Source of the DNA: Methylobacter tundripaludum
GTDB lineage: Bacteria; Pseudomonadota; Gammaproteobacteria; Methylococcales; Methylomonadaceae
Assembly (NCBI RefSeq): GCF_002934365.1
Contig: NZ_PTIY01000001.1
Coordinates: 372,001 to 436,000, forward strand
DNA: 64,000 bases
Direction of reading: 5' to 3'
Position numbers and translations under genes: made by a program. The notes below the pieces were generated by a model that was not told the DNA's origin, ran no database searches, and saw only the letters and a list, made by a program, of their open reading frames with translations. Every line of letters starts with the position of its first letter. Positions within the stretch are counted from its first letter, which is position 1. This document shows, in pieces, positions 1 through 64,000 of this stretch.

Positions 1-400
1 CGTAAGGCCTACCTCCTGCCAGGGCAAATCCTGCCGTCATTAGCGCTATCATAAGGATTTGATAACTTATGATTTTACTGACAGTAGTGCGCTTTGTATT
101 GACCACTCTCAATTCCATACTCAACATCGGGGGAATTATATCTAGCGGACTCCATTAAATCAAGGAAGATTGATGTACCGTATGGTTTATATTCTGATTC
201 CCTTGTACACTTGATCTTTTGAGCATGATCTATTAAAAAAAATCATGCCAAGCCGTAGCGTAAAGACGCACCTGAACAACCTTTTGCTATACGCTCACCG
301 CCCATAAGCGGTTTAGATAGAAAAGCGGCAGGCATCGAAAGCTCAAACAATAAACTCAGGGCCGCTTTTGATCGCTCTTCATCCGCCAGCATATTACCTG
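1..400. other. Region downstream of parB, no convincing gene
   Basis: I see no supported gene here. A roughly 50-codon open frame on the minus strand just after parB has no recognisable product and no ribosome binding site, so it is not called. In many gammaproteobacteria the atp operon follows parB, but nothing resembling atpI is present, so synteny appears broken at this edge. Confidence 0.5.
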
Positions 401-1267
401 TCACGCTCTAATCTGCTCAAGAATCCCATCCAGCTCTTCCAAACTGGAATAAGCGATGACCAGCTTTCCGCCGCCATTTTCCTTATGCTCAATGACTACT
501 TTTGCCCCCAGTTTCGCGGTCAGGTCCTCCTGCAAACGCAAGGTATCGTTGTCTATTACCTTTACCTTAGGGGGTTTTGGCTCGGCTTGGCTGTCTTTAA
601 CCAGACGCTCCGCCGCCCTGACCGTTAAGCCCTCCTTGACGATCTTGTTGGCCGCAGCCACTTGCTTCGGGCCATCCAAAGACAGCAGCGCTCTCGCATG
701 GCCCATTTCCAGCTGCCTGTTGATCAAGAACTTTTTCACGTCCGGGTGCAAATCGATCAATCTCAATAAATTGGTCACCGTCGCGCGCGACTTGCCGACT
801 GCATCGGCAACTTGCTGATGGGTCATTTCAAACTCGTCCAACAGCCGCCTTAACGCTTCGGCCTCTTCCAAAGGATTCAGGTCTTCCCGCTGGATATTCT
901 CGATCAGCGCTATCGCCATTGCGGTGCGGTCGTCTATCTCCTTGATGACCACCGGAACCTGCTGCAACCCGGCTAATTGCGCGGCCCGCCAACGCCGCTC
1001 ACCGGCAATAATTTCGTACCTGTCCGGGGCAATCTTACGCACCACAACCGGCTGTATGATGCCTTGCGCTTTGATGGAATCGGCCAGTTCTTGCAGTTTT
1101 TCGGGGTTAATATCTTTTCTTGGCTGATACTTGCCCCGCTGCATGTATTCGACCGGCAGGGTGTGCAGCTGATGGCCTTCCCCGGTGTCGCCGTGATCGT
1201 CTTTACCGGAAACACTGCCCAATAAAGCGTCCAGCCCTCGATTTAATCCCCGTTTTTTCACAGCCAT
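401..1267 (-). CDS. parB: Chromosome partitioning protein ParB
   Basis: ParB is the centromere-binding CTP switch that loads at parS and is moved by ParA during chromosome segregation. The 288-residue protein has the family layout: a basic N-terminus (KKRGLNRGLDALL), the ParB/Spo0J nuclease-like CTP-binding domain with the GERRWRAAQLAG motif near residues 90-101, the ENIQREDLNPLEEAEA segment, a central helix-turn-helix and a C-terminal dimerisation domain. Length is normal. It lies downstream of parA in the usual mnmG-rsmG-parA-parB order, but a decayed parB copy separates it from parA, so it may be reached through a hairpin-containing spacer. The ATG start is supported by the conserved N-terminus. 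Confidence 0.96.
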   Translation of the reverse strand: MAVKKRGLNRGLDALLGSVSGKDDHGDTGEGHQLHTLPVEYMQRGKYQPRKDINPEKLQELADSIKAQGIIQPVVVRKIAPDRYEIIAGERRWRAAQLAGLQQVPVVIKEIDDRTAMAIALIENIQREDLNPLEEAEALRRLLDEFEMTHQQVADAVGKSRATVTNLLRLIDLHPDVKKFLINRQLEMGHARALLSLDGPKQVAAANKIVKEGLTVRAAERLVKDSQAEPKPPKVKVIDNDTLRLQEDLTAKLGAKVVIEHKENGGGKLVIAYSSLEELDGILEQIRA

Positions 1268-1270
1268 AAT

Positions 1271-1306
1271 TCAATTTTTCTCTTTTTTAACATTTCACCG
1301 GCAATG
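1271..1306 (-). pseudogene. Remnant of the 3' end of a second parA
   Basis: Read on the minus strand, the bases just before parB encode I-A-G-E-M-L-K-K-R-K. The intact parA ends with I-A-L-A-G-E-M-I-R-K-E-K-K immediately before the short parB' frame. The surrounding bases also resemble each other. I infer a leftover parA tail from an ancestral tandem parA-parB duplication. Confidence 0.55.
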
Positions 1307-1312
1307 CCCGTT

Positions 1313-1337
1313 GCGCTGATTTACGATAAATCAGCGC
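1313..1337 (-). other. Perfect 11-bp inverted repeat at the end of parB'
   Basis: GCGCTGATTTA and its exact complement are separated by 3 nt and cover the stop codon of the truncated parB' frame. In RNA this is a strong hairpin between parB' and parB. No clear U-tract follows, so attenuation or RNA processing is as likely as termination. Confidence 0.6.
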
Positions 1338-1602
1338 GGACTATCGCTTCAAATTCTTCTATCAACTTTCTTAGAGCCTCGGCTTCCGCCAACAGAGTAA
1401 GATGCTCTCTTTGAATGTCCTTAAAAAAGGCCATCAGCATTGCCGCTTGTCCACCTGCTTCCCCGGCGCTCTGCATTTCATCCTGATCCGCATCTTTAGC
1501 TCCCGGATAAGCGCCCGCTTGCCCAGTCTTCGGCTGATGCTTTTCCTCTTCCGCCAACAAAGCTTCAAGCCCCCGACCTAGTCCACGTTTTTTTAAAGTC
1601 AT
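1321..1602 (-). pseudogene. Truncated parB paralogue (parB')
   Basis: This 93-codon frame starts like ParB (KKRGLGRGLEALL against KKRGLNRGLDALL in the intact protein). After a divergent alanine- and glycine-rich linker it resumes with DIQREHLTLLAEAEALRKL, matching the NIQREDLNPLEEAEALRRL box of the full gene. The CTP-binding core (GERRWR region), the helix-turn-helix and the C-terminal dimer domain are absent. It overlaps the parA stop by 4 nt, the coupling expected of parB after parA. I read it as the internally deleted remnant of the original parA-linked parB. A retained small ParB-like peptide cannot be excluded, because the frame is still open with an intact start. Confidence 0.7.
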
Positions 1603-2375
1603 TTGCTGGATTTTTTTTCTTTTCTGATCATTTCACCCGCCAATGCGATATAGGCCACAGACCCGCGCGACGATTTATCGTAACTCAACACCGGTAAACC
1701 GTGACTTGGGGATTCCGCCAAGCGAATGTTTCTTGGAATGCAGGTTCGGAATACCTTATCGCCGAAATAGCGGATCAATTGCTCCGATACGTCCTTGGTC
1801 AGGCGATTTCTGTCGTCATACATGGTTCGCAGGATACCTTCCAGATGCAGCTCGGGATTAACGCTGTCCTGGATGTTTTTCAAGGTGCTCATTAACGCGG
1901 ACAAGCCTTCCAACGCATAGTATTCGCATTGCATCGGTATCAACAGGCTGTTGGCGGCGACCATCGCATTTAAGGTCAGCATGTTCAACGAAGGCGGACA
2001 ATCGATCAGAATAAAATCATAGTCCGCTTTGATCGGAATCAAGGCGTCGGCCAGCCGCCGCTCTTTATGATCGGCATGCATCAACTCCACTTCGGCCGCC
2101 GTCAGGTCTGAATTGCCCGGAATCACCGAAAAACCGATCTCGGGCAGCTTGATGACCGTTTCCGACGCAGGCACTTCTTCCATCAACAAATCGTAGCTGG
2201 AATATTTAACTTCCTGCTTATCGATGCCGCAGCCCATCGCCGCATTACCCTGCGGATCAAGGTCCACCAGCAATACGCGCCGGTTAGCCGCAGCCAGCGA
2301 AGCCGCCAGATTTACGCTGGTGGTGGTTTTTCCTACACCGCCTTTTTGGTTGGTTATGGCAATTATTTTTCCCAC
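1599..2375 (-). CDS. parA: Chromosome partitioning ATPase ParA
   Basis: ParA is a deviant-Walker P-loop ATPase that binds nucleoid DNA non-specifically and positions ParB-parS complexes. The 258-residue protein begins with GKIIAITNQKGGVGKTTT, the diagnostic deviant Walker A. It carries the LLVDLDPQGNA motif near residue 40 and IDCPPSLNMLTLNA around residue 125. Length is typical. The start is GTG and shares one base with the rsmG stop codon. The stop overlaps the next, degraded parB' frame. The gene thus sits in a run of overlapping frames mnmG-rsmG-parA, which implies co-transcription. Confidence 0.96.
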   Translation of the reverse strand: MGKIIAITNQKGGVGKTTTSVNLAASLAAANRRVLLVDLDPQGNAAMGCGIDKQEVKYSSYDLLMEEVPASETVIKLPEIGFSVIPGNSDLTAAEVELMHADHKERRLADALIPIKADYDFILIDCPPSLNMLTLNAMVAANSLLIPMQCEYYALEGLSALMSTLKNIQDSVNPELHLEGILRTMYDDRNRLTKDVSEQLIRYFGDKVFRTCIPRNIRLAESPSHGLPVLSYDKSSRGSVAYIALAGEMIRKEKKSSK

Positions 2376-3034
2376 TAGCTTACCTCGACCTGTTCAGGTG
2401 ATTGTATTCGTACCAGACATCGTTCAACGTCAGCCCCCGGAACGCTAACCGATATGACGGATTTTTTGGCTGTTATCTCTGCCAGCTCTGCATCCAGACT
2501 CTGCCCCTTCATTGCCAGCAACACGCCATCCTTGACCAGCAAATGCGCAGTCAGTTTCACTATATCGGGCAAGCTGGCGAACGCCCTGGTAAGAACCGCA
2601 TCATACGCGGGCTCAGGATGATAATTTTCCACGCGGCTATGCACAACTGCTACGTTTTTAAGCTTTAACTCCAGAACGACCTGTTGCACAAACCGGGTTT
2701 TTTTGGCATTGCTGTCAAGCAAGGTAAAGCTAGTTTCGGGCAGGCAGATCGCCAACGGAATGCCGGGCAGCCCTGCCCCGGTGCCAATATCGATGATGCG
2801 TTTGCCCTCGACATGCGGAACAATCGCCAAGCTGTCCAGTATATGCAGCCGCGCCATCTCTTCCCTATCCCGTATCGCGGTCAGATTATAGGCTTTATTC
2901 CACTTTTCAATCAGCTTTATAAAATCAAGCAACTGATCGACTTGATGGTCAGTTACGTTTAGGTTTAATTCGGCTATCCCGGAGACCAGGATTTTTCGGC
3001 AGTCACTTCGACTTTGCTCAGGACAGGCTTTCAT
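2375..3034 (-). CDS. rsmG: 16S rRNA (guanine-527-N7)-methyltransferase RsmG
   Basis: RsmG (GidB) methylates N7 of G527 in 16S rRNA using S-adenosylmethionine. The family signature WNKAYNLTAIR lies near residues 44-54, the SAM-binding IDIGTGAGLPGIPLAI near 83-98, and TRAFASLPDIV further on. The protein is 219 residues, close to normal. The ATG overlaps the mnmG TGA by 4 nt. The first dozen residues (ACPEQSRSDCRK) look unlike RsmG and are encoded by a dispersed repeat inserted in frame. Translation may instead begin further in, but the overlap with mnmG supports this start. Confidence 0.95.
   Translation of the reverse strand: MKACPEQSRSDCRKILVSGIAELNLNVTDHQVDQLLDFIKLIEKWNKAYNLTAIRDREEMARLHILDSLAIVPHVEGKRIIDIGTGAGLPGIPLAICLPETSFTLLDSNAKKTRFVQQVVLELKLKNVAVVHSRVENYHPEPAYDAVLTRAFASLPDIVKLTAHLLVKDGVLLAMKGQSLDAELAEITAKKSVISVSVPGADVERCLVRIQSPEQVEVS
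3004..3026 (-). repeat. Dispersed repeat unit inside the 5' end of rsmG
   Basis: On the minus strand this reads CTGTCCTGAGCAAAGTCGAA. The core TCCTGAGC-N3-GTCGAAG recurs in the kdpA-kdpB gap near 39,253. It encodes PEQSR in the rsmG frame. It appears to be a copy of a common intergenic repeat that became part of a coding sequence. Confidence 0.6.
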
Positions 3035-4905
3035 CAGGCGCTTTTCTTCTTTAGATAAACCAGCAACAGGGAAATTGCGGCCGGAGTAATACCGGGGATA
3101 CGCGAGGCCTGGCCCAAGGTTTCCGGCCGCTGCTTTTTAAGCTTCTCGCTGACTTCATTGGACAGGCCGGGTACGCCGCTGTAATCGATCACCTCAGGCA
3201 AACGCAGGTGATCGTAGCGCAAGGCTTTGTCGATCTCGGTTTGCTGTCTGTCGATGTAACCGGCATATTTGGCCTGAATTTCAACCTGCTCGGCTACCTG
3301 CGGATCTATATCCCCGGCATCGTCCATAAACGACAGCAGTTGCCGAATATCCACTTCCGGGCGGCGCAGCAAATCCATCAGATTGGCTTCCCGCATTAAC
3401 GGCTTGCCCCAATATTGCTCGACTTGGCCCGCCTGTTCCGTTTCCGTCCTGACCCATTTCTTTTTCAGCTCGCCCTGCAACTGAGCGATCGCAGCCCGCT
3501 TGGTCTCGAAAGCCTGCCAGCGCTCGTCGTCAACCAAGCCCAACTCCCTGCCTTTTTCGGTCAGGCGCAAATCGGCGTTGTCTTCCCTCAGCAGCAAGCG
3601 GTATTCAGCGCGGCTGGTGAACATCCGGTACGGCTCTTGGGTGCCGCGCGTAATCAAATCGTCGATCATCACGCCGATATAGGCTTCATCGCGCCCCGGA
3701 CACCAGCTGTCGAGGCCTTTAACCAGGCGCGCCGCATTGAGTCCCGCGATCAAGCCTTGAGCCGCCGCTTCTTCATAACCGGTGGTGCCGTTGACTTGCC
3801 CGGCGAAAAACAGCGCGTCCATATGCTTGGTTTCCAATGACGACTTCAAATCCCTGGGATCGAAAAAGTCGTATTCGATCGCATAACCGGGGCGCAAGAT
3901 TTCGGCGTTCTCAAAACCCAGCATCGAGCGCACCAGCTCATATTGCACATCAAAAGGCAAGCTGGTCGAGATGCCGTTGGGGTAAATCTCATGGGTATTC
4001 AAGCCTTCCGGCTCGACAAAAATCTGGTGCGAATCCCGGTCGGCAAAGCGCACGACCTTGTCTTCAATCGACGGGCAATAACGCGGCCCGACGCCCTCGA
4101 TAATCCCGGAATACAGCGGCGAACGATCCAGGCCGGAACGGATAATGTCGTGGGTTTTGTTATTGGTGCGGGTGATATGACACGGAATCTGCCGGGGATG
4201 ATGCTCGCGCTTGCCGAGAAACGAAAACACCGGCACCGGATCATCGCCGTGCTGCTCTTCCAGCTTGCTAAAGTCGATAGTCCGGCCGTCGATACGCGGC
4301 GGCGTGCCGGTTTTTAAACGGTCGATCCTGAACGGCAATTCCCTTAAACGCTCGGCCAACGCAATCGAGGCCGGATCGCCCGCGCGGCCGCCGCTGTAAT
4401 TTTCCAGGCCGATATGTATTTTGCCGCCCAAGAAAGTGCCGGTGGTTAAAACCACGGCTCTTGCGCTAAAGTTCAAGCCCATTTGGGTTTTAACCCCGGC
4501 AACCCTGCCGCCTTCGACGATCAAATCGGACACGGTTTGCTGAAACAAAGCCAGATTGGGCTGGTTTTCCAGCGCCGTTCTTACCGCCTGCTTGTAAAGC
4601 TGACGGTCCGCCTGGGCGCGGGTCGCCCGAACTGCCGGGCCTTTGCTCGCATTCAAAGTGCGAAACTGGATGCCGCCATGATCGATAGCCCGCGCCATTA
4701 CCCCGCCTAATGCATCGACTTCCTTAACCAAATGCCCCTTGCCTATCCCGCCAATCGCCGGGTTGCAGCTCATTTGCCCCAGGGTGTCGATATTTTGCGT
4801 CAACAACAATGTGTTCGCGCCGCACCGGGCCGAAGCCAACGCCGCTTCCGTACCCGCATGACCGCCGCCAACCACGATGACATCAAAGTCTTTTCTAAAT
4901 TTCAC
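3034..4905 (-). CDS. mnmG: tRNA uridine-5-carboxymethylaminomethyl modification enzyme MnmG
   Basis: MnmG (GidA), with MnmE, builds the cmnm5 group on wobble uridine 34 of several tRNAs, using FAD, NADH and methylene-tetrahydrofolate. The 623-residue protein starts with [20 protein letters not shown], an FAD Rossmann motif. It also carries [25 protein letters not shown] (family signature), [12 protein letters not shown] and [19 protein letters not shown]. Length is normal. It heads a set of overlapping minus-strand genes (rsmG, parA), the standard arrangement near many replication origins. Confidence 0.97.
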
Positions 4906-4985
4906 TAGCGCTATGTACTCTTAAAAAATGGTATATTACTGCTGTGTGGATTCACACAAACTTGACATATTATAAGAGGTAAATG

Positions 4986-5234
4986 ATGAAAAAACGTAAA
5001 AATCCGAAAGGGCCGCAAATTGCCCCTATTCAAAACCTGGTCGCGAAGCACGCGCACCTGTTTAACAAGGCGCAGACTTTTTGCGATAAAAGCAAATACA
5101 GCCGCAAAGCAAAGCACCCACGGCAGGAGGCTAGTCCAATGGTTCCAGGCGGAGTTATTGGACTAGCCTCTTGTTTTATCCTAAGCAGGGCTTCAGCCGT
5201 ATTTCCTGCCGGATTACTTATCACGGGAAGATAA
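4986..5234 (+). CDS. ArfA-like alternative ribosome-rescue factor with an internal hairpin
   Basis: Small basic protein. The segment running from N-L-V-A-K-H through H-L-F to KSKYSRKAKHPRQEAS resembles the conserved part of ArfA (N..(I/L)..LL..PLF...........K..Y.RK.KH.....EAS). ArfA recruits RF2 to ribosomes stalled on non-stop mRNA, and in E. coli its own message is made non-stop by a terminator or RNase III hairpin inside the coding sequence. Here a perfect 14-bp hairpin begins at about codon 48 and is followed by a T-rich stretch, while the frame runs on for about 20 more codons. This matches ArfA logic exactly. ATG at 4986 is preferred over the ATG at 4983 because the AGAGGT ribosome site is then correctly spaced. 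Similarity was judged by eye, so the family call is moderate. Confidence 0.55.
   Translation: MKKRKNPKGPQIAPIQNLVAKHAHLFNKAQTFCDKSKYSRKAKHPRQEASPMVPGGVIGLASCFILSRASAVFPAGLLITGR
5127..5176 (+). terminator. Perfect 14-bp hairpin with T-rich tail inside the ArfA-like frame
   Basis: GAGGCTAGTCCAAT (5127-5140) pairs with ATTGGACTAGCCTC (5157-5170) around a 16-nt loop and is followed by TTGTTTTAT. It lies within the reading frame and before its stop codon. Termination, or RNase III cleavage of the stem, would leave a message with no stop codon. Confidence 0.75.
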
Positions 5235-5237
5235 CTC

Positions 5238-5396
5238 ATGCCCACCAATCCCAAACTGGATGAAATGCTCATTAAAGCCGTACAAACATCCATGCGCATC
5301 GAAGGCTATCAGCCTGTACGCACCGAACAGCTTAGGCAACAGGCAAAACAGTTGATGGAGCAAAAAGGTGTCCAAGTATCAGTTCAAAGCAAGTGA
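5238..5396 (+). CDS. Fic-toxin antitoxin (VbhA/class I type)
   Basis: A 52-residue frame begins MPTNPKLDEMLIKAVQTSMR. It contains S-M-R-I-E-G, which fits the (S/T)xxxE(G/N) inhibitory helix of class I Fic antitoxins, whose glutamate blocks ATP binding in the Fic active site. It lies immediately before, and overlaps by 29 nt, the Fic gene, the arrangement of vbhA-vbhT and ficA-ficT. An upstream GGGAAG provides a ribosome site. Identification rests on motif, size and position, since the rest of such antitoxins is poorly conserved. Confidence 0.7.
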   Translation: MPTNPKLDEMLIKAVQTSMRIEGYQPVRTEQLRQQAKQLMEQKGVQVSVQSK

Positions 5397-6006
5397 CATT
5401 TATCTGCCAGGCACAGACATCCCTAAAAATCGCTTAGGAATAGATGATGCCGAACTGTTGCATGAAATCGAAACAAACCTGTTAATAGCTTCCTATAGAA
5501 TTCAAGTATCAGAGCTACAACCCGACACGCGATTTGATGAAGCCTATTTTATCGGCTTGCATAAACACACCTTTGCCAGCCTATACGATTGGGCGGGAGA
5601 ATACCGTAGCGAGGATATGAGCAAAGGCGGAAGCTTGTTTTGTTTGGCACAGCACCTCCCTGCACAGATGAAACGGTTATTCCACAATCTGGAGCAAGAG
5701 CAGTTTTTGAGACAAGCCAACAGTGCGGCTAAGGAACATTTTGCCGAGCGGCTGGCCTACTACCAATGCGAGCTGATTGCCCTTCATCCCTTTTATGAAC
5801 TTAATGGCCGCATCACCCGGCAGTTTTTCGACCTGATTGCCATTGCCAACGGCTATTACCCGATTGACTATAGCCAAGCCCTGAACCAAGACGCGTCTCC
5901 CAATCCTTATATTGAAGCGTCGATTGCTTGTGTGCAAAGGGCCGATAATCGTCAATTACAGCGATTCATCCTTGATGGACTAACCCGCATGGATGAATCC
6001 ATATGA
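5368..6006 (+). CDS. fic: Fic-domain AMPylating toxin
   Basis: Fic proteins transfer AMP, or occasionally another nucleotide part, to hydroxyl side chains of target proteins. The 212-residue protein carries the Fic core HPFYELNGRITRQFFDLIA in its second half. The catalytic histidine and the NGR..R residues are kept, while the usual HPFxxGNGR glycine before the asparagine is leucine. The flap region RYDWAGEYRSEDMSKGG-like segment lies near residues 70-87 (LYDWAGEYRSEDMSKG). The start is GTG within the antitoxin gene, implying translational coupling so that antitoxin is made first. Most likely a class I toxin of a stability or phage-defence module. The target is unknown. Confidence 0.88.
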   Translation: MSKYQFKASDIYLPGTDIPKNRLGIDDAELLHEIETNLLIASYRIQVSELQPDTRFDEAYFIGLHKHTFASLYDWAGEYRSEDMSKGGSLFCLAQHLPAQMKRLFHNLEQEQFLRQANSAAKEHFAERLAYYQCELIALHPFYELNGRITRQFFDLIAIANGYYPIDYSQALNQDASPNPYIEASIACVQRADNRQLQRFILDGLTRMDESI

Positions 6007-6111
6007 AATGCATCTTCACACTTGTATTAAACACCATGGATTTTACTGTCATGCACAATGCAAAACCTGATACTGCTGTTGATTCACTGGTACTTTACGG
6101 CTGAATTCAAA

Positions 6112-7665
6112 TCATGCGCCAAACTCCAACTCATAGTAAATCGCTATATGCTTCTTCAGTTGTTCACGCAGGCTGTTAGTGTCAGACACACGGATTTGCT
6201 TGAAATTGTTAAGGTTAAAACCTACATCCTTAGCAACTTCACCAATACCATCATTGTGCAGCAACAGAAAATTTTCATGAGGTAATTCCCGCCCCTGATT
6301 CAATCCCATCAAAAAACCGATTTCATGGTAAACGTTCTTGTTACCGCCTGTTAAATCGGCTATCAGATAGCCAGAGTCATCAATAAGGCGCAGTATTTCC
6401 GCAGTGATTTGATACGAAAAGCCGGTGTCGAATTGATCAATCCGTATTGGCCTTAGCTTAATATCTTGCGTATAAATCTGATTTAGATCGTCAACCGCTG
6501 CTTTGATAGCCTCGAAATTTGACTTGGTTTTCTCGTCAAACCACATCGAAACAAAAATTTGCTGTTTTCGCGATTTCGCCACTTTTTCAAAAATACGGAT
6601 AACGTCTGAAGCATTGATTGCTTGGAGTTCATACAGATGATTTTTCAGCATCCAAGTTTCAAATTGCCGATAGCGTGCTCCGTCCTGAATGGCGAAGAAC
6701 AGAAAGGCGGAAAATAGTCCAAGCGAGGTAGAACATTGTAGTCGTTCATCCACATAGCTATTGTTGAGCTTCAGAATTGCTTGCAAAAGATCATCCTTAT
6801 TCGGAAGCAGGCTTACGCCATTCAATCGCTTGCGCTCGACTTGCAGATTCTTTAACGACTCGATTAAAACCGAGCAACGGTTGTCGTCTTGCCCTTCGTG
6901 TTGACCGAATACGTCCAGCAGATTGGATAGGTAGGTAAAGTTCAATTCCTTACGTGTTTGGCGGCAAACAACAAATTCAGTCCCAAAATCGCGTTCAAGC
7001 ACGTCATCGGGAAAGCCTGCTTCATCTTCAATGATACTTCGATAAATTTGTTCGGACGTGAGAGGTTTAGCTTTCGAATTGATATTGTAAAAAAGCGCTT
7101 TTTCGATTTGTTCGGCTTGTCCTTGAGTCAACAGCACGATGCAGAACGAGACGGGTTTGCTATTGAGGCGTTGCACGTCGGTCATCGCTTCGAAGGCGCT
7201 GATGCGGTGATTGCCGTCAATACGTTTCAGGATTTTGCCTGCTTCCTCGGGCAAGGTGATGTTCGCCCTCGCTAAGCCTGTCGCCGTCTTGGTTCTGGTG
7301 ACTTTGACGCTTACGCCGTTGATGTTGGACTTGAACGTTTCCCCCTTAAGCACTAATTGCACTGGATCGGCATCGGGCGCACCGGGTTTTTCGTAGTCTG
7401 TCTGCAATTCCAGCGACAACACCACTTCCGGGAAAAACAGGTATTCACCGCGCCGGTAAAACGTTTCAATCTCAGTCTGATGCTTAGGGATCAAATCACG
7501 TTGATAGCCGGGGTCTGCAATGGATCGAGCGGCAAGCTCGCTGAATTTGGCGTAGCCTCGCACCACCAGAAAACCGCCCAAGGTGTCAGCCAGGACGCCG
7601 CGTAAGGTAATAGGCCCGATTGGCGCGCCAACCAGAAAACCGTCTGCGTCATGTTTTAAACTCAT
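6112..7665 (-). CDS. DGQHR-domain (DndB-like) protein fused to a TIR/deoxyribosyltransferase-like domain
   Basis: The N-terminal two-thirds resembles the DGQHR/DndB superfamily. The signature reads IDGNHRISAFEA at residues 149-160, with a strand-rich region before it. The C-terminal 150 residues (about 366-517) form a separate domain: QIFVSMWFD, a later Arg-Ile-Asp, IADLTGGNKNVYHEIGF (candidate catalytic Glu448) and a terminal LLLHND strand. That pattern is shared by nucleoside 2-deoxyribosyltransferase-like and TIR-like nucleotide hydrolases of defence systems. The gene overlaps hsdS by 4 nt and ends the restriction-modification operon. I infer a sensor-plus-effector protein that may cut a nucleotide such as NAD when modification is disturbed. 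Both domain calls are by eye, and I know of no characterised protein with this exact fusion. Confidence 0.7.
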   Translation of the reverse strand: MSLKHDADGFLVGAPIGPITLRGVLADTLGGFLVVRGYAKFSELAARSIADPGYQRDLIPKHQTEIETFYRRGEYLFFPEVVLSLELQTDYEKPGAPDADPVQLVLKGETFKSNINGVSVKVTRTKTATGLARANITLPEEAGKILKRIDGNHRISAFEAMTDVQRLNSKPVSFCIVLLTQGQAEQIEKALFYNINSKAKPLTSEQIYRSIIEDEAGFPDDVLERDFGTEFVVCRQTRKELNFTYLSNLLDVFGQHEGQDDNRCSVLIESLKNLQVERKRLNGVSLLPNKDDLLQAILKLNNSYVDERLQCSTSLGLFSAFLFFAIQDGARYRQFETWMLKNHLYELQAINASDVIRIFEKVAKSRKQQIFVSMWFDEKTKSNFEAIKAAVDDLNQIYTQDIKLRPIRIDQFDTGFSYQITAEILRLIDDSGYLIADLTGGNKNVYHEIGFLMGLNQGRELPHENFLLLHNDGIGEVAKDVGFNLNNFKQIRVSDTNSLREQLKKHIAIYYELEFGA

Positions 7666-9026
7666 ACTTCCACCTCGCCAAGAAGCATAGCCTCAATGCG
7701 GCGTTTGGCGGTTTCGAGTTCATTTTCTGCTTCAGCAATCAACTGCTTTGATCGCAGACGAATTGAGTTGGCAAATTCTGCAATACTTTTTTGCTTCGCC
7801 AGAGGAGGCAGTGGAATATGAATTCGGGAGAGAGCCGCTTGAGTCAGGCTACCCATAATCGCACCAATCTTTTCACGATCAAACTGACTTTGGCATAATT
7901 GACTATTCAAGAGTGTAACCAAATACTCACCGGAGACTTTGCTATTATCAAGTTCTATTCTGAACACTTCCGAACTAATTGCAAAACTGTCGTTATGGTC
8001 AACCAGTGCCGCAATTCCAAATGAACCTTTACGCGTAAGCAACAACTCTCCTTTTCTGACAATCCCACGCTCAGGCACAGCGGTCACTGGTACCTTTTGC
8101 GCCTTATTGGGTGAGATTTCGAATGCTCTTACATCGGCAACTTTTACATAAGGGATGCCGTCTTCAACAAAATCACGGCAATCGATACCATTGTTCATAC
8201 TGAGAAATAGACGATTTAACGAAACTGTACTGTAACTTCCTGCATCAACGGCTTGTTCAAGTGTATGAAATTGAATATTGAAATAATAAGGATCGAATCG
8301 CCATCCCGCCAGCTCTCGACGTTGCACAGTGAAAATGCGGTTGGCGATAGTGTTTTCCGGTTCGAGTGGCAGTGTGATGCCAAGTTCGGTTAGTAGATAG
8401 TTATCTATGGAAGCAAGTAAGTCATGAGCCTTTTCTTTAGTCCGATTAAATTTTTGCAGTGATGCTTCCCATTCGGAAATTACTCGTTCCTGACGTGATA
8501 TTTCTGGAATAGGCGGCATGCGCAATTGGCGAATACGATCAAGCCCTAGCTTAGGAATGGTGGTTTGAATGTAATCACGCGCCATCTGCTTTTGAAGCGG
8601 CCTCGAAAGCAGAAGCAGCATTAAGTACTGGGGCAATATGCCATCGACAATGTGTAATTTTGCGCAATTCTCTGTAAGGATGGTTGGTCCTTGGGAGATT
8701 TCTTCATTAAATACAGTTATTCGTCCTATAGTGCCCGCAATTGAAATCAATACGTCATCCGTGAAAACACGGTAGCGCTCCAAAGCATCAAATGTCTGCT
8801 GGGTAAGCCATTTCATTTCGCCGACCACTGAACCGTTTGCCCCCAAATTATCAACCCGAAGGTAGTACAGCCCCGTTTCTTCCATAGCGTAAGTATCGCC
8901 TAACGGAATGCGCTTGCCCCCTTTAACGCTGGCAATTCTGCCAACTTTACTCCATCCAGCAAGAGAATATCCAAGCCCTCGATGATAGTTTGGGTCATAT
9001 CGGGATTCTGTTTGCCCCCAACTCAC
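7662..9026 (-). CDS. hsdS: Type I-like restriction-modification specificity subunit (HsdS)
   Basis: HsdS carries the DNA-recognition domains that direct a methyltransferase or nuclease to a bipartite site. The 454-residue protein shows two target-recognition repeats, each beginning with a short region like W..V.LG or ...YSTVSLNRL. Each ends in a conserved helix: LRMPPIPEISRQERVISEW near 175 and IHIPLPPLAKQKSIAEFANSI near 415, the classic P-(I/L)-P-x4-Q pattern. The second TRD contains GIPYVKVADVR. Spacing to the upstream methylase-nuclease gene is 32 nt, and it overlaps the DGQHR gene by 4 nt. Gene symbol by homology. The partner enzyme is not a classical HsdR. Confidence 0.9.
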   Translation of the reverse strand: MSWGQTESRYDPNYHRGLGYSLAGWSKVGRIASVKGGKRIPLGDTYAMEETGLYYLRVDNLGANGSVVGEMKWLTQQTFDALERYRVFTDDVLISIAGTIGRITVFNEEISQGPTILTENCAKLHIVDGILPQYLMLLLLSRPLQKQMARDYIQTTIPKLGLDRIRQLRMPPIPEISRQERVISEWEASLQKFNRTKEKAHDLLASIDNYLLTELGITLPLEPENTIANRIFTVQRRELAGWRFDPYYFNIQFHTLEQAVDAGSYSTVSLNRLFLSMNNGIDCRDFVEDGIPYVKVADVRAFEISPNKAQKVPVTAVPERGIVRKGELLLTRKGSFGIAALVDHNDSFAISSEVFRIELDNSKVSGEYLVTLLNSQLCQSQFDREKIGAIMGSLTQAALSRIHIPLPPLAKQKSIAEFANSIRLRSKQLIAEAENELETAKRRIEAMLLGEVEV

Positions 9027-9058
9027 AATGAAGAATTTGTCTTCATTGAGGCCGGGGG

Positions 9059-11290
9059 TTAGGCAAAAGGGCGCGTGTCTCCTTGTTCAAGATGCTCCAA
9101 AAACCGCGCTAATTCACTAGCTACGATCTCTAGTTCATTGGTCGCCGTTGGCCTGCCGGTGGCGTCGTAGCCAATATCTTCGGCAATCGCCATGAAGATC
9201 GGGTAATCCTCAAGCTGCTGTTTGACCTTGGCGAGAAAGTCGTCTTCCAGCGTTTCGCGCAGATTGGCGATGCGCTCGTTATAATCGTCGCTGGTGGCTT
9301 GGTGCCAGTCTTTGTAAGCTTCGCTTTCCTTGTGCGCGGTGATGTCGGCTTTGGCTTGCGCCTTGAATTCGCGCTTGTCCGCCGCAGTAAGATTCCCCTG
9401 GGCTTCGAATGCGTCGAGCTTGGCGACCAAATCGTCTTCAATCTGCCGGATAACGGCATCGCCGCGCTTGAGCGCGGTTTTCTTTTCTTCGATTAACGCT
9501 TCCAGCGCAGCGCCCAACGCTTTGTCGGCAAACAAATCATCCTGGGCTTGGGTTTTGATGGCTTTGATTGTGGCGGTCGTGGCCGCGTTGTATTTTTTCA
9601 GGAACAGCACCGAACTTTTTACCCCCGCGCCGTTGGCGGCAAAGGCAAATTGCGGCAGCGAGACGACGGCGACGATGCGCCAGTGCTCTTCAATCCAATT
9701 GCGCACATATTGCATTGAGCTGTTGGTCAGGATGCTGTCGGGAATGACCATCGCCAACATACCGCCGGGCTTCAAGAAACGGTGGCATTGCTCGATGAAC
9801 AGCACTTCGGTGGTTTGCTGGTCGCGGGTCGTTTCGCGCAACAGATTAACGTTGTTGATTTTGGCGTCTATCCAGTCGATGCCTTTTTTGCCCAAGGCGT
9901 AATTTTCCAGGTAGCGTTTTTCGGCAAACTTAACCTTGGAGCCGAACGGCGGGTTGGTGATGATGTAGTCGAAGCCGTTTTCCTTGAAGCCTTTATTTTT
10001 GCTCCGTTCGCGCAAGGTATCGATGGCTTCCAGGCCATCGGAGGCGATAACGTTGGTATGGCCGTCGTCATGGATGATCATGTTCATCTTGGCGGTGCGG
10101 GCGATACCTTCCGAGATTTCGATGCCGTAAAGATTATGCTCGGCAAAATCGTGCCAGAAATCGAAATGTTCTTTATAGCCTTCGGGCGTGGCCGGGTCGA
10201 AATAGCCTTGTTGCGCTTTGAGGTCGGCCTGTTTGCGCACTTTGTCCAGCGCATGCAGTAAAAAACCGCCGCTTCCACAGGAAGTATCGAGCACGATGCT
10301 GTCATTATTGATCGGCAAGGCATCGACGATGAACTGGACGATTTTGCGCGGGGTAAAATATTGGCCAAACTCGCCCCGGAAAAAACCGGTCATGAACGTC
10401 TCAAATGCGCGGCCTTTACTGTCCAGGTCGGTTTTATTCAGGTTTGTCGCCGCCAAGTAACCGACCACGGTTTGCAATTCGGCATTGGACAAGCGAATGT
10501 CCTCTTTGAACACTTCGGCGTCTTTTTTCCGCCCTTCCAGATACAAGTCATGGATACGATGCTTGAGCGCATCGCCTTTGTCGTCACTGAAAATCTGAAA
10601 GTTATACGGGTCGCCGTTTATACGTTTGATGCGTTCGTCCCAGATTTTGCAGAAAATCAGCTTGTCCAGTTCATCGAAAGCTTCCGCCGGATTACGTTTA
10701 CCGCCCGCCCACAGCGCGTCATGGGCTTGTTTGAAGATGCGGGTCAGTTCGTTTTCTTCAACGGTTTTCAGCTCAAAACCGCCGATGCCGCCTTTAACGT
10801 ACTTGAATCGGGAAACTTCCTTGCCGGGACGCGGCAAATCGGCCAGACGGTTGGCATGACGCTCTTTGGGTGCAACGCGGTCGCGGCGGAAGTAGTCGTT
10901 GCGAATGCCGGAGGTCATCCAAACGAAATCGGCATCCATTGAGTTGGCGTAACCGAAGGCTTGTTCAACGCCTTGATCGAGCTCCCCCTGGCTGGCTTCT
11001 TCGCGTTTGCATTCAACGGTAATCAAAGGCTTTTTGAGGGTTTTGTCGGCGTAGACAACAATGTCTGAAAATACATTGGGGACACGATGCTCAACGGCCA
11101 CTTCAATATCGATTTGTTCGGGCGTGTAGCCATATTCCAATACCAAGGAAAGATACGCGCGGGCGCGAACTTTTTCTTCCGGGTCGGTAAAACGTAAACG
11201 TTTATTTTGGGTTTTGTAGCTAATGTTTTTCTGCTCTGCATCGAAGGAAACAAGTCCCTTCGCGATACCTTGTTCGATAAGGTAATCCAT
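9059..11290 (-). CDS. N6-adenine methyltransferase fused to an HsdR-N-like nuclease domain
   Basis: Residues 1-170 form a PD-(D/E)xK nuclease-like domain: VRARAYLSLVLEYGY, Asp76 in SDIVVY, and Glu93-x-Lys95 in ITVECKRE, as in the N-terminus of type I HsdR. Residues 290-560 are an HsdM-type N6-adenine methylase with FGQYFTPRKIVQFIV, SAM motif LDTSCGSGGF (334-343) and the catalytic TNPPFG (445-450). The rest is charged and probably coiled-coil. There is no helicase or translocase, and none nearby. Joining nuclease and methylase in one chain with a separate specificity subunit recalls BcgI-like type IIB enzymes. A modification-only complex or a phage-sensing complex with the DGQHR protein is the alternative. 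First gene of its three-gene operon. Confidence 0.88.
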   Translation of the reverse strand: MDYLIEQGIAKGLVSFDAEQKNISYKTQNKRLRFTDPEEKVRARAYLSLVLEYGYTPEQIDIEVAVEHRVPNVFSDIVVYADKTLKKPLITVECKREEASQGELDQGVEQAFGYANSMDADFVWMTSGIRNDYFRRDRVAPKERHANRLADLPRPGKEVSRFKYVKGGIGGFELKTVEENELTRIFKQAHDALWAGGKRNPAEAFDELDKLIFCKIWDERIKRINGDPYNFQIFSDDKGDALKHRIHDLYLEGRKKDAEVFKEDIRLSNAELQTVVGYLAATNLNKTDLDSKGRAFETFMTGFFRGEFGQYFTPRKIVQFIVDALPINNDSIVLDTSCGSGGFLLHALDKVRKQADLKAQQGYFDPATPEGYKEHFDFWHDFAEHNLYGIEISEGIARTAKMNMIIHDDGHTNVIASDGLEAIDTLRERSKNKGFKENGFDYIITNPPFGSKVKFAEKRYLENYALGKKGIDWIDAKINNVNLLRETTRDQQTTEVLFIEQCHRFLKPGGMLAMVIPDSILTNSSMQYVRNWIEEHWRIVAVVSLPQFAFAANGAGVKSSVLFLKKYNAATTATIKAIKTQAQDDLFADKALGAALEALIEEKKTALKRGDAVIRQIEDDLVAKLDAFEAQGNLTAADKREFKAQAKADITAHKESEAYKDWHQATSDDYNERIANLRETLEDDFLAKVKQQLEDYPIFMAIAEDIGYDATGRPTATNELEIVASELARFLEHLEQGDTRPFA

Positions 11291-11683
11291 AGTTATTTCT
11301 CTTTGAAATTTAAGTCAGTCAATTTTGAAACGCAGCAAAGTGTAATTCGTAGCTCCCTTTCGACCAAGCATTAATCTTGCCGCACCGACCCTAGGTACTC
11401 ATCCATGGCATTGAATACCCGCTCCCGACAAGCATGACGAACTTGCGTAAATCTGCTAAAGAAGTTTTATGCTATGGTATCCTCCCTAAAGTTAGACAAC
11501 TGAATGTTCTGATAGACAAAAACCGCACCATCCGACCTTTCAAAAACGATCATTAAATAGCCCGAACAAAGACCCTCTTAAAACACCAATATCCGCACTA
11601 TCTTATTTTCATTTTTTAAGGGATATTACAATCATCATATAAATTGAGATACTTGTAGCGTCTGTTTTACAGGAGGTCAAACC
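11291..11683. other. Divergent intergenic region, no gene seen
   Basis: This gap separates the restriction-modification operon (minus) from the P-type ATPase (plus) and should hold both promoters. The ATPase has a good ribosome site (ACAGGAGG, 11,669-11,676). I find no convincing gene, RNA or repeat. Confidence 0.5.
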
Positions 11684-14347
11684 TTGACCAAGCGACCAAA
11701 GATTCAAAAACCACAAACTTCCGCACCCCCCTGGCATCTCCTTGAACCCTGGCAAACCACCGCGTGGCTCAAAGTCAACCCTGAAAACGGCCTGGATCAT
11801 CAGGAGGCAAAGGAACGTCTCGAGACCTACGGCCCAAACGCCATCCAGGAACAACGCCGCAAAGGACCGATTCGGATGTTTTTGGGGCAATTCGCCGATT
11901 TCATGATCATCGTGCTGATTTTGGCCTGTATCGTTTCGGGCTTGCTCGGCGAGATGACGGATGCGGTCGTCATCCTCGTCATCATCGTGTTGAACGCCAT
12001 CATCGGCTTCGTTCAGGAGTACAGTGCGGAAAAAGCCGTGGCCGCGCTCAAACGCTTGTCCAGCCCCACCGCGCAGGTGCTGCGGGAGGGAAAAACCAAA
12101 ACTATCGCGGCGCATGAGCTGGTTCCCGGCGACCTGGTCATGCTTGAAGCGGGCAATGTCGTCCCGGCCGACCTCAAGCTATTGGACGTGGCGAGGCTCA
12201 AGGTGGAAGAGGCGGCGCTGACCGGCGAATCGCTGCCGGTCGAAAAATCGGAGGCGCTGATACGGGAATTGGATTCACCTCTCGGCGACCGGCTCAATAT
12301 GGCGTACAAGGGAACTATTGCGACCTACGGCCGCGGCGTCGGCGTCGTCATCGCCACGGGGATGAACACCGAGCTCGGTAAAATCGCCGAACTCCTGCGC
12401 CAGGAAAAAGAGACTAAAACCCCGCTGCAACAACGCCTTGCCAGCTTCGGCATGCGCCTTGCCCTTTTGGTTTTAGCCGTCTGCGCGATTATTTTCGTAG
12501 TGGGTTTACTGCGCGGCGAAGAGCCCGTACTGATGTTTTTGACCGCCGTCAGTCTGGCGGTGGCAGCCATCCCTGAAGCCCTGCCCGCCGTAGCTACGGT
12601 GACCTTGGCGATGGGCGCGCGCAAGCTGGTCGTGAAAAACGCGCTGATACGGAGGCTGCCCGCCGTGGAAACCTTGGGTTCGGTAACCTTCATCTGCTCG
12701 GACAAGACCGGCACGCTGACGCAAAACCGGATGCATGCCGAAGCGTTTTACGCCGAACAGCGTTTGCGGGAAAGCATAGACCCCGATTTTCCGGCCCCGT
12801 TGTTACGGGCGCTGGCCCTGAACAACGACGCCCGCCGCGACCACGGCGGTCAATTGCTGGGCGACCCCACCGAAATCGCTTTGTACGAAGCGGCCGAAAG
12901 CGTGGGCTATGTTGGCGCGAACCTAGTCAAGGACGCGCCTCGGCTGGACGAGATCCCTTTCGATTCCGAGCGCAAACTGATGACCACGCTGCATCAGGAA
13001 AACGGCGAACTTGTCGCTTACACCAAAGGCGCGCCGGAAAATGTGCTGCCTCGCTGCGTTAACCAATGGCTCGGCAACGGCCCGCAGCCTTTGTCTATGG
13101 AGACGGCATTGGCCGCTGCCGAGCAAATGGCCGAGGAAGGCCTGCGGGTGCTGGCCCTGGCATACCGGCAGTTCCCTGAACAACCGCAAACGCTGGATGC
13201 CGATTCTATCGAAAGCGGGCTCATTTTCCTGGGTTTGGTTGGACTGATGGACCCACCGCGCCCGGAAGCCAAGGAAGCGGTCGCGCTATGCAAGACTGCG
13301 GGAATCACGCCGGTCATGATTACCGGCGACCACCCGGCGACCGCCCGCGCCATCGCGATCAGGCTCGGCATCGTCGATGACGGCGGCAAGGTGCTGACCG
13401 GGTCGCAACTGGCCCGGATGAATCTTGAGGAATTCGAGAAGCAAGTCGAGGACGTTCGTATTTATGCCCGCGTTGCGCCGGAGCAAAAGATCAAAATCGT
13501 CAAGGCGCTACAGGACAAGGGGGAATTCGTAGCGATGACCGGGGATGGCGTCAACGATGCGCCGGCGTTGAGAGCGGCCAATATCGGCATCGCGATGGGC
13601 AAGATCGGCACGGATGTGGCGCGGGAGGCCTCGCATATGGTGCTGCTGGACGATAATTTCGCCACCATCGTGACCGCGGTGCGCGAAGGGCGGCGGATTT
13701 TCGACAACATCCGCAAATTCATCAAATATGCGATGACCTGCAACTCGGCGGAAATCTGGACGCTGTTTCTGGCGCCTTTTCTGGGCTTGCCGATCCCGCT
13801 GCTGCCTATCCACATCCTCTGGATCAATCTGGTTACCGATGGCTTGCCGGGCCTGGCCCTGGCCGTCGAACCGGAAGAACGGGGCATCATGGAACGGCCG
13901 CCCCGCGGCCCCCAGGAAAGCATCTTTGCGCAAGGCATGTGGCAACATATTCTGTGGATCGGCCTGCTGATGGGCGGCGTTTCCTTATTCGCCCAAGGCT
14001 GGGCTTATTCTACCGGTTCCGCCCGCTGGCAGAGCATGGTGTTTACAGTGCTGGCCCTGTCGCAGATGGGGCATGTCTTGGCGATCAGATCGGAGCGGGA
14101 ATCGCTGTTCAGCCAGGGCCTGTTTTCCAACATGCCGCTGTTAGGCTCGGTGCTGTTGACCTTTTGCCTGCAAATGGCGGTGTTGTATGTGCCGGCGTTG
14201 CAGCCGATCTTCAAGACCGAAGCCTTGAGCCTCGATGAACTGTTGCTCTGTCTGGCGCTTTCTTCGGTCGTGTTCTTTGTCGTGGAAGTCGAAAAATGGC
14301 TGCGCCGCCGGGGCTGGATTTACCGAAACGGGCCGAAAGATTTGTAA
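11684..14347 (+). CDS. Cation-translocating P-type ATPase (P2, calcium type)
   Basis: Integral inner-membrane ATPase that forms a phospho-aspartate while exporting a cation, most likely Ca2+ by family. The 887-residue protein has the N-terminal cation ATPase segment, the actuator motif LTGESLPVEKS, membrane helix 4 with PEALPAV, the phosphorylation site CSDKTGTLTQNRMHAEA, the KGAPE nucleotide-binding motif and MTGDGVNDAPALRAANIGIAMG. A set of C-terminal helices completes it. The TTG start is fixed by a strong ribosome site 8 nt upstream. It converges on a VIT1-like transporter, DUF211 protein and Na+/Ca2+ antiporter, suggesting a divalent-cation homeostasis group. PEALP occurs in bacterial pumps of uncertain ion, so Ca2+ is inferred. 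Confidence 0.9.
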   Translation: MTKRPKIQKPQTSAPPWHLLEPWQTTAWLKVNPENGLDHQEAKERLETYGPNAIQEQRRKGPIRMFLGQFADFMIIVLILACIVSGLLGEMTDAVVILVIIVLNAIIGFVQEYSAEKAVAALKRLSSPTAQVLREGKTKTIAAHELVPGDLVMLEAGNVVPADLKLLDVARLKVEEAALTGESLPVEKSEALIRELDSPLGDRLNMAYKGTIATYGRGVGVVIATGMNTELGKIAELLRQEKETKTPLQQRLASFGMRLALLVLAVCAIIFVVGLLRGEEPVLMFLTAVSLAVAAIPEALPAVATVTLAMGARKLVVKNALIRRLPAVETLGSVTFICSDKTGTLTQNRMHAEAFYAEQRLRESIDPDFPAPLLRALALNNDARRDHGGQLLGDPTEIALYEAAESVGYVGANLVKDAPRLDEIPFDSERKLMTTLHQENGELVAYTKGAPENVLPRCVNQWLGNGPQPLSMETALAAAEQMAEEGLRVLALAYRQFPEQPQTLDADSIESGLIFLGLVGLMDPPRPEAKEAVALCKTAGITPVMITGDHPATARAIAIRLGIVDDGGKVLTGSQLARMNLEEFEKQVEDVRIYARVAPEQKIKIVKALQDKGEFVAMTGDGVNDAPALRAANIGIAMGKIGTDVAREASHMVLLDDNFATIVTAVREGRRIFDNIRKFIKYAMTCNSAEIWTLFLAPFLGLPIPLLPIHILWINLVTDGLPGLALAVEPEERGIMERPPRGPQESIFAQGMWQHILWIGLLMGGVSLFAQGWAYSTGSARWQSMVFTVLALSQMGHVLAIRSERESLFSQGLFSNMPLLGSVLLTFCLQMAVLYVPALQPIFKTEALSLDELLLCLALSSVVFFVVEVEKWLRRRGWIYRNGPKDL

Positions 14348-14369
14348 TCGCAGGTTTTAGGGTTAAGCC

Positions 14370-14954
14370 TCACCGTTCCAGCGCGATAATCAGCGCGCTG
14401 GTAATAACCGCAATCAAGACGGCGCGGATACCGGACCATAACCAAAAACCATGCTCGATTTTGCCAAGGTATGTCCCCAACAGGAAAATCAACACGAACG
14501 CCATGCCAATAGAAGCGTTCATGGGATCTACAGGCAGAGGAATCTGTTGCGAGGCCAGCCACAAAGGCAAAGTGATAAGAACCGAAATCAGCAACGGAGA
14601 AAGCCCGTTGACCAAAGCGATCATGATCGGCACCAACCGGGATGCCCGTCCATGCGCACTTGTTTCGAGCGTCACGATCATAGCCTTTTCCAACTCGCGC
14701 AAAGCTTTCCTGCGCTCGGCGGCTTCGCTGAGATAGGCGCTGCTCACCCCGCTGACCGACAGCGCAATTGCGGCGCCAAGGCAAACGCTTACCGCCACCG
14801 TCGCCGACGTTTCGCCGCTGGTATGGAAACCGATGATAAGCCCCAGCATTGTCAGCGCTCCGTCAAAGCCGTTCACCACCACGTAGCGCCGGGCGATACC
14901 GCGCGATCCGGTGATGTGTAATAGAAAGGACAACTGCTTAATCCAATTGATCAA
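14370..14954 (-). CDS. VIT1/CCC1-like membrane transporter
   Basis: The 194-residue membrane protein has an RRYVVVNGFDGALTMLGLIIGF segment matching the first helix of VIT1/CCC1 iron/manganese transporters. A second small-residue-rich helix (VSGVSSAYLSEAAERRKALRELEKAMI) and three hydrophobic helices follow. VIT1 proteins move Fe2+ or Mn2+ out of the cytoplasm, dimerising into a five-helix fold. The acidic metal-binding loop of the plant protein is reduced here. It lies directly upstream of nothing on its strand except the P-type ATPase that converges on it. The family call is good, the substrate uncertain. Confidence 0.75.
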   Translation of the reverse strand: MINWIKQLSFLLHITGSRGIARRYVVVNGFDGALTMLGLIIGFHTSGETSATVAVSVCLGAAIALSVSGVSSAYLSEAAERRKALRELEKAMIVTLETSAHGRASRLVPIMIALVNGLSPLLISVLITLPLWLASQQIPLPVDPMNASIGMAFVLIFLLGTYLGKIEHGFWLWSGIRAVLIAVITSALIIALER

Positions 14955-15001
14955 TGCTTCCGTCTCCGAAGGTCAAATGCGCTTTACTCAATTCAGCGCC
15001 T

Positions 15002-15274
15002 TTAAAACGGATCGGCGGGACTGCCCGAGACTTCAACCTCATCGATACTGTGAACAGTCCCCCCCATTGTACCGATGACGGCTTTAACGGCGGCAAAATC
15101 GACCGCTACGCCCTCGATAATTACCTCGGCGCTTTCGGTTTTCTCATCAACCGCCGTAATGGTAAGGTTGACCCGATAGTCCGGGGCCAATGAGGCAATC
15201 GCGCCGGCCAAATCCAATGCATCTGGATGATGCGGCTTGAGCACGTCCAGAACGATGCGTTTAACTGAAGGCAT
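15002..15274 (-). CDS. DUF211 domain protein
   Basis: The sequence VKRIVLDVLKPHHPDALDLAGAIASLAPDYRVNLTITAVDEKTE matches the small ferredoxin-like-fold DUF211 family of archaea and bacteria, whose function is unknown. Start at Met7 of the longer frame is chosen because GGGAGA stands 6 nt upstream and the family begins with this strand. At 90 residues it is normal in length. It sits between a VIT1-like transporter and a Na+/Ca2+ antiporter, so a role with metal transport is a guess from position only. Confidence 0.8.
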   Translation of the reverse strand: MPSVKRIVLDVLKPHHPDALDLAGAIASLAPDYRVNLTITAVDEKTESAEVIIEGVAVDFAAVKAVIGTMGGTVHSIDEVEVSGSPADPF

Positions 15275-15369
15275 AAAGGTCTCCCTATTCATTGATTATC
15301 GATGAAACTCAGTTCCGGCAAATCAATGCCGGCCATTATTGATACTGCGTACACATTCACTCGCTTGGC

Positions 15370-16383
15370 CTACTCCTGTTGCAGATAGAGAACCGACAAG
15401 TTGAGGATGTAAATGATGAACATGGACAGACTGACCCAGCCTACCGTCTTGAACAAGCGTTGCTGCGGCCGATACAGAAGCCCGACAACGGCAATGCCGG
15501 TCATCATGATCGCCGACTGGCTGGTAACCAAATGTACCGGCGAGACGCTGGCAAGGAGAGGGCCTTGCAGGTAAGCCATATCGTCGACGGCGATAATGAC
15601 CAGATCGAACAGGTTGCTGCCCAGCAAGTCGCTGATCGCCATGTCCAACGCCCCGATTCTCAGCGCCGAAAGCGTAACCGCCACTTCAGGCAAGGAAGTA
15701 GCCGTGGCCACGAACACGGTGCCAACGAAGCTGCGCCGCCAGCCCATGGCTTCGGCCAAATGCTCCGCCGTTACCGGAAGCCTGATACCCGCCAAAACCA
15801 CCACGACAGAGACTAAAATAAAGAACGTCAGCGCCTTGAGCAAACTGATTTTCGGATAGCGCTCGGCAATTTCTTCCACGACTTCCTGACGCTGGGCTTT
15901 TTCATAACGAAAAACCGTGCGCATCGCAAAAATGTAAAACAGCACAATGATCGGCGAGTATATGCCGACATGCCAAAAACTCAGATTAATGCCGTGTTGA
16001 TACAAGACCAGATTGAACGCCACGAAACCGAGAAGCACAACGCCGAAACCGGCGGAAAGTATATGCCCCTGGCTGATTCGGGTATAAACCGAAGCGCCCC
16101 GATGCAGGAAATCCAGCAGCACGATCAGCAGCAAATTGAATACGCAACTGCCCAAAACATCGCCTAACGCGATATTCGGGACATTCACATACGTTACCGC
16201 ACTGATCCCGGTGACCAGCTCGGGCAGAGAAGTGACCGTGGCGAGCAAAGCGATGCCGATCCAGGTTCCTCCCCAACCGGTTTTTTCGGCGATAACATCG
16301 CCGTAGAGCGAGAGAAAGTAACCGGACACGCCGATTGCTAAAGCCAAGGCGGTAAACTCAACAAAAATCAGCCAATGCGTCAT
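15370..16383 (-). CDS. Calcium/sodium antiporter (CaCA family, YrbG-like)
   Basis: The 337-residue protein has the duplicated alpha-repeat of cation/Ca2+ exchangers: LLATVTSLPELVTGISAV (repeat 1, near 47-64) and FVATATSLPEVAVTLSALR (repeat 2, near 223-241). Both carry the ion-binding glutamates, and repeat 2 is followed by DLLGSNLFDL. Ten or so hydrophobic helices are visible. It should exchange Na+ or H+ for Ca2+ across the inner membrane. Its position beside DUF211, VIT1-like and a P-type ATPase supports a shared cation role. Confidence 0.9.
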   Translation of the reverse strand: MTHWLIFVEFTALALAIGVSGYFLSLYGDVIAEKTGWGGTWIGIALLATVTSLPELVTGISAVTYVNVPNIALGDVLGSCVFNLLLIVLLDFLHRGASVYTRISQGHILSAGFGVVLLGFVAFNLVLYQHGINLSFWHVGIYSPIIVLFYIFAMRTVFRYEKAQRQEVVEEIAERYPKISLLKALTFFILVSVVVVLAGIRLPVTAEHLAEAMGWRRSFVGTVFVATATSLPEVAVTLSALRIGALDMAISDLLGSNLFDLVIIAVDDMAYLQGPLLASVSPVHLVTSQSAIMMTGIAVVGLLYRPQQRLFKTVGWVSLSMFIIYILNLSVLYLQQE

Positions 16384-16666
16384 GCGATATTCTGCTTATT
16401 AATCGAGGGAATCATCTTACACTTGTTTGAGTTTGCCGGGCGCCGGTAAGCAGCGGTGAAATTGTTTCGAGTCACGATCATGGCGACTCTCCCGATCAGT
16501 TTGGTTGCAGTATATCCTTATTGTTTTTCAGCCATCATGTCTAAATCATTACGAACATTTTATTGGGTGTTAGAATACGACCCAATCTGTGCGTTTACCC
16601 CGAGCTGTAATCTGAAAAAATGCACAAAACGAAAACGTTAAAAACATTTTCCATTAAGAGGACACT

Positions 16667-19318
16667 ATGCGGAACCTGAAGCTTTTACCCGCGCTGATTG
16701 GGGCGACAGTTGTCATCGCTGTCATTTTATATGTCGCCTTCTATTTCATATTTCTCGATCTGTTTGTCGACTTATGGTGGTACCAGTCATTAAAACTTGA
16801 AGCCTATTTTTGGCTCAGGCTGCTGTACAAATTCTTCCTGTCCGGCGGCGTCACGCTGGCGTTCTTCGCCATTTTCTTTTTTCACTTCTGGATCGCCTCG
16901 CGCTACCTGGGCATCAATCCGGCTGACGAACTTCTCAGCAATATCGATAAACGCCGCCGTTTCCAGCGTTTTGCCGACACCTTCATGAACGGTTCGGCAG
17001 CCGTATATACCCCAATATCGCTGATTCTGGCGATATTTATCGCCATCCCTTTCTATAATCAATGGGAATCGACACTGCTGTATTTTTTCGGCAGCGACTC
17101 GGGCGTAACCGAAACGGTTTACGGCAAGGATGTCAGCTTTTATATGCTGTCCTACCCGACCTACATGCTAATCCAACAGGAAATGCTGATCACCGCCTCG
17201 CTGATCTTTTGCATGGTCGGCATTTTATATTGGCTGGAACATATTTTTATACCCGATGAAAATTCCGAGTTCCCGTTGGGCGCCAAGATTCATCTCACCG
17301 TGCTGATCGGCTTTGTCGTTGCGTTTGTGGTCTGGGGCTTTATGCTGGACCGCTTTACGCTACTTTATACTAAGACCCACGAGCCGATATTTTACGGCCC
17401 CGGTTTCGTGGAATTACGCTACCACTTGCCGCTGATCTGGCTGGAAATCGTTACCTTCGTGGCGACAGCGATAACCGCAGGCTTATTTATTTTTTCAGAA
17501 AAACACCGGGTAAAAACCCCTTTTTTAATATCGCTGGCTTTGTTCCTGTGTGTCGCAGGCTTGCCGAAGATTCAGTTTATCCCCGATCTGATCCAGAAAT
17601 ATATCGTCAACCCGAATCCGGTCAAAACCAATAAGTCGCTGATGCAGCATAATATCGACGCGACGCTGGCCGCTTACGATTTGAAGAATATCAAGACGGT
17701 TGATATGACTATTAATCTGGATGCGACGAACGACATTGAATCATGGAGTACGCAAAAACATTTTGACAATCTTCCGGTCTGGGACAGGGAGTTCATCATT
17801 GACAACTATAAGCAGTTACAGGAAATAAGGCCTTATTACAAATTCCTGTCGGTCGATGAAGACCGCTATTTTGTTCTCGACCATACCCGGCAGGTTAATC
17901 TTGCGGCCCGGGAAATCAATATTTCGAAGCTGCCGCCTGAAGCGCAAAACTGGGAAAACACCCACTTGCGCTACACTCACGGCTACGGCGCCGCCGCTAC
18001 TCCCGCCGCGCAGGATGCCGATAAGCAGCTGATATGGTATCTACGCGATTTAAATATGTATTCCGACGTCGGCTTCAGCGTTAAGCACCCGGATATTTAC
18101 TACGGTCAGGAGCAATTCCACTTTGCCATAGTGCCTAACAAGTTAAATATCATGGGCATTGCCGGCACCGACCCGGAATTAGCGGAACCTTACCACGGCG
18201 AGGGCGGGATACCTATTCCATCGCTGTTCAGAAAGGCATTATTCGCCTTTTATTTTAAGGATGAAAAAATATTCTTTTCAACCGGCATCACTAACCAAAG
18301 CAAGCTCAAGATGCGCAGAAATATAACCGAGCGCATTAATAGACTGACTCCTTTTCTGCATCTGGATAAAGATCCTTATCTGGTTATAGACAAGGACCGG
18401 TTCTACTGGATACAGGACGCCTATACCTTATCCAATAAATATCCGGTTTCCAAACCTGCGGACGATGATTTCCTGGAAGGACATCAAGATTTCAACTACA
18501 TCCGCAACTCGGTTAAAGTTGTGGTCGATGCCTTTGACGGCGATGTCGATTTTTATATTTCCGACCCATCGGATGCGATTATTCAGGCATACAGCAATGC
18601 GTACCCTGGGGTATTTAAAAATCTGGAAGAAATGCCTGCGGAATTAAAGAAACACTTGCGCTATCCACGCGATCTTTATTATCTGCAAATGAAGGTGTAT
18701 GCGAAATATCATCAAAAAAGCCCCGAATTATTCTACGAACAGGCCGAAACCTGGCAGTTTGCCAATGTCCGTGGAGAACAGGTATTGCCTTATTACCAGA
18801 CGATGGACTTTGGCAACTGTAACGACGCTGAAGAGTTTGTAATGATTAACCCGATGACGCCTTTTAACAGGGGCAATCTCAGCATGATCGGTGTAGCGGG
18901 GACACTCGACCAAACCAATTGCGGCGGGGCATATAAACCCGGCATTACCGTTTACAAGTTCGGCAAGGATATTCAGGTCAATGGACCGGCGCAGGTTGAA
19001 GCCTTGATTCACCAGAATCCGCTGATTTCCGAGCAATTTACCTTATGGGATCAGAGCGGGTCGCGGATTGAAATGGGGCGTATGATTATCCTGCCGATGG
19101 GCAATAACGTTCTGTATGTACAGCCGGTTTATATCGTCTCAACCAAAAACAAAATACCCCAACTCATCCGGGTCATTGTTTCTGTCGGCAACGAAGTTGT
19201 TATGGATAAAACGTTATGGTCGGCTTTTAACCGCTTAAAACAAATTTATATCAAAAACGCCGCCGAAGGTAACGGAACAATAACATCCAAACCCGCGCTA
19301 GAGCGGATAAAGAACTAA
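16667..19318 (+). CDS. UPF0182 family membrane protein
   Basis: Large 883-residue protein with about seven N-terminal transmembrane helices (residues about 8-320). A long soluble part follows with the family's characteristic segments: YIVNPNPVKTNKSLMQHNIDATLAAYDL, LRYTHGYGAAATPA, IYYGQEQFHF and YPRDLYYLQMKVYAKYHQKSPELFYEQAE. UPF0182 proteins are widespread and their function is not established. The ribosome site AAGAGGACA precedes the ATG. A hairpin stands 12 nt past the stop. It appears monocistronic. Confidence 0.92.
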   Translation: MRNLKLLPALIGATVVIAVILYVAFYFIFLDLFVDLWWYQSLKLEAYFWLRLLYKFFLSGGVTLAFFAIFFFHFWIASRYLGINPADELLSNIDKRRRFQRFADTFMNGSAAVYTPISLILAIFIAIPFYNQWESTLLYFFGSDSGVTETVYGKDVSFYMLSYPTYMLIQQEMLITASLIFCMVGILYWLEHIFIPDENSEFPLGAKIHLTVLIGFVVAFVVWGFMLDRFTLLYTKTHEPIFYGPGFVELRYHLPLIWLEIVTFVATAITAGLFIFSEKHRVKTPFLISLALFLCVAGLPKIQFIPDLIQKYIVNPNPVKTNKSLMQHNIDATLAAYDLKNIKTVDMTINLDATNDIESWSTQKHFDNLPVWDREFIIDNYKQLQEIRPYYKFLSVDEDRYFVLDHTRQVNLAAREINISKLPPEAQNWENTHLRYTHGYGAAATPAAQDADKQLIWYLRDLNMYSDVGFSVKHPDIYYGQEQFHFAIVPNKLNIMGIAGTDPELAEPYHGEGGIPIPSLFRKALFAFYFKDEKIFFSTGITNQSKLKMRRNITERINRLTPFLHLDKDPYLVIDKDRFYWIQDAYTLSNKYPVSKPADDDFLEGHQDFNYIRNSVKVVVDAFDGDVDFYISDPSDAIIQAYSNAYPGVFKNLEEMPAELKKHLRYPRDLYYLQMKVYAKYHQKSPELFYEQAETWQFANVRGEQVLPYYQTMDFGNCNDAEEFVMINPMTPFNRGNLSMIGVAGTLDQTNCGGAYKPGITVYKFGKDIQVNGPAQVEALIHQNPLISEQFTLWDQSGSRIEMGRMIILPMGNNVLYVQPVYIVSTKNKIPQLIRVIVSVGNEVVMDKTLWSAFNRLKQIYIKNAAEGNGTITSKPALERIKN

Positions 19319-19330
19319 GAGGGCGGATTG

Positions 19331-19360
19331 CGGATCAGCGGAGTTGAAGCCGCTGATCCG
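19331..19360 (+). terminator. Hairpin after the UPF0182 gene
   Basis: CGGATCAGCGG and CCGCTGATCCG pair exactly around an 8-nt loop. The tail (GCCTTAATTG) is only weakly T-rich, so termination is likely but not certain. Confidence 0.5.
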
Positions 19361-19417
19361 GCCTTAATTGGCTTTAAATCATTACGTTAGGATCGTGCGT
19401 AAATTAATTTAGGCAAT

Positions 19418-19483
19418 TACCATGAAGAGCATGAAGGACATGAAGACTTAAACCTTTCATGCCGCTTCATGTCCTTCATGGTA
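19418..19483. repeat. Inverted repeat of ATGAAGGACATGAAG type
   Basis: The left copy reads TACCATGAAGAGC followed by ATGAAGGACATGAAG. The right copy is the complement, CTTCATGTCCTTCATGGTA. The left arm has an extra 9 nt from an internal ATGAAGNNC slip. It looks like a dispersed intergenic palindrome and may also form a terminator (A-rich on the right side). Confidence 0.6.
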
Positions 19484-19595
19484 AAAAAATGAAAAATAAA
19501 ACTTGCTCAAGAGCAACATCAGAGTGCGCAGCCAGACTTCCACTCAAGGCTGATAAGACCAGCGTCAGGTCATCGGCGAACACAAGGTAATTGTC

Positions 19596-20414
19596 ATAAA
19601 AATTTCAGTTGTTATTCCCAGCTACAACCGTCGTGATCTGCTGAAACGCGCGCTATTATCCGTCTATTCACAAACCTTGTTACCGACTGAAGTAACGGTA
19701 ATCGATGACGGCTCTAACGATGGCACAGAAGCCATGCTCCGCCGGGAATTTCCGAAGGTCAATTATTATTACCAAGAAAACCTAGGCGTCAGTGCCGCAC
19801 GTAATCTCGGCATCCAGCAAGCCAGCGGCGACTGGCTGGCCTTCCTGGATTCCGATGATGAATGGCTGCCTGAAAAACTGGCCAAGCAAAAGGCGGCGTT
19901 GACGGCCGACCCCGGCTACAGGATTTGCCATACCGAAGAAAACTGGATACGCAACGGAATCCAGGTTGACGTACCCAAAAAATACGCCAAGACCGGCGGC
20001 TGGATATTCGGCCATTGCTTGCCGGTCTGCGCAATATCCCCGTCCACCGCGTTGATACACCGCTCGGTATTTACCGGCATCGGTCTGTTTGACGCCCGGC
20101 TGCCTGCCTGTGAAGATTATGACCTGTGGCTCAGAATCACCGCCAACTACCCGGTTTTACTGGTTGAACAGCCGCAAATCAACAAGCATGGCGGCCATCA
20201 AGACCAGTTGTCCCAGGCATTCTGGGGCATGGACCGGTTTCGGATCAGCGCCTTGCAAAAAATCATTGATGCCGGTCAATTGTCCGCCCCAAACCGGCAG
20301 GCGGCGGTCAATATGCTGCTAAAAAAAGCCGGCGTTTACCTTAACGGCGTTACCAAACGCGGAAAAACCGAGGAAGCAAGCTATTACCGACAACTGATTA
20401 AGCGCTACGAATAG
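19596..20414 (+). CDS. Family 2 glycosyltransferase with ATA in place of the start codon
   Basis: A GT-A fold glycosyltransferase transferring a sugar from a nucleotide donor. It has KISVVIPSYNRRDLLKRAL at the very start, VIDDGSNDGTE (donor binding), AARNLGIQQASGDWLAFLDSDDEW (DxD motif) and ACEDYDLWLRI (catalytic base region). The conserved first strand is only included if translation begins at 19,596. That codon is ATA, not ATG/GTG/TTG, and AAGGT lies 7 nt before it. The first legal start, TTG at 19,677, would remove the nucleotide-binding strand. Either the start codon is mutated and the gene is poorly or not expressed, or a rare ATT/ATA start is used. It ends directly against the convergent regulator. 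Confidence 0.8.
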   Translation: MKISVVIPSYNRRDLLKRALLSVYSQTLLPTEVTVIDDGSNDGTEAMLRREFPKVNYYYQENLGVSAARNLGIQQASGDWLAFLDSDDEWLPEKLAKQKAALTADPGYRICHTEENWIRNGIQVDVPKKYAKTGGWIFGHCLPVCAISPSTALIHRSVFTGIGLFDARLPACEDYDLWLRITANYPVLLVEQPQINKHGGHQDQLSQAFWGMDRFRISALQKIIDAGQLSAPNRQAAVNMLLKKAGVYLNGVTKRGKTEEASYYRQLIKRYE

Positions 20415-21065
20415 TTATTTGATTCTAAATCTACAGCTACAGTCGCCCTTGGCCATACAGCTTAGCTGCTCAACGTCTTTGTCCAGCAAAGAAGACATCA
20501 GCGCCAAATCGAACTCGCAAATCTCATGATGCTTTTGAGCCAGATCGTGATAAATACAATTAAAAGCCTGGATATTTTGACTTTCAGTTCCGGGTTCCAT
20601 GCCCACTTTGACTTGAAAACCAAGATCGGTCATGACCAAGGCCAATTCATCAACGCGTTCGCTTAAACTTTTCCCATCAAACTTGCCGCTGAGTTTATCC
20701 GCGAGTCTTCCGCCCAGTTTTTGCATATAGGCTTTGAAACGCTCCGGGCCTATTTCCTGCAATAAATCGCTAAGAATCAATTCTGAAAACCAGGCGTATT
20801 GCTTGGGGAAATAGTTGTTGCCTTTATCGGTGATGACGTAGATGGTTACCGGACGCCCGGCTGTTTTATTGAGCATGCTTTTTCTGATATAGCCGTCCCG
20901 CTCAAGTGCGACAAAGTGCTGTTGAACGCCCGTTCTTGAAATGTCGAGTACTTTAGCCAATTCATCAACACTCAGGCCATTCCTGTTTTCCAGCAAATGT
21001 TCAAGTATCTGGTGTTGCCGGGGACTTATCTTTTGAGGTATTAGCGGATTCATCCTTCTCATCAT
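20415..21065 (-). CDS. SufR-like helix-turn-helix regulator with C-terminal cysteine cluster
   Basis: The N-terminal 80 residues are a winged helix (RQHQILEHLLENRNGLSVDELAKVLDISRTGVQQHFVALERDGYI). The C-terminal region has FNC-x12-C, then C-x4-C-x-C in LSCMAKGDCSCRF. This layout is known from SufR and related Fe-S-binding repressors. It should sense Fe-S cluster state, oxygen or nitric oxide. It is divergent from a truncated haemoglobin and a ferredoxin-type reductase, with a near-palindromic AT-rich site between them, so it probably controls that pair and itself. 216 residues. Cluster type is not decidable from sequence. Confidence 0.8.
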   Translation of the reverse strand: MMRRMNPLIPQKISPRQHQILEHLLENRNGLSVDELAKVLDISRTGVQQHFVALERDGYIRKSMLNKTAGRPVTIYVITDKGNNYFPKQYAWFSELILSDLLQEIGPERFKAYMQKLGGRLADKLSGKFDGKSLSERVDELALVMTDLGFQVKVGMEPGTESQNIQAFNCIYHDLAQKHHEICEFDLALMSSLLDKDVEQLSCMAKGDCSCRFRIK

Positions 21066-21106
21066 GTCTTTTTGTTAAGCCGATGTAGATAATAGCTCAT
21101 TATGAC

Positions 21107-21132
21107 ATATATAACTTGTAAAAGTTTTATAT
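21107..21132. promoter_or_regulatory. Near-palindromic operator candidate
   Basis: ATATATAACTT followed by GTAA and AAGTTTTATAT forms an imperfect dyad between the SufR-like gene and the truncated haemoglobin gene. It is AT-rich and lies 33-84 nt from the two flanking starts. It is a plausible binding site for the adjacent regulator (inference). Confidence 0.45.
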
Positions 21133-21215
21133 AGCATAAATCGGTCTGTTGTTATAAACTTCGGATTGAGCAAGTTTGCTTAAATAATAATAATTACCCA
21201 CACAACTGGAGACAC

Positions 21216-21605
21216 ATGATGAGCGATTCTCAAGAAACCGGCCAAACACTCTATGAAAGAATCGGCGGCGAAGCGGCTGTTAATGCGGCCGTAGATATTT
21301 TTTACCGCAAAGTGCTGGCGGATTACCGCATTAACCGTTTTTTCGACAACACCGACATGGACAAACAACTCGCCAAACAAAAGGCCTTTTTTACCATGGC
21401 GTTTGGCGGCCCCAATAATTATACCGGCCAGGATATGCGTAATGCCCATGCGCGTCTGGTCAAAATGGGTTTGAACAGCAGCCATTTTGATGCGGTCATG
21501 GAGCACCTTGGCGCGACATTAACAGAGCTGAATGTACCTCAAGAGCTGATCGCCGAAGCTGCCGCCATTGCGGAAAGCACACGCAACGACGTATTAGGCA
21601 AATAA
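21216..21605 (+). CDS. Group I truncated haemoglobin
   Basis: Small haem protein of the trHbN type, usually tied to nitric-oxide dioxygenation or oxygen handling. The sequence has LYERIGGEAAVNAAVDIFYRKVLAD at the start, FF(D)NTDMDKQLAKQKAFFTMAFGGP and RNAHARL with the proximal histidine. It is 129 residues, as expected. The second ATG (21,219) is an equally good start, with GGAGAC upstream. It is followed 21 nt later by a ferredoxin-reductase gene that could supply its electrons. Confidence 0.92.
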   Translation: MMSDSQETGQTLYERIGGEAAVNAAVDIFYRKVLADYRINRFFDNTDMDKQLAKQKAFFTMAFGGPNNYTGQDMRNAHARLVKMGLNSSHFDAVMEHLGATLTELNVPQELIAEAAAIAESTRNDVLGK

Positions 21606-21626
21606 CTGAAATACCAGGTGGAGACC

Positions 21627-22604
21627 ATGCGAAGCATAACGATTGGCGAATCGACATTTTCCTGTCAACCGGATGAAACTGTATTGGAAACCCTGTTAAG
21701 GGAAAACGTGCAGATCCCTAACGGTTGCCGCCAGGGCCTTTGCCAAGCCTGCATGATGCGCAGTCTTGATACTCCTCCACCTGTCTCAGCCCAAGCCGGT
21801 CTTAAAGACACCTTGCAAAAACAGAACTACTTTCTGTCTTGCATCTGTCGTCCAGAACAGGATATGACCGTTGCCTTGCCCAACCAGCAAGGCGCTTCGA
21901 TTGAAGCCGTCGTCATCGAAAAGCAGCTGTTGACGCCCGACATCGTCCACTTGGTTTTGGAATATCAAAGCCAATTTAATTTCTTCGCCGGCCAATTTGT
22001 TAATTTAAAACGGCCCGACGGCTTAACCCGCAGCTATTCGATTGCGAATATCCCGCAGCATGAAAACATTCTGGAATTTCATATCCGGCACCTGCCGAAC
22101 GGCCAATTCAGCAGCTGGGTTCATGATGAATTGGAGTTAGGCGCATCTGTCGCCATTTCAGAAGCCCAAGGCTCGTGCCATTACCTGCCCGGACGCGCCG
22201 AGCAGCCCTTATTGCTGATCGGGACCGGCAGCGGCCTTGCTCCGCTGTACGGCATTATTTCCGACGCCTTGGCCCAGGATCACTCAGGCCCTATCCATTT
22301 GTATCACGGCAGTCGCGATCTTAACGGACTGTATTTCATTGATGAAATGCGCGAACTTGCCGCAGAGTTTGAAAACTTTCATTACACGCCTTGTGTCTCG
22401 GGAGAAGGTATTGAATCGGATCATGTCCGGGGCCGCGCTCATGAGATTGCCTTATCCTCCGCCGAATCCCTAAGCGGATGGCGGGTTTTCCTGTGCGGAC
22501 ATCCCGAAATGGTCAGCCACACCAAGAAAATGGCGTTTATGAAAGGCGCATCGATCAGCGATATTTACACCGACGCTTTTCATGTGATTCAGGACAAGAA
22601 ATAA
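21627..22604 (+). CDS. 2Fe-2S ferredoxin/FAD/NAD(P) oxidoreductase
   Basis: A three-domain electron-transfer protein. A plant-type ferredoxin domain (PNGCRQGLCQACMMR with three cluster cysteines, and LSCICRP with the fourth) comes first. It is followed by a flavin domain with RSYSIANIPQ, and by an NAD(P) domain with GTGSGLAPLYGIISD and FLCGHPEMV. It resembles the reductase components of oxygenases, such as the MmoC/CDP-6-deoxy reductase type. ATG at 21,627 has AGGTGGAG upstream, better than GTG at 21,618. Placed directly after the truncated haemoglobin, it probably re-reduces that globin, a common arrangement for NO detoxification. Confidence 0.9.
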   Translation: MRSITIGESTFSCQPDETVLETLLRENVQIPNGCRQGLCQACMMRSLDTPPPVSAQAGLKDTLQKQNYFLSCICRPEQDMTVALPNQQGASIEAVVIEKQLLTPDIVHLVLEYQSQFNFFAGQFVNLKRPDGLTRSYSIANIPQHENILEFHIRHLPNGQFSSWVHDELELGASVAISEAQGSCHYLPGRAEQPLLLIGTGSGLAPLYGIISDALAQDHSGPIHLYHGSRDLNGLYFIDEMRELAAEFENFHYTPCVSGEGIESDHVRGRAHEIALSSAESLSGWRVFLCGHPEMVSHTKKMAFMKGASISDIYTDAFHVIQDKK

Positions 22605-22657
22605 ACAAGCGCCATAACAAAGGCAATGTCGTTTACAGCACGGAAACATTGCGCCCC

Positions 22658-23482
22658 ATGAATCAACAAAATCCGCCCGGAATTTTTATCTACGCCGCAC
22701 TGCCTTGCGAGGCCAAACCGCTGGTCGAGCATTTCAACTTAAAAAAAGAGACGCCTGTTCAGCCGTTTGCGGTTTATTTGGGCCGGGACATCTGCCTGAC
22801 CGTAACCGGCTTGGGAAAAAGCGCGATGGCTGCCGGCGTAGCCTACACCCACGCTTTGTTTGCTGCGGTTGAACATCCGGTGCTGGTTAATATCGGCATT
22901 GCCGGGCATAAAGACCACGCCCTGGGCAGCCTGTTTCTAATCGACAAAATCACCGATATTGACAGCCTGAAAAGCTATTATCCGCCGCTGGTTTTCACGC
23001 CGCCTTGCCCCACCGCCGCCATCCAAACGGTATCAAGGCCTCAGATTGACTATGACCCGCACCATCTTTGCGACATGGAGGCGTCCGCATTTTATGAAAT
23101 CGCCGTAAGATTTTCGTCAGGCGAATTAATCCACTGCCTGAAAGTTATCTCGGACAATGCATTATCGCCGGCCGAAAACATCCAGCCCAAGCAGGTTTCT
23201 CAATTGATAGCCGCGCATGTTGCAACGATTGAAGCCTTGCTCGCGGAGTTAAGACGTCTGGCGGAATTGATAACTGCGCCGGAACCGGCGCAGTTTGAAC
23301 GGCTGATACAACGCTATCATTTTACGGCCAGCGAACAGGGACAGCTAAAAAACCGGCTGTCCCGCTGGGAGCTATTAACCGGCGCCCAAATCCCTGAGCT
23401 TGATGAAACCCCGTTACATAAAGGCAAGGATGTTTTATGTTGGCTGGACCGGCAAATCAATAAACTTGAGTTTTCCTTGTAA
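22658..23482 (+). CDS. Nucleoside phosphorylase-like protein with a C-terminal extension
   Basis: Residues about 8-190 resemble the PNP/MTAN fold: GIFIYAALPCEAKPLVEHF, LTVTGLGKSAMAAGVAYTHAL, VNIGIAGHKDHALGS, and the ribose-binding DMEASAFYE. The remaining 80 residues are helical, probably a fused extension of unknown role. The family cleaves or phosphorolyses the N-glycosidic bond of nucleosides such as methylthioadenosine. ATG at 22,658 is used because upstream in-frame sequence overlaps the reductase gene. The mtn genes at 46.7-48.6 kb would need a methylthioadenosine-cleaving enzyme, but linkage to this protein is only a possibility. Confidence 0.75.
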   Translation: MNQQNPPGIFIYAALPCEAKPLVEHFNLKKETPVQPFAVYLGRDICLTVTGLGKSAMAAGVAYTHALFAAVEHPVLVNIGIAGHKDHALGSLFLIDKITDIDSLKSYYPPLVFTPPCPTAAIQTVSRPQIDYDPHHLCDMEASAFYEIAVRFSSGELIHCLKVISDNALSPAENIQPKQVSQLIAAHVATIEALLAELRRLAELITAPEPAQFERLIQRYHFTASEQGQLKNRLSRWELLTGAQIPELDETPLHKGKDVLCWLDRQINKLEFSL

Positions 23483-23502
23483 CGGCGTTTTTCTAGCCGT
23501 TA
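23480..23502. terminator. Hairpin between convergent genes
   Basis: TAACGGC and GCCGTTA are separated by a T-rich 9-nt loop. They span the stop codons of the phosphorylase-like gene and the SirB2-like gene. Possible bidirectional terminator. Confidence 0.4.
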
Positions 23503-23862
23503 AAAGAATATGAAGGCATGCTTGCTGACTGCGACTATCGCGATATAAACGAAGCAGGCAAGCGCCCCGGCGAAAGCCTTCCAACGCAGCTCGCCCTGAC
23601 TCTTGATCGCGACAATCCCCAGGCCGACGTATGCGACCAGAGCGATTAGCTTAGCGACAATCCAGCCGTACTCGGCTGACAACCATGAACCTTGAAAAAC
23701 CAAAGTAAAACCGGTGATCAATAAAAAAGTATTGATAATATGCGGCCCGATTTTTATCCATTTTTGTTCCAGCAATTCCGGGCGCTTTTCGGCCAGATAG
23801 ATCCTGCCGACAAAGCTGGAGATCGACAATAAAATAAAGGTGAGATGAAGAATTTTAATCAT
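23500..23862 (-). CDS. SirB2 family membrane protein
   Basis: The 120-residue protein has four hydrophobic helices. The family pattern includes LHLTFILLSISSFVGRIY at the N-terminus, KIGPHIINTFLLITGFTL in the middle and WIVAKLIALVAYVGLGIVAIK later. SirB2 proteins are conserved in proteobacteria without a firm function. The start codon overlaps the thrB stop by 4 nt, so it is translated with thrB. Confidence 0.85.
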   Translation of the reverse strand: MIKILHLTFILLSISSFVGRIYLAEKRPELLEQKWIKIGPHIINTFLLITGFTLVFQGSWLSAEYGWIVAKLIALVAYVGLGIVAIKSQGELRWKAFAGALACFVYIAIVAVSKHAFIFF

Positions 23863-24812
23863 GCTGTACTCCTAAGGTTTAACGATAAATAAGTCTGTTG
23901 CCTATGTTGCAGCAATATACGCCGAAAAACCAGCGGGTCTTTTTGCTGGGTTATTTCGCCGGGGCGAGGATAGCACTGATGCTCCAACCGGGATAACCAA
24001 AAACGCAACGCCGCCGCCCTGAGCAGGATCGGCCAGTGCTGTTTCTCCAGCGGCTCCAGCGGCCTTAAAGTTTCATAAGCCGCCAGCAACGCAGCGAACT
24101 TTTCGTTATTCACCGTGCCGTTATCGCAGCACCAATCGTTAGCCGCTATCGCAACGTCCAGCAGCAAGGTATCGGTGCAGGCGCTGTAAAAATCCAGCAA
24201 GCCGCTGAGCCGGTCATCGGCAAACAACACATTATCCCTGAACAGATCGGCGTGAATAACGCCGCGCGGCAGATTAACCCGGCTGTTCTCAGTTTGAAAA
24301 GCCAGCTCGTCATCAATCAGCCCGCGATCCGCTGCCGACAAATAAACGCTGATCCTATTCAGCACCGTCTTGCACCAGCTTATATCATTGCCGCTCTTTA
24401 CCGGGAAAACATAGTCCTGCGTACAGCGATGCAAACTTGCCAGCTGCAAGCCGATTTCCTGGCACTGTAAGATTGATGGCGATGCCGTTGATGAACCGGG
24501 TAAAAGCCTGAATACCGCTGCCGGTTTACCATTAAACTGACGCAGCGGATTACCCTGCCGGTCGCGTTGGGGGCAGGGGCAAGGCAGGCTGTTTTTGCCC
24601 AGATGTAACAATAACTTTAAAAAATGCGCCAACTCATCGGCCGCCAGCGACTCGAATAAAGTCAGGATGAAACGGCCTTGCGTAGTGGCTACCGAATAAT
24701 TGGTATTGTCTATGCCGTCCGTTATCCCCTCAAAACTGACGACTTCGCCGAGACTATAAGCACTAAAGAATTGATCGAGTTGCGGGCGTGTTATACGAGT
24801 AAATACCGACAC
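23859..24812 (-). CDS. thrB: Homoserine kinase, APH-like type
   Basis: Phosphorylates homoserine at the entry to threonine synthesis. This is the aminoglycoside-phosphotransferase-fold type, not the GHMP type of E. coli. It begins MSVFTRITRPQLDQFFSAYSLGEVVSFEGITDGIDNTNY, with the small-residue nucleotide loop. The catalytic region is GVIHADLFRDNVLF and the metal ligand region GLLDFYSAC. At 317 residues it is normal. It lies in the common DUF2782-thrB order with 12 nt between them and overlaps the SirB2-like gene downstream. Confidence 0.92.
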   Translation of the reverse strand: MSVFTRITRPQLDQFFSAYSLGEVVSFEGITDGIDNTNYSVATTQGRFILTLFESLAADELAHFLKLLLHLGKNSLPCPCPQRDRQGNPLRQFNGKPAAVFRLLPGSSTASPSILQCQEIGLQLASLHRCTQDYVFPVKSGNDISWCKTVLNRISVYLSAADRGLIDDELAFQTENSRVNLPRGVIHADLFRDNVLFADDRLSGLLDFYSACTDTLLLDVAIAANDWCCDNGTVNNEKFAALLAAYETLRPLEPLEKQHWPILLRAAALRFWLSRLEHQCYPRPGEITQQKDPLVFRRILLQHRQQTYLSLNLRSTA

Positions 24813-24823
24813 TGACTAAGCGG

Positions 24824-25168
24824 CTACCATTCCAGCAACTTCCACATATTGATGTCGGACCCTCTATCGCCATCGCTACGGCGCACATCCATTTTGCCGT
24901 CGCCATTGGTATCGAGAAAATAATAGGGAGGCCCGACAGCCGGTATAACTTTGATCATATAAAGCCTGCCGCCGCGACGGTATTCCTGAATAGTCTCCTT
25001 ATTTTTACGAATAATGGTAATGTCGGGCTCCATGGTTTCGCCGTTTTGAATCGGCAGCGGCGGCTCCGGCGCCTCCGGCACAGCCTCAAGATCCGGCGGC
25101 CGCTCATCGACAGCATCAGCCGCGTAGACCGGAAAGGCAAGCAAACTCAGTAAGATAAAACGCCGCAT
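24824..25168 (-). CDS. DUF2782 secreted protein
   Basis: A 114-residue protein starting MRRFILLSLLAFPVYAADA, a signal peptide with cleavage after AYA-type residues. It is followed by a Pro/Glu-rich stretch, then YRRGGRLYMIKVIPAVGPPYYFLDTNGDGKMDVRRSD, the DUF2782 signature. It is predicted periplasmic, function unknown. The internal ATG is chosen because only this start gives the signal peptide. It precedes thrB, as in many gammaproteobacteria. Confidence 0.85.
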   Translation of the reverse strand: MRRFILLSLLAFPVYAADAVDERPPDLEAVPEAPEPPLPIQNGETMEPDITIIRKNKETIQEYRRGGRLYMIKVIPAVGPPYYFLDTNGDGKMDVRRSDGDRGSDINMWKLLEW

Positions 25169-25306
25169 AAAGTGACTCTTATTAAAAATAAAAACTGCGG
25201 CTATCTTATTACAGTTTTTACCGGCTTGCTTGACTAAAATAGCCCAACAATTGATGCTTTCCATGTTGGATTTCGTTTCCTCCCTACCGTGCTTCCAGTC
25301 TTACAT

Positions 25307-25501
25307 TCACAGCGAACCCGATTGACATGGCCGCCCTGGCTTGGTTAAGCCAACCTTTCGCCCAACCATTACTTCAATCTGTTTCTTAAAACGCTCGTTA
25401 CCCAGCGGCGTACCAGAGCACAAGCTTGCCCGAATAATATCCAACTCATTAGCATCATCGGCTTGTCTTTCAAACAATCCGCGATACACAGCCTGCCGCG
25501 C
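25307..25501 (-). pseudogene. C-terminal remnant of a REP-associated (Y1) transposase
   Basis: The frame encodes ARQAVYRGLFERQ, then IIRASLCSGTPLGNERFKKQIE and GRKVGLTKPGRP. This matches the conserved end of RAYT/IS200-like transposases (YR.LF...I..A...G..LG..RF...IE...GR....GRP). A stop codon two codons upstream (TAG at 25,505-25,507) and the lack of the HUH catalytic domain show it is a decayed fragment. It sits immediately upstream of the dnd-like operon. Confidence 0.7.
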
Positions 25502-25611
25502 TCCCTATGCCATAGAGTATTTACACGGTCCCAATTTAAGTTTCAAGCCAAAAGCGCCCTGCCTAAAATGCGATTAAATTAACAATCCCTAAAATATCTG
25601 CTGAATTGTTT

Positions 25612-25617
25612 TATAAT
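25612..25617 (+). promoter_or_regulatory. TATAAT -10 box just before dndC
   Basis: A perfect TATAAT lies 6 nt before the dndC ATG and no ribosome site is visible between them. Transcription would begin at or next to the A of ATG, giving a leaderless message. No good -35 element is seen at the ideal distance. Confidence 0.45.
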
Positions 25618-25623
25618 CGCCCC

Positions 25624-26772
25624 ATGAACACAAATTTAGCGCTATCGACCACATCATCTCTTGAGCAGACTGAGTCTCATATTGAGTACTCTCGCGCCCT
25701 ACTTAAATCAAATTTTCTGGCAGATTCCAGGCCGTGGGTTGTTGCCTATTCGGGAGGAAAGGATTCCACGCTGGTTTTGCAACTGGTTTACGAATTGTTA
25801 TTATCCCTCGATTCAACACAGCGTAAGCCGGTCTACATTGTGTCGTCCGATACGAGGGTAGAAGCACCCAACATCGAATCCTATTTGGAAGAAAGTATTG
25901 CGGCGATTAATAGACATGCCGCCACCTCCGATTTGCCTATCCATGCAGAACTGATACAGCCCGACGTTGACCAAGGATTTTGGGGTAACTTGATCGGCAA
26001 AGGCTATCCGCCGCCTACACGCTGGTTTCGATGGTGTACTTCAAAAATGAAAATTAAGCCGATTAAATCGGCCATTGAAGATGTGATTCGAAAACACGGC
26101 AGTGTCATACTGCTATTAGGCACCCGCACCGATGAAAGCATCAGCCGCGGACAGAGCATGAATGCCCGCGAATTAAGCAGCCGTATGCTTAATCCGCATC
26201 ATGAAATACCCAATGCGTTGGTATTGTCACCCATTTCCAAATGGACTAGCGATGAGGTTTGGGAATATCTGTTCATGCATAACCCGCCCCCGTGGGGCGA
26301 AAGCCACGATTTTATGTTAGATTTATACCGTCAGGCGAACGGCGGCGAATGTCCGGTTGTAGTTGACCTCAATACACCGTCTTGTGGCGGCAGCCGGTTT
26401 GGCTGCTGGACATGTACAGTCGTCAAAACCGATAAATCCATGGAAAGTTTCATCGAAAACGGCGAAGCCTGGATGAAGCCGCTTAATGAATACCGCAATT
26501 GGCTTAAAGACATCCGCGAAGATGAAGCGCGCCGCAGCCCGGTCAGGCGCGATGGCCGTGAAGGACAAGGGCCGTTTATCGCAGCAACCCGCAAAGAAAT
26601 GCTCGAAAAATTGCTGGAAACGGAACAACAAGTGGATAAACGGCTGATTTCCGATCAAGAAATCATGTATATCCAGTCCGTCTGGTCTAACGACTTTGAC
26701 GTTTTCGATAGTGCGCTGCGTATTGCCGAACAATACGGGCGGGAACCTTGGCTAAGTACAGACCATGAATGA
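25624..26772 (+). CDS. dndC: DndC-like DNA phosphorothioation sulfurtransferase (PAPS reductase family)
   Basis: DndC uses an ATP-pyrophosphatase fold and a 4Fe-4S cluster to activate the DNA backbone for sulfur insertion. The 382-residue protein has the PP-loop SGGKDST at 43-49, SSDTRVEAP at 75-82, PTRWFRWCTSKMKIKP at 131-146 and GTRTDESISRGQSM. The cluster cysteines are probably Cys138, Cys254, Cys261 and Cys264 (SRFGCWTCT). It is shorter than the roughly 500-residue DndC of classical systems, lacking a C-terminal extension. First gene of a six-gene operon, probably leaderless. No dndA (cysteine desulfurase) or dndB is present in the window, so sulfur may come from a housekeeping desulfurase. 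Confidence 0.9.
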   Translation: MNTNLALSTTSSLEQTESHIEYSRALLKSNFLADSRPWVVAYSGGKDSTLVLQLVYELLLSLDSTQRKPVYIVSSDTRVEAPNIESYLEESIAAINRHAATSDLPIHAELIQPDVDQGFWGNLIGKGYPPPTRWFRWCTSKMKIKPIKSAIEDVIRKHGSVILLLGTRTDESISRGQSMNARELSSRMLNPHHEIPNALVLSPISKWTSDEVWEYLFMHNPPPWGESHDFMLDLYRQANGGECPVVVDLNTPSCGGSRFGCWTCTVVKTDKSMESFIENGEAWMKPLNEYRNWLKDIREDEARRSPVRRDGREGQGPFIAATRKEMLEKLLETEQQVDKRLISDQEIMYIQSVWSNDFDVFDSALRIAEQYGREPWLSTDHE

Positions 26773-26959
26773 ATACACGGAATTATTGCTGTCATTGGCT
26801 AAAGAGCACGATGTCCCGGATGAACTGGCCAACTCATTAAGCGAGTTAATGCAAAAATATCCGGACCTGAGTCAATGGGGCAGTCAAGCGGAATTGAGGA
26901 ACAAACTTAAAATGCTTACCGAGTCTGCTTTTAAGGACAAATTGATAATGACGGAATGA
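26765..26959 (+). CDS. Small conserved-looking protein between dndC and dndD
   Basis: The 64-residue acidic helical protein starts MNEYTELLLSLAKEHDVPD and continues through a helix with ELANSLSELMQKYPDLSQWG. It overlaps dndC by 8 nt and dndD by 4 nt, so it is embedded in a translationally coupled run, which argues that it is real. I do not recognise a domain. Small proteins at this place in modification operons may bind the DndC or DndD subunits, but that is inference. Confidence 0.75.
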   Translation: MNEYTELLLSLAKEHDVPDELANSLSELMQKYPDLSQWGSQAELRNKLKMLTESAFKDKLIMTE

Positions 26960-28992
26960 TTTTTAAATCCATCACTTTAAACAACCTGTTTTCCTATTAC
27001 GGAACGCATGAATTCGATTTCAGCCCGGAGCCGGGCGGGCAGCGGAACATCGTCATTATCATGGGCCGCAACGGTTTCGGAAAAACCAGTTTTCTTAATA
27101 GTCTCAAATTACTGTTCGGCGGTGTCACCAAGGATTTGACGGCAAGCATCCAGCGGGGATCAACAACTTCAGTAAAGAATTTTGTGTTGGGGCATAAGGA
27201 TTGGTGGGGAATTCTGAATCAAAAAGCCCGAAGCGAAAACATCATGCAATGCAGCATTGAAGCGGTTTTGCTTGACCAAGCCCATCAGGAAATCCGCATC
27301 ACGCGTCGTTGGGATTTAAGCAACGACAACCACTCGGATCAGTTGGTGATCAATGTCCCGCGCAAAGCACCGCTCAAAGGGGAGGACGCCCAGCAATATT
27401 TATCCGAGTTATTGCCGCTGGACTTTATCCCTTTCTTTTTTTTCGATACCGAAGAAATTGGCTATTTGGCCGAGGCTAACCGCAACCAAACGATCGAGAA
27501 AATGGAATTGTTGCTGAATATCCGGCCGGCTGAAAATATAAAAATCGTGGCTAAGGAGCTACGCCGGGAATATCAAAAGAACGCCATGGATGCCCAGGCA
27601 AGGGAAGCCCATACCAAGGCGGAACATCGGCTCGAAAAATTGCAACTGCATTTGGAATCCTTGCGCCAAGCCCAGCAAGAGGTCGATGCCGACATAGAAG
27701 CCCAGGAAGACGCCCTGAGCGATATACGCCGCAAAATGCGCATGTTGACCGGCACCGGGTCTGTGGAAAAAAACGCACGCCTGGAAGAAAACAAGCGCCA
27801 GCTCGAAAAACAACAGGCCGAAGTCTTATCGGAAATTTCCGCGGCATTTGAACATGATGCCTTTTTGCGCTTGAATACCGACTTAGCCCAACAAGTTATG
27901 CATGTCGCCGAGGCCAGTGCTTCCAGCAAAAGCAATGAGATATCCGAGCTGCTCGGTTCGATTACCGATGAATTGATCGAAGTCTTTGACAGGCCGCCTT
28001 ATCCCCCCACTCGCCTGACTACCGCACAAGTTGGCTTTTATCAAAAACGTATCGCTGCATTAATGAAAGCCCGCGATATTCGTAATGACGAAGAACAGGC
28101 TTTGTTTGTTTTGGATACTGGCAAGGCGCGAAAGCTGGCGAACTTTTTTGCCGCTTACCAGCCAGAGCAAAAACCGGCCAATGGGCTTTATCAGCGTCTA
28201 AATACTGCGATTTCCGCCGCCCAGGATATGGCAAAAATAGACGATGAATTACAAGCGGTCAGCCAACTTTCCGATGAAAATAAAGTGGATCTGGAAAAAC
28301 TGCAATATGCCGAAGAATCAATACAAAATCATCTGTTGAAGCAAAAGGTTGAATCGGAAAAACTGACCCAGGAACAAAAAGTAACGGGGGCTGAGATCAC
28401 TAAAGCCGAGAGTACCATCAACGCCTTGCAGGCCGAGGTGAAAAACGCCCAAAATGCGCGCGACCGCGTGACCTTGCTGGATAATATGCTGGCATTATTG
28501 GAAGCCTATAAACAGAAAATCAAAGCCATAAAACGGGATAGCGTGGAGCAGGCTTTTAACCGCCATTTGCATGAATTATTGGATTCCAACCAACTTATCG
28601 CCGAGGTAAAAATCAGCCACAATTTTGAATTGAGCTATCACGGCAAATCCGGAGAAACCGTGCCAATGAGCAGCCTGTCCGCTGGCATGAAGCAGCTTTG
28701 CGCAACCGCCCTTTTGTGGTCCTTAAAAGAGGCGGCTGACCGGCAATTGCCGGTTGTCATCGATACGCCCTTAGGCCGTATCGATAAACAACATCAGGAC
28801 AATTTGTTGGAAAAGTATTACCCCAATGCAGGGGCTCAGGTCATTATATTGCCGACCGATTCTGAACTGGACGAAAGAAAGCGGGCTCTGCTTGCTCCCT
28901 ATATTCACCGGGAATTCCTGCTGCACAATGCTGACGGTGACAGCACCACTGTAGAGTTGATTCCTACAAGCCCGGATATAAACTATGGCTAA
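26956..28992 (+). CDS. dndD: DndD-like SMC/Rad50-type ATPase
   Basis: DndD is an ABC-type ATPase with a coiled-coil, thought to work with DndC and DndE on the DNA. The 678-residue protein has Walker A GRNGFGKTS at 37-45, then PFFFFDTEEIGYLAEANR, then long coiled-coil segments (about 195-300 and 380-530, rich in Glu/Lys/Gln heptads). It ends with the ABC signature LSAGMKQL and Walker B PVVIDTPLGRID. Its N-terminus MIFKSITLNNLFSYYGTHEF is typical of DndD. ATG overlaps the previous stop as ATGA. Confidence 0.9.
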   Translation: MIFKSITLNNLFSYYGTHEFDFSPEPGGQRNIVIIMGRNGFGKTSFLNSLKLLFGGVTKDLTASIQRGSTTSVKNFVLGHKDWWGILNQKARSENIMQCSIEAVLLDQAHQEIRITRRWDLSNDNHSDQLVINVPRKAPLKGEDAQQYLSELLPLDFIPFFFFDTEEIGYLAEANRNQTIEKMELLLNIRPAENIKIVAKELRREYQKNAMDAQAREAHTKAEHRLEKLQLHLESLRQAQQEVDADIEAQEDALSDIRRKMRMLTGTGSVEKNARLEENKRQLEKQQAEVLSEISAAFEHDAFLRLNTDLAQQVMHVAEASASSKSNEISELLGSITDELIEVFDRPPYPPTRLTTAQVGFYQKRIAALMKARDIRNDEEQALFVLDTGKARKLANFFAAYQPEQKPANGLYQRLNTAISAAQDMAKIDDELQAVSQLSDENKVDLEKLQYAEESIQNHLLKQKVESEKLTQEQKVTGAEITKAESTINALQAEVKNAQNARDRVTLLDNMLALLEAYKQKIKAIKRDSVEQAFNRHLHELLDSNQLIAEVKISHNFELSYHGKSGETVPMSSLSAGMKQLCATALLWSLKEAADRQLPVVIDTPLGRIDKQHQDNLLEKYYPNAGAQVIILPTDSELDERKRALLAPYIHREFLLHNADGDSTTVELIPTSPDINYG

Positions 28993-30481
28993 CATTTCCA
29001 TTAGCGAGGAAGATGAAAATATTGTCCTGCAAGTCAGGAGCTTAGGGTTTCGTACACCCGAAGCGGCGAAATACGGGGTATTGCGTCTAGCTTTGGCAAA
29101 ATCCTTAAAGATAGAAACACCACCCGAATCGGGTTTGGATACTATCGAGAAAAAAGGCAGGGACTACGATTTCCGGGAAGTCACCGGCGTTGGTAAATCG
29201 GAAAATGATAAAGGGCTACATGATTTTGATGATGCGATACGCGCTTTATTAAGCGTTTATCATCAAGAAGATTTATTTGCGTCGGATCAACGTTATAAAC
29301 TCTTTTTACAACGCCATATCCGTCGCGGCCTGCGGGAAATACGCACCAGTTGGAGTTCCGGTCATAACTTTATCAATTGGTTGCGTGAAGAATTATTTCA
29401 GGATTTAAAGCCTGATAACTCTCAACTTGCAGCAGCAACCGAGACTGACTTATTGCTGAATGCATTGGTTGAAATTGGTGTGCATAGCGAAGTCCGCGAT
29501 ATAAAACAGGGCATCCGATTAGACCGCTACGCCCTTTATCTAGCCAACATCAACCACCTCGATAACCTGAAAAAAGGTTTGGCTAAGTTATCTTTTCGCT
29601 TGGGACTTCCTGAAAATGCGATTACCTTATCCGGCAGTAAAGAAGCGGGGGTTGCCAATCTGGATATTCCCCGTTCCCCTGAACATTGGAAAATCGTTTC
29701 TCCTGCCAGAATGAATGAATGGGCAGATCTTCCACATAAGGAAAAATTACCGGTATGGCTGGGACAAACCGTTCTAGGCGAAAATTTCAGCATGGATTTA
29801 GCGGAAGCCCCTCATGTTTTATTGGCAGGTGCAACAGGGAGCGGTAAGACCGTCTGCTTGCATAGTTTGATTTGCTCGTTACTTAGAACTCAAAGCCGAG
29901 AAAAGCTTCAGTTTGCGTTGATTGATCCTAAAGGCACTGAATTGAATGTTTACGCAAAATTACCGGACTTATTCGGTGGCTTTGTTGCTAAATCTACCTT
30001 GGAAGCAGCCAATATGTTAGATGAGCTGGTTGAGACGATGGAGGCCAGGAACCGCTTATTCGTAGAAATGGGGGTACGTGATATTGATGAGGCTTCCAAA
30101 AAATCGGCCTTACCCCGCATTGTGGTAGTGGTTGAAGAGTTGGCCGATTTGCTGATGCAATCGCGGGAACTGGAAACCCCATTGGTACGGCTCGCTCAAA
30201 AAGCGCGCTCTACCGGAATACATTTGGTGTTGGCCACACAAAGGCCGGATGCTGTAACGTTCAGCGGGCTTTTGCGTAGCAATATTCCGGTCAGGATTGC
30301 TTTAAGAGTACAAAAACACACGGAATCTTCAATCATTCTTGACCAAAAAGGAGCGGAAGCGTTACTGGGTAGAGGCGATATGCTAATAAAGCTGACGGAT
30401 CAACCGGAACCGGTACGAGTACATGGAGCAAGAGTCGGCGATAGCGAGATTGCTCTGGCTATCCAAAAATTTTGTCGATAA
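28985..30481 (+). CDS. DndE-like N-terminus fused to an FtsK/HerA-type DNA translocase
   Basis: Residues about 5-42 (SEEDENIVLQVRSLGFRT, then a helix ending LRLALAKSL) resemble the small DndE protein, which binds nicked DNA. A central helical region (80-210) follows. The C-terminal half is an FtsK-type motor: Walker A GATGSGKT at 282-289, LIDPKGTELNVY, Walker B VVVEELADLL at 381-390 and ATQRPD at 418-422. The aspartate that usually precedes the Walker B glutamate is itself Glu. No FtsK membrane helices and no gamma domain are seen. It overlaps dndD by 8 nt. I infer a DNA-translocating part of the modification/restriction complex, comparable in role to HerA-like DptH. The DndE match is short and less certain than the motor. 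Confidence 0.82.
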   Translation: MANISISEEDENIVLQVRSLGFRTPEAAKYGVLRLALAKSLKIETPPESGLDTIEKKGRDYDFREVTGVGKSENDKGLHDFDDAIRALLSVYHQEDLFASDQRYKLFLQRHIRRGLREIRTSWSSGHNFINWLREELFQDLKPDNSQLAAATETDLLLNALVEIGVHSEVRDIKQGIRLDRYALYLANINHLDNLKKGLAKLSFRLGLPENAITLSGSKEAGVANLDIPRSPEHWKIVSPARMNEWADLPHKEKLPVWLGQTVLGENFSMDLAEAPHVLLAGATGSGKTVCLHSLICSLLRTQSREKLQFALIDPKGTELNVYAKLPDLFGGFVAKSTLEAANMLDELVETMEARNRLFVEMGVRDIDEASKKSALPRIVVVVEELADLLMQSRELETPLVRLAQKARSTGIHLVLATQRPDAVTFSGLLRSNIPVRIALRVQKHTESSIILDQKGAEALLGRGDMLIKLTDQPEPVRVHGARVGDSEIALAIQKFCR

Positions 30482-30511
30482 ACGTAAAATTTTCTTAAAG
30501 GTGGATACATT

Positions 30512-31675
30512 ATGGATGAATTAAGAATATATGAGTTTCGGCCTTTATTTCTGACCTTAGACCGCATCGGCCCGTTTAGAAATATTCACGAAATAGACTT
30601 CACCGACAGCAAGCATCATCCTTGTAATTTCTATATGGTGGTTTCTGCCAATGGAATGGGTAAAACCACGGCATTGGAGATATTTTCCTGCCTGATGAAT
30701 TTATTGGGTAAAAAGGAAATTTCCGCTTGCGGGCATGAAGATCTGGATAAAAAAGACGGGCGGGCGCAATTGGATTTTTGGGTGCGATTGCATTGGCAAG
30801 GCCGGGATATGTCCATCGTATTATCGGTGCTTGCCGGAACAATTGGCGAGGAGGTTTTTCTTAAACCTTGGACAGACGATTTATTGACTATGCATAGTGC
30901 GGAAAGCTGGCATCGTTTGGGTTTTCGTAGCCCTGTTCCAGGGCGTTACGAGGCTATTATGTCCCGTAAAGACGATTTGCTATTGGACTTATCTTCAACA
31001 ATTCGAGCAAGCCTGGATGGTGCCCCTGAAGAGCATTTTCTACAACCGGGTTTTCATTTACCGACTGCGCTCTATTTTTCAGCCTATCGGGATATTCCCG
31101 GCATCAGTGACGACAATAACGGAAGCGGACGCAATATTAGTCAGCCGTCGCATTGGAATTATCGGCCTCTGTATGCTTTCGATGCACATAGCACTTTATG
31201 GCGCGACTCGTTGGATAATCTGGTTATTTGGCTTAAATGGCTGGAGAATGGCTCTTTCGAAGCCGCACAGAAACTTATAGACGAACAAGTTTTTGTCGGT
31301 ACTCCGAAACGTTTAAAAGGTGTGCGAAAAGTACCGCCTGAAGCTCAGGTTGATGCCGGTGATGGTGAAATACACGGACTGGATAGATTGAGTAGCGGTG
31401 AAAAAAGCTTGGTTCATTTATTTCTCCGAATAGGGGCGCATGGTACTGCCAATACCATTATCCTAATCGATGAAATCGACGCGCACCTACATATCCGCTG
31501 GCAGCATCGTCTTTATAATGCATTGGAAAAACTGGCGAAAGATCACCCTGGCTTTACTGTAATTATGACGACCCATTCGACTGAAATACTAAGACGTTTT
31601 ACTGCGTCGATGAATATTGAGAAAGAGGGTTTATATTTCGGTGGTGATTTAATCGAACAACAGGAATTAAACTGA
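30512..31675 (+). CDS. AriA-like AAA ATPase (PARIS type)
   Basis: A 387-residue ABC/AAA15-type ATPase: Walker A ANGMGKTT at 46-53, signature LSSGEKSLVHLF from 293, Walker B IILIDEIDAHLHIRWQ with Glu321, and a switch histidine in MTTHSTEILRRF. This layout and size, followed directly by a DUF4435 protein, match AriA of the PARIS anti-phage system. AriA assembles as a scaffold that holds and releases the AriB nuclease. A ribosome site (AAAGGTGG) precedes the ATG. The gap from the FtsK fusion is 30 nt, so it belongs to the dnd-like operon. Another possibility is a general OLD-like ATPase. Confidence 0.78.
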   Translation: MDELRIYEFRPLFLTLDRIGPFRNIHEIDFTDSKHHPCNFYMVVSANGMGKTTALEIFSCLMNLLGKKEISACGHEDLDKKDGRAQLDFWVRLHWQGRDMSIVLSVLAGTIGEEVFLKPWTDDLLTMHSAESWHRLGFRSPVPGRYEAIMSRKDDLLLDLSSTIRASLDGAPEEHFLQPGFHLPTALYFSAYRDIPGISDDNNGSGRNISQPSHWNYRPLYAFDAHSTLWRDSLDNLVIWLKWLENGSFEAAQKLIDEQVFVGTPKRLKGVRKVPPEAQVDAGDGEIHGLDRLSSGEKSLVHLFLRIGAHGTANTIILIDEIDAHLHIRWQHRLYNALEKLAKDHPGFTVIMTTHSTEILRRFTASMNIEKEGLYFGGDLIEQQELN

Positions 31676-31693
31676 ACTAAACAGGGAAATATT

Positions 31694-32587
31694 ATGAGTA
31701 GCTTTAAAAAGATAGCACCTGATTTTATCGGCAGTAAGTATGAAGGTGGTATTAAAGTATTTTTGGAGTCAACTGAAGATGTGCGTATTTTTAGCGATCA
31801 TTGGTTCAGTGATTATCAAGATAAAATCAGTTTTGAAAGTGCGGGAAAAGACGGTAAAAAAAGTAGCGGTGGATGCACTGCTGTGTTGCGCAAAGTTAGG
31901 GAAGCTGAAAGCCAGCAATTAACTGCATACGGCATTGTAGATAGGGATACGCTTTTGAAAGATAATAAACAGGATGTTTTTTGGGAAACTGATGATACCA
32001 AGTTTCATGCGGCCTCACCTTATGGAGATAATATTCATGTGCTTCGCCGTTGGGAAATGGAAAATTATTTATTAAAGCCGGAGGCTTTTAAATCAGAACT
32101 CCGGTGCAAAACACTTAATCGTTTAGAACCAGAAATTACGGCTAAAACGCTGTTAAATCATGAGGATGATTTAATTAAATTGACGACATTGAGTACTATT
32201 TTAGCTAATAAGGAAAGCTCTGTTAAATTTACATCTGAAGGTTTTGGCAGTGCCAATATAGGTGAAGATTTGCATAATAAAATCAATAACTACCTTTCAA
32301 CTTATGGAATGACGCTTGAATCAAGTGAATTTTTGGAAGATATGGCTAAAATTTTAGCATTCGCTAACAATGAACAAAGTCCAGATGCCCGATGGGATAA
32401 GCTTTCAAGAATATTAGATGGAAAAAGAGCTTTGTACAAATTTTGTTCAATCTTTAATAAAGAATATGGGCTTAAAGGATTTCAATTTGCAGATGAAGTA
32501 AAAGGCTCTCTCGCTGATAGGATCGCATCCAAAAGAGAACTGCTTGACGAAGAGCTGTGTGACACGATTGAACGGTTCTCAAAATAG
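31694..32587 (+). CDS. DUF4435 TOPRIM-like nuclease (AriB type)
   Basis: The 297-residue protein shows a TOPRIM layout: Glu25 in VFLESTEDVRIF, the DxD pair Asp83/Asp85 in YGIVDRDTLL, and Glu121 in LRRWEMENYLL. This is the DUF4435 pattern of AriB, the PARIS effector that becomes an RNase (tRNA-cutting) or nuclease when released. It starts 18 nt after the ATPase with GGGA upstream. It is clearly more AT-rich than its neighbours, a sign of separate acquisition. A terminator hairpin closes the operon. The family call is supported by context and motifs; the actual substrate is unknown. Confidence 0.78.
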   Translation: MSSFKKIAPDFIGSKYEGGIKVFLESTEDVRIFSDHWFSDYQDKISFESAGKDGKKSSGGCTAVLRKVREAESQQLTAYGIVDRDTLLKDNKQDVFWETDDTKFHAASPYGDNIHVLRRWEMENYLLKPEAFKSELRCKTLNRLEPEITAKTLLNHEDDLIKLTTLSTILANKESSVKFTSEGFGSANIGEDLHNKINNYLSTYGMTLESSEFLEDMAKILAFANNEQSPDARWDKLSRILDGKRALYKFCSIFNKEYGLKGFQFADEVKGSLADRIASKRELLDEELCDTIERFSK

Positions 32588-32612
32588 CGTAGAAAACCAC
32601 TGATGTTTTAAC

Positions 32613-32640
32613 GAGCCGTAAGAACACATTCTCACGGCTC
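32613..32640. terminator. Terminator between the dnd-like operon and kdpE
   Basis: GAGCCGT and ACGGCTC, extended by AGAA/TTCT with one mismatch, form a hairpin. It lies between convergent genes and may serve both directions. Confidence 0.6.
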
Positions 32641-32641
32641 A

Positions 32642-33367
32642 TTATGCAAGATATTTACCCACACGCTCATCCCTACACGCCAACCGATAACCCACGCCCG
32701 CTTCGGTCAACAAATAACGCGGCTGATTGGGATCTACCTCTAGTTTCCGGCGCAATTGTCCCATGTAAATCCGCACATAGTGGGCGTGCTCCACGTAGGC
32801 GGGCCCCCAAACATCCAGCAACAGCTGCCGGTGCGTCAATACCTTGCCCGCATGATGGATCAACACGGTCAGCAATCGGTATTCGATCGGAGTCAGATGA
32901 ATTTCCCGGTCGCCGATATGCACGCTGCGACGGGATAAATCGACCTGCAACTCGCCGACGCGAAACAGCGTTTCGACGCTATCTCCTGTAAGTTGCGCGG
33001 CGTGGCGCAGCGATACGCGGATGCGCGCCAGCAGCTCGCCGATACTGAACGGTTTGGTCAGGTAATCGTCTGCCCCGGCATCCAGCGCGTCAATCTTGTT
33101 GATTTCCTGGATTCTGGCCGACAGCACGATGATCGGCACCGCGGACCACTCGCGAACCTTGCGGATCACCGCTATGCCGTCCATGCCCGGCAAGCCCAGG
33201 TCGAGAATGACCAGCTCGGGCTTGCGGGTGCCTATTTCCACCACGCCCCGCTCGCCGGTTCCCGCCTCAACCACCTGGAATCCCTGCACACTCAGGCTGG
33301 TGCGCAAAAATCGGCGGATTTGCGGGTCATCCTCGATAACCACAATGACGGGTTTGGCGTTACTCAT
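32642..33367 (-). CDS. kdpE: KdpE response regulator
   Basis: OmpR-family regulator that activates kdpFABC at low potassium. The receiver domain has the acidic pair in VVIEDDPQIRR, phospho-acceptor Asp in LVILDLGLPGMDG and Lys in YLTKPF. The C-terminal winged helix contains LTPIEYRLLTVLIHHAGKVLTHRQLLLDVWG and YVRIYMGQLRRKLE. 241 residues. Overlaps kdpD by 8 nt. Confidence 0.95.
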   Translation of the reverse strand: MSNAKPVIVVIEDDPQIRRFLRTSLSVQGFQVVEAGTGERGVVEIGTRKPELVILDLGLPGMDGIAVIRKVREWSAVPIIVLSARIQEINKIDALDAGADDYLTKPFSIGELLARIRVSLRHAAQLTGDSVETLFRVGELQVDLSRRSVHIGDREIHLTPIEYRLLTVLIHHAGKVLTHRQLLLDVWGPAYVEHAHYVRIYMGQLRRKLEVDPNQPRYLLTEAGVGYRLACRDERVGKYLA

Positions 33368-36107
33368 CTTGCGGCTGCTCGGTTGCCAGTTGCGGCGGCG
33401 CTTCGTCTACGGGCAGCAGAAAAAAGAACTGCGCCCCTCCGCCTTGCCGGTTGGCGGCGCCGATAACGCCGCCATGCGCGATAATGATAGCTTTGCAAAT
33501 AGCCAGACCCAGACCGACGCCGCTTTGCGCGCCTTCCCGGTGCACCCGGTAAAATTTATCGAACAGTTTTTCCTCTTCTCCCGGTGGTATGCCGGGGCCA
33601 CGATCCGCTATCGTGACCTTGAGCATGTGGGCGGAAATTTCGGCAATGATGTCGATGGGACTGCCCGCCGACGTATATTTGCAGGCATTTTCCAGCAGAT
33701 TGACCAGCACCTGCTCGATCAGCACCGCGTCGACGCGCACCAAACAGAGCTCATCCGGCAGCTTGGCGTTGACCGCGCGCCCGGCAAGTTGCTTGTGCAT
33801 TCGCGTCAACGTTCCGCCGACAATTTCATCCAGCGGATACCATTGCCGGTTCAGCGATGCCTGTCCTGCATCCAAACGAGCCATGTCCAGAATATTATTG
33901 GCCAGGTTCGACATACGCAGCGCTTCATCATAAATGGTCAGGCTCAACTCTTGCCGGTCCGGCGGGGTAAGCTGGGCGTCCTCTTCCACCAAGGTACTGG
34001 CTGCGCCGACGATGGATGCCAACGGTGTGCGTAAATCGTGGGAAATGGCGCTGAGCAAGGAATTGCGCAAGGTCTCGGATTCCATCCGCAATTGCGTCTG
34101 TTGCGCCTCATCGGCAAGACGCACCCGCTCAATGGTTTGGGCAATCTGGCTGATAAAAGTATCCAATAGCCGACGCTGTTCGGGCAGAAATACCCGGCGC
34201 AGATTGGCGGCGCGCAATACCAGCACACCGATGACGCCGCGAAAACCGGACATAGGAAAAAACACCGCCCCGGCTCCGGGCAAAGTATCGGTGCCTTGTC
34301 CGGCCATCTGACCGTGGTCAAAAACCCACTGCGCTACGCTGAGATCGCAATCGCGCAGGGATTCCGGGACTGGCGGGTCCAGCGGGTAGACTATCCGGCT
34401 GTCATCGGTGGGAAACAGCAAGACGCTGGCGCCGCCGAACTCCCCCTGAATATGACGCGCGGCGATTCTGGCGGTATCCGCTACGGTACGGCTGGCCGCC
34501 AGATCCTCGCTCAGTGCGTAAAGGACATTGGCGCGCCGTTCCCGATGCGAAGCAACCTTCGCCTGAGAGCGCATATTGCTGGTCAGATGGCTGATGATCA
34601 AGCCCACCAACAGCATAATGACGAATGTGACTAAATACTGGACATCCGCAACCGCAAAGGTATGAACCGGGTTTACAAACAGAAAATCGAATGCGGCAAC
34701 GCTCAACACCGAGGTCAGCACAGACGCCTCGCGGCCGAAACGCGCCGCCATGAAAACCACGCCCAGCAAATAGACCATGACCAAGTTAGCCGGTTCGAAT
34801 TTCCCGGACATCAGCCAGGCAACCGAACTGGTGCAAACCGTCATAGCCACCGCCCAGCCCCAATTTAACCAGCGCCGCTTGGCGCGCCCCCAGGGATAAC
34901 CGGAGCGCAGCACTTTTGCACCCGGCATTTCTTTCGGCTTTTTTTGCTCGGTTAAGTCTTCGCCGCGCGGGCTGCCCAGCAAATAGACGTTGATGTTATG
35001 GGCTTCGGTGATCAGGGTATCGACGACCGAGCCCAACACCCAGCGCTTCCAACCACGGCGGCCGGGTTTGCCCAGCACGATTTTGGTGACGTTGCGGCTT
35101 TTGGCAAACCCCAGGATTTCTTTGCTCATATCGGGGCCTGACAAGGTCACCGTTTCGGCGCCCAGCTGCTCGGCGAAACGCAGCACCCGCAACACCTCGT
35201 CGCGACGCTCGGCGGGCAGGCGTTGCAGCTCCGGCGTTTCCACGTAGGCCACGATCCAATGCGCATGAAGACTGGTAGCCAGCCGCTTGGCGGCGCGCAC
35301 CAGCCGCTCGGCGATAGCATTGGGGCCTATGCAGACCAATATCCTGTCGCCAACCTGCCAAACATCGCGTATCGCGTGGTCGTCCCGGTAGTCTTGCATT
35401 TGCGCATCGACCCGGTCGGCGGTCAGGCGTAAGGATAACTCCCGCAACGCAATCAGGTTGCCTTTGCGGAAGAAATTGTGCATCGCCCGCTCCGCCTGAT
35501 GAGGCACATAAACTTTGCCTTCCTTGAGCCTCAGCAATAATTCATCGGGCGGCAAATCAATCAATTCGACTTCGTCCGCCAGCTCGAATACCGTATCCGG
35601 CACGGTTTCCCTAACCTGCACGCCGGTGACCTGACCGACATCGTCATTCAGACTTTCCAGATGCTGGACGTTCAGCGTGCTGTAAACATCGATTCCGGCA
35701 TTCAGCAATTCTTCGACATCCTGCCAGCGCTTGGGATGACGGCAGCCTGGAGCGTTACTGTGCGCCAACTCGTCCACCAGGACCAGCGCCGGCCGGCGTT
35801 TCAGCGTGCCGTCCAGGTCGAACTCGCGCAGCACCGTACCGCGATGTTTCACCAGCTTAGGCGGCAGTACATCCAGGCCTTGTAATACCGCGACGGTTTC
35901 CTGCCGGTCGTGAGTTTCCACCAGACCCACCACCACATCGACGCCTTCAGCCCGCTTGGCTTGAGCCGCCAATAACATCGCGTAGGTTTTGCCAACACCC
36001 GCTGCCGCGCCGAAAAAAACCTTGAGTCGTCCGCGTCGTCGCTGGTTTTCCTCGCGCTCTACGCGGGCAAGCAGGGCGTCAGGGTCTGGTCGTGTGGAAT
36101 CGTTCAT
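33360..36107 (-). CDS. kdpD: KdpD sensor histidine kinase
   Basis: Membrane kinase sensing potassium or turgor and phosphorylating KdpE. From Met at 36,107 it has RPDPDALLARVEREE and Walker A VFFGAAAGVGKTYAM (the KdpD N-terminal domain) and a Usp-like domain. Four transmembrane helices follow (VAMTVCTSSVAWLM, LVMVYLLGVVFMA and two more), then GAF, HisKA (SAISHDLRTPLASIVGA) and HATPase (GVGLGLAICKAI). About 915 residues, normal. The longer upstream frame is repeat sequence, so the internal ATG with the E. coli-like start MN-x-RPDPD is used. Confidence 0.95.
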   Translation of the reverse strand: MNDSTRPDPDALLARVEREENQRRRGRLKVFFGAAAGVGKTYAMLLAAQAKRAEGVDVVVGLVETHDRQETVAVLQGLDVLPPKLVKHRGTVLREFDLDGTLKRRPALVLVDELAHSNAPGCRHPKRWQDVEELLNAGIDVYSTLNVQHLESLNDDVGQVTGVQVRETVPDTVFELADEVELIDLPPDELLLRLKEGKVYVPHQAERAMHNFFRKGNLIALRELSLRLTADRVDAQMQDYRDDHAIRDVWQVGDRILVCIGPNAIAERLVRAAKRLATSLHAHWIVAYVETPELQRLPAERRDEVLRVLRFAEQLGAETVTLSGPDMSKEILGFAKSRNVTKIVLGKPGRRGWKRWVLGSVVDTLITEAHNINVYLLGSPRGEDLTEQKKPKEMPGAKVLRSGYPWGRAKRRWLNWGWAVAMTVCTSSVAWLMSGKFEPANLVMVYLLGVVFMAARFGREASVLTSVLSVAAFDFLFVNPVHTFAVADVQYLVTFVIMLLVGLIISHLTSNMRSQAKVASHRERRANVLYALSEDLAASRTVADTARIAARHIQGEFGGASVLLFPTDDSRIVYPLDPPVPESLRDCDLSVAQWVFDHGQMAGQGTDTLPGAGAVFFPMSGFRGVIGVLVLRAANLRRVFLPEQRRLLDTFISQIAQTIERVRLADEAQQTQLRMESETLRNSLLSAISHDLRTPLASIVGAASTLVEEDAQLTPPDRQELSLTIYDEALRMSNLANNILDMARLDAGQASLNRQWYPLDEIVGGTLTRMHKQLAGRAVNAKLPDELCLVRVDAVLIEQVLVNLLENACKYTSAGSPIDIIAEISAHMLKVTIADRGPGIPPGEEEKLFDKFYRVHREGAQSGVGLGLAICKAIIIAHGGVIGAANRQGGGAQFFFLLPVDEAPPQLATEQPQDE

Positions 36108-36377
36108 AGTGTGTATTGTGCATTGTGCATTGTGCGTTTGGAGTTCAAAGCTGGCTTTGCCTACATGGACAGATATTTGCTCCTGCAATATCTGCATTCA
36201 CCACATCCCTGTGGATTATGTAGGTAAGGGGCGTGAGCACGACTGCAAGGATGCAGGAGATAGAGCAACGCAGGGAGCGGTTGCCGAGGAGCGGAAGCTT
36301 TGAACAATTTATATGTACAAGGCTAGCCTTGTACTCCGGTATGCTGTCAACGCCGATTTTGTGATTCGTGCCGGACT
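36108..36377. repeat. Repeat-derived spacer between kdpC and kdpD
   Basis: This 270-nt gap contains a TTGTGCATTGTGCATTGTG microsatellite next to the kdpD start, a repeat-like block (GAGCAACGCAGGGAGCGGTTGCC), and a perfect 20-nt palindrome at 36,315-36,334 (GTACAAGGCT and complement). Kdp genes are normally almost contiguous. I read it as an insertion of dispersed repeat elements and see no gene. Confidence 0.6.
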
Positions 36378-36953
36378 TCATTTAAGACGCTGATCCAAAG
36401 CCAAATTCAATTTCAGTACATTAACCCGGGGTTCGCCCAACACGCCCCATTGTCGCGTTTGTGTATAACGATCAACCAGTTCACGCACACTGTCCGGCGA
36501 CAAATGCCGGGCTATCGCAACGCGGTTGATTTGATAGACAGCGGCGGCAGGGCTGATGTGAGGATCAAGCCCGCTGGCCGAGGCGGTCACCAAATCCGCA
36601 GGTACAGCTTCCGAATGGCTGGGGTCGGCATCGCGTAACGCTTTGATGCGCGCCTGAACGGCGTCTATCAGTGCAGGATTGATAGGGCCTTGATTGGAGC
36701 CGCTGGAGGCTCCGCCGTTATAGGGAATAGGCGACGTTGCCGAAGGCCGTCCCCAAAAATATTCGGGACGGCTAAACGCTTGGCCGATTAATTCGGAACC
36801 GAGCGGTTTCTCGTCACTGCCGAGCAAACTGCCGTTTGCCTGGGTGGGAAAAAGCAATTGTGCGCTAAGCGTGACTAATAGCGGATAGACAACGCCAGTC
36901 AATGCGGTCAAGCATAATAGTAAGATTAATGCAGGTTTGATGGTGGTTTGCAT
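36378..36953 (-). CDS. kdpC: KdpC subunit of potassium-transporting ATPase
   Basis: Single-pass chaperone-like subunit stabilising KdpB nucleotide binding. The 191-residue protein has one N-terminal helix ([22 protein letters not shown]). Family motifs are [35 protein letters not shown] and [16 protein letters not shown]. Normal length. Separated from kdpB by a 145-nt gap with a palindromic repeat. Confidence 0.96.
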
Positions 36954-36995
36954 GGATAATTCCTGTGATTTTAGTTTGATAAGATGCGACGTGTT

Positions 36996-37029
36996 CGCTG
37001 GTTCCCAAGCTCCAGCTTGGGAACCAGCG
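36996..37029. repeat. 16-bp-arm palindromic repeat between kdpB and kdpC
   Basis: CGCTGGTTCCCAAGCT and its complement are separated by 2 nt. Just downstream is CCCTCACCC...CCCTCTCCC with GGAGAAGG, another common repeat type. Strong hairpin potential inside the operon could lower kdpC expression. Confidence 0.7.
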
Positions 37030-37098
37030 CAAATAGGCTTTTTCCTATGTTAATTTCCCCTCACCCAACCCTCTCCCTTTGGAGAAGGCTTTCTTTAA

Positions 37099-39168
37099 TC
37101 AGAACGGTAGCGCCGTTAAACCAAGATCGATCAACTTAATCCCTATAAACGGCACGATAACGCCGCCGCCACCGTAAACCAGCAAGTTATTGCGCAACAG
37201 TGCTTCCGCACTTTGCGGCCGGTAAGTCACGCCTTTCAAGGCCAAAGGAATCAAGGCGACGATAATCAGGGCATTAAAAATAACCGCCGAAAGTATCGCG
37301 TTGTCCGGGCTGCTGAGCCCCATGATATTCAGCGCGCCAAGTTGCGGATAAGTGCTGGCGAACGCGGCCGGAACGATCGCGAAATACTTGGCCAAGTCAT
37401 TAGCCAGACTAAACGTGGTCAACGCGCCGCGCGTCATCAGCATTTGTTTGCCGGTCTCGACGATTTCGATCAGCTTGGTGGGGTTGGAATCGAGATCGAC
37501 CATGTTACCGGCTTCCTTGGCCGCTTGGGTACCCGAATTCATCGCCACCGCCACATCGGCCTGGGCCAACGCCGGGGCGTCGTTGGTGCCGTCGCCGGTC
37601 ATCGCCACCAGACGGCCTTCGGCCTGCTGTTCGCGGATCAGTTTGAGTTTGGCTTCCGGCGTCGCCTCGGCTAAAAAGTCATCGACGCCCGCTTCGGCCG
37701 CAATCGCCGCTGCGGTCAGGCGGTTATCGCCGGTGATCATGATCGTTCTAATGCCCATATTCCGCAGCTCGACAAAACGCTCCTTGATGCCGCCTTTAAC
37801 CGTATCTTTCAGCTCAATGACACCCAACACCTGTATGCCGTCAACAACCAGCAGCGGCGTGCTGCCCCGGCGTGCAACAACATCGGCGATGCGTGTCGCT
37901 TCCTCCGGAAATTTTGCCTGCAGGTCTTCGACATAGCCGCGTATCGCATCGGCAGCGCCTTTGCGAATCTGGCGCTCGCCGATATTGACGCCGCTCATCC
38001 GGGTTTGCGCGCTGAAGGCGACAAACGTCGCATTTAGATCGTGAATATTGCGCTCCCGGATGCCGAATTTCTGCTTGGCAAGAATAATGATGCTGCGGCC
38101 TTCCGGCGTTTCATCGGCCAGCGTCGCCAGTTGCGCGGCGTCAGCCAATTCTTTTTCGGTGGTCTCGCCGATCGGTATAAAAGCCGAGGCTTGACGGTTG
38201 CCCAGCGTAATCGTGCCGGTTTTGTCCAGCAGCAACACATCCACGTCTCCGGCCGCTTCAATCGCCCGTCCCGAGGTGGCGATCACGTTTTTCTGCATCA
38301 TCCGCCCGATACCGGCAACACCAATAGCGGACAGCAATCCGCCGATGGTCGTAGGAATCAGGCAAACCAGCAACGCCACCAGTACGGTGATCGAAACCGG
38401 CGTACCGGATTTGGCGATTTCCACGCTGTACAGTGAAAACGGCAACAGCGTCACGGTGGTCAGCAAAAAGATCAGCGTCAACGCGACCAGCAAGATAGTC
38501 AGGGCAATTTCATTGGGCGTTTTTTGCCGCGATGCGCTTTCCACCATCGCAATCATACGGTCCAGGAAGGCTTCGCCGGGATTGACCACAATCCGCGCCA
38601 CTAGCCAGTCGGACAACACCCGCGTACCGCCGGTTACCGAGCTGAAATCTCCGCCCGATTCACGGATCACCGGCGCACTTTCGCCGGTGATAGCGCTTTC
38701 ATCGACACTGGCCGCGCCGTCGATGACTTCGCCGTCGGCGGGTACAAAGTCGCCCGCTTCAATCAATACAATGTCGCCGCGCCGTAACGAGGTGCTGGCA
38801 ACCTTCGCGTAATCCGTACTGTAATGCGCTTCGTCCAGTTTCTTCGCCATGATGTCGCGCTTGGCGCTGCGCAACGATGCCGCTTGCGCCTTGCTGCGGC
38901 CTTCTGCGACGCTTTCCGCGAAGTTGGCGAACAACACCGTGAACCAAAGCCAGAAGGTTACGGCCAGCATGAAGCCGGTTTGCGCATGGTCTCCTGAATA
39001 CAACTCCCACAGCCATAGCCCGGTGGTCAGCAAACTGCCGATATAGACCACGAACATTACCGGGTTTTTCCATTGCTGTTGGGGAGCCAGTTTGCGCAGG
39101 GTATCGCCTAGCGCATCCACCAGGATCTGCCTGCTAAATAGCTGTTGCGTATGTTTTTTCTTGCTCAT
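37099..39168 (-). CDS. kdpB: KdpB catalytic subunit of potassium-transporting P-type ATPase
   Basis: Catalytic P-type ATPase subunit of the Kdp potassium pump. The 689-residue protein has [24 protein letters not shown] (actuator), [17 protein letters not shown] (helix 4), the phosphorylation site [14 protein letters not shown], and [49 protein letters not shown] (hinge and family-specific tail). Length is normal. Confidence 0.97.
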
Positions 39169-39240
39169 AGCCTGTTTCTCTTATTGCTTAAATTCATATA
39201 AACCACGACGACTTCCCATTTATGGCAGAACAAGTGTCGA

Positions 39241-39350
39241 GGCTTAACCGTTCGTCCTGAGCTTGTCGAAGGGCGGGCGGTTAAGCCGGTCATGGTTCGA
39301 CAAGGCTCTCCTGAGTTTATCGAAGGGCTCACCACGAACGACTTAACCTT
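39241..39350. repeat. Dispersed repeat pair in the kdpA-kdpB gap
   Basis: GGCTTAACCG and CGGTTAAGCC flank a GTTCGTCCTGAGCTTGTCGAAG core. An adjacent partly inverted copy reads GTTCGACAAGG...CTGAG...TCGAAGGGC...CGAACG. This is the same TCCTGAGC...GTCGAAG family found inside rsmG. It lies in a 230-nt gap in an operon that is normally compact. Confidence 0.7.
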
Positions 39351-39398
39351 AAAACTGCCCCCGTGTTAAATTGAAAGCCACCACGAAGCCGTTAACTT

Positions 39399-41144
39399 CT
39401 AACTTTTTGCTGCAACCATGATTAAATGCTCGACCACCGGCCCTAAAGCCAATGCGGGTACGAACGTCAGCGCACCGACCAACAGCACGGTACCGATCAG
39501 CAGCATCACGAACAGCGGCGTATGCGTAGGCAAGGTGCCGACGGTGGTCGGCACGGTCTTTTTTGCCGCCAATGAGCCGGCAATGGCGAGTACCGGGACA
39601 ATGATTCCATAGCGTCCGACCAGCATCGCGGTAGCCAGGGCTATGTTATAAAACGGGGAATTGGCGCTAAGACCGGCAAAAGCGCTGCCGTTGTTACCCG
39701 CAGCCGAGGAAAATGCGTAAAGAATTTCACTGAACCCATGCGCGCCGGGATTGGCGACCGCTGTTTTCCCCGCCTCCAGCATGACCGCCAACGCCGTCCC
39801 GCCCAGAATAAAAAAGGCCGGAATCAAAATTACGATAGCCGCCATTTTTACCTCGAAAGCCTCGATTTTTTTGCCGAGATACTCCGGGGTGCGGCCTATC
39901 ATCAAACCGGCGACAAATACCGCGATCAGCGCAAAAATCAACATCCCGTAAAGACCGGAACCGACGCCGCCGAAAATGACTTCGCCCAGCTGAATCAGCC
40001 ACATCGGAACCAAACCGCCCAGCGGCGTATAGGAATCGTGCATCGAATTGACCGAACCGTTGGATGCCGCTGTCGTCGCAGTCGCCCAGATCGCTGAATT
40101 GACGATGCCGAACCGCGTTTCCTTGCCTTCCATGTTGCCGCCGGACTGACCGACGCCGACGCTTTGCTCGACTCCAAGCTTGGCCAGCCCAGGATTACCG
40201 CCTTGCTCAAGACTGACCGTGACAAATACCAAGCTGATTAGAACCAGCGTCATCGCAGCCAAAATGGCCCAGCCCTGGCGCGGGTCGCCGACCATCACGC
40301 CAAAGGTATGGCACAGCGCCGCCGGGATCAGCAAGATCGCCAGCATTTCCAGGAAATTGGACAGCGGCGTCGGGTTTTCAAAAGGGTGCGCAGAGTTGGC
40401 GTTAAAAAAACCGCCGCCGTTGGTACCCAGTTGTTTGATCGCGATTTGCGAGGCGGCAGGGCCTAGCGCCAAGGTTTGCGTGTTATTTTCCGTTGCCGTA
40501 CCGACCTGCTCGACCAACGGAACGGTTTGGTAAGGTTTGAAGGTTTGCACCACGCCTTGCCCAACCAACGCCAACGCCAACACGAACGACAGCGGCAGCA
40601 GGATATACAGCGTGCCGCGCGTCAGATCGACCCAGAAGTTGCCGATGGCGTCCGCATGAGTGCGTTGAAAGCCGCGTATCATCGCGATCAAAACCGCCAT
40701 GCCGGTGGCGGCCGAAACGAAGTTCTGCACGCTCAGCCCCAGCATCTGGGTCAGATAACTCATCGTCGTTTCGCCGCCGTAACCCTGCCAATTAGTGTTA
40801 GTCGCAAAACTGACCGCCGTGTTGAATGCCGAATCGACCGTTACATGAGGCATCTGCTGCGGATTCAGCGGCAGATAGGCTTGCAGCATTTGCAAGGCAA
40901 ATACCGCCAGCCCGCCGAACAAATTAAACCAGAGCAGGGCGGCTGTGTAGCCTTTCCAGCCCATCTCCTGTTCCGGGTTAACGCCGCTCAAACGATAAAA
41001 CCCCGTTTCCAAAGGCCCCAATATTCGCTTGAGAAATAGCGGGCGATTTTCATACACCGCCGCCATATAAACGCCCAACGGCTTAGCCAGCAGCAACAGG
41101 GCGACAAAATACAGACTGATTTGAAATAAGCCGTTTGCAGTCAT
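39399..41144 (-). CDS. kdpA: KdpA potassium-binding/channel subunit
   Basis: Potassium-selective channel-like subunit of the Kdp pump, with about ten membrane helices. The 581-residue protein contains the four selectivity-filter-related segments, e.g. TNTNWQGYGGE-like (ATNTNWQGYGGETTMSY), LGTNGGGFFNANSAHPFENPT, AAGNNGSAFAGLSANSPFYN. The start codon overlaps the kdpF stop (TAATG). Confidence 0.97.
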   Translation of the reverse strand: MTANGLFQISLYFVALLLLAKPLGVYMAAVYENRPLFLKRILGPLETGFYRLSGVNPEQEMGWKGYTAALLWFNLFGGLAVFALQMLQAYLPLNPQQMPHVTVDSAFNTAVSFATNTNWQGYGGETTMSYLTQMLGLSVQNFVSAATGMAVLIAMIRGFQRTHADAIGNFWVDLTRGTLYILLPLSFVLALALVGQGVVQTFKPYQTVPLVEQVGTATENNTQTLALGPAASQIAIKQLGTNGGGFFNANSAHPFENPTPLSNFLEMLAILLIPAALCHTFGVMVGDPRQGWAILAAMTLVLISLVFVTVSLEQGGNPGLAKLGVEQSVGVGQSGGNMEGKETRFGIVNSAIWATATTAASNGSVNSMHDSYTPLGGLVPMWLIQLGEVIFGGVGSGLYGMLIFALIAVFVAGLMIGRTPEYLGKKIEAFEVKMAAIVILIPAFFILGGTALAVMLEAGKTAVANPGAHGFSEILYAFSSAAGNNGSAFAGLSANSPFYNIALATAMLVGRYGIIVPVLAIAGSLAAKKTVPTTVGTLPTHTPLFVMLLIGTVLLVGALTFVPALALGPVVEHLIMVAAKS

Positions 41145-41233
41145 TAGAATTTCTCCGGGTAAAATAACGCCACCAACAGATAAACGAATAATGCGAATGC
41201 GAGCAAGCCGCTCAAGCTGTAAATAAAGGTCAT
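41144..41233 (-). CDS. kdpF: KdpF small membrane subunit
   Basis: A 29-residue frame begins MTFIYSLSGLLAFALFVYLL and ends VALFYPEKF. It is a single hydrophobic helix of the kind that stabilises KdpABC. Its TAA overlaps the kdpA ATG, and it is the first gene of the operon. Too short for most gene callers. Confidence 0.93.
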   Translation of the reverse strand: MTFIYSLSGLLAFALFVYLLVALFYPEKF

Positions 41234-41283
41234 GATTGCCTCTCTTTTATGGAGATTCCGAGAGGTTAATGTAACGCGGTTGT

Positions 41284-41310
41284 TATAAAAAAACTGTAAA
41301 AATAAGCGGG
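41284..41310 (-). promoter_or_regulatory. T-rich candidate KdpE operator upstream of kdpF
   Basis: On the minus strand this reads CTTATTTTTACAG followed by TTTTTTTATAACA, similar to the T-rich KdpE site of E. coli (TTTATA...TTTTTTTACA). It starts about 50 nt before the kdpF start. Binding is inferred. Confidence 0.4.
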
Positions 41311-41490
41311 TATACAGTTAACAACGTTCTGGAGACACAATAATTAGGACTGCTGGTATTCCTTTGAATTCCAGGAAAGGATTTTCACCTTGCAAGAAAT
41401 GGCAAGCGTCGCTGGCCTCAGACAAGCCCATTAATCAGGATGGGACGCGCTGCTCTATCCTTGTCCGCGCGTCATATGGGCATTTTATAA

Positions 41491-42480
41491 CTACAGCCAG
41501 CCGGCTTTTTTCAGGCGCAAATACAGCAGCAGGCTGCACAGCGTCACGCCGCCAACCACCGCCGGATAGCTGTATTCCCAATCCAGCTCCGGCATGTGCC
41601 GGAAATTCATGCCGTACCAGCTGAATACCATCGTGGGTATCGCCAGGATCGCCCCCCAACCGGCCAGCCGTTTGACGACTTCGTTCTGGCGCACCGTCTC
41701 AAAGGTCAGATGGACCTGCATCGCCGCGAGCAGCATCTCGCGCATGCCGTGAATCGCTTGGTCGATGCGTTTGATGTGATCGGCAATATCGCGGAAATAC
41801 ACCTGCACATCATTGGGAATAAGCCCTCTATGAAAGCGCATCAGTTCGTTGCAAATATCGATGACCGGGTTAATCGCACCTTCAAGCAACAGCAACTCGC
41901 GCTTCAGTTCGTAAAGACCTTCTATGGTCTGCCGGCTGGGCCGGTATTCAAATATCGCCGACTCCAGCACATCGAACCGCTGCTGCAAGCCGTCGATAAC
42001 CGGCACATAGTTATCGACGATGAAATCCATGATCGAATACAGTACAAATCCGGGCCCTTTGGCCAATTGCTGCGGCATGGCCTCGCAACGCTCCCTGACT
42101 TTGCTGTGACTGCGCGAAGCGCCGTGCCTGACCGTCACCAGGAAACGCGGCCCGAGGAAAATATGGGTTTCGCCAAACTCGACCTGCTTTTCCGCAAGAT
42201 GGGCGGTATGCAACACCATGAACAGCGATTCGCCGTATTCCTCGATTTTCGGACGCTGGTGCGCTCTACAGGCGTCTTCGACAGCCAAGTCATGCAACCC
42301 GAATTCCAGCTGGATCTTTGCCAACAGCTCGCTGTCCGCCTCGCACAAACCCAGCCAGACAAAAGTGTGTTCCCGTTGCAACACTTCGCTGATGTCTTCG
42401 ATACTCACGTCGCCGATACTGACGCCGTTTTGATAGGCCACGCATCTCATGACCCTGCTGTTGTCAATTTGTCCCGTCAA
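41491..42480 (-). CDS. corA: CorA family magnesium/cobalt transporter
   Basis: Pentameric divalent-cation channel. The 329-residue protein has the long cytoplasmic N-terminal domain, then two C-terminal helices (LAGWGAILAIPTMVFSWYGMNF and YPAVVGGVTLCSLLLYLRL). The pore motif YGMNF is intact, and MPELDW fills the periplasmic loop. Mg2+ is the usual ion, though some family members carry Co2+, Ni2+ or Zn2+. A lipoprotein gene lies 12 nt upstream on the same strand. Confidence 0.93.
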   Translation of the reverse strand: MTGQIDNSRVMRCVAYQNGVSIGDVSIEDISEVLQREHTFVWLGLCEADSELLAKIQLEFGLHDLAVEDACRAHQRPKIEEYGESLFMVLHTAHLAEKQVEFGETHIFLGPRFLVTVRHGASRSHSKVRERCEAMPQQLAKGPGFVLYSIMDFIVDNYVPVIDGLQQRFDVLESAIFEYRPSRQTIEGLYELKRELLLLEGAINPVIDICNELMRFHRGLIPNDVQVYFRDIADHIKRIDQAIHGMREMLLAAMQVHLTFETVRQNEVVKRLAGWGAILAIPTMVFSWYGMNFRHMPELDWEYSYPAVVGGVTLCSLLLYLRLKKAGWL

Positions 42481-42492
42481 AAGTTTCTCCCG

Positions 42493-43704
42493 TTATTTGG
42501 CAATGGTAATGGACGGCGCGCCCTGTTTTCCCAAGTCGGTCATCGTCATTTGAAAAATCTGGTACAGCAAGCGGAATCCCTCGCGATTCCATTGATAGCC
42601 GGTTTCCGGCAGCAACGCATAATAATGTTCGCCGAACTTGACGCTCAGATCGGCCGCCGCCGGCTCGTTATCGCCGACCAGCAAGGACAGGGTATTAACC
42701 GGATTCTCGCTGACACCGGGTGTTTGCGGATGTTTGGCTACGGCATATTCGGGGTCGTCGCTGATGGACTGGCCGATAAAATTCAGCACATTATGAAAAC
42801 TGCGCAAGCGAAAGACTCCGTGTATCGGCCATTCGCCGCCCGGATATCCGGGGCGGATATCGACGCTGACATCATTAACCGCCCCTTGGTCGGCTTCTTC
42901 ATGCAAACGGATGCGCTCCTCGTTGCTCAACGTCGCCGGATCGTAATTGGTCAACAGGATATGCCCTGTCACCCGCTTACTCAGCACAATTTGCTTACGC
43001 TCGGCCTGATATTCGACCTTGAAGTCTTTTTGCAACGCGGCCATTTGTTCCGCCGTCAACGATTCGGCCGGCAAGGTCCAATGCTGATCAAACATCAACG
43101 GTTCGACAAACAGTTTGTGTCTGTCCTGGATCGACGACAAATGCAGCACGGCTTGCCGGAACAACCGGTAGCCTTCGGCATCGCCGGGTTTGTTCAGGTA
43201 AACGCCGCTCTGGCTGCCGCCGTTAACCCGCAGTTCGCCTGCCAGCAGACGCAGAATCAAGTCCACATCAACGCCTTGGCGCAACAGCATGGTCAGCTTG
43301 TTTTCCTGAAACGGCGTCAGCAACCGGCGGGTAAACTCCTCGCCCTCGATCGGCACGATGCTGATAGTCGGGTTCTCGGACATCGTGCCGCCAAACACCG
43401 GCGTCAATAACGAGCCGGTCTCACCGGTAAACGCCGGCGTCGCCCCGGCATTAAATTGGAAATTAAACGTCGCGGCAATATTGGAAACGCCGGTGAAATG
43501 CAAGGGCTGATGCTGATGGGAGCGGGCAATATTCAACAGCAGCTGTTTGGACAGAATGTCGGTTGTTGTCTTGTCGTATTCGATGACCGCCCGATCCAGC
43601 GCCATCGGTGAAAAGCAACCTTGCAGGCCGCATAAAGCCAGTATCGTCAGCCACCTTGCAGGGGCTTTGGTCAATACTAAAGACGGGGAGAAATTAAAAA
43701 GCAT
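42493..43704 (-). CDS. Predicted lipoprotein of unknown function
   Basis: The 403-residue protein starts with a hydrophobic segment and lipobox WLTILALCGLQGCFSP, so it is probably a lipoprotein with Cys30 as the lipidation site. The remainder shows alternating strand and helix with no domain I recognise. A repeated-looking motif is ANDVSVDIRPGYPGGEWPIHGVFRLRSFHNVLNFIG. It lies directly upstream of corA, 12 nt apart, and may be co-transcribed. A long open frame on the opposite strand spans this gene and corA but is rejected. Confidence 0.75.
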   Translation of the reverse strand: MLFNFSPSLVLTKAPARWLTILALCGLQGCFSPMALDRAVIEYDKTTTDILSKQLLLNIARSHQHQPLHFTGVSNIAATFNFQFNAGATPAFTGETGSLLTPVFGGTMSENPTISIVPIEGEEFTRRLLTPFQENKLTMLLRQGVDVDLILRLLAGELRVNGGSQSGVYLNKPGDAEGYRLFRQAVLHLSSIQDRHKLFVEPLMFDQHWTLPAESLTAEQMAALQKDFKVEYQAERKQIVLSKRVTGHILLTNYDPATLSNEERIRLHEEADQGAVNDVSVDIRPGYPGGEWPIHGVFRLRSFHNVLNFIGQSISDDPEYAVAKHPQTPGVSENPVNTLSLLVGDNEPAAADLSVKFGEHYYALLPETGYQWNREGFRLLYQIFQMTMTDLGKQGAPSITIAK

Positions 43705-43776
43705 ATCGTTCCTTTGAATTTGGCAATTAAGTTTGCATTTTACAGGCGCTAAAACACAATTCGATTGTAACTGATG

Positions 43777-43932
43777 TTACGCACGGACGGTATTTTCTCC
43801 GGTTGCCGCGCCGAACGATGTTGATTTAGCCTGATTCTCAGCAGAAGCCGGAGCAAACCCGAGCTCTCTTGCCATGTGAATGCAACGCTCCAGCCCGTGT
43901 TTACCCGTCGCGGAATACCGAAACCGAGGCAT
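43777..43932 (-). CDS. Small uncertain reading frame
   Basis: A 51-codon frame beginning MPRFRYSATGKHGLERCIHM sits in the 300-nt gap between the lipoprotein gene and the M20 gene. It lacks a ribosome site and I do not recognise it. A protein remnant is possible. The rest of the gap (43,705-44,003) holds nothing else I can name. Confidence 0.2.
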   Translation of the reverse strand: MPRFRYSATGKHGLERCIHMARELGFAPASAENQAKSTSFGAATGENTVRA

Positions 43933-44003
43933 AATAAAAATTCTTACTTTTATCAAACCTTAGTTATAGCATATTAGCCACTATTAAATTCACTCGAGTT
44001 CCC

Positions 44004-45176
44004 ATGTCCATCGCAAACGATATACAGCAACTACACGCACGAATGCGCGAGTGGCGGCAACATCTGCACCGGTTTCCTGAAACCGCTTTTGAGGAAACCC
44101 AAACCGCTCAATTTATCGCCGACAAGCTGTCGAGTTTCGGCCTGGAAGTTCATCAGGGATTAGGCACAACCGGCGTTGTCGCAACGCTTTCTGCAGGGAA
44201 CGGCGACAGGAAAATCGCATTGCGCGCCGATATGGACGCCTTGTTTATTCAGGAGCGGAACACCTTTGCCCACAAATCCCGCCACGACGGCAAAATGCAT
44301 GCCTGCGGCCATGACGGCCATTCGGCGATGCTGCTGGGCGCTGCCTGTTATTTGGCCGAACATCGAAACTTTAACGGCACGGTGTATTTTATTTTCCAGC
44401 CGGCCGAGGAAGGCCGCGCCGGAGCCAAGCAGATGATCGATGACGGCTTGTTCGAACAATTTCCGGCCGACTGCGTTTTCGGGCTGCATAATTTCCCCGA
44501 TATTCCGCCCGGACATTTCGCGGTTAAACCCGGCGCTATGATGGCGTCGTTCGACTGCTTTGAAATCATTATCGCCGGGCAGGCGACCCATGCCGCGTTG
44601 CCGCATTTGGGCAATGATGCGATAGTCGCGTCGGCCCAGCTGATTACCGCGTTACAGACTATTGTCAGTAGAACGGTTAATCCCGCCGATCCCGCTGTGG
44701 TCAGCATTACCCAGATTCATGCAGGCAACACCTGGAATGCGCTGCCGGAATCGGTTGTACTAAGAGGCACTGTGCGTTGCTTTAGCGGCGCGGTTCAAAA
44801 AACCATCGCCGATAAAATCACAAGGCTGGTGAATGCAATTTGCGAGGGTTTCGGGGTCAGCGCCCAAATCAGATTCAACCCTGAAAATCCGGGTTATCCG
44901 GTGACCTTTAATGCGGAAGCGGAAACAAATCTGGCGCTACAAGCGGCTGTTGCCGTGGCCGGGGAGGACTGCGTGGATCGGCAGCCGGTACCTAGCATGG
45001 GTTCGGAAGATTTTGCCTTTATGTTGCAGGAAAAACCCGGCTGCTATGCCTGGATAGGCAACGGCTCTTCCGAAAACGGCTGTTTGCTGCATAATCCGCA
45101 TTATGATTTTAACGACGAGATATTGCCGGCCGGTACGGCTTATTGGGTAAAATTGGTTGAAACAGTCTTAAGGTAA
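44004..45176 (+). CDS. M20 family amidohydrolase
   Basis: Zinc/manganese-dependent amidohydrolase of the HipO/N-acyl amino acid hydrolase group. The 390-residue protein has LRADMDALFIQE (metal-binding Asp), MHACGHDGHSAMLLGAA (metal-binding His), FIFQPAEEGRAGAKQMIDDG (catalytic Glu) and SMGSEDFAFMLQ. The dimerisation domain is in the middle. Substrates could include N-acetyl-amino acids, hippurate or indole conjugates. The exact one cannot be chosen from sequence. Confidence 0.9.
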   Translation: MSIANDIQQLHARMREWRQHLHRFPETAFEETQTAQFIADKLSSFGLEVHQGLGTTGVVATLSAGNGDRKIALRADMDALFIQERNTFAHKSRHDGKMHACGHDGHSAMLLGAACYLAEHRNFNGTVYFIFQPAEEGRAGAKQMIDDGLFEQFPADCVFGLHNFPDIPPGHFAVKPGAMMASFDCFEIIIAGQATHAALPHLGNDAIVASAQLITALQTIVSRTVNPADPAVVSITQIHAGNTWNALPESVVLRGTVRCFSGAVQKTIADKITRLVNAICEGFGVSAQIRFNPENPGYPVTFNAEAETNLALQAAVAVAGEDCVDRQPVPSMGSEDFAFMLQEKPGCYAWIGNGSSENGCLLHNPHYDFNDEILPAGTAYWVKLVETVLR

Positions 45177-45194
45177 TCAAGGCCTTGGAGCATC

Positions 45195-45229
45195 CAGACC
45201 TTCCAGGTTTTAAAAACCTGGAAGGTCTG
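45195..45229. terminator. Perfect 17-bp palindrome between convergent genes
   Basis: CAGACCTTCCAGGTTTT and its complement are separated by a single base. It lies between the M20 gene and ribA, which converge, and is followed by T-rich sequence on the plus side. Likely a bidirectional terminator derived from a dispersed repeat. Confidence 0.7.
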
Positions 45230-45231
45230 AG

Positions 45232-45840
45232 TTAGCTTTTTTTAGTCTCAAACAGCATGTGCGCCATTTTTTTCGCTTTGGTTTTTAAATAACCGACATT
45301 GTCATCGTGAACCACCGCTTCGACCGGAATGCGGCCTGCGACGTTAATGCCGAGCTTTTTCAGCTCTTCTATTTTCTTGGGATTGTTGGTAATCAGTTCG
45401 ATGGACTTTACGTTCAGGTTTTCCAGCATTAACGCGGCAATGCTGTATTCCCTTTCGTCGGCAAGGTGGCCTAGATGAATGTTGGCGTCCACGGTATCCA
45501 TGCCCTGATCCTGCAAGTTATAAGCCTGTAGTTTTTTCAGCAAGCCGATGCCGCGCCCTTCCTGGCGCAGATAAATCAATACGCCGAAACCGGCTTTATC
45601 GATCATTTGCATCGCCATATCCAGCTGTTCGCCGCAATCGCAACGTCTTGAACCTAAGACGTCGCCGGTAAAACACTCGGAATGGATGCGCACCGGTACA
45701 TTTTCCTTGCCCGCAACATCGCCCTTAACCAGGGCGACATGCTCTTTGTCATCAATGGTGTTGCTGTAATAATGCAGGATAAACTCGCCGTGTTTGGTCG
45801 GGATCGGCGTCTGTACCAGGTTTTCTAATTGTGGCTTCAC
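45232..45840 (-). CDS. ribA: GTP cyclohydrolase II
   Basis: First step of riboflavin synthesis, opening the GTP imidazole ring. The 202-residue protein has VPVRIHSECFTGDVLGSRRCDCGEQL, with the three zinc cysteines, and LIYLRQEGRGIGLLKKL with the catalytic region. YNLQDQGMDTVDANIHLG follows. Length matches the stand-alone enzyme with no DHBP synthase domain. Confidence 0.96.
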   Translation of the reverse strand: MKPQLENLVQTPIPTKHGEFILHYYSNTIDDKEHVALVKGDVAGKENVPVRIHSECFTGDVLGSRRCDCGEQLDMAMQMIDKAGFGVLIYLRQEGRGIGLLKKLQAYNLQDQGMDTVDANIHLGHLADEREYSIAALMLENLNVKSIELITNNPKKIEELKKLGINVAGRIPVEAVVHDDNVGYLKTKAKKMAHMLFETKKS

Positions 45841-45933
45841 GTAAATAATTAATCCAAAAATTCACTGTATTTTACCCAATTCGGCGGCTATCCAGTTAAA
45901 AAGTTTCATGCCGGTTCTTGGGAGTTGCGAATA

Positions 45934-45981
45934 GAACACTGATTAAGCGGATTTATATCAATATTTATCAGTGATAATCCG
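45934..45981. repeat. Dispersed GAACACTGATTA/CTGATAAT repeat
   Basis: The sequence begins GAACACTGATTAAGCGGATT and ends TCAGTGATAATCCG, so its ends are mutually complementary (CGGATT/AATCCG and CACTGAT/ATCAGTG). Related copies occur at 48,691-48,736 and 48,848-48,883. Confidence 0.55.
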
Positions 45982-46034
45982 GCCGCCAGGAGGCGCCTAC
46001 TTTTGACACCTGTTGAGTCGTTGCCGAATATCCG

Positions 46035-46652
46035 CTATTTTCTGGCTTCAATCAGCTTGATAATATCGCTGCTGCGTTCATCGACGCGCACCGATGTAAA
46101 CGCGCAGGCCTTGACGTTTTTAACGGTGTTTCGGTTAATGTTGGCCCCGACCAGCCTGACAACAACAGGATTAAGCAGGTTCATCGCCGCGGCAAGCACC
46201 GGGTTTGAGCTCAGCACATGCTCCAGCAACAAGACTTGCCCGCCGGGTTTGCACACCCGGTACAGTTCCTTCAATCCCTTTACCGCCGACGGCACCGAAC
46301 AAAACACAAACGAACAAATGACCGTATCGAAACTGTTATCGGCAAAGTACAGCGACTGAATATCCATCAATTCCAGCTCGACGGCGATATTTTTCCTGTC
46401 CCGTTTTTGCGCCGCCTGCTTCAGCATTTGTTCGCTAAAATCGATCGCGGTTATTCTGGCGTCCTTGGGATAATAATCGAAATTCTTGCCCGTTCCGACG
46501 CCGACTTCAAGGATATGGTGCCCCTCGACCTTGGCCCATAGTTTTTTCCGCCAGTTCTTAAAAAACAATCCTTCCATGACCGCCTCCATGCCCTCGAAAT
46601 ACGGGGCGATGCGGTCGTAGCGTTTTCTAATAGCGGCGCTGTCTGGCTTCAT
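46035..46652 (-). CDS. SAM-dependent class I methyltransferase
   Basis: UbiE/phospholipid-methyltransferase-like enzyme. It has YDRIAPYFEGMEAVMEGLFF, motif I HILEVGVGTGKNFDYYP, ITAIDFSEQMLKQA and SFDTVICSFVFCSVPSAVKGLKELYRVCKPGGQVLLLEHV. The 205-residue length and the EG/YYP pattern suggest phosphatidylethanolamine N-methyltransferase or a quinone methylase. The substrate is not determined. Stands alone near mtnC but separated by a 92-nt gap. Confidence 0.85.
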   Translation of the reverse strand: MKPDSAAIRKRYDRIAPYFEGMEAVMEGLFFKNWRKKLWAKVEGHHILEVGVGTGKNFDYYPKDARITAIDFSEQMLKQAAQKRDRKNIAVELELMDIQSLYFADNSFDTVICSFVFCSVPSAVKGLKELYRVCKPGGQVLLLEHVLSSNPVLAAAMNLLNPVVVRLVGANINRNTVKNVKACAFTSVRVDERSSDIIKLIEARK

Positions 46653-46744
46653 GATGGCTTCGGGTAATTAATCGGCAGCTGCATAGTACAGCGCAAGCTT
46701 GACTGTTTTCAACCACTGATTCAACTTACGCTGCCGGCCTGGTT

Positions 46745-47428
46745 TCAGGCTTTAGCCCAGCTGATTTGCTCAAAACTGTTCACCTGCCGGTGTTCGGCCT
46801 GCGGGTCTGGCGTGCTGTCCCTGGTCAGCCAGATGGTTTGGAAACCGGCGGCTTTGGCCGCATCCAGCTCTTCTTTAATATCCGATAAAAACAATAGCTG
46901 ATTAGCCGGGATACCCAGTTGCACAGCTATGTTGTCATACGATGCCCGGTCTTTTTTGCCGCCGATATGGGTATCGAAGTAGCCGGAAAACAACGGCGTC
47001 AAATCGCCGTATTCGGTATGTCCGAACAGCAGTTTTTGCGCATGCACCGAACCGGAAGAATAGACGTATAAATCCAGCCCCTGACTTTTCCATGCCTTGA
47101 TTTTTTCCGCGGCATCGGGATAAACATGGCCCTTGAAGTCGCCTTGCCGGTAACCGGCTTCCCAGATCAGGCCTTGCAGGGACTTTAACGGCGTGACTTT
47201 TTTATCTTCGTCTATCCACTGTATCAGCTGGTCGATAATTTGCCCGGTAGACAGCTGTTCGCCGACTTCGGTGCAGACATCTTCCAGCAGCGCTTTGACT
47301 TGCGGGTCGTTCGCGTGGCGCTGGACATAGTCGGCCAGATTAGCCCGCGCATAAGGAAACAGCACATCCTTAACGAATAAAATCGACGAGGTCGTGCCTT
47401 CAATATCGGTGACGATGGCTTTAATCAT
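46745..47428 (-). CDS. mtnC: Enolase-phosphatase MtnC
   Basis: HAD-type enolase-phosphatase of methionine salvage, acting on 2,3-diketo-5-methylthiopentyl phosphate. The sequence starts MIKAIVTDIEGTTSSILFVKD, carrying the DIEGTT nucleophile motif. YVYSSGSVHAQKLLFGHT and FLSDIKEELDAAKAAGFQT complete the family. The internal ATG at 47,428 is chosen: it overlaps the mtnD stop (ATGA) and matches the family N-terminus, whereas the upstream extension is mtnD sequence read out of frame. 227 residues. Confidence 0.95.
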   Translation of the reverse strand: MIKAIVTDIEGTTSSILFVKDVLFPYARANLADYVQRHANDPQVKALLEDVCTEVGEQLSTGQIIDQLIQWIDEDKKVTPLKSLQGLIWEAGYRQGDFKGHVYPDAAEKIKAWKSQGLDLYVYSSGSVHAQKLLFGHTEYGDLTPLFSGYFDTHIGGKKDRASYDNIAVQLGIPANQLLFLSDIKEELDAAKAAGFQTIWLTRDSTPDPQAEHRQVNSFEQISWAKA

Positions 47429-47985
47429 GACAAGCCTGCAACGTACTGATCGAGGGTAGGGAAGGATTTGGCGATGTCGCTGCCGGTAAAATCGGCGACC
47501 CAGCCATCCGGCGTGGTGAACAGGCGGATGCATTTAAACTTGGGGTTCTCGCCCATGTCGAACCAGTGCGTGGTGTTGGCCGGTACGCTGATCAGATCGC
47601 CTTGCTCGCACAGCACCGCATAGACTTTGTCTTCGACATGCAGGAAAAACAGGCCGCGGCCTTCGATAAAAAAACGCACTTCAAAATCGGCATGGGTGTG
47701 TTCCGCCAAAAACTTCTGCCGGAACGCGGCTTTTTCGGGATGATCCGGGCCTAAACTGATCACGTCAACGGACTGGAAATTGTATTGCCGTTTCAGGCGG
47801 TCTATTGAATCGCTGTAAGCGGCGAGCACGGTGTCCTGACCGGCATCGGCGGCAAAATCGCAGTTGGCCGTCCAGCGTTCGAACTGTACGCCGATGGCAT
47901 TCAGCCGGTTTTGGATGGCAATAAAGTCAGTGGCTGTTTCGCCCAGCTGCGGCTGGTTATCGGGGTAAACGGTTAATGCGCTCAT
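47425..47985 (-). CDS. mtnD: Acireductone dioxygenase MtnD
   Basis: Cupin metalloenzyme oxidising acireductone to formate and ketomethylthiobutyrate (iron form) or an off-pathway product (nickel form). The 186-residue protein shows the cupin metal ligands in EHTHADFEVRFFIEGRGLFF (His-x-His and Glu) and later His in VPANTTHWFDMG. Translationally coupled to mtnC. Confidence 0.96.
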   Translation of the reverse strand: MSALTVYPDNQPQLGETATDFIAIQNRLNAIGVQFERWTANCDFAADAGQDTVLAAYSDSIDRLKRQYNFQSVDVISLGPDHPEKAAFRQKFLAEHTHADFEVRFFIEGRGLFFLHVEDKVYAVLCEQGDLISVPANTTHWFDMGENPKFKCIRLFTTPDGWVADFTGSDIAKSFPTLDQYVAGLS

Positions 47986-47991
47986 AGTCTT

Positions 47992-48609
47992 CTATCTCCT
48001 GTAGCCATGCAGCCTTAATTCACAATCGAATAAAAATTCCAGCGCCTCGAGATGGCGCAGCGTTTCCTGTACCGAACCGCCCCAGGTATAAAGCCCGTGT
48101 CCGGCGATGATGTAGGCGTATATGGCCTCGTGTTCGGCCATGTATTGTTCCACTTGCCCGGCCAGACGGGGGATATTCTGGTCGTTGGCAAAAACCGGGA
48201 TTACAACCCGGCTTTCGTGAGTGTCAATGCCGGCCAGGGCTTTTAGCAGCTCATAATCTTCCAGCACGATTTCGGATTTAAAAATCCGCGAACACAGCGT
48301 GGCATTGATCGAATGCGGGTGCAGCACCGACTTAACATCAGGAAACCGTTTGTACAGCGAGGTATGCAGAACCGTTTCGGCCGACGGTTTTTTGCCGTCC
48401 AGCGAGTTGGCGTCGCTATCGATCAGCATAATATCGTCCAGTTGTAACCGCCCTTTGTGTTTGCCGGACACGGTAATGGCGATATTGCCGTCCGGCAGCC
48501 GTGCGGAAAAATTGCCGCTGGTCGCAGGCACCCAGCCTTTGCTGTCGATAAAGCGCCCGGCTTCAATCAGCTGATTGGCCAGGATCAAAAAGTCTTCGTT
48601 ATAGGTCAT
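47992..48609 (-). CDS. mtnB: Methylthioribulose-1-phosphate dehydratase MtnB
   Basis: Zinc-dependent class II aldolase-fold dehydratase of methionine salvage. The 205-residue protein has KGWVPATSGNFSARL, PSAETVLHTSLYKRFPDVKSVLHPHSINATLCSR (metal His-x-His) and YAYIIAGHGLYTWGGS with the third His. First gene of mtnB-mtnD-mtnC. mtnA and an obvious mtnP are not in the window. Confidence 0.96.
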   Translation of the reverse strand: MTYNEDFLILANQLIEAGRFIDSKGWVPATSGNFSARLPDGNIAITVSGKHKGRLQLDDIMLIDSDANSLDGKKPSAETVLHTSLYKRFPDVKSVLHPHSINATLCSRIFKSEIVLEDYELLKALAGIDTHESRVVIPVFANDQNIPRLAGQVEQYMAEHEAIYAYIIAGHGLYTWGGSVQETLRHLEALEFLFDCELRLHGYRR

Positions 48610-48690
48610 GTCGGTTAATGTTTATGGTAGTAAATCGTTACGGTTGAGGTTGCAAACCCCGCGCAGCCAGAGGAGCGACAGCTAAAAAAC

Positions 48691-48883
48691 AGAACGCAGA
48701 TGACACGGATTTGGCTGATAAACGCTGATAATATAGAGCTTCTTCGTAAGAATATTAAGGCATTTTATGAGCTTATGTCATCGTTAAGTATTGAGGGCGG
48801 CTTGCATTACGTTTAGCAAAACATCAATGCACTCCATAGTTAACGATGATAATCCGTCTAATCAGTGTCATCCGTGTTCTATT
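48691..48883. repeat. Nested inverted-repeat element upstream of mtnB
   Basis: The outer ends (48,691 AGAACGCAGATGACACGG and the complement-like 48,865 AGTGTCATCCGTGTTCT) are an imperfect inverted pair of a dispersed repeat family. Inside is an exact 10-bp pair, TCATCGTTAA (48,778) and TTAACGATGA (48,840). No gene is visible in the 308-nt gap. It looks like a small non-autonomous element or a repeat hairpin. Confidence 0.5.
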
Positions 48884-48917
48884 AAAAATAGATCTACCGA
48901 ATAGTTGCAATCATTCT

Positions 48918-51900
48918 TTAATGTTCCTGATATGGATCGGATATTTTCCATTCCGCCGGGGCTTTCCATTCTTTTATCCACGCGGCAAGCTCGGAGGCGG
49001 GCATCGGTTTGGCGATACCGTAACCTTGTCCGTGGCGGCAACCCATTTGCAACAGGGCGATACCGTGTGCGATCGATTCCACGCCTTCGGCAATGACCTG
49101 CCGCCGGAACGATTCGGCCAAACCGATAACGCCTTGCACGATAGCTAAATCATCATCGTCTTCGAGCATATCACGCACAAAAGTCTGGTCGATTTTTAAT
49201 GTTTCCACCGACAGGTGTTTCAGATAACTGAGCGAAGAATAACCGGTGCCGAAATCATCCAGCGCAAACTGTACGCCCAACGACTGGCAGTCTTTTATAA
49301 CCTGAGAAGTCAGCGTTAAATCGGATAAGGCCTGGGTTTCCAGTATCTCCAGTTCGAAATAAGCCGGCTTGGTCGCGGGATAGCGTTCAAATGCGTAATA
49401 AAGTTGCAGCACAAAATCGTCTGTTTGCAGCGATCTGGCCGTGATGTTGATGCTGATCTGAAGTTCCAGGCCCCGGCTTTGCCAGTTTTCCATGTGCTGC
49501 AAGGCCTTATCGATAACCCAGGCATCGAGCCGGATTGCCAGCTCATGATTTTCAAGCAGCGGCAAAAAATCATCCGGCATGACCAGCCCGCGCTCAGGAT
49601 GTCGCCAGCGTATCAATGCTTCCGCACCGAACACGGCGCCTTGCTGCATATCGACTTTGGGCTGGAAATAAAGCTCGAATTCCTCGTTCTCAAGCGCCTG
49701 TTCAACCCGGTTCAACGCTTCGCGATGCGCATGAAGCTGGCGGTCCAGCTCCAGGTTATAAATATGAAAGCAGTTTTTCCCCTGTTGCTTGGCTTGGTAC
49801 ATGGCCTGATCGGCATGCCGTAACAGCGTATCCGGGTCGGTGTCGTCCTCCGGGAAAATGCTGATGCCGATACTGGCGGAAACCGAGACCGGCTGGTTTC
49901 TCAAGACAACAGGCTCACTGATCACTTTCAGCAGACGATGCAGGGTGATTTCGCAGTCTTCAACTTTTTCCAATCCCAACAATAAAAATACAAACTCATC
50001 GCCGCCTAAGCGGGCGACGGTATCGCCTTCGCGCAGAGCATTTTTAATACGCTGGGCAATTTCGATCAGCAGTTGGTCGCCCGCTTCATGCCCCAGCCTG
50101 TCGTTAACGGGTTTAAATCCGTCCAGGTCAAGATAACCGACCGCCATTAAACAGTTATCGCGCCGGGTTTGGGCAAACGCCAGGTGCATACGGTCCGCCA
50201 ACAGAATCCGGTTCGGCACGCCGGTCAGGGGATCGTAGTGAGCAATCAGCTCCAACTTGCGTTCATGCTCTTTAAGCTGGGTAATATCCGAAGACGCGCC
50301 AATGTAATGCGTTATTTTATTCCGTTTGTCGGTAACCGCGGAAATGGTGAGCCATTCGGCAAATACCTCCCCGCCTTTTTTACGGTTCCAAACCTCGCCG
50401 CGCCAGTAGCCCTGCCGGTCGATTGTTTGCCACATTTCCTGATAGAAGCCGGCATCGTGAAGTCCTGACTTGAGCAGATTCGGTTTTTTACCCAACACCT
50501 CGTCTCGTGAATATCCCGTTATGCTGGTGAACGCCGGGTTCGTATCGATTATGTTGCATTGCGCATCGGTAATCAGGATGCCTTCCTGAGTGCCGGCGAA
50601 AACGCTGGCGGCCATACGCTGCCCTTCTTCAACCTGTTTCCGTTGCCAGATTTCGCGCCGTAAACGCATGTTCCAGCCGACAATAAAAGTAAGCACTAAC
50701 AGCGCCGCCGATGCATAGAGCAGAACCGTTTCGGTTTTTATGCCGGGCTCATATTTCAAACTCATCCAACGGTTCTGGATAATTTCCTTTTCAGCCAGGG
50801 GAATATCGGCCAGCGCTTTGTCGAGCAGGCTTGCCAGTTCGGGATTCGCTTTGGTCGCTGCCATGCGATGCAAGCTTTTGTAGTGGGTATCCCCGGAAAA
50901 ACTGAGATTGAGCATGCCCTCCCGCTTCACTGCATAGTTTGCCGAAGCGGCGTCGCCAAGATAAGCATCCGCCTTGCCGCTGCTGACCATGTTCAACGCA
51001 TCGTGTACATTGTCAGCTGGAACCAGCTTTATTTCAGGATGATCATGCATCAACAGCTCCTGAATGAAATAGCCTCTTTCCAGCGTCACCCGCTTACCGT
51101 CAAGACGATCCAGCGATCCGACAAAACCGTCGTTATTATCGCTGACAATAATGATCGGGGTATTCAGATAGGTTTCGGTAAAAATCAAATAGCGTTCGCG
51201 TTCGGGCGTTTTATTGGCGTTGGAAAGCATATCCAGCTCGCCACGTTGCGCCATTTCGATAATTTCCGCCCAGGGTTTATCCTTCACTATGTCAAACTTC
51301 ACCCCCAGCCGCCGCTCGACCAAGGCGATGTAATCCGCGCTCAGGCCGACAAGCGCACCTTTAGCGTCTATCCATTCATACGGCGCAAAATCCCGATCTA
51401 CGCCTACGCGAATCACCGGATGCGCTTGCAGCCAGGCCCGTTCCGCCGGAGTAAAATTAAGCTTGTTTTGCTGGTCTTGCCGATAAATAAAGCCATCCAG
51501 ATGATCTATCGATTCGACCAGACCCAATTGCCGGTAAGTGTCGGCGATGCGTTCAAAGCGTTTGGTGTCGGTGTGGCCGATAGGAACGATTTCCGGCCGG
51601 ATCATCTTCACCGTTTCCTGCGCCTCAAAGCGCAAATGAGCGGCGGTAAGCCGGTTGCCGGTGTTGTATTTGTCGAGAATAATCCGAATCAATTCGTCCT
51701 GATGTTTCAGCGCATAATCCCAGCCTTTGAGCGAGGCTCGCAGGAAGCGCCGCACTCTGTCGGGATGCCGGTTTATTTCCTGTTCGGTGGTAAACAGATT
51801 GTCGCTCAAAAAATCCACGCCGTAATTGCGGGGGTCAATGATGTTGATTTCGACGCCTTTATTTTTGAAATAATCGATCTGGTCGGTCAGATAACTGACC

Positions 51901-52436
51901 ATGGCGTCGGTTTTGCCGTTAATCAGGTCGTCGGGGTTGAATGAATTATCCAAATGAGTAAATTCATCGGCGGAAATGCCCGCTTCATAAAGCATGGCCC
52001 GTAGCGGCGCATTGTCGTAACTGTCTTCCATGACGCGTTTGCCCTTAAGCTCGTAGGGACTGATGATGCCTGAGTTTTTCAGGGTAAGGTAGACCAGCGG
52101 GCTATGCTGAAAAATGGAAGCCAAAACCACCACCGGCTTGCCGACCAGCCGGTGCTCCAGCAGGCCGGTATCGGCCACGCCGTATTGGGACTCGTCTTTT
52201 AGGACTTTTTCAATGTTATTGATGCCGGGAATACGCTCACGGATAGCGACATCCAAATTTTCTTCAGCGTAAAAGCCTTTTTCCTTGGCCGCATAGTAAC
52301 CGGCAAACTGGAAAGAATGTAACCACTTGAGTTGCAGAGAGACTTTTTCGGCAGACTGGGCGGACTCAACCAATAACAGGGATGAACAGAGTGTCAGGCA
52401 CAAAAGAGTCCCCAGCCGGAACAATGGCATAAGCAT
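48918..52436 (-). CDS. NMT1/SBP-PAS-GGDEF-EAL multidomain signalling receptor
   Basis: The 1172-residue protein links ligand binding to cyclic di-GMP. A signal peptide (LLCLTLCSSLLLVESAQSA) comes first. Then follow an NMT1/THI5-like binding domain (about 30-320: LQLKWLHSFQFAGYYAAKEKGFY) and a family 3 solute-binding domain (about 345-570: IRVGVDRDFAPYEWIDAKG). A transmembrane helix (VLLYASAALLVLTFIVGW), PAS (ITDAQCNIIDTNPAFTSITGYSRDEVLGK), GGDEF (VARLGGDEFVFLL) and EAL (GAEALIRWRHPE; DDFGTGYSSLSYLKHL) complete it. The GGDEF and EAL motifs look intact, so both synthesis and degradation are possible. The ligand may be a thiamine precursor-like or amino-acid-like molecule (inference). Confidence 0.9.
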   Translation of the reverse strand: MLMPLFRLGTLLCLTLCSSLLLVESAQSAEKVSLQLKWLHSFQFAGYYAAKEKGFYAEENLDVAIRERIPGINNIEKVLKDESQYGVADTGLLEHRLVGKPVVVLASIFQHSPLVYLTLKNSGIISPYELKGKRVMEDSYDNAPLRAMLYEAGISADEFTHLDNSFNPDDLINGKTDAMVSYLTDQIDYFKNKGVEINIIDPRNYGVDFLSDNLFTTEQEINRHPDRVRRFLRASLKGWDYALKHQDELIRIILDKYNTGNRLTAAHLRFEAQETVKMIRPEIVPIGHTDTKRFERIADTYRQLGLVESIDHLDGFIYRQDQQNKLNFTPAERAWLQAHPVIRVGVDRDFAPYEWIDAKGALVGLSADYIALVERRLGVKFDIVKDKPWAEIIEMAQRGELDMLSNANKTPERERYLIFTETYLNTPIIIVSDNNDGFVGSLDRLDGKRVTLERGYFIQELLMHDHPEIKLVPADNVHDALNMVSSGKADAYLGDAASANYAVKREGMLNLSFSGDTHYKSLHRMAATKANPELASLLDKALADIPLAEKEIIQNRWMSLKYEPGIKTETVLLYASAALLVLTFIVGWNMRLRREIWQRKQVEEGQRMAASVFAGTQEGILITDAQCNIIDTNPAFTSITGYSRDEVLGKKPNLLKSGLHDAGFYQEMWQTIDRQGYWRGEVWNRKKGGEVFAEWLTISAVTDKRNKITHYIGASSDITQLKEHERKLELIAHYDPLTGVPNRILLADRMHLAFAQTRRDNCLMAVGYLDLDGFKPVNDRLGHEAGDQLLIEIAQRIKNALREGDTVARLGGDEFVFLLLGLEKVEDCEITLHRLLKVISEPVVLRNQPVSVSASIGISIFPEDDTDPDTLLRHADQAMYQAKQQGKNCFHIYNLELDRQLHAHREALNRVEQALENEEFELYFQPKVDMQQGAVFGAEALIRWRHPERGLVMPDDFLPLLENHELAIRLDAWVIDKALQHMENWQSRGLELQISINITARSLQTDDFVLQLYYAFERYPATKPAYFELEILETQALSDLTLTSQVIKDCQSLGVQFALDDFGTGYSSLSYLKHLSVETLKIDQTFVRDMLEDDDDLAIVQGVIGLAESFRRQVIAEGVESIAHGIALLQMGCRHGQGYGIAKPMPASELAAWIKEWKAPAEWKISDPYQEH

Positions 52437-52641
52437 CAGCGATTTGGAATTTGTAATTCTTGCATTTTGGTATAGTACGCTTGTAATTCAGCACTTACGA
52501 TTTTTTCTTTTACACAAGAAGCAGCCCGTAAAACCCGTAAAATAAGCGTTGCCCGGATTTTTATAAATGTTGATTTTAAATCAAATCCACTTATAGTTGC
52601 GCAACAAAAACACACTAATCCTTAACAATATAGAGTATTAC

Positions 52642-53649
52642 ATGCAGCATTTCCGTCTTTCTTTTATCGTCACCGCAGTTTGTTTGGCAACAGCATTTTA
52701 TTGGGGCGGAATCATGGGCGCTTTTATCGCCGTTATTCTTGGAGTCCTCGAAGTCAGTTTATCATTCGACAATGCGGTTGTTAACGCATCGATCCTAAAG
52801 CGCATGAATGAACGCTGGCAGAAATATTTTTTAACCTGGGGAATTTTGATCGCCGTTTTCGGCATGCGCTTGCTGTTTCCTATCGTGATTGTTTCGGCCG
52901 CTACCGGTATCGATTTTACTGGCGTAACCGAGATGGCGTTAAAAACCCCCGCGATTTATGCCAAGCATTTGGAAGCATCCCATGTGCAAATTGCGGCATT
53001 CGGCGGCATGTTCCTGCTGATGGTGTTTTATTCGTTCATCTTCGATGAAAACCGGGAGCTGCACTGGCTGGGTTACATGGAACGAAAAATGTCTTCGTTC
53101 GGCAAGCTTGAAGCGATTGAAATAATCATGGCCTTAGGTCCGCTGTTAATTATCCAAAACTACCTGCCCGAGGAAATCCGTTTGAATGTCATGATTTCAG
53201 GCGTCACAGGCGTTATCTTATTCGTTATCGTGGACAGTTTTTCAGCCTTGTTCGAGCATGAGGAGGAGGGCGAAGAGGTTGTCGCGGCGCTTAAAAAAAG
53301 CGGCATGATGAGTTTTATTTATCTTGAAGTGCTGGACGCGTCGTTTTCATTCGACGGCGTGATCGGCGCGTTTGCGATTACCCAGGACGTGGTCATTATT
53401 ATGCTGGGACTGGCTATCGGCGCGATGTTTGTGCGAAGCCTGACGGTTTACCTGGTGAGGAAAGGCACGCTGGACGAATATGTGTTTCTGGAGCACGGCG
53501 CTCATTATGCGATTGGGGTGCTGGCCGGCATCATGCTGGTCAGCATAACCCATCATATTCCTGAAGTTGTAACCGGCTTGACCGGCGCCATATTGATCGC
53601 GCTGTCGGTAATGTCATCGATCCGGTACAGGAAAAAACGGGCGGCTTGA
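52642..53649 (+). CDS. DUF475 (TerC-like) membrane protein
   Basis: About 335 residues with seven or more helices: ILGVLEVSLSFDNAVVNASILKRM near the start, KMSSFGKLEAIEIIMALGP and FIYLEVLDASFSFDGVIGAFAITQDV later. The acidic (S/D)FDNA and FSFDG motifs are shared with TerC-type Mn2+/tellurite-related transporters. The ATG at 52,642 is favoured over an upstream TTG because hydrophobic family sequence begins there. Transport of a metal is inferred from the TerC relationship only. Confidence 0.85.
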   Translation: MQHFRLSFIVTAVCLATAFYWGGIMGAFIAVILGVLEVSLSFDNAVVNASILKRMNERWQKYFLTWGILIAVFGMRLLFPIVIVSAATGIDFTGVTEMALKTPAIYAKHLEASHVQIAAFGGMFLLMVFYSFIFDENRELHWLGYMERKMSSFGKLEAIEIIMALGPLLIIQNYLPEEIRLNVMISGVTGVILFVIVDSFSALFEHEEEGEEVVAALKKSGMMSFIYLEVLDASFSFDGVIGAFAITQDVVIIMLGLAIGAMFVRSLTVYLVRKGTLDEYVFLEHGAHYAIGVLAGIMLVSITHHIPEVVTGLTGAILIALSVMSSIRYRKKRAA

Positions 53650-53657
53650 GCGCAAGC

Positions 53658-53709
53658 AAAAACGGGCGATTCCGGCGCTCTGTACGACAATCCGGAAACA
53701 CCCGTTTTT
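53658..53709. terminator. Bidirectional terminator between DUF475 and Tim44-like genes
   Basis: AAAAACGGG plus TTCCGG pairs with CCGGAA plus CCCGTTTTT around a 16-nt loop with a small internal bulge. T-tracts occur on both strands. Lies between convergent genes. Confidence 0.75.
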
Positions 53710-53730
53710 ATACCGGTCTCCGCTGGAAAC

Positions 53731-54693
53731 TTAATCGGCCAATTGCTGAATGCCGTCCAGATACCATTTGGGCTGGATGCTGACTTTCGGTTTGATAAAA
53801 TGCCAGACTTCCCTGACTTGCTCGGCTTGAGCGCCGGCATCTTCGCGCATGATCGAATCGAACAGCACGACCGCTTCGAGTTCCGACCCGACTTCCCTGA
53901 CTTCCAGCAGTTCCGCTTCCAGTTTCAGTATTTCGGTGCGGTTTTCAGTATCGGACGCTTTAAGCTGATCCTGAATTTCCGCAAATACCTTATCCGTGGT
54001 TAAGCCCCGGATTTCGGCAAGATCGCGTTCATCCCAAGCTTTTTGCAGGTTAGCAAAGGCTATTTTAGCGCCGCTAAGGAAGGCCTGCTGATCGAAGTCT
54101 TTGGGAATAGCCGCGCTAACGAATCCGGCATCCTGTTGAACGGCCTGGGCGAAAACCCCGGTGTTTTTATCTTTTTTGAACAGAATGTCAGTATCGAAAC
54201 CTGCCGGACCGGCTTGGGTCGACTGTGGTTCGTGATAGCTGGAAACAGTGTCCTGATAACCATTGTCAGCCGTCCGGTTATAAACAGGCGGTTGGACCGC
54301 CCCCGCCTTTTTGGCGGCGAACAATTTATACAATAAGAAGGCAATTCCGCCGAAAATCAGGATGTCCATAAAGTTAATGCCTTGAAAACCGCCGCCGTGA
54401 AACAGCGAACCCAATAATCCGCCTAAAGCCAAACCGCCCAGCATGCCCATTAAACCGCTACGGTTGGCCCAGCCCGGTTTGCCCGCCTGGTTTGGCGCGG
54501 CCGCTTGTTGCTGGTCCTGATTGGCGGGACGCGATGGCGGCGTTGCAGAACGCTGGTACGGTGCGCTATAGGAGGACTTGCCGCCAAAAGAGCTGCCGCC
54601 GCCGAAACGCTTGGCGGCGGCGTCCGACATCCCGCCTAAAGTCAAGGAAAGACCGATTAATAACGTGGCAATAATTCCGGTAGTTTTGTTCAT
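53731..54693 (-). CDS. Tim44-domain exported membrane protein
   Basis: About 320 residues. A signal segment (IIATLLIGLSLTLGGMSDAAAKR) is followed by a low-complexity GGGSSFGGKSS and Pro/Gln-rich region. Next come glycine-rich hydrophobic helices (LMGMLGGLALGGLLGSLF and FMDILIFGGIAFLLYKLF), then a C-terminal Tim44-like domain (FLSGAKIAFANLQKAWDERDLAEIRGLTTDKVFAEIQ). The family occurs widely in proteobacteria; function is not established. The start is Met15 of the longer frame to place the signal peptide at the N-terminus. Confidence 0.85.
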   Translation of the reverse strand: MNKTTGIIATLLIGLSLTLGGMSDAAAKRFGGGSSFGGKSSYSAPYQRSATPPSRPANQDQQQAAAPNQAGKPGWANRSGLMGMLGGLALGGLLGSLFHGGGFQGINFMDILIFGGIAFLLYKLFAAKKAGAVQPPVYNRTADNGYQDTVSSYHEPQSTQAGPAGFDTDILFKKDKNTGVFAQAVQQDAGFVSAAIPKDFDQQAFLSGAKIAFANLQKAWDERDLAEIRGLTTDKVFAEIQDQLKASDTENRTEILKLEAELLEVREVGSELEAVVLFDSIMREDAGAQAEQVREVWHFIKPKVSIQPKWYLDGIQQLAD

Positions 54694-54747
54694 AACACTC
54701 ACAAGGTTAAATTTAAGTTCAGGTTCATCTATCATTGGGGTGAATAA

Positions 54748-54830
54748 TTAAACAACAAGCCGCCAATTACTTTTTTAATAGCATAGCACTGTGCCCGTGT
54801 TTTCAACACCCTGTAAATTTCTTGTTAGGC
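54748..54830 (+). pseudogene. Degenerate copy of the promoter and start of the 63.9-kb secreted-protein gene
   Basis: From TAAACAAC onward the sequence aligns by eye with 63,839-63,915. It shares CTTTTTTA, TAGCATAGCA, TGTTT and CAAAT-like positions at roughly three of every four bases. GTG (54,797) replaces the ATG at 63,886. The frame after it diverges within about ten codons and meets a stop at once. It looks like a decayed paralogue or the left end of a duplication. Confidence 0.6.
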
Positions 54831-54950
54831 CGGTCGCATTTGCATCCGCGATCCACGGCAACATATCAATATAGTATCCCTCCGATTATAAAAAAGAAGA
54901 TTTAGCCTGAAGCGGAAAAGCGTGCATCGACGCAAAAAACCTTGCGCCTT

Positions 54951-56384
54951 CTAGCGCCATCCTCCTCCTAAGGCCTTGTAAATATTTATTGTCGATAGCC
55001 GTTGACGCTTGATGACATCGATCAATTCGAGATTCGATTGCAAAGCGCTCTGTTGTGCGATCAGTACCTCCAGGTAACTTGCCCTGGCGTATTTGAATAA
55101 TTCGTTTGACGCTTCAACCGCCTGTTTCAACACATCGCTTTGCTGCTTTTTTAAGACATTGATTTGTTGCAAATTCTGAATATTAGAGAGTTCATTCGCC
55201 ACTTCAACATAGGCGTTCAAAATTGTTTTTTGATAGTTATACATTGCGGTCAACTGGTTCGCTTTTGCGGTGTTGAATCGCGCCTCCAACGAGTTCCTAT
55301 TGATCAGCGGCGCGACTAAAGTCCCCATAACGGAATAGGCGATTGAGGCGGGCGACATAAATAAGAACTCGGGATTGAAGGCCTGAAAACCGAAACTCGC
55401 CGTAATGTTAAAATTAGGATAAAACGCTGCCTTTGCCGCTTTCAAATCAAACTTGCTGGCCTCAATCTGAAATTCCGCGTCACGAACATCGGGCCTGTTT
55501 TCCAATAACGCAGAAGGAACGCCCGCCGAAATTTGTTGCGGAATTTCTTTGAACAAAACTTCTTTCGTGCGCTGAATGGGCTGCGGATAGCGTCCCAACA
55601 GGAAATTAATTTTGTTTTCGGTTTCTGCGATTTGTTGCAGCACTTCTTTATCCAATACCTGCGCATTGAGAAGCTGGGCGTTGAATTGTTGTACCGCTAA
55701 TTCATTCGCCCTGCCGGCTTCTTTCTGCAATTTAATGACATCCAACGCCTCCTGTTGTTTCAAAATGGTCTGTTTGATAATGTCCCGTCGATTATCCAAC
55801 GCCAACAGCTCGTAATAGTAAATCGCCACATCGGCGACAAGATTTGAAATGACAAAGTTCGTTCCTTCAATGCTTGACAGGTATTGCGAAATCGCCGACT
55901 TGCGTTGGTTTCGCAGCTTGCCCCAAATATCGACTTCCCAGGATGCCTGTAGCCCTACATAATAGTCAGGCAGATGTTCGGGTATGAGTTGGCCGGGGGT
56001 GATTTCGGTAGTCGCATTGCCGGCCCCGTCCATCGTGTAAAGCCCGAACTTACGAATCCCGGTTCCTATGTTCAAACCCACTTGCGGCAGCAGCGCGCCG
56101 TTTGCCAGTTTCACGCTTGAGCGCGAAACTTCAATGCGCTGCAAGGCCATTTGCAAATCGATGTTGTTGGCTATGGCGGCATCCATCAACTTCAGTAGAG
56201 GCTTATCGGCAAAGTATTCACGCCAGTTGATATTTGCAATAGAGCCGGCGGTGTTTTTTTGGTTCCCGAAACTTGCAGGTATTTCCTTTTCCGGGATGGA
56301 CAAAACTGTATTGAGTGTTCCGCAACCGCTTAAGGCGACAATCAAACATGCAATAGCTGAGGGGTAATAAATTCGACTCTTCAT
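54951..56384 (-). CDS. Outer-membrane efflux lipoprotein (OprM/TolC type)
   Basis: The 477-residue NodT-family outer membrane channel has lipobox CLIVALSGCGT. It carries the two OEP repeats (LKLMDAAIANNIDLQMALQRIEVSR and LLENRPDVRDAEFQIEASKFDLKAAKAAFYPNFNITASFG). Forms the trimeric exit duct for the RND pump encoded just upstream. Last gene of a three-gene operon. Sequence style (Lys/Asn-rich, IPQQISAG) resembles Bacteroidota homologues. Confidence 0.93.
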   Translation of the reverse strand: MKSRIYYPSAIACLIVALSGCGTLNTVLSIPEKEIPASFGNQKNTAGSIANINWREYFADKPLLKLMDAAIANNIDLQMALQRIEVSRSSVKLANGALLPQVGLNIGTGIRKFGLYTMDGAGNATTEITPGQLIPEHLPDYYVGLQASWEVDIWGKLRNQRKSAISQYLSSIEGTNFVISNLVADVAIYYYELLALDNRRDIIKQTILKQQEALDVIKLQKEAGRANELAVQQFNAQLLNAQVLDKEVLQQIAETENKINFLLGRYPQPIQRTKEVLFKEIPQQISAGVPSALLENRPDVRDAEFQIEASKFDLKAAKAAFYPNFNITASFGFQAFNPEFLFMSPASIAYSVMGTLVAPLINRNSLEARFNTAKANQLTAMYNYQKTILNAYVEVANELSNIQNLQQINVLKKQQSDVLKQAVEASNELFKYARASYLEVLIAQQSALQSNLELIDVIKRQRLSTINIYKALGGGWR

Positions 56385-56390
56385 TTAATA

Positions 56391-59300
56391 TTAGATAGTT
56401 TCAGTAAAGGCGGCTTCTTCTTTTCTTCCGCCGCGATGATGCTTATCTGCAATGCTTGCAAACACCACATAAAGCCCAGGGATGACAATAACGCCGAAAA
56501 CTGTCCCAAAAATCATCCCCCCTGCGGCTGCCGAACCGATGGTGTTATTACCTATCTCTCCAGCCCCCGAGGCAAACATTAACGGAATAAGACCGGCAAC
56601 AAAGGCAAATGAGGTCATCAAAATGGGCCGTAACCGCAACACGGCTCCTTCAATTGCCGCTTCGAGCGGCGTTTTCCCCTCCCTGTGTTTCAAGGTGGCG
56701 AATTCAATGATCAGGATGGCGTTTTTGCCGAGAATGCCAATCAGCATAATCATGGCTATCTGGGCATAGATGTTGTTTTCCAAACCCATCAGCATCAGGA
56801 AACACAAAGCCCCGAAGACGCCAATCGGCAAGGAAAGAATTACCGCAAAAGGCAATAAAAAGCTCTCATATTGCGCAGCGAGTAACAAATAGACGAATAC
56901 CAGGCAAATCATAAAAATATAAATGGCCTGATCGCCCGCGTTGGCTTGGTCTCGTGACGACCCGGCCCAATCGTAGCCGAAACCTTTCGGTAATTTAGTT
57001 GCCGCCACTTCCTTGATTGCCGCAATGGCCTGCCCGCTGCTGTATCCTGAAGCAGGCTGTCCGTTGATCATGGCCGAGGTGTACATGTTGTAGCGTGTCA
57101 CCTGCTCAGGGCCGTAGACTTTTTCTATGCGCAGAAAAGACGAAAAAGCCACCATTTCCCCGGATTCATTTTTGATGTACAACTTCATCAGGTCGTCAGG
57201 TTGCGCCCGGTATTCGGGCAGCGCCTGCACCATGACTTTATACAACTGACCGAAGCGGATAAAGTTGGTCGCATATTCGCTGCCTATCAGTGTTTGCAGG
57301 GTGCTCATGGCATTCTCGGCAGTGACGCCTTTTTGCGCGGCTTTATCGCCGTCAATATGCAGCAGGAATTGCGGAAAACTCGCGTTGAAGGTGGTAAACG
57401 CATTGGCTATTTCAGGCCGCTTGTTCAGCTCTACTACAAAGGCATCGGCCACTTTCTGCAATTGCGCCAGATCGCCCCCACCGGTTTTGTCCAGCAAGCG
57501 CATTTCAAAGCCGCTTGAATTACCGTAACCCGGCACCGGCGGAGGGGTGAAAAATTCAACGCCGGCATCTTTGATATGCCGGGTTTTTTCTTCAAGCTCG
57601 CGGATAATTTCCTTGTCGGAGGCGATTCTTTTATCCCAGTTTTTTAAGCTGATCAGATTCATGCCATAAACCGCGCCCGTGCCTTCAGAGAGCAGACTGA
57701 ACCCCGCCAGACTGGAAACCGAAGTCACGCCGTCCAAGCCCGATGCAATACGTTGCACTTCACTTGACACTTGCTCAGTACGCTCAAGGGTTGCGCCTGA
57801 CGGTGTGGTGATATTGGCGTATATAGTCCCTTGGTCTTCCTCGGGAATAAAACCCGAAGGAACCTTAGTCCCGATCAAACCTGCGCCCACGGAAAACGCC
57901 AGTAATATGCCAAAGGTTATGACTCTCCTGTTAGCTATCGCGCCGATCAGTTTTTTGTAATTGTCGGACAGTTTGTTGTACCGGTTATTAAATCCCGCAA
58001 AGAAAAGCTGAAGTCCCGATTTGTTTTGCTGCTCATCATGATGACTGTTTTTAAGAAATAAGGCGCAAAGCGCTGGGGTCAACGTCAGCGCCGTGATGCC
58101 TGAAAGCACAATGGAACAGGCCATGGTCAGGGAAAACTGCCGGTAAAAAACCCCCTCGGGGCCTTCCATAAAGGCTACGGGCAGAAAGACCGCCGCCATC
58201 ACCAGGGTGATCGCAATAATCGCCCCGCTGATTTCGCGCATGGCGTGCTCCGTGGCGCGTTTCGGCCCCATGTGCGAATGCTCCATCTTGGCATGCACGG
58301 CTTCAATGACCACAATGGCGTTGTCCACGACGATGCCAATGGCCAGCACCAGCGCAAACAGCGTAATCAGGTTGAGGGAAAAACCCATTAGCTGCATGAA
58401 AAAAAACGTGCCGACCAGCGATACCGGCACGGCAATAATGGGTATGATGGTGGAGCGAACATCCTGCAAAAATACAAACACCACCAAGGCAACCAACAGG
58501 AAGGCTTCTACTAACGTTTTGATAACTTCATGAATAGACGCGTCCAAGAATTCGGAAACATCGTAACTCAGGGTATAGTCCATACCCGGAGGAAAGGAAG
58601 TTGCTTTGATCGCCGCCATGGTTGTTTTGATGTTGTCAATGACCTCCTTGGCATTGCTGCCCGGACGCTGCTTTAATAAAATGGCGGCGGAGGGCTGGCC
58701 GTTTTCTTTGGAAAGCACATTATAATCCTGAGAATCGAGTTCGACTTCGGCGACATCCTTCAGCCGCAAAATTTCGCCACTCTTTTTACTGCTTAAGACA
58801 ATGTTTTCATAGGCTTTCTTGGTGTTATGTTTGCCTGTGTACTTTAAAACATATTGAAGCGCCTGCGCCTTCTTACCCGAGCTTTCACCGATTTTACCCG
58901 GCGCGGCTTCTACATTTTGCGCTTTCAGTTTTTCAATGACTTCAGCAGCCGAGATGTTGTACATCAACAGTTTATCGGGCTTCAACCACACGCGCATGGC
59001 GTATTCCCTGGACCCCAATATTTCGGCAAAACCAACCCCGTCTATTCTTTTGAGTTCTTTTAAAACATTGATGTCGGTAAAATTGTAAAGAAATTTTTCA
59101 TCTAAGGTTGGATCAGAGCTGAGGATGTTGATATATAAAAGCATGGCGTTTTGCACTTTCTCGACAATAACCCCTGCTTTAATCGCCTCTGCGGGCAACT
59201 CGTCCAATACCGAAGACACCCTGTTCTGCACGTTGACAGCGGCGACTTCCGGGTCGGTTCCCGCCTTAAAAATAATCTGAATTTCGCCGCTACCGTCATT

Positions 59301-59549
59301 GCCGGAAACAGACGACATATAGGCCATACCGGGTACGCCGTTTATAGCTCTTTCAAGCGGTGTTATTACAGCTTTGACAACAACTTCCGCATTGGCGCCG
59401 GTAAATTTTGTCGTGACATTGACTTCGGGCGGCGCAATATCGGGAAACTGGGTGACAGGAAGCCGGGTTAAAGACAACAGGCCCATCAAGGTGATGATGA
59501 CCGATATGACGATGGAAAGTACCGGACGATGAATAAATTTAGCAGTCAT
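56391..59549 (-). CDS. RND multidrug efflux transporter (HAE1/AcrB type)
   Basis: The 1052-residue inner-membrane proton antiporter has the classical RND pattern: MTAKFIHRPVLSIVISVIITLMG start, FVFLQDVRSTIIPIIAVPVSLVG, LVLAIGIVVDNAIVVIEAVHAKME with the proton-relay Asp pair, and GILGKNAILIIEFA plus LRLRPILMTSFAFVAGLIPLMFASGAGEIGNNTIGSAAAGGM. Between them lie two large periplasmic loops. It pumps hydrophobic compounds. Substrates are unknown. The flanking MFP and OEP genes are 6-20 nt away. Its closest style is the Bacteroidota HAE1 group, suggesting transfer. Confidence 0.95.
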   Translation of the reverse strand: MTAKFIHRPVLSIVISVIITLMGLLSLTRLPVTQFPDIAPPEVNVTTKFTGANAEVVVKAVITPLERAINGVPGMAYMSSVSGNDGSGEIQIIFKAGTDPEVAAVNVQNRVSSVLDELPAEAIKAGVIVEKVQNAMLLYINILSSDPTLDEKFLYNFTDINVLKELKRIDGVGFAEILGSREYAMRVWLKPDKLLMYNISAAEVIEKLKAQNVEAAPGKIGESSGKKAQALQYVLKYTGKHNTKKAYENIVLSSKKSGEILRLKDVAEVELDSQDYNVLSKENGQPSAAILLKQRPGSNAKEVIDNIKTTMAAIKATSFPPGMDYTLSYDVSEFLDASIHEVIKTLVEAFLLVALVVFVFLQDVRSTIIPIIAVPVSLVGTFFFMQLMGFSLNLITLFALVLAIGIVVDNAIVVIEAVHAKMEHSHMGPKRATEHAMREISGAIIAITLVMAAVFLPVAFMEGPEGVFYRQFSLTMACSIVLSGITALTLTPALCALFLKNSHHDEQQNKSGLQLFFAGFNNRYNKLSDNYKKLIGAIANRRVITFGILLAFSVGAGLIGTKVPSGFIPEEDQGTIYANITTPSGATLERTEQVSSEVQRIASGLDGVTSVSSLAGFSLLSEGTGAVYGMNLISLKNWDKRIASDKEIIRELEEKTRHIKDAGVEFFTPPPVPGYGNSSGFEMRLLDKTGGGDLAQLQKVADAFVVELNKRPEIANAFTTFNASFPQFLLHIDGDKAAQKGVTAENAMSTLQTLIGSEYATNFIRFGQLYKVMVQALPEYRAQPDDLMKLYIKNESGEMVAFSSFLRIEKVYGPEQVTRYNMYTSAMINGQPASGYSSGQAIAAIKEVAATKLPKGFGYDWAGSSRDQANAGDQAIYIFMICLVFVYLLLAAQYESFLLPFAVILSLPIGVFGALCFLMLMGLENNIYAQIAMIMLIGILGKNAILIIEFATLKHREGKTPLEAAIEGAVLRLRPILMTSFAFVAGLIPLMFASGAGEIGNNTIGSAAAGGMIFGTVFGVIVIPGLYVVFASIADKHHRGGRKEEAAFTETI

Positions 59550-59568
59550 GATGATTCTTATCGCCCCG

Positions 59569-60678
59569 TTAATCTTTACTGCTTAAAGACATAGCTGTCG
59601 CCAGATCGACAGGAAGCGGTTGAATTTTATTTCCATCCTTTGCATTCTCAGCGCCCTCGAACAATATCTTGTCGTCTTTGGACAAACCGGATTCCACCGC
59701 ATAAAAATCCGGAAAACGCATTTTGGGGATGATATTCCTTTGCTTAAGCACGCCGTCCTGATTGACCACGAAAACATAAATCTTGTCTTGAATTTCAAAA
59801 GTTGACTTTTGAGGAATTAGCAAAGCGTTTTTAAGCTGCTTGTTGACAACGACCTTGCCGTTTGAGCCGTGTTTTAAAATGGCGTCGGGATTTGGGAACC
59901 TTGCCCTGAAAGCAATATTGCCCGTTGATTGATCGAATTCACTTTCAATCATTTCTATTTTGCCTTCGTAGCCGTAAAGTGCGTTATTGGCGAGCTTTAA
60001 ACTGACTGTTTTTGTTTTCTTTTCGACGCTGGAAATGTAGTTTAGGTAATCGATTTCCGAGAGGTTGAAATAAGCGAAGATCTCCCGGTTGTCGGAAATA
60101 GAGGTCAACATATCGCCTTCCGCTATCAAACTGCCGACTTTGTTCGGGATACGGTTGATAATGCCGTTGTAGGGGGCTTTTATCTGTGCAAACGACAGAT
60201 ATAAAGCGGCCTGCTCCTTGTGCGCCTTAGCCTCTTCCACACTGGCTGTTAAGGCATCCGCTTTTGCTTTTATGACATCAAGCTCCGATTTGGACACGAT
60301 GTTTTTTTCTACCAGCAACTTCACGTTTGCTAATTCGACTTCGGCGGCCTTCAAATCGGCAACAGCATTTTTATAAGCCGCATTCGCTTTTTGCAGTTCT
60401 TTTTCAAACTCCAAAAAGTTAAGCGTGAATAGCAATTGCCCTTCCGTTACCGACTGCCCTTCGTCCACATAAATATTTTCAATATAGCCTTTAACTTTGC
60501 TCCTCACCTCTACATACTTTACCGACTGAATTTCGGCGACATATTCGCTGCTGTAAGAGGTATCTTTTACTATGGGGTTTATCACCTCATGGCTGTCGGC
60601 TTTTTCAGTTTCTTTTTTTGAACTGCACGATGCTGCAATTAAGCACAATGCGAGGAACAGTATTCGGCTATTTTTCAT
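59569..60678 (-). CDS. RND periplasmic adaptor (membrane fusion lipoprotein)
   Basis: The 369-residue adaptor linking RND pump and outer channel has lipobox FLALCLIAASCSS (Cys18 approx.). It also has the biotinyl-lipoyl motif KGYIENIYVDEGQSVTEGQLLFTL, a helical hairpin (YKNAVADLKAAEVELANVKLLVEKN) and the beta-barrel region SALIAEGD-type. The first gene of the operon, divergent from a two-component system. Like its neighbours it has a Bacteroidota-like sequence style. Confidence 0.93.
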   Translation of the reverse strand: MKNSRILFLALCLIAASCSSKKETEKADSHEVINPIVKDTSYSSEYVAEIQSVKYVEVRSKVKGYIENIYVDEGQSVTEGQLLFTLNFLEFEKELQKANAAYKNAVADLKAAEVELANVKLLVEKNIVSKSELDVIKAKADALTASVEEAKAHKEQAALYLSFAQIKAPYNGIINRIPNKVGSLIAEGDMLTSISDNREIFAYFNLSEIDYLNYISSVEKKTKTVSLKLANNALYGYEGKIEMIESEFDQSTGNIAFRARFPNPDAILKHGSNGKVVVNKQLKNALLIPQKSTFEIQDKIYVFVVNQDGVLKQRNIIPKMRFPDFYAVESGLSKDDKILFEGAENAKDGNKIQPLPVDLATAMSLSSKD

Positions 60679-60856
60679 TTTGAGTAATTATGCTTATTAA
60701 ATTTTGGACCCTTGGCTGAGTTGTTGACAGCATCGCAAGTTGACGGATCTTTTAAACCCTTAATACAAAGCAATAAATAAGCCACAACTTAATAAAGAAA
60801 AATACTTTATTTATCTTATACTTATCTCGCCGCCAGGGCTCGGCGTTTTTGCAGAA

Positions 60857-60893
60857 ATGTTGCTTTTTGCAACATACGGGCGCAGAATGCGCC
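60857..60893 (+). promoter_or_regulatory. Two dyads just upstream of the histidine kinase start
   Basis: ATGTTGC-N5-GCAACAT (60,857-60,875) and GGCGC-N5-GCGCC (60,879-60,893) stand directly before the kinase ATG. The first resembles NtrC-type regulator sites. Either could be an operator of the adjacent regulator or an RNA hairpin in the leader. Confidence 0.45.
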
Positions 60894-60896
60894 ACT

Positions 60897-62372
60897 ATGT
60901 CGATTATCTATAAATTAACGCTATCCCTGTTCGCCTTATCTTTGCTGGTTTTCGGCATCTATGGAACGTATCAACTTCGAACCGAAGCGCAAGATTTGCG
61001 GGACGATGTTGAACAAGAAACACGTTTACTTACTTACAGTTTGCTGATTTCGGTCGGGAACGCCTTACGGGATAGGCAAACGGAAGACGTGCAAGAGCTT
61101 TTGCAGCAAATAGAACGCCTCAAGCCTTCTATCGACGTTCGTATCTACATTCAAAATCGCACCGTGATCCGTTCGGGCGCGGAAAGCTTGGCATGGCCGG
61201 AAGAGGTCGAACAAACCTTACAGCAAACCGCCCTTGACGGCGAAATGAAACAATATTATTTCCCCGACGATGAGCCCGACTTTCTGATACTGTCACTGCC
61301 TTTTAATAAGACATCGACGTCTTTGCAGGGCAATTTGGCCGTAGTGCGGTCATTGCAAAAAATGAAAGAGGATTTAAGTAAAACCAAGACTTATATTCTT
61401 TGGTCTTTTTTTTCTTTCGTTTTATTTACCTCCTTGCTGTGTTTCTTTTTAGGCCATGTTTATATTTCCCGCCCGCTGCAAAAACTCCGTCAAGCTATGC
61501 AGGCTTTCAGGAACAGCACGGAACCGCCGGAACCGTTACCGGTAAAAGGCAAGGATGAACTTTCTTCGGTAACGCAAGAATTTAACCGGATGACCGCCGA
61601 GCTGTTTTCGGCTTACCGCCGGCTGGATGCCGAAATGCAACAAGGACGGCAACTGCAACGGGCGCTACAGGAGGCGGACAAGCTGATCACCATCGGGCAA
61701 TTATCGGCAGGGCTGGCCCATGAAATCGGTTCGCCGCTGCAAATTGTCAACGGCCGTGCCAGAGCGTTGGCCAATTGCGCCGAGCATCCCGACGACGTGC
61801 GCCGTCTGGCCGAAATTCTGGTTGTCCAGACCGACCGCATCACCCGCATCGTGCAACGCCTTCTGGAATTTGCGCGCCGCAGCCCGCCCGAGCGGGTGCA
61901 TTGCGATGTCGCCGTAGCCATTGCCGAAGTGTTGGATATGCTGCGTTACGAAGTGCGCCGCCGCGGTATTGAGCTTAGCTTTACTCACCCGGAACAACTC
62001 CCGTTCATGCTAACCAATAGGGACGGCGTTCAGCAGATCGTGTTGAACCTGATTGGTAACGCATTGGCTTCCATTCCCGACGCGGGAACGATAACCGTTG
62101 ACCTGAGCGAAGCCCCGCTAACCCGCGCCATAGAAACCGTTCCGGCATTGCGCTTAAGCGTGACCGACAGCGGCAAAGGTATTGCGCCGGAACATGTATC
62201 GCAGCTTTTTGAACCGTTCTTTACCACCCGTGGCGGTCAGGGCGGCACCGGTTTGGGGCTCGCGGTGGTGAAAGCAATCATCACCGAATTACGCGGCACT
62301 GTCGTTGTCGAGTCCCAGCCGGACAAGGGCAGTTGTTTTATCGTCCATCTTCCACTGAAGGAGACTATATGA
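60897..62372 (+). CDS. Sensor histidine kinase
   Basis: The 491-residue membrane kinase has an N-terminal helix (LTLSLFALSLLVFGIYG), a periplasmic sensor region, a second helix (ILWSFFSFVLFTSLLCFFLGHVYI) and HAMP. HisKA (GLAHEIGSPLQIVNGRARAL, phospho-His) and HATPase (GTGLGLAVVKAI) domains follow. The ATG is chosen so that the signal-anchor helix begins the protein. Paired with the sigma-54-type regulator that overlaps it by 4 nt, and divergent from the efflux pump. Confidence 0.92.
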   Translation: MSIIYKLTLSLFALSLLVFGIYGTYQLRTEAQDLRDDVEQETRLLTYSLLISVGNALRDRQTEDVQELLQQIERLKPSIDVRIYIQNRTVIRSGAESLAWPEEVEQTLQQTALDGEMKQYYFPDDEPDFLILSLPFNKTSTSLQGNLAVVRSLQKMKEDLSKTKTYILWSFFSFVLFTSLLCFFLGHVYISRPLQKLRQAMQAFRNSTEPPEPLPVKGKDELSSVTQEFNRMTAELFSAYRRLDAEMQQGRQLQRALQEADKLITIGQLSAGLAHEIGSPLQIVNGRARALANCAEHPDDVRRLAEILVVQTDRITRIVQRLLEFARRSPPERVHCDVAVAIAEVLDMLRYEVRRRGIELSFTHPEQLPFMLTNRDGVQQIVLNLIGNALASIPDAGTITVDLSEAPLTRAIETVPALRLSVTDSGKGIAPEHVSQLFEPFFTTRGGQGGTGLGLAVVKAIITELRGTVVVESQPDKGSCFIVHLPLKETI

Positions 62373-63715
62373 GTTCAGACCAACCCCGCGTACTGGTGAT
62401 AGACGACGATCCCGGGATTGTCGATTATCTGCTGGACATGTTGCGGCAAGCGGACTATTCGGTCGCAGGCTACACCGACACCACTGACGCTCTGAATGCT
62501 ATCGCCGCCGAACCGTTTGACCTGGTGATTTCCGACGTGGAAATGCCCGGAATGCGGGGCTTGGACTTAATAGCGGCTATTCACCGGCTGCGCCCGGAAC
62601 AATTGGTGCTGCTCATAACCGCTTTCGGCAGTATCGAGCTTGCCATGCAAAGCGTGCGTGCCGGGGCTTGCGAGTTTCTGACCAAACCTTTTCGCATAGA
62701 AGAGCTTTACGCCGCCATAGAACGCGCCCTGCTGGATCGGCAGATGCGCCGCACGGCCGTCAGAATCGGCTCCGCGAACGCCAATAACGATGAAAATGCT
62801 TTTATCGCTTACAGTCCGCGCATGCGGCAAATGTTGGCCTTGGCAAAACGCGCGGCGGCAGTGGACTCGACAATACTTTTAACCGGTGAAAGCGGTACCG
62901 GCAAAAGCGCGGTGGCTCGCTGGATCCACGAGTTGAGTCCGCGCCGGCAAGGCCCGTTCGTGTCGGTCAATTGCGCCGCGCTTCCGCAAACCCTGGTCGA
63001 AAGCGAATTGTTCGGAGCCCGAAAAGGCGCTTACACCGACTCCCATCAGAACCGCCACGGCTTGTTCGTGCAGGCCGACTCCGGGACGCTGTTTCTTGAT
63101 GAAATTGCAGAACTGCCTTTGGAAATACAACCCAAACTGCTGCAGGCGCTGGAATCGGGCAAAATCCGCGCGCTTGGCGATACTCAGGAAACCGCTGTCA
63201 ATATACGTCTGATTGCCGCCACCCATCAGCCATTGGAGCAGCGAATCAACGAACGCCAGTTCCGCGCCGATCTTTATCACCGCCTGAACGTTATCAATCT
63301 GGAAATACCGCCTTTGCGGGAGCGGAAGGAAGATATGGACGAGCTGGTGAATGTGTTGAGCCGGCAAATCAGCCTGCGTCTCGGTAAAATGATGCCGGTT
63401 AATATTTCGGCGGAGGTTTTACGATGGATTCGCGCCTACCATTGGCCGGGTAATGTACGCGAGCTTTCCAATATGCTGGAGAGGGCTATCGCGCTAACGG
63501 AGCATGACACCCTGTTGCTGGAAGATTTGGCGCAAGCCTCGCGGTTACCGAAAAGCGAAGATTTTTTGCAAAATGCGATGACCAAGGGTTGGACGCTGGA
63601 AAATCTGGAGCTTGCCTACATTCGCCATGTATTGGATGCGACCGGAGGCAGCAAAATTCAAGCGGCGCGGATTCTCGGTATGGATCGAAGTACCTTATAT
63701 CGCAAGTTGGGGTAA
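62369..63715 (+). CDS. NtrC-family response regulator with altered GAFTGA loop
   Basis: The 448-residue regulator has a receiver (Asp56 in [13 protein letters not shown]), AAA+ domain (Walker A GESGTGKS at 173-180, Walker [11 protein letters not shown]) and a C-terminal Fis-type helix ([21 protein letters not shown]). The loop that contacts sigma-54, normally GAFTGA, reads GAYTDS (220-225). Substitution there often abolishes sigma-54 activation, so it may act on sigma-70 promoters or as a repressor. GAAGGAG precedes the ATG, which overlaps the kinase stop as ATGA. Confidence 0.93.
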
Positions 63716-63885
63716 ATTCCGATGCTGCTCACCGACTAAACTGACAGCACGCCACGAATCAATCCCGGTTCGATCAAAAAACGCCCCCCGCAGGGAACGC
63801 TACGAAACAGGATAAGTAAAGACAAGCCCTGTTAATAGTAAACAACCAGTTGTTAATTGCTTTTTTATAGCATAGCATTGTCCGC

Positions 63886-64000
63886 ATGTTTATAGCACTC
63901 CGCAAATCCACCGTTATCCTGCTGGCGATACTGCAACTGATTGCACCGCTGGTGCATGCGCATGCCGGAGACAAAGTTTCAGACCTGGGCCTGCATGTTC
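63886..64000 (+). CDS. Secreted protein, 5' end only (cut by window edge)
   Basis: The frame begins MFIALRKSTVILLAILQLIA and continues PLVHAHAGDKVSDLGLH, open to the last base. The start is a clear signal peptide with cleavage after HAHA. The product is not recognised from 38 residues. The promoter and first codons also occur in decayed form at 54.75 kb. Confidence 0.6.
   Translation, partial: MFIALRKSTVILLAILQLIAPLVHAHAGDKVSDLGLHV

What the first reader, a model, noticed from the sequence alone, without database searches (positions are those of the whole stretch)
25624..32587. Operon joining dnd-type phosphorothioation genes, an FtsK-like motor and a PARIS-like AriA/AriB pair
Six genes in one coupled run: dndC-like, small protein, dndD-like, DndE-like/FtsK fusion, AAA ATPase, DUF4435 TOPRIM. 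Overlaps of 8, 4 and 8 nt, then gaps of 30 and 18 nt, and a closing terminator, argue for one system. dndA and dndB are absent and no DndFGH-type restriction genes are present. The ATPase/TOPRIM pair could be the effector that acts when modification is missing or attacked. This looks like an unfamiliar hybrid of DNA modification and abortive-infection machinery.
Basis: partly seen in the sequence, partly recalled or inferred. Interest (0 to 1): 0.87.

Follow-up and report, generated by a model that had tools for sequence, protein, structure and literature searches.

The report
Sulfur-DNA genes joined to nuclease switch
A methane-oxidising bacterium carries a compact six-gene unit that joins genes for putting sulfur into the DNA backbone, a DNA-pumping motor and an ATPase-nuclease pair resembling a known phage-triggered shutdown switch; the same unit recurs in distant bacteria, so it looks like a real but untested variant of sulfur-based phage defence.

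Summary
The six genes are real, with the stated overlaps and gaps: dndC, a Sp-DndD small protein, a dndD-type ATPase, a DndE-FtsK fusion, an OLD/AriA/PtuA-type ABC ATPase and a divergent DUF4435/AriB-type TOPRIM protein. The order is no local accident. Among 23 distinct loci of this ATPase (the window included; Methylomonadaceae, Magnetococcales and other Pseudomonadota, two Rhizobiales plasmids) the TOPRIM gene follows in 23 of 23 and DndE-FtsK precedes in 19 of 23. In a 398-genome sample this DndD type occurs in 11 genomes and the ATPase in 11, both in 10. In Mesorhizobium amorphae the five genes after dndC follow a complete desulfurase-C-D-E set; one relative has the last four genes and no DndC. 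I read it as a phosphorothioation module with a dedicated PARIS-like effector. DndE-FtsK fusions are published, and PARIS-like pairs are published for BREX; my searches showed no text joining such a pair to Dnd. The AriA label is not specific, and both structure models were too poor to use. Sulfur in DNA, trigger and function are untested.

The parts
25624..26772 (+). dndC: PP-loop (PAPS-reductase-like) sulfurtransferase, 382 aa; SGGKDS motif at residue 43, cysteines at 138, 243, 254, 261, 264
   Evidence: TIGR03183 370 bits over cut-off 290; PADLOC DndC 424 bits; motifs
26765..26959 (+). Sp-DndD small protein, 64 aa; in L032 it is the C-terminal part of the DndC ORF
   Evidence: PF20306 46.5 bits over cut-off 27.2; L032 5119-6429
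26956..28992 (+). DndD-type ABC ATPase with coiled coil, 678 aa; no CxC motif
   Evidence: TIGR03185 286 bits over cut-off 245.9; best PADLOC model is labelled PbeC, 472 bits; Walker A, signature and Walker B motifs, no C.C
28985..30481 (+). DndE-like N-terminal region fused to an FtsK/HerA-type motor, 498 aa
   Evidence: PF01580 156 bits; PF08870 DndE 21.6 bits (below cut-off 25) on residues 16-122; Walker A/B
30512..31675 (+). OLD/AriA/PtuA-type ABC ATPase, 387 aa; Walker A, LSSGEK signature, Walker B and TTHS present
   Evidence: PF13304 58 bits; PADLOC AriA, PtuA and mad3 alike; motifs
31694..32587 (+). DUF4435/AriB-type TOPRIM protein, 297 aa; LESTED (E25), VDRD at 82, EMENYL at 121
   Evidence: PF14491 27.1 bits vs 27; PADLOC AriB 2e-8; E25, D29, D83, E121, E123, N124 invariant in 16 aligned relatives; hhalign to standalone AriB E 4e-6
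25241..32669 (.). accessory insert: in relative G401 (L213) the same flanks are 36 bp apart
   Evidence: window 25240 and 32670 map to L213 14467 and 14504

Best explanation
A composite, patchily distributed defence system. DndC (sulfur from a housekeeping cysteine desulfurase) with DndD and the DndE-FtsK motor recognises sites on DNA and either installs phosphorothioate or checks for it while translocating. The downstream ATPase-TOPRIM pair is its dedicated effector, built like PARIS: the ATPase is a sensor that holds a metal-dependent TOPRIM nuclease inactive and frees it when the scanning complex meets unmodified DNA or is blocked by a phage inhibitor, after which the nuclease cleaves RNA or DNA and stops the infected cell. 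Shown here: gene content, fixed order, recurrence, parallel divergence, intact catalytic motifs. Inferred: sulfur in DNA, motor action, sensing, nuclease substrate, cell arrest.
For: Curated-model matches for DndC and DndD. Same order at diverged sequence in M. tundripaludum, a Methylobacter MAG, a Magnetococcales MAG and others. Pair together in 23 of 23 loci and behind DndE-FtsK in 19 of 23. In a 398-genome sample DndD type and ATPase co-occur in 10 of the 12 genomes that have either. Distance matrices of five of the genes correlate at r 0.935-0.975, 0 of 5000 permutations as high. Three of the four exceptions nest inside Dnd-linked groups of the TOPRIM tree, so linkage is probably older than its loss there. 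AriB-type match in 15 of 16; TOPRIM glutamate and first aspartate invariant. Precedent: a pair of this kind inside BREX loci (PMC12839542, PMC9009780, passages).
Against: Four of 23 loci have the pair without DndDE-FtsK: two beside an HNH gene and a shortened DndC, one beside a type I-like modification locus, one alone. One locus has DndC-DndD-DndE:FtsK with no ATPase in the 1.66 kb left on the contig. G636 has the last four genes but no DndC in its genome and none was seen upstream in G732, so sulfur writing may not be needed. Burkholderia, Aureimonas and R. phaseoli plasmids have dndC-SP-dndD-dndE:FtsK without the pair. The ATPase is not specifically AriA. In M. amorphae the second aspartate of the TOPRIM motif is a glutamate. 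The genomes that carry the unit are clustered in few families, so the counts are not independent, and correlated distances may partly reflect host phylogeny. Both AlphaFold models were poor (pLDDT 54.6 and 46.8) and the fold search found nothing at E 0.001. No PDB sequence match for the TOPRIM profile.
Confidence: 0.62

Rival explanations
1. Back-up guard: genes 1-4 form a complete modification system and the last two are an independent PARIS-like abortive system that senses phage anti-restriction proteins, kept next to modification loci because it guards them, with no direct contact to the sulfur mark.
For: The pair sits beside a type I-like methylase/specificity locus with a PtuA-like ATPase in L121 and alone in L147; three plasmids have dndC-SP-dndD-dndE:FtsK without it; PARIS-like pairs occur in BREX (PMC12839542) and removal of ATPase or DUF4435 in StySA left methylation intact (PMC9009780).
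Against: Fixed position behind this one DndD/FtsK type in 19 of 23 loci and near-complete co-occurrence of the two subfamilies are tighter than a freely moving guard would show.
Confidence: 0.35
2. Reader-effector block: the five genes after dndC (small protein, DndD type, DndE-FtsK, ATPase, TOPRIM) are a restriction arm, comparable to PbeABCD, that reads sulfur marks written by another Dnd set; dndC here is a remnant or a partial writer.
For: Mesorhizobium amorphae has a full desulfurase-C-D-E set followed by these five genes and Rhizobium RCAM05350 the same in a frameshifted record; G636 has four of them without DndC; the best PADLOC model of the window's DndD is labelled PbeC.
Against: The window genome has a single DndD, so there would be no separate writer there; dndC is intact, under purifying selection (dN/dS 0.087) and in L032 is one ORF with the small protein; the DndD lacks the CxC motif of the Pbe ATPase.
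Confidence: 0.25
3. Chance neighbours: a dnd island and an unrelated abortive-infection pair that landed side by side.
For: The insertion site is variable in the genus: empty in G401 and carrying other genes in some relatives.
Against: Same arrangement in distant lineages; at the empty site all six genes are missing together.
Confidence: 0.03

Closest known systems
Dnd modification systems with a DndE-FtsK/HerA fusion next to a DndD-related ABC ATPase (PMC10853773)
   Same: DndC, DndD and a DndE-FtsK fusion in one operon; small proteins are reported for related CxC systems
   Different: the sections and passages that I read describe no ATPase-TOPRIM pair with them; their nuclease list is HKD, HNH, REase, URI, HEPN, PIN; supplements could not be read
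PARIS (AriA-AriB)
   Same: adjacent OLD-type ABC ATPase and DUF4435 TOPRIM protein with E and DxD motifs
   Different: the TOPRIM match is marginal and the ATPase equally close to PtuA and mad3; tied to Dnd genes; trigger and tRNA cleavage unknown
BREX with embedded ATPase-DUF4435 pair (StySA; PMC9009780, PMC12839542)
   Same: a PARIS-like pair inside a DNA-modification defence locus
   Different: methylation-based BREX core instead of Dnd
PbeABCD / CxC ABC ATPase systems
   Same: small protein, DndD-like ATPase, DndE; can stand beside dndCDEA
   Different: no CxC motif; no HKD-helicase is named in the annotation of the two plasmid loci (not searched by profile); motor fused to DndE and TOPRIM effector instead
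DndFGH
   Same: FtsK/HerA motor in a sulfur-linked restriction arm
   Different: no DndF-type match in this genome, though with a silent control; motor is on DndE, nuclease is TOPRIM

Membership tests
Dnd phosphorothioation system | DndC sulfurtransferase | tested here: met
   TIGR03183 370 bits, cut-off 290
Dnd phosphorothioation system | DndD ATPase | tested here: met
   TIGR03185 286 bits, cut-off 245.9; a profile of this subtype separates 11 genomes (356 bits or more for their best match) from 8 others (246 bits or less)
Dnd phosphorothioation system | DndE | tested here: inconclusive
   PF08870 21.6 bits, cut-off 25, on the N-terminus of the FtsK protein
Dnd phosphorothioation system | linked cysteine desulfurase DndA | tested here: not met
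   none in the operon; genome matches stay below the cut-off; only about a third of Dnd taxa have DndA (PMC10853773)
Dnd phosphorothioation system | sulfur in the DNA backbone | not testable with these tools
   needs iodine cleavage or LC-MS
Dnd subset with DndE-FtsK fusion | DndE fused to HerA/FtsK beside DndD | tested here: met
   FtsK part certain, DndE part sub-threshold; alignable over its length with the plasmid proteins; described in PMC10853773; HerA/FtsK clade not tested
PbeABCD / CxC system | CxC Zn-hook in the ATPase | tested here: not met
   no C.C in the 678-aa protein, although PADLOC's best label is PbeC
PARIS | AriB-type DUF4435 TOPRIM nuclease | tested here: met
   AriB model 2e-8 in the window protein, 15 of 16 relatives; DUF4435 27.1 vs 27; weak
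PARIS | AriA ATPase | tested here: inconclusive
   AriA, PtuA, mad3 and others match all 15 members alike; with AriA model PDLC04164 the window protein has 3.1e-15 and the best of six standalone ones 7.6e-59; profile comparison aligns only the C-terminal ATPase part
PARIS | hexameric sensor, trigger release, tRNA cleavage | not testable with these tools
   models too poor to use
Septu (PtuAB) | HNH partner next to the ATPase | tested here: not met
   the gene after the ATPase is the TOPRIM homologue in 23 of 23 loci
DndFGH | DndF/G/H genes | tested here: inconclusive
   no match to TIGR03238, control silent; DndG and DndH models not searched

The most novel reading that the evidence does not exclude
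The block small protein - DndD type - DndE:FtsK - ABC ATPase - TOPRIM is a self-contained sulfur-reading immune module: an FtsK motor runs along DNA, the DndE domain checks for phosphorothioate, and missing marks (not a phage protein) make the PARIS-type ATPase release a nuclease. It would be a further kind of sulfur-gated restriction arm besides DndFGH and the Pbe and Ssp types, with a PARIS-like pair gated by DNA modification status.
Probability: 0.25. Interest if true: 0.82.

Novelty: new variant of a known kind. Interest (0 to 1): 0.62.

Why it matters
Dnd systems often lack a convincing restriction arm, and PMC10853773 argues that DndFGH is frequently uncoupled from the modification genes. 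A fixed, recurrent coupling of a Dnd module to one ATPase-TOPRIM subfamily gives a concrete candidate effector, and asks directly whether PARIS-like switches can be gated by DNA modification instead of by phage anti-restriction proteins. The relatives with parts missing (no pair, no DndC, pair beside a type I-like locus) are natural tests of which genes need each other.

Tried and rejected
Single-protein search of DndE-FtsK in 369 Gammaproteobacteria: 15 genomes match at E 1e-40; the 14 other than the own one match only from residue 147 or later, in frames of 712-870 aa, and I took them as ordinary FtsK and not as fusions. Plasmids, DndE-FtsK: 1011 records match, 3 over 80% of the query; 40 rows seen, five opened. 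Plasmids, ATPase: 4 records, the best two behind DndE-FtsK. Window TOPRIM: none. M. amorphae TOPRIM and ATPase: 2 records each, itself and the Rhizobium. Plasmids, DndD: 33 records, two further opened: Ruegeria has dndBCDE plus a desulfurase and no FtsK or pair, Arthrobacter has no annotation. Phages, DndE-FtsK: 254 records, 2 covering 80% or more; ten rows seen, none followed up. Viral contigs: 127 pattern matches, none a relative of the ATPase family. Genome-contig scan: 203 relatives, best 80 kept, found through two short peptide patterns only, so recall is limited; 4 have the ATPase at E 1e-40 or better. I read ORFs around 4 of the 76 weaker ones (L034, L035, L036, L038) and judged them generic OLD-type ATPases; all 76 were searched with the Dnd, ATPase and TOPRIM proteins and of these only L073 showed a match to the Dnd proteins, to the FtsK part. 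PDB sequence searches: the ATPase profile finds retron ATPases, UvrA, PtuA, AriA and others; the TOPRIM profile none up to E 10; DndD and DndC single-sequence searches none. Both structure models came out poor; the PDB fold search of the TOPRIM model gave no match at E 0.001, and the ATPase model was not searched. Repeats around the operon: short two-copy pairs. Chance neighbours rejected because the order recurs.

L019 is a frameshifted record and L140 has a stop in its ATPase gene; both were counted from pieces. The permutation test left out L140, L141, L143 and L019, and its DndC set includes the two shortened DndC of L126 and L128.
Full report
WHAT IS THERE. The window (G000:C1:372001-436000) holds six co-directional ORFs at the coordinates given, with overlaps of 8, 4 and 8 nt and gaps of 30 and 18 nt. 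Profile scans identify DndC (TIGR03183, over cut-off), the Pfam family Sp-DndD, DndD (TIGR03185, over cut-off), an FtsK/SpoIIIE motor with a sub-threshold DndE match on its N-terminus, an AAA_21/AAA_15 ATPase and a DUF4435 protein just at its cut-off. PADLOC calls the last two AriA/AriB-like. The motifs that I looked for are present in all five larger proteins. Against Methylobacter tundripaludum SV96 dN/dS is 0.047-0.106 for the first five genes and 0.31 for the TOPRIM gene.

GENOME CONTEXT. This is the only DndD found in the genome and the only DndC at E 1e-20. DndB is not found. No DndA passes its cut-off; the two best cysteine desulfurases score 358 and 340 bits, and IscS is reported to substitute for DndA (PMC10853773, passages). 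A DndF-type model found nothing, with a silent control. The operon lies between a 146-aa ORF and a two-gene regulator/kinase pair that I read as kdpE/kdpD (recalled, no call). In relative G401 the same flanks are 36 bp apart, so the whole unit is an accessory insert. I read eight relatives at this site; both flanks were found in five of them (L206, L207, L209, L210, L213), and four of those carry other genes there.

RECURRENCE. tblastn of the window proteins finds the six-gene order in M. tundripaludum (L030), a Methylobacter MAG (L031) and a Magnetococcales MAG (L032, where the small protein is part of the DndC ORF). In Mesorhizobium amorphae plasmid pM0123d a desulfurase-dndC-dndD-dndE set is followed by small protein, a second DndD, DndE-FtsK, ATPase and a 292-aa protein with a weak match to the TOPRIM protein (E 5e-5); a Rhizobium plasmid has the same in a frameshifted record. 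Profile searches with the ATPase alignment gave 11 of 237 genomes of the family and 11 of 398 of a phylum sample, each count including the own genome. After removing duplicates I have 23 distinct loci, the window included. The TOPRIM gene follows the ATPase in 23 of 23. DndE-FtsK precedes it in 19 of 23. In 18 of the 18 of these that can be judged, this DndD type precedes DndE-FtsK (L125 starts inside DndE-FtsK; L141, L143 and L019 are judged from partial or frameshifted genes; L124 has an insertion with IS21-like genes, named by eye, between the two). Of the 19, DndC lies upstream in 15; it is missing in G636 (none in that genome) and was not seen upstream in G732 (L181); L125 and L141 end at contig ends, although the L125 genome has a DndC on another contig.

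THE EXCEPTIONS. L121: ATPase-TOPRIM beside a methylase with an HsdR-type N-terminus, a specificity subunit and a PtuA-like ATPase. L126 and L128: a shortened DndC ORF (273 and 281 aa), an HNH_2 protein and, in L126, a Cap4-type nuclease, then the pair; for L126 the search shows a stop inside a longer DndC match. L147: the pair alone, with no DndC in the genome. In a tree of the TOPRIM proteins L121 groups with L122 and L123 (100/99) and L126 and L128 group with L124, L125 and L127 (100/100), all of these Dnd-linked, so in these three the Dnd core was probably lost or exchanged. Some branches in that tree are long and the tool warns that their joins may be false. The converse exception is G750: DndC, DndD and DndE-FtsK with no ATPase in the last 1.66 kb of its contig. 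Plasmids of Burkholderia, Aureimonas and R. phaseoli carry dndC, small protein, dndD and DndE-FtsK without the pair; the Burkholderia DndD is more distant from the window's (125 bits against 233 for the second DndD of M. amorphae).

CO-OCCURRENCE. In the 398-genome sample the DndD alignment finds 19 genomes at E 1e-20: 11 of this subtype (best match 356 bits or more, contig-end fragments included) and 8 others at 246 bits or less. Ten of the 11 subtype genomes also have the ATPase, and ten of the 11 ATPase genomes have the subtype. Five of these ten belong to one family (f215), so they are not independent. None of the eight other DndD loci shows DndE-FtsK, ATPase or TOPRIM among the ORFs listed. 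Pairwise distance matrices of DndC, DndD, DndE-FtsK, ATPase and TOPRIM correlate at r 0.935-0.975 over 13-19 loci, 0 of 5000 permutations as high. That is expected of genes inherited together; it does not exclude that host relatedness contributes.

WHAT THE PAIR IS. In 16 TOPRIM relatives E25, D29, G80, D83, E121, E123 and N124 are invariant and R84, D85 nearly so; M. amorphae has a glutamate in place of the second aspartate. AriB matches 15 of 16; apart from the AriAB fusion model (14) only one other PADLOC family matches, once. Standalone pairs in six related genomes (L200-L205), taken from an AriB-model search (10 of 81 genomes, the own unit among them; ORFs), give an AriB profile that aligns to this family over 104 columns, probability 87, E 4e-6. 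The ATPase matches AriA, PtuA, mad3 and others alike, and aligns to the standalone AriA profile only over its C-terminal part. Structure models were poor and are not used as evidence.

HOW IT PROBABLY WORKS. From known families: DndC with DndD and DndE makes phosphorothioate; FtsK/HerA domains pump DNA; AriA holds AriB until a phage protein binds, then AriB cleaves tRNA (PMC12409363, passages). I infer that the DndE-FtsK protein couples site recognition to translocation and that the ATPase-TOPRIM pair is the effector of the unit. Whether it is triggered by missing marks or by an attack on the modification complex cannot be told from sequence. The M. amorphae arrangement and G636 favour a block that can act apart from DndC; the intact, selected dndC and its single ORF with the small protein in L032 favour a unit with its own writer.

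COMPARISON AND NOVELTY. PMC10853773 (abstract, sections 14, 16, 17 and 24, and passages) reports DndE-FtsK fusions beside DndD and lists HKD, HNH, REase, URI, HEPN and PIN nucleases at Dnd loci; its two uses of the word Toprim are in a passage on primases and in a reference title. PMC12839542 (passages) reports PARIS-like pairs in BREX loci and reads them as a countermeasure to phage anti-restriction; PMC9009780 (passages) shows an ATPase-DUF4435 pair in a Salmonella BREX locus whose removal did not affect methylation; PMC12707154 (passages) treats Dnd and PARIS in separate sections. The searches, some with capped listings and read as listings except for the papers named here, showed me no paper that describes a Dnd operon with such a pair; supplements and most subscription papers could not be searched. 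I therefore rate it a new variant of a known kind: a Dnd subtype with a dedicated PARIS-like effector.

Noticed in passing
L121 1614-9408: The ATPase-TOPRIM pair sits beside a type I-like methylase with HsdR-type N-terminus, a specificity subunit and a PtuA-like ATPase, suggesting the pair can move between modification systems.
   Followed up: partly
L126 881-7781 and L128 6517-10620: Shortened DndC ORF followed by an HNH_2 protein and the pair; DndD and DndE-FtsK are gone. In L126 a Cap4-type nuclease and another ATPase-like ORF lie between.
   Followed up: partly
L032 5119-6429; L146 5771-7240: The Sp-DndD small protein is part of the DndC ORF (L146 by a 24-bit match); DndC ORFs of L142, L148 and L172 are similarly long (442-447 aa) but were not inspected for it.
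   Followed up: partly
L145 (G636): DndD type, DndE-FtsK, ATPase and TOPRIM without any DndC in a genome rated 100% complete.
   Followed up: partly
window 25241-32669 and L206, L207, L209, L210, L213: Variable site between the same flanks in the genus: empty in G401, toxin-antitoxin-like, transporter-like or other genes in four others (names by eye only).
   Followed up: partly
L203 1331-10459: A standalone AriA-AriB-like pair lies between large genes that look like BREX pglX and pglZ (by eye only).
   Followed up: no
window 31694-32587: The TOPRIM gene evolves faster than the other five (dN/dS 0.31 against M. tundripaludum, 0.16 against L031), as might be expected of a protein in conflict with phages.
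   Followed up: no
L018 13595-14812: A gene annotated as DNA phosphorothioation-associated DGQHR protein 1 lies downstream on the other strand of the M. amorphae locus.
   Followed up: no
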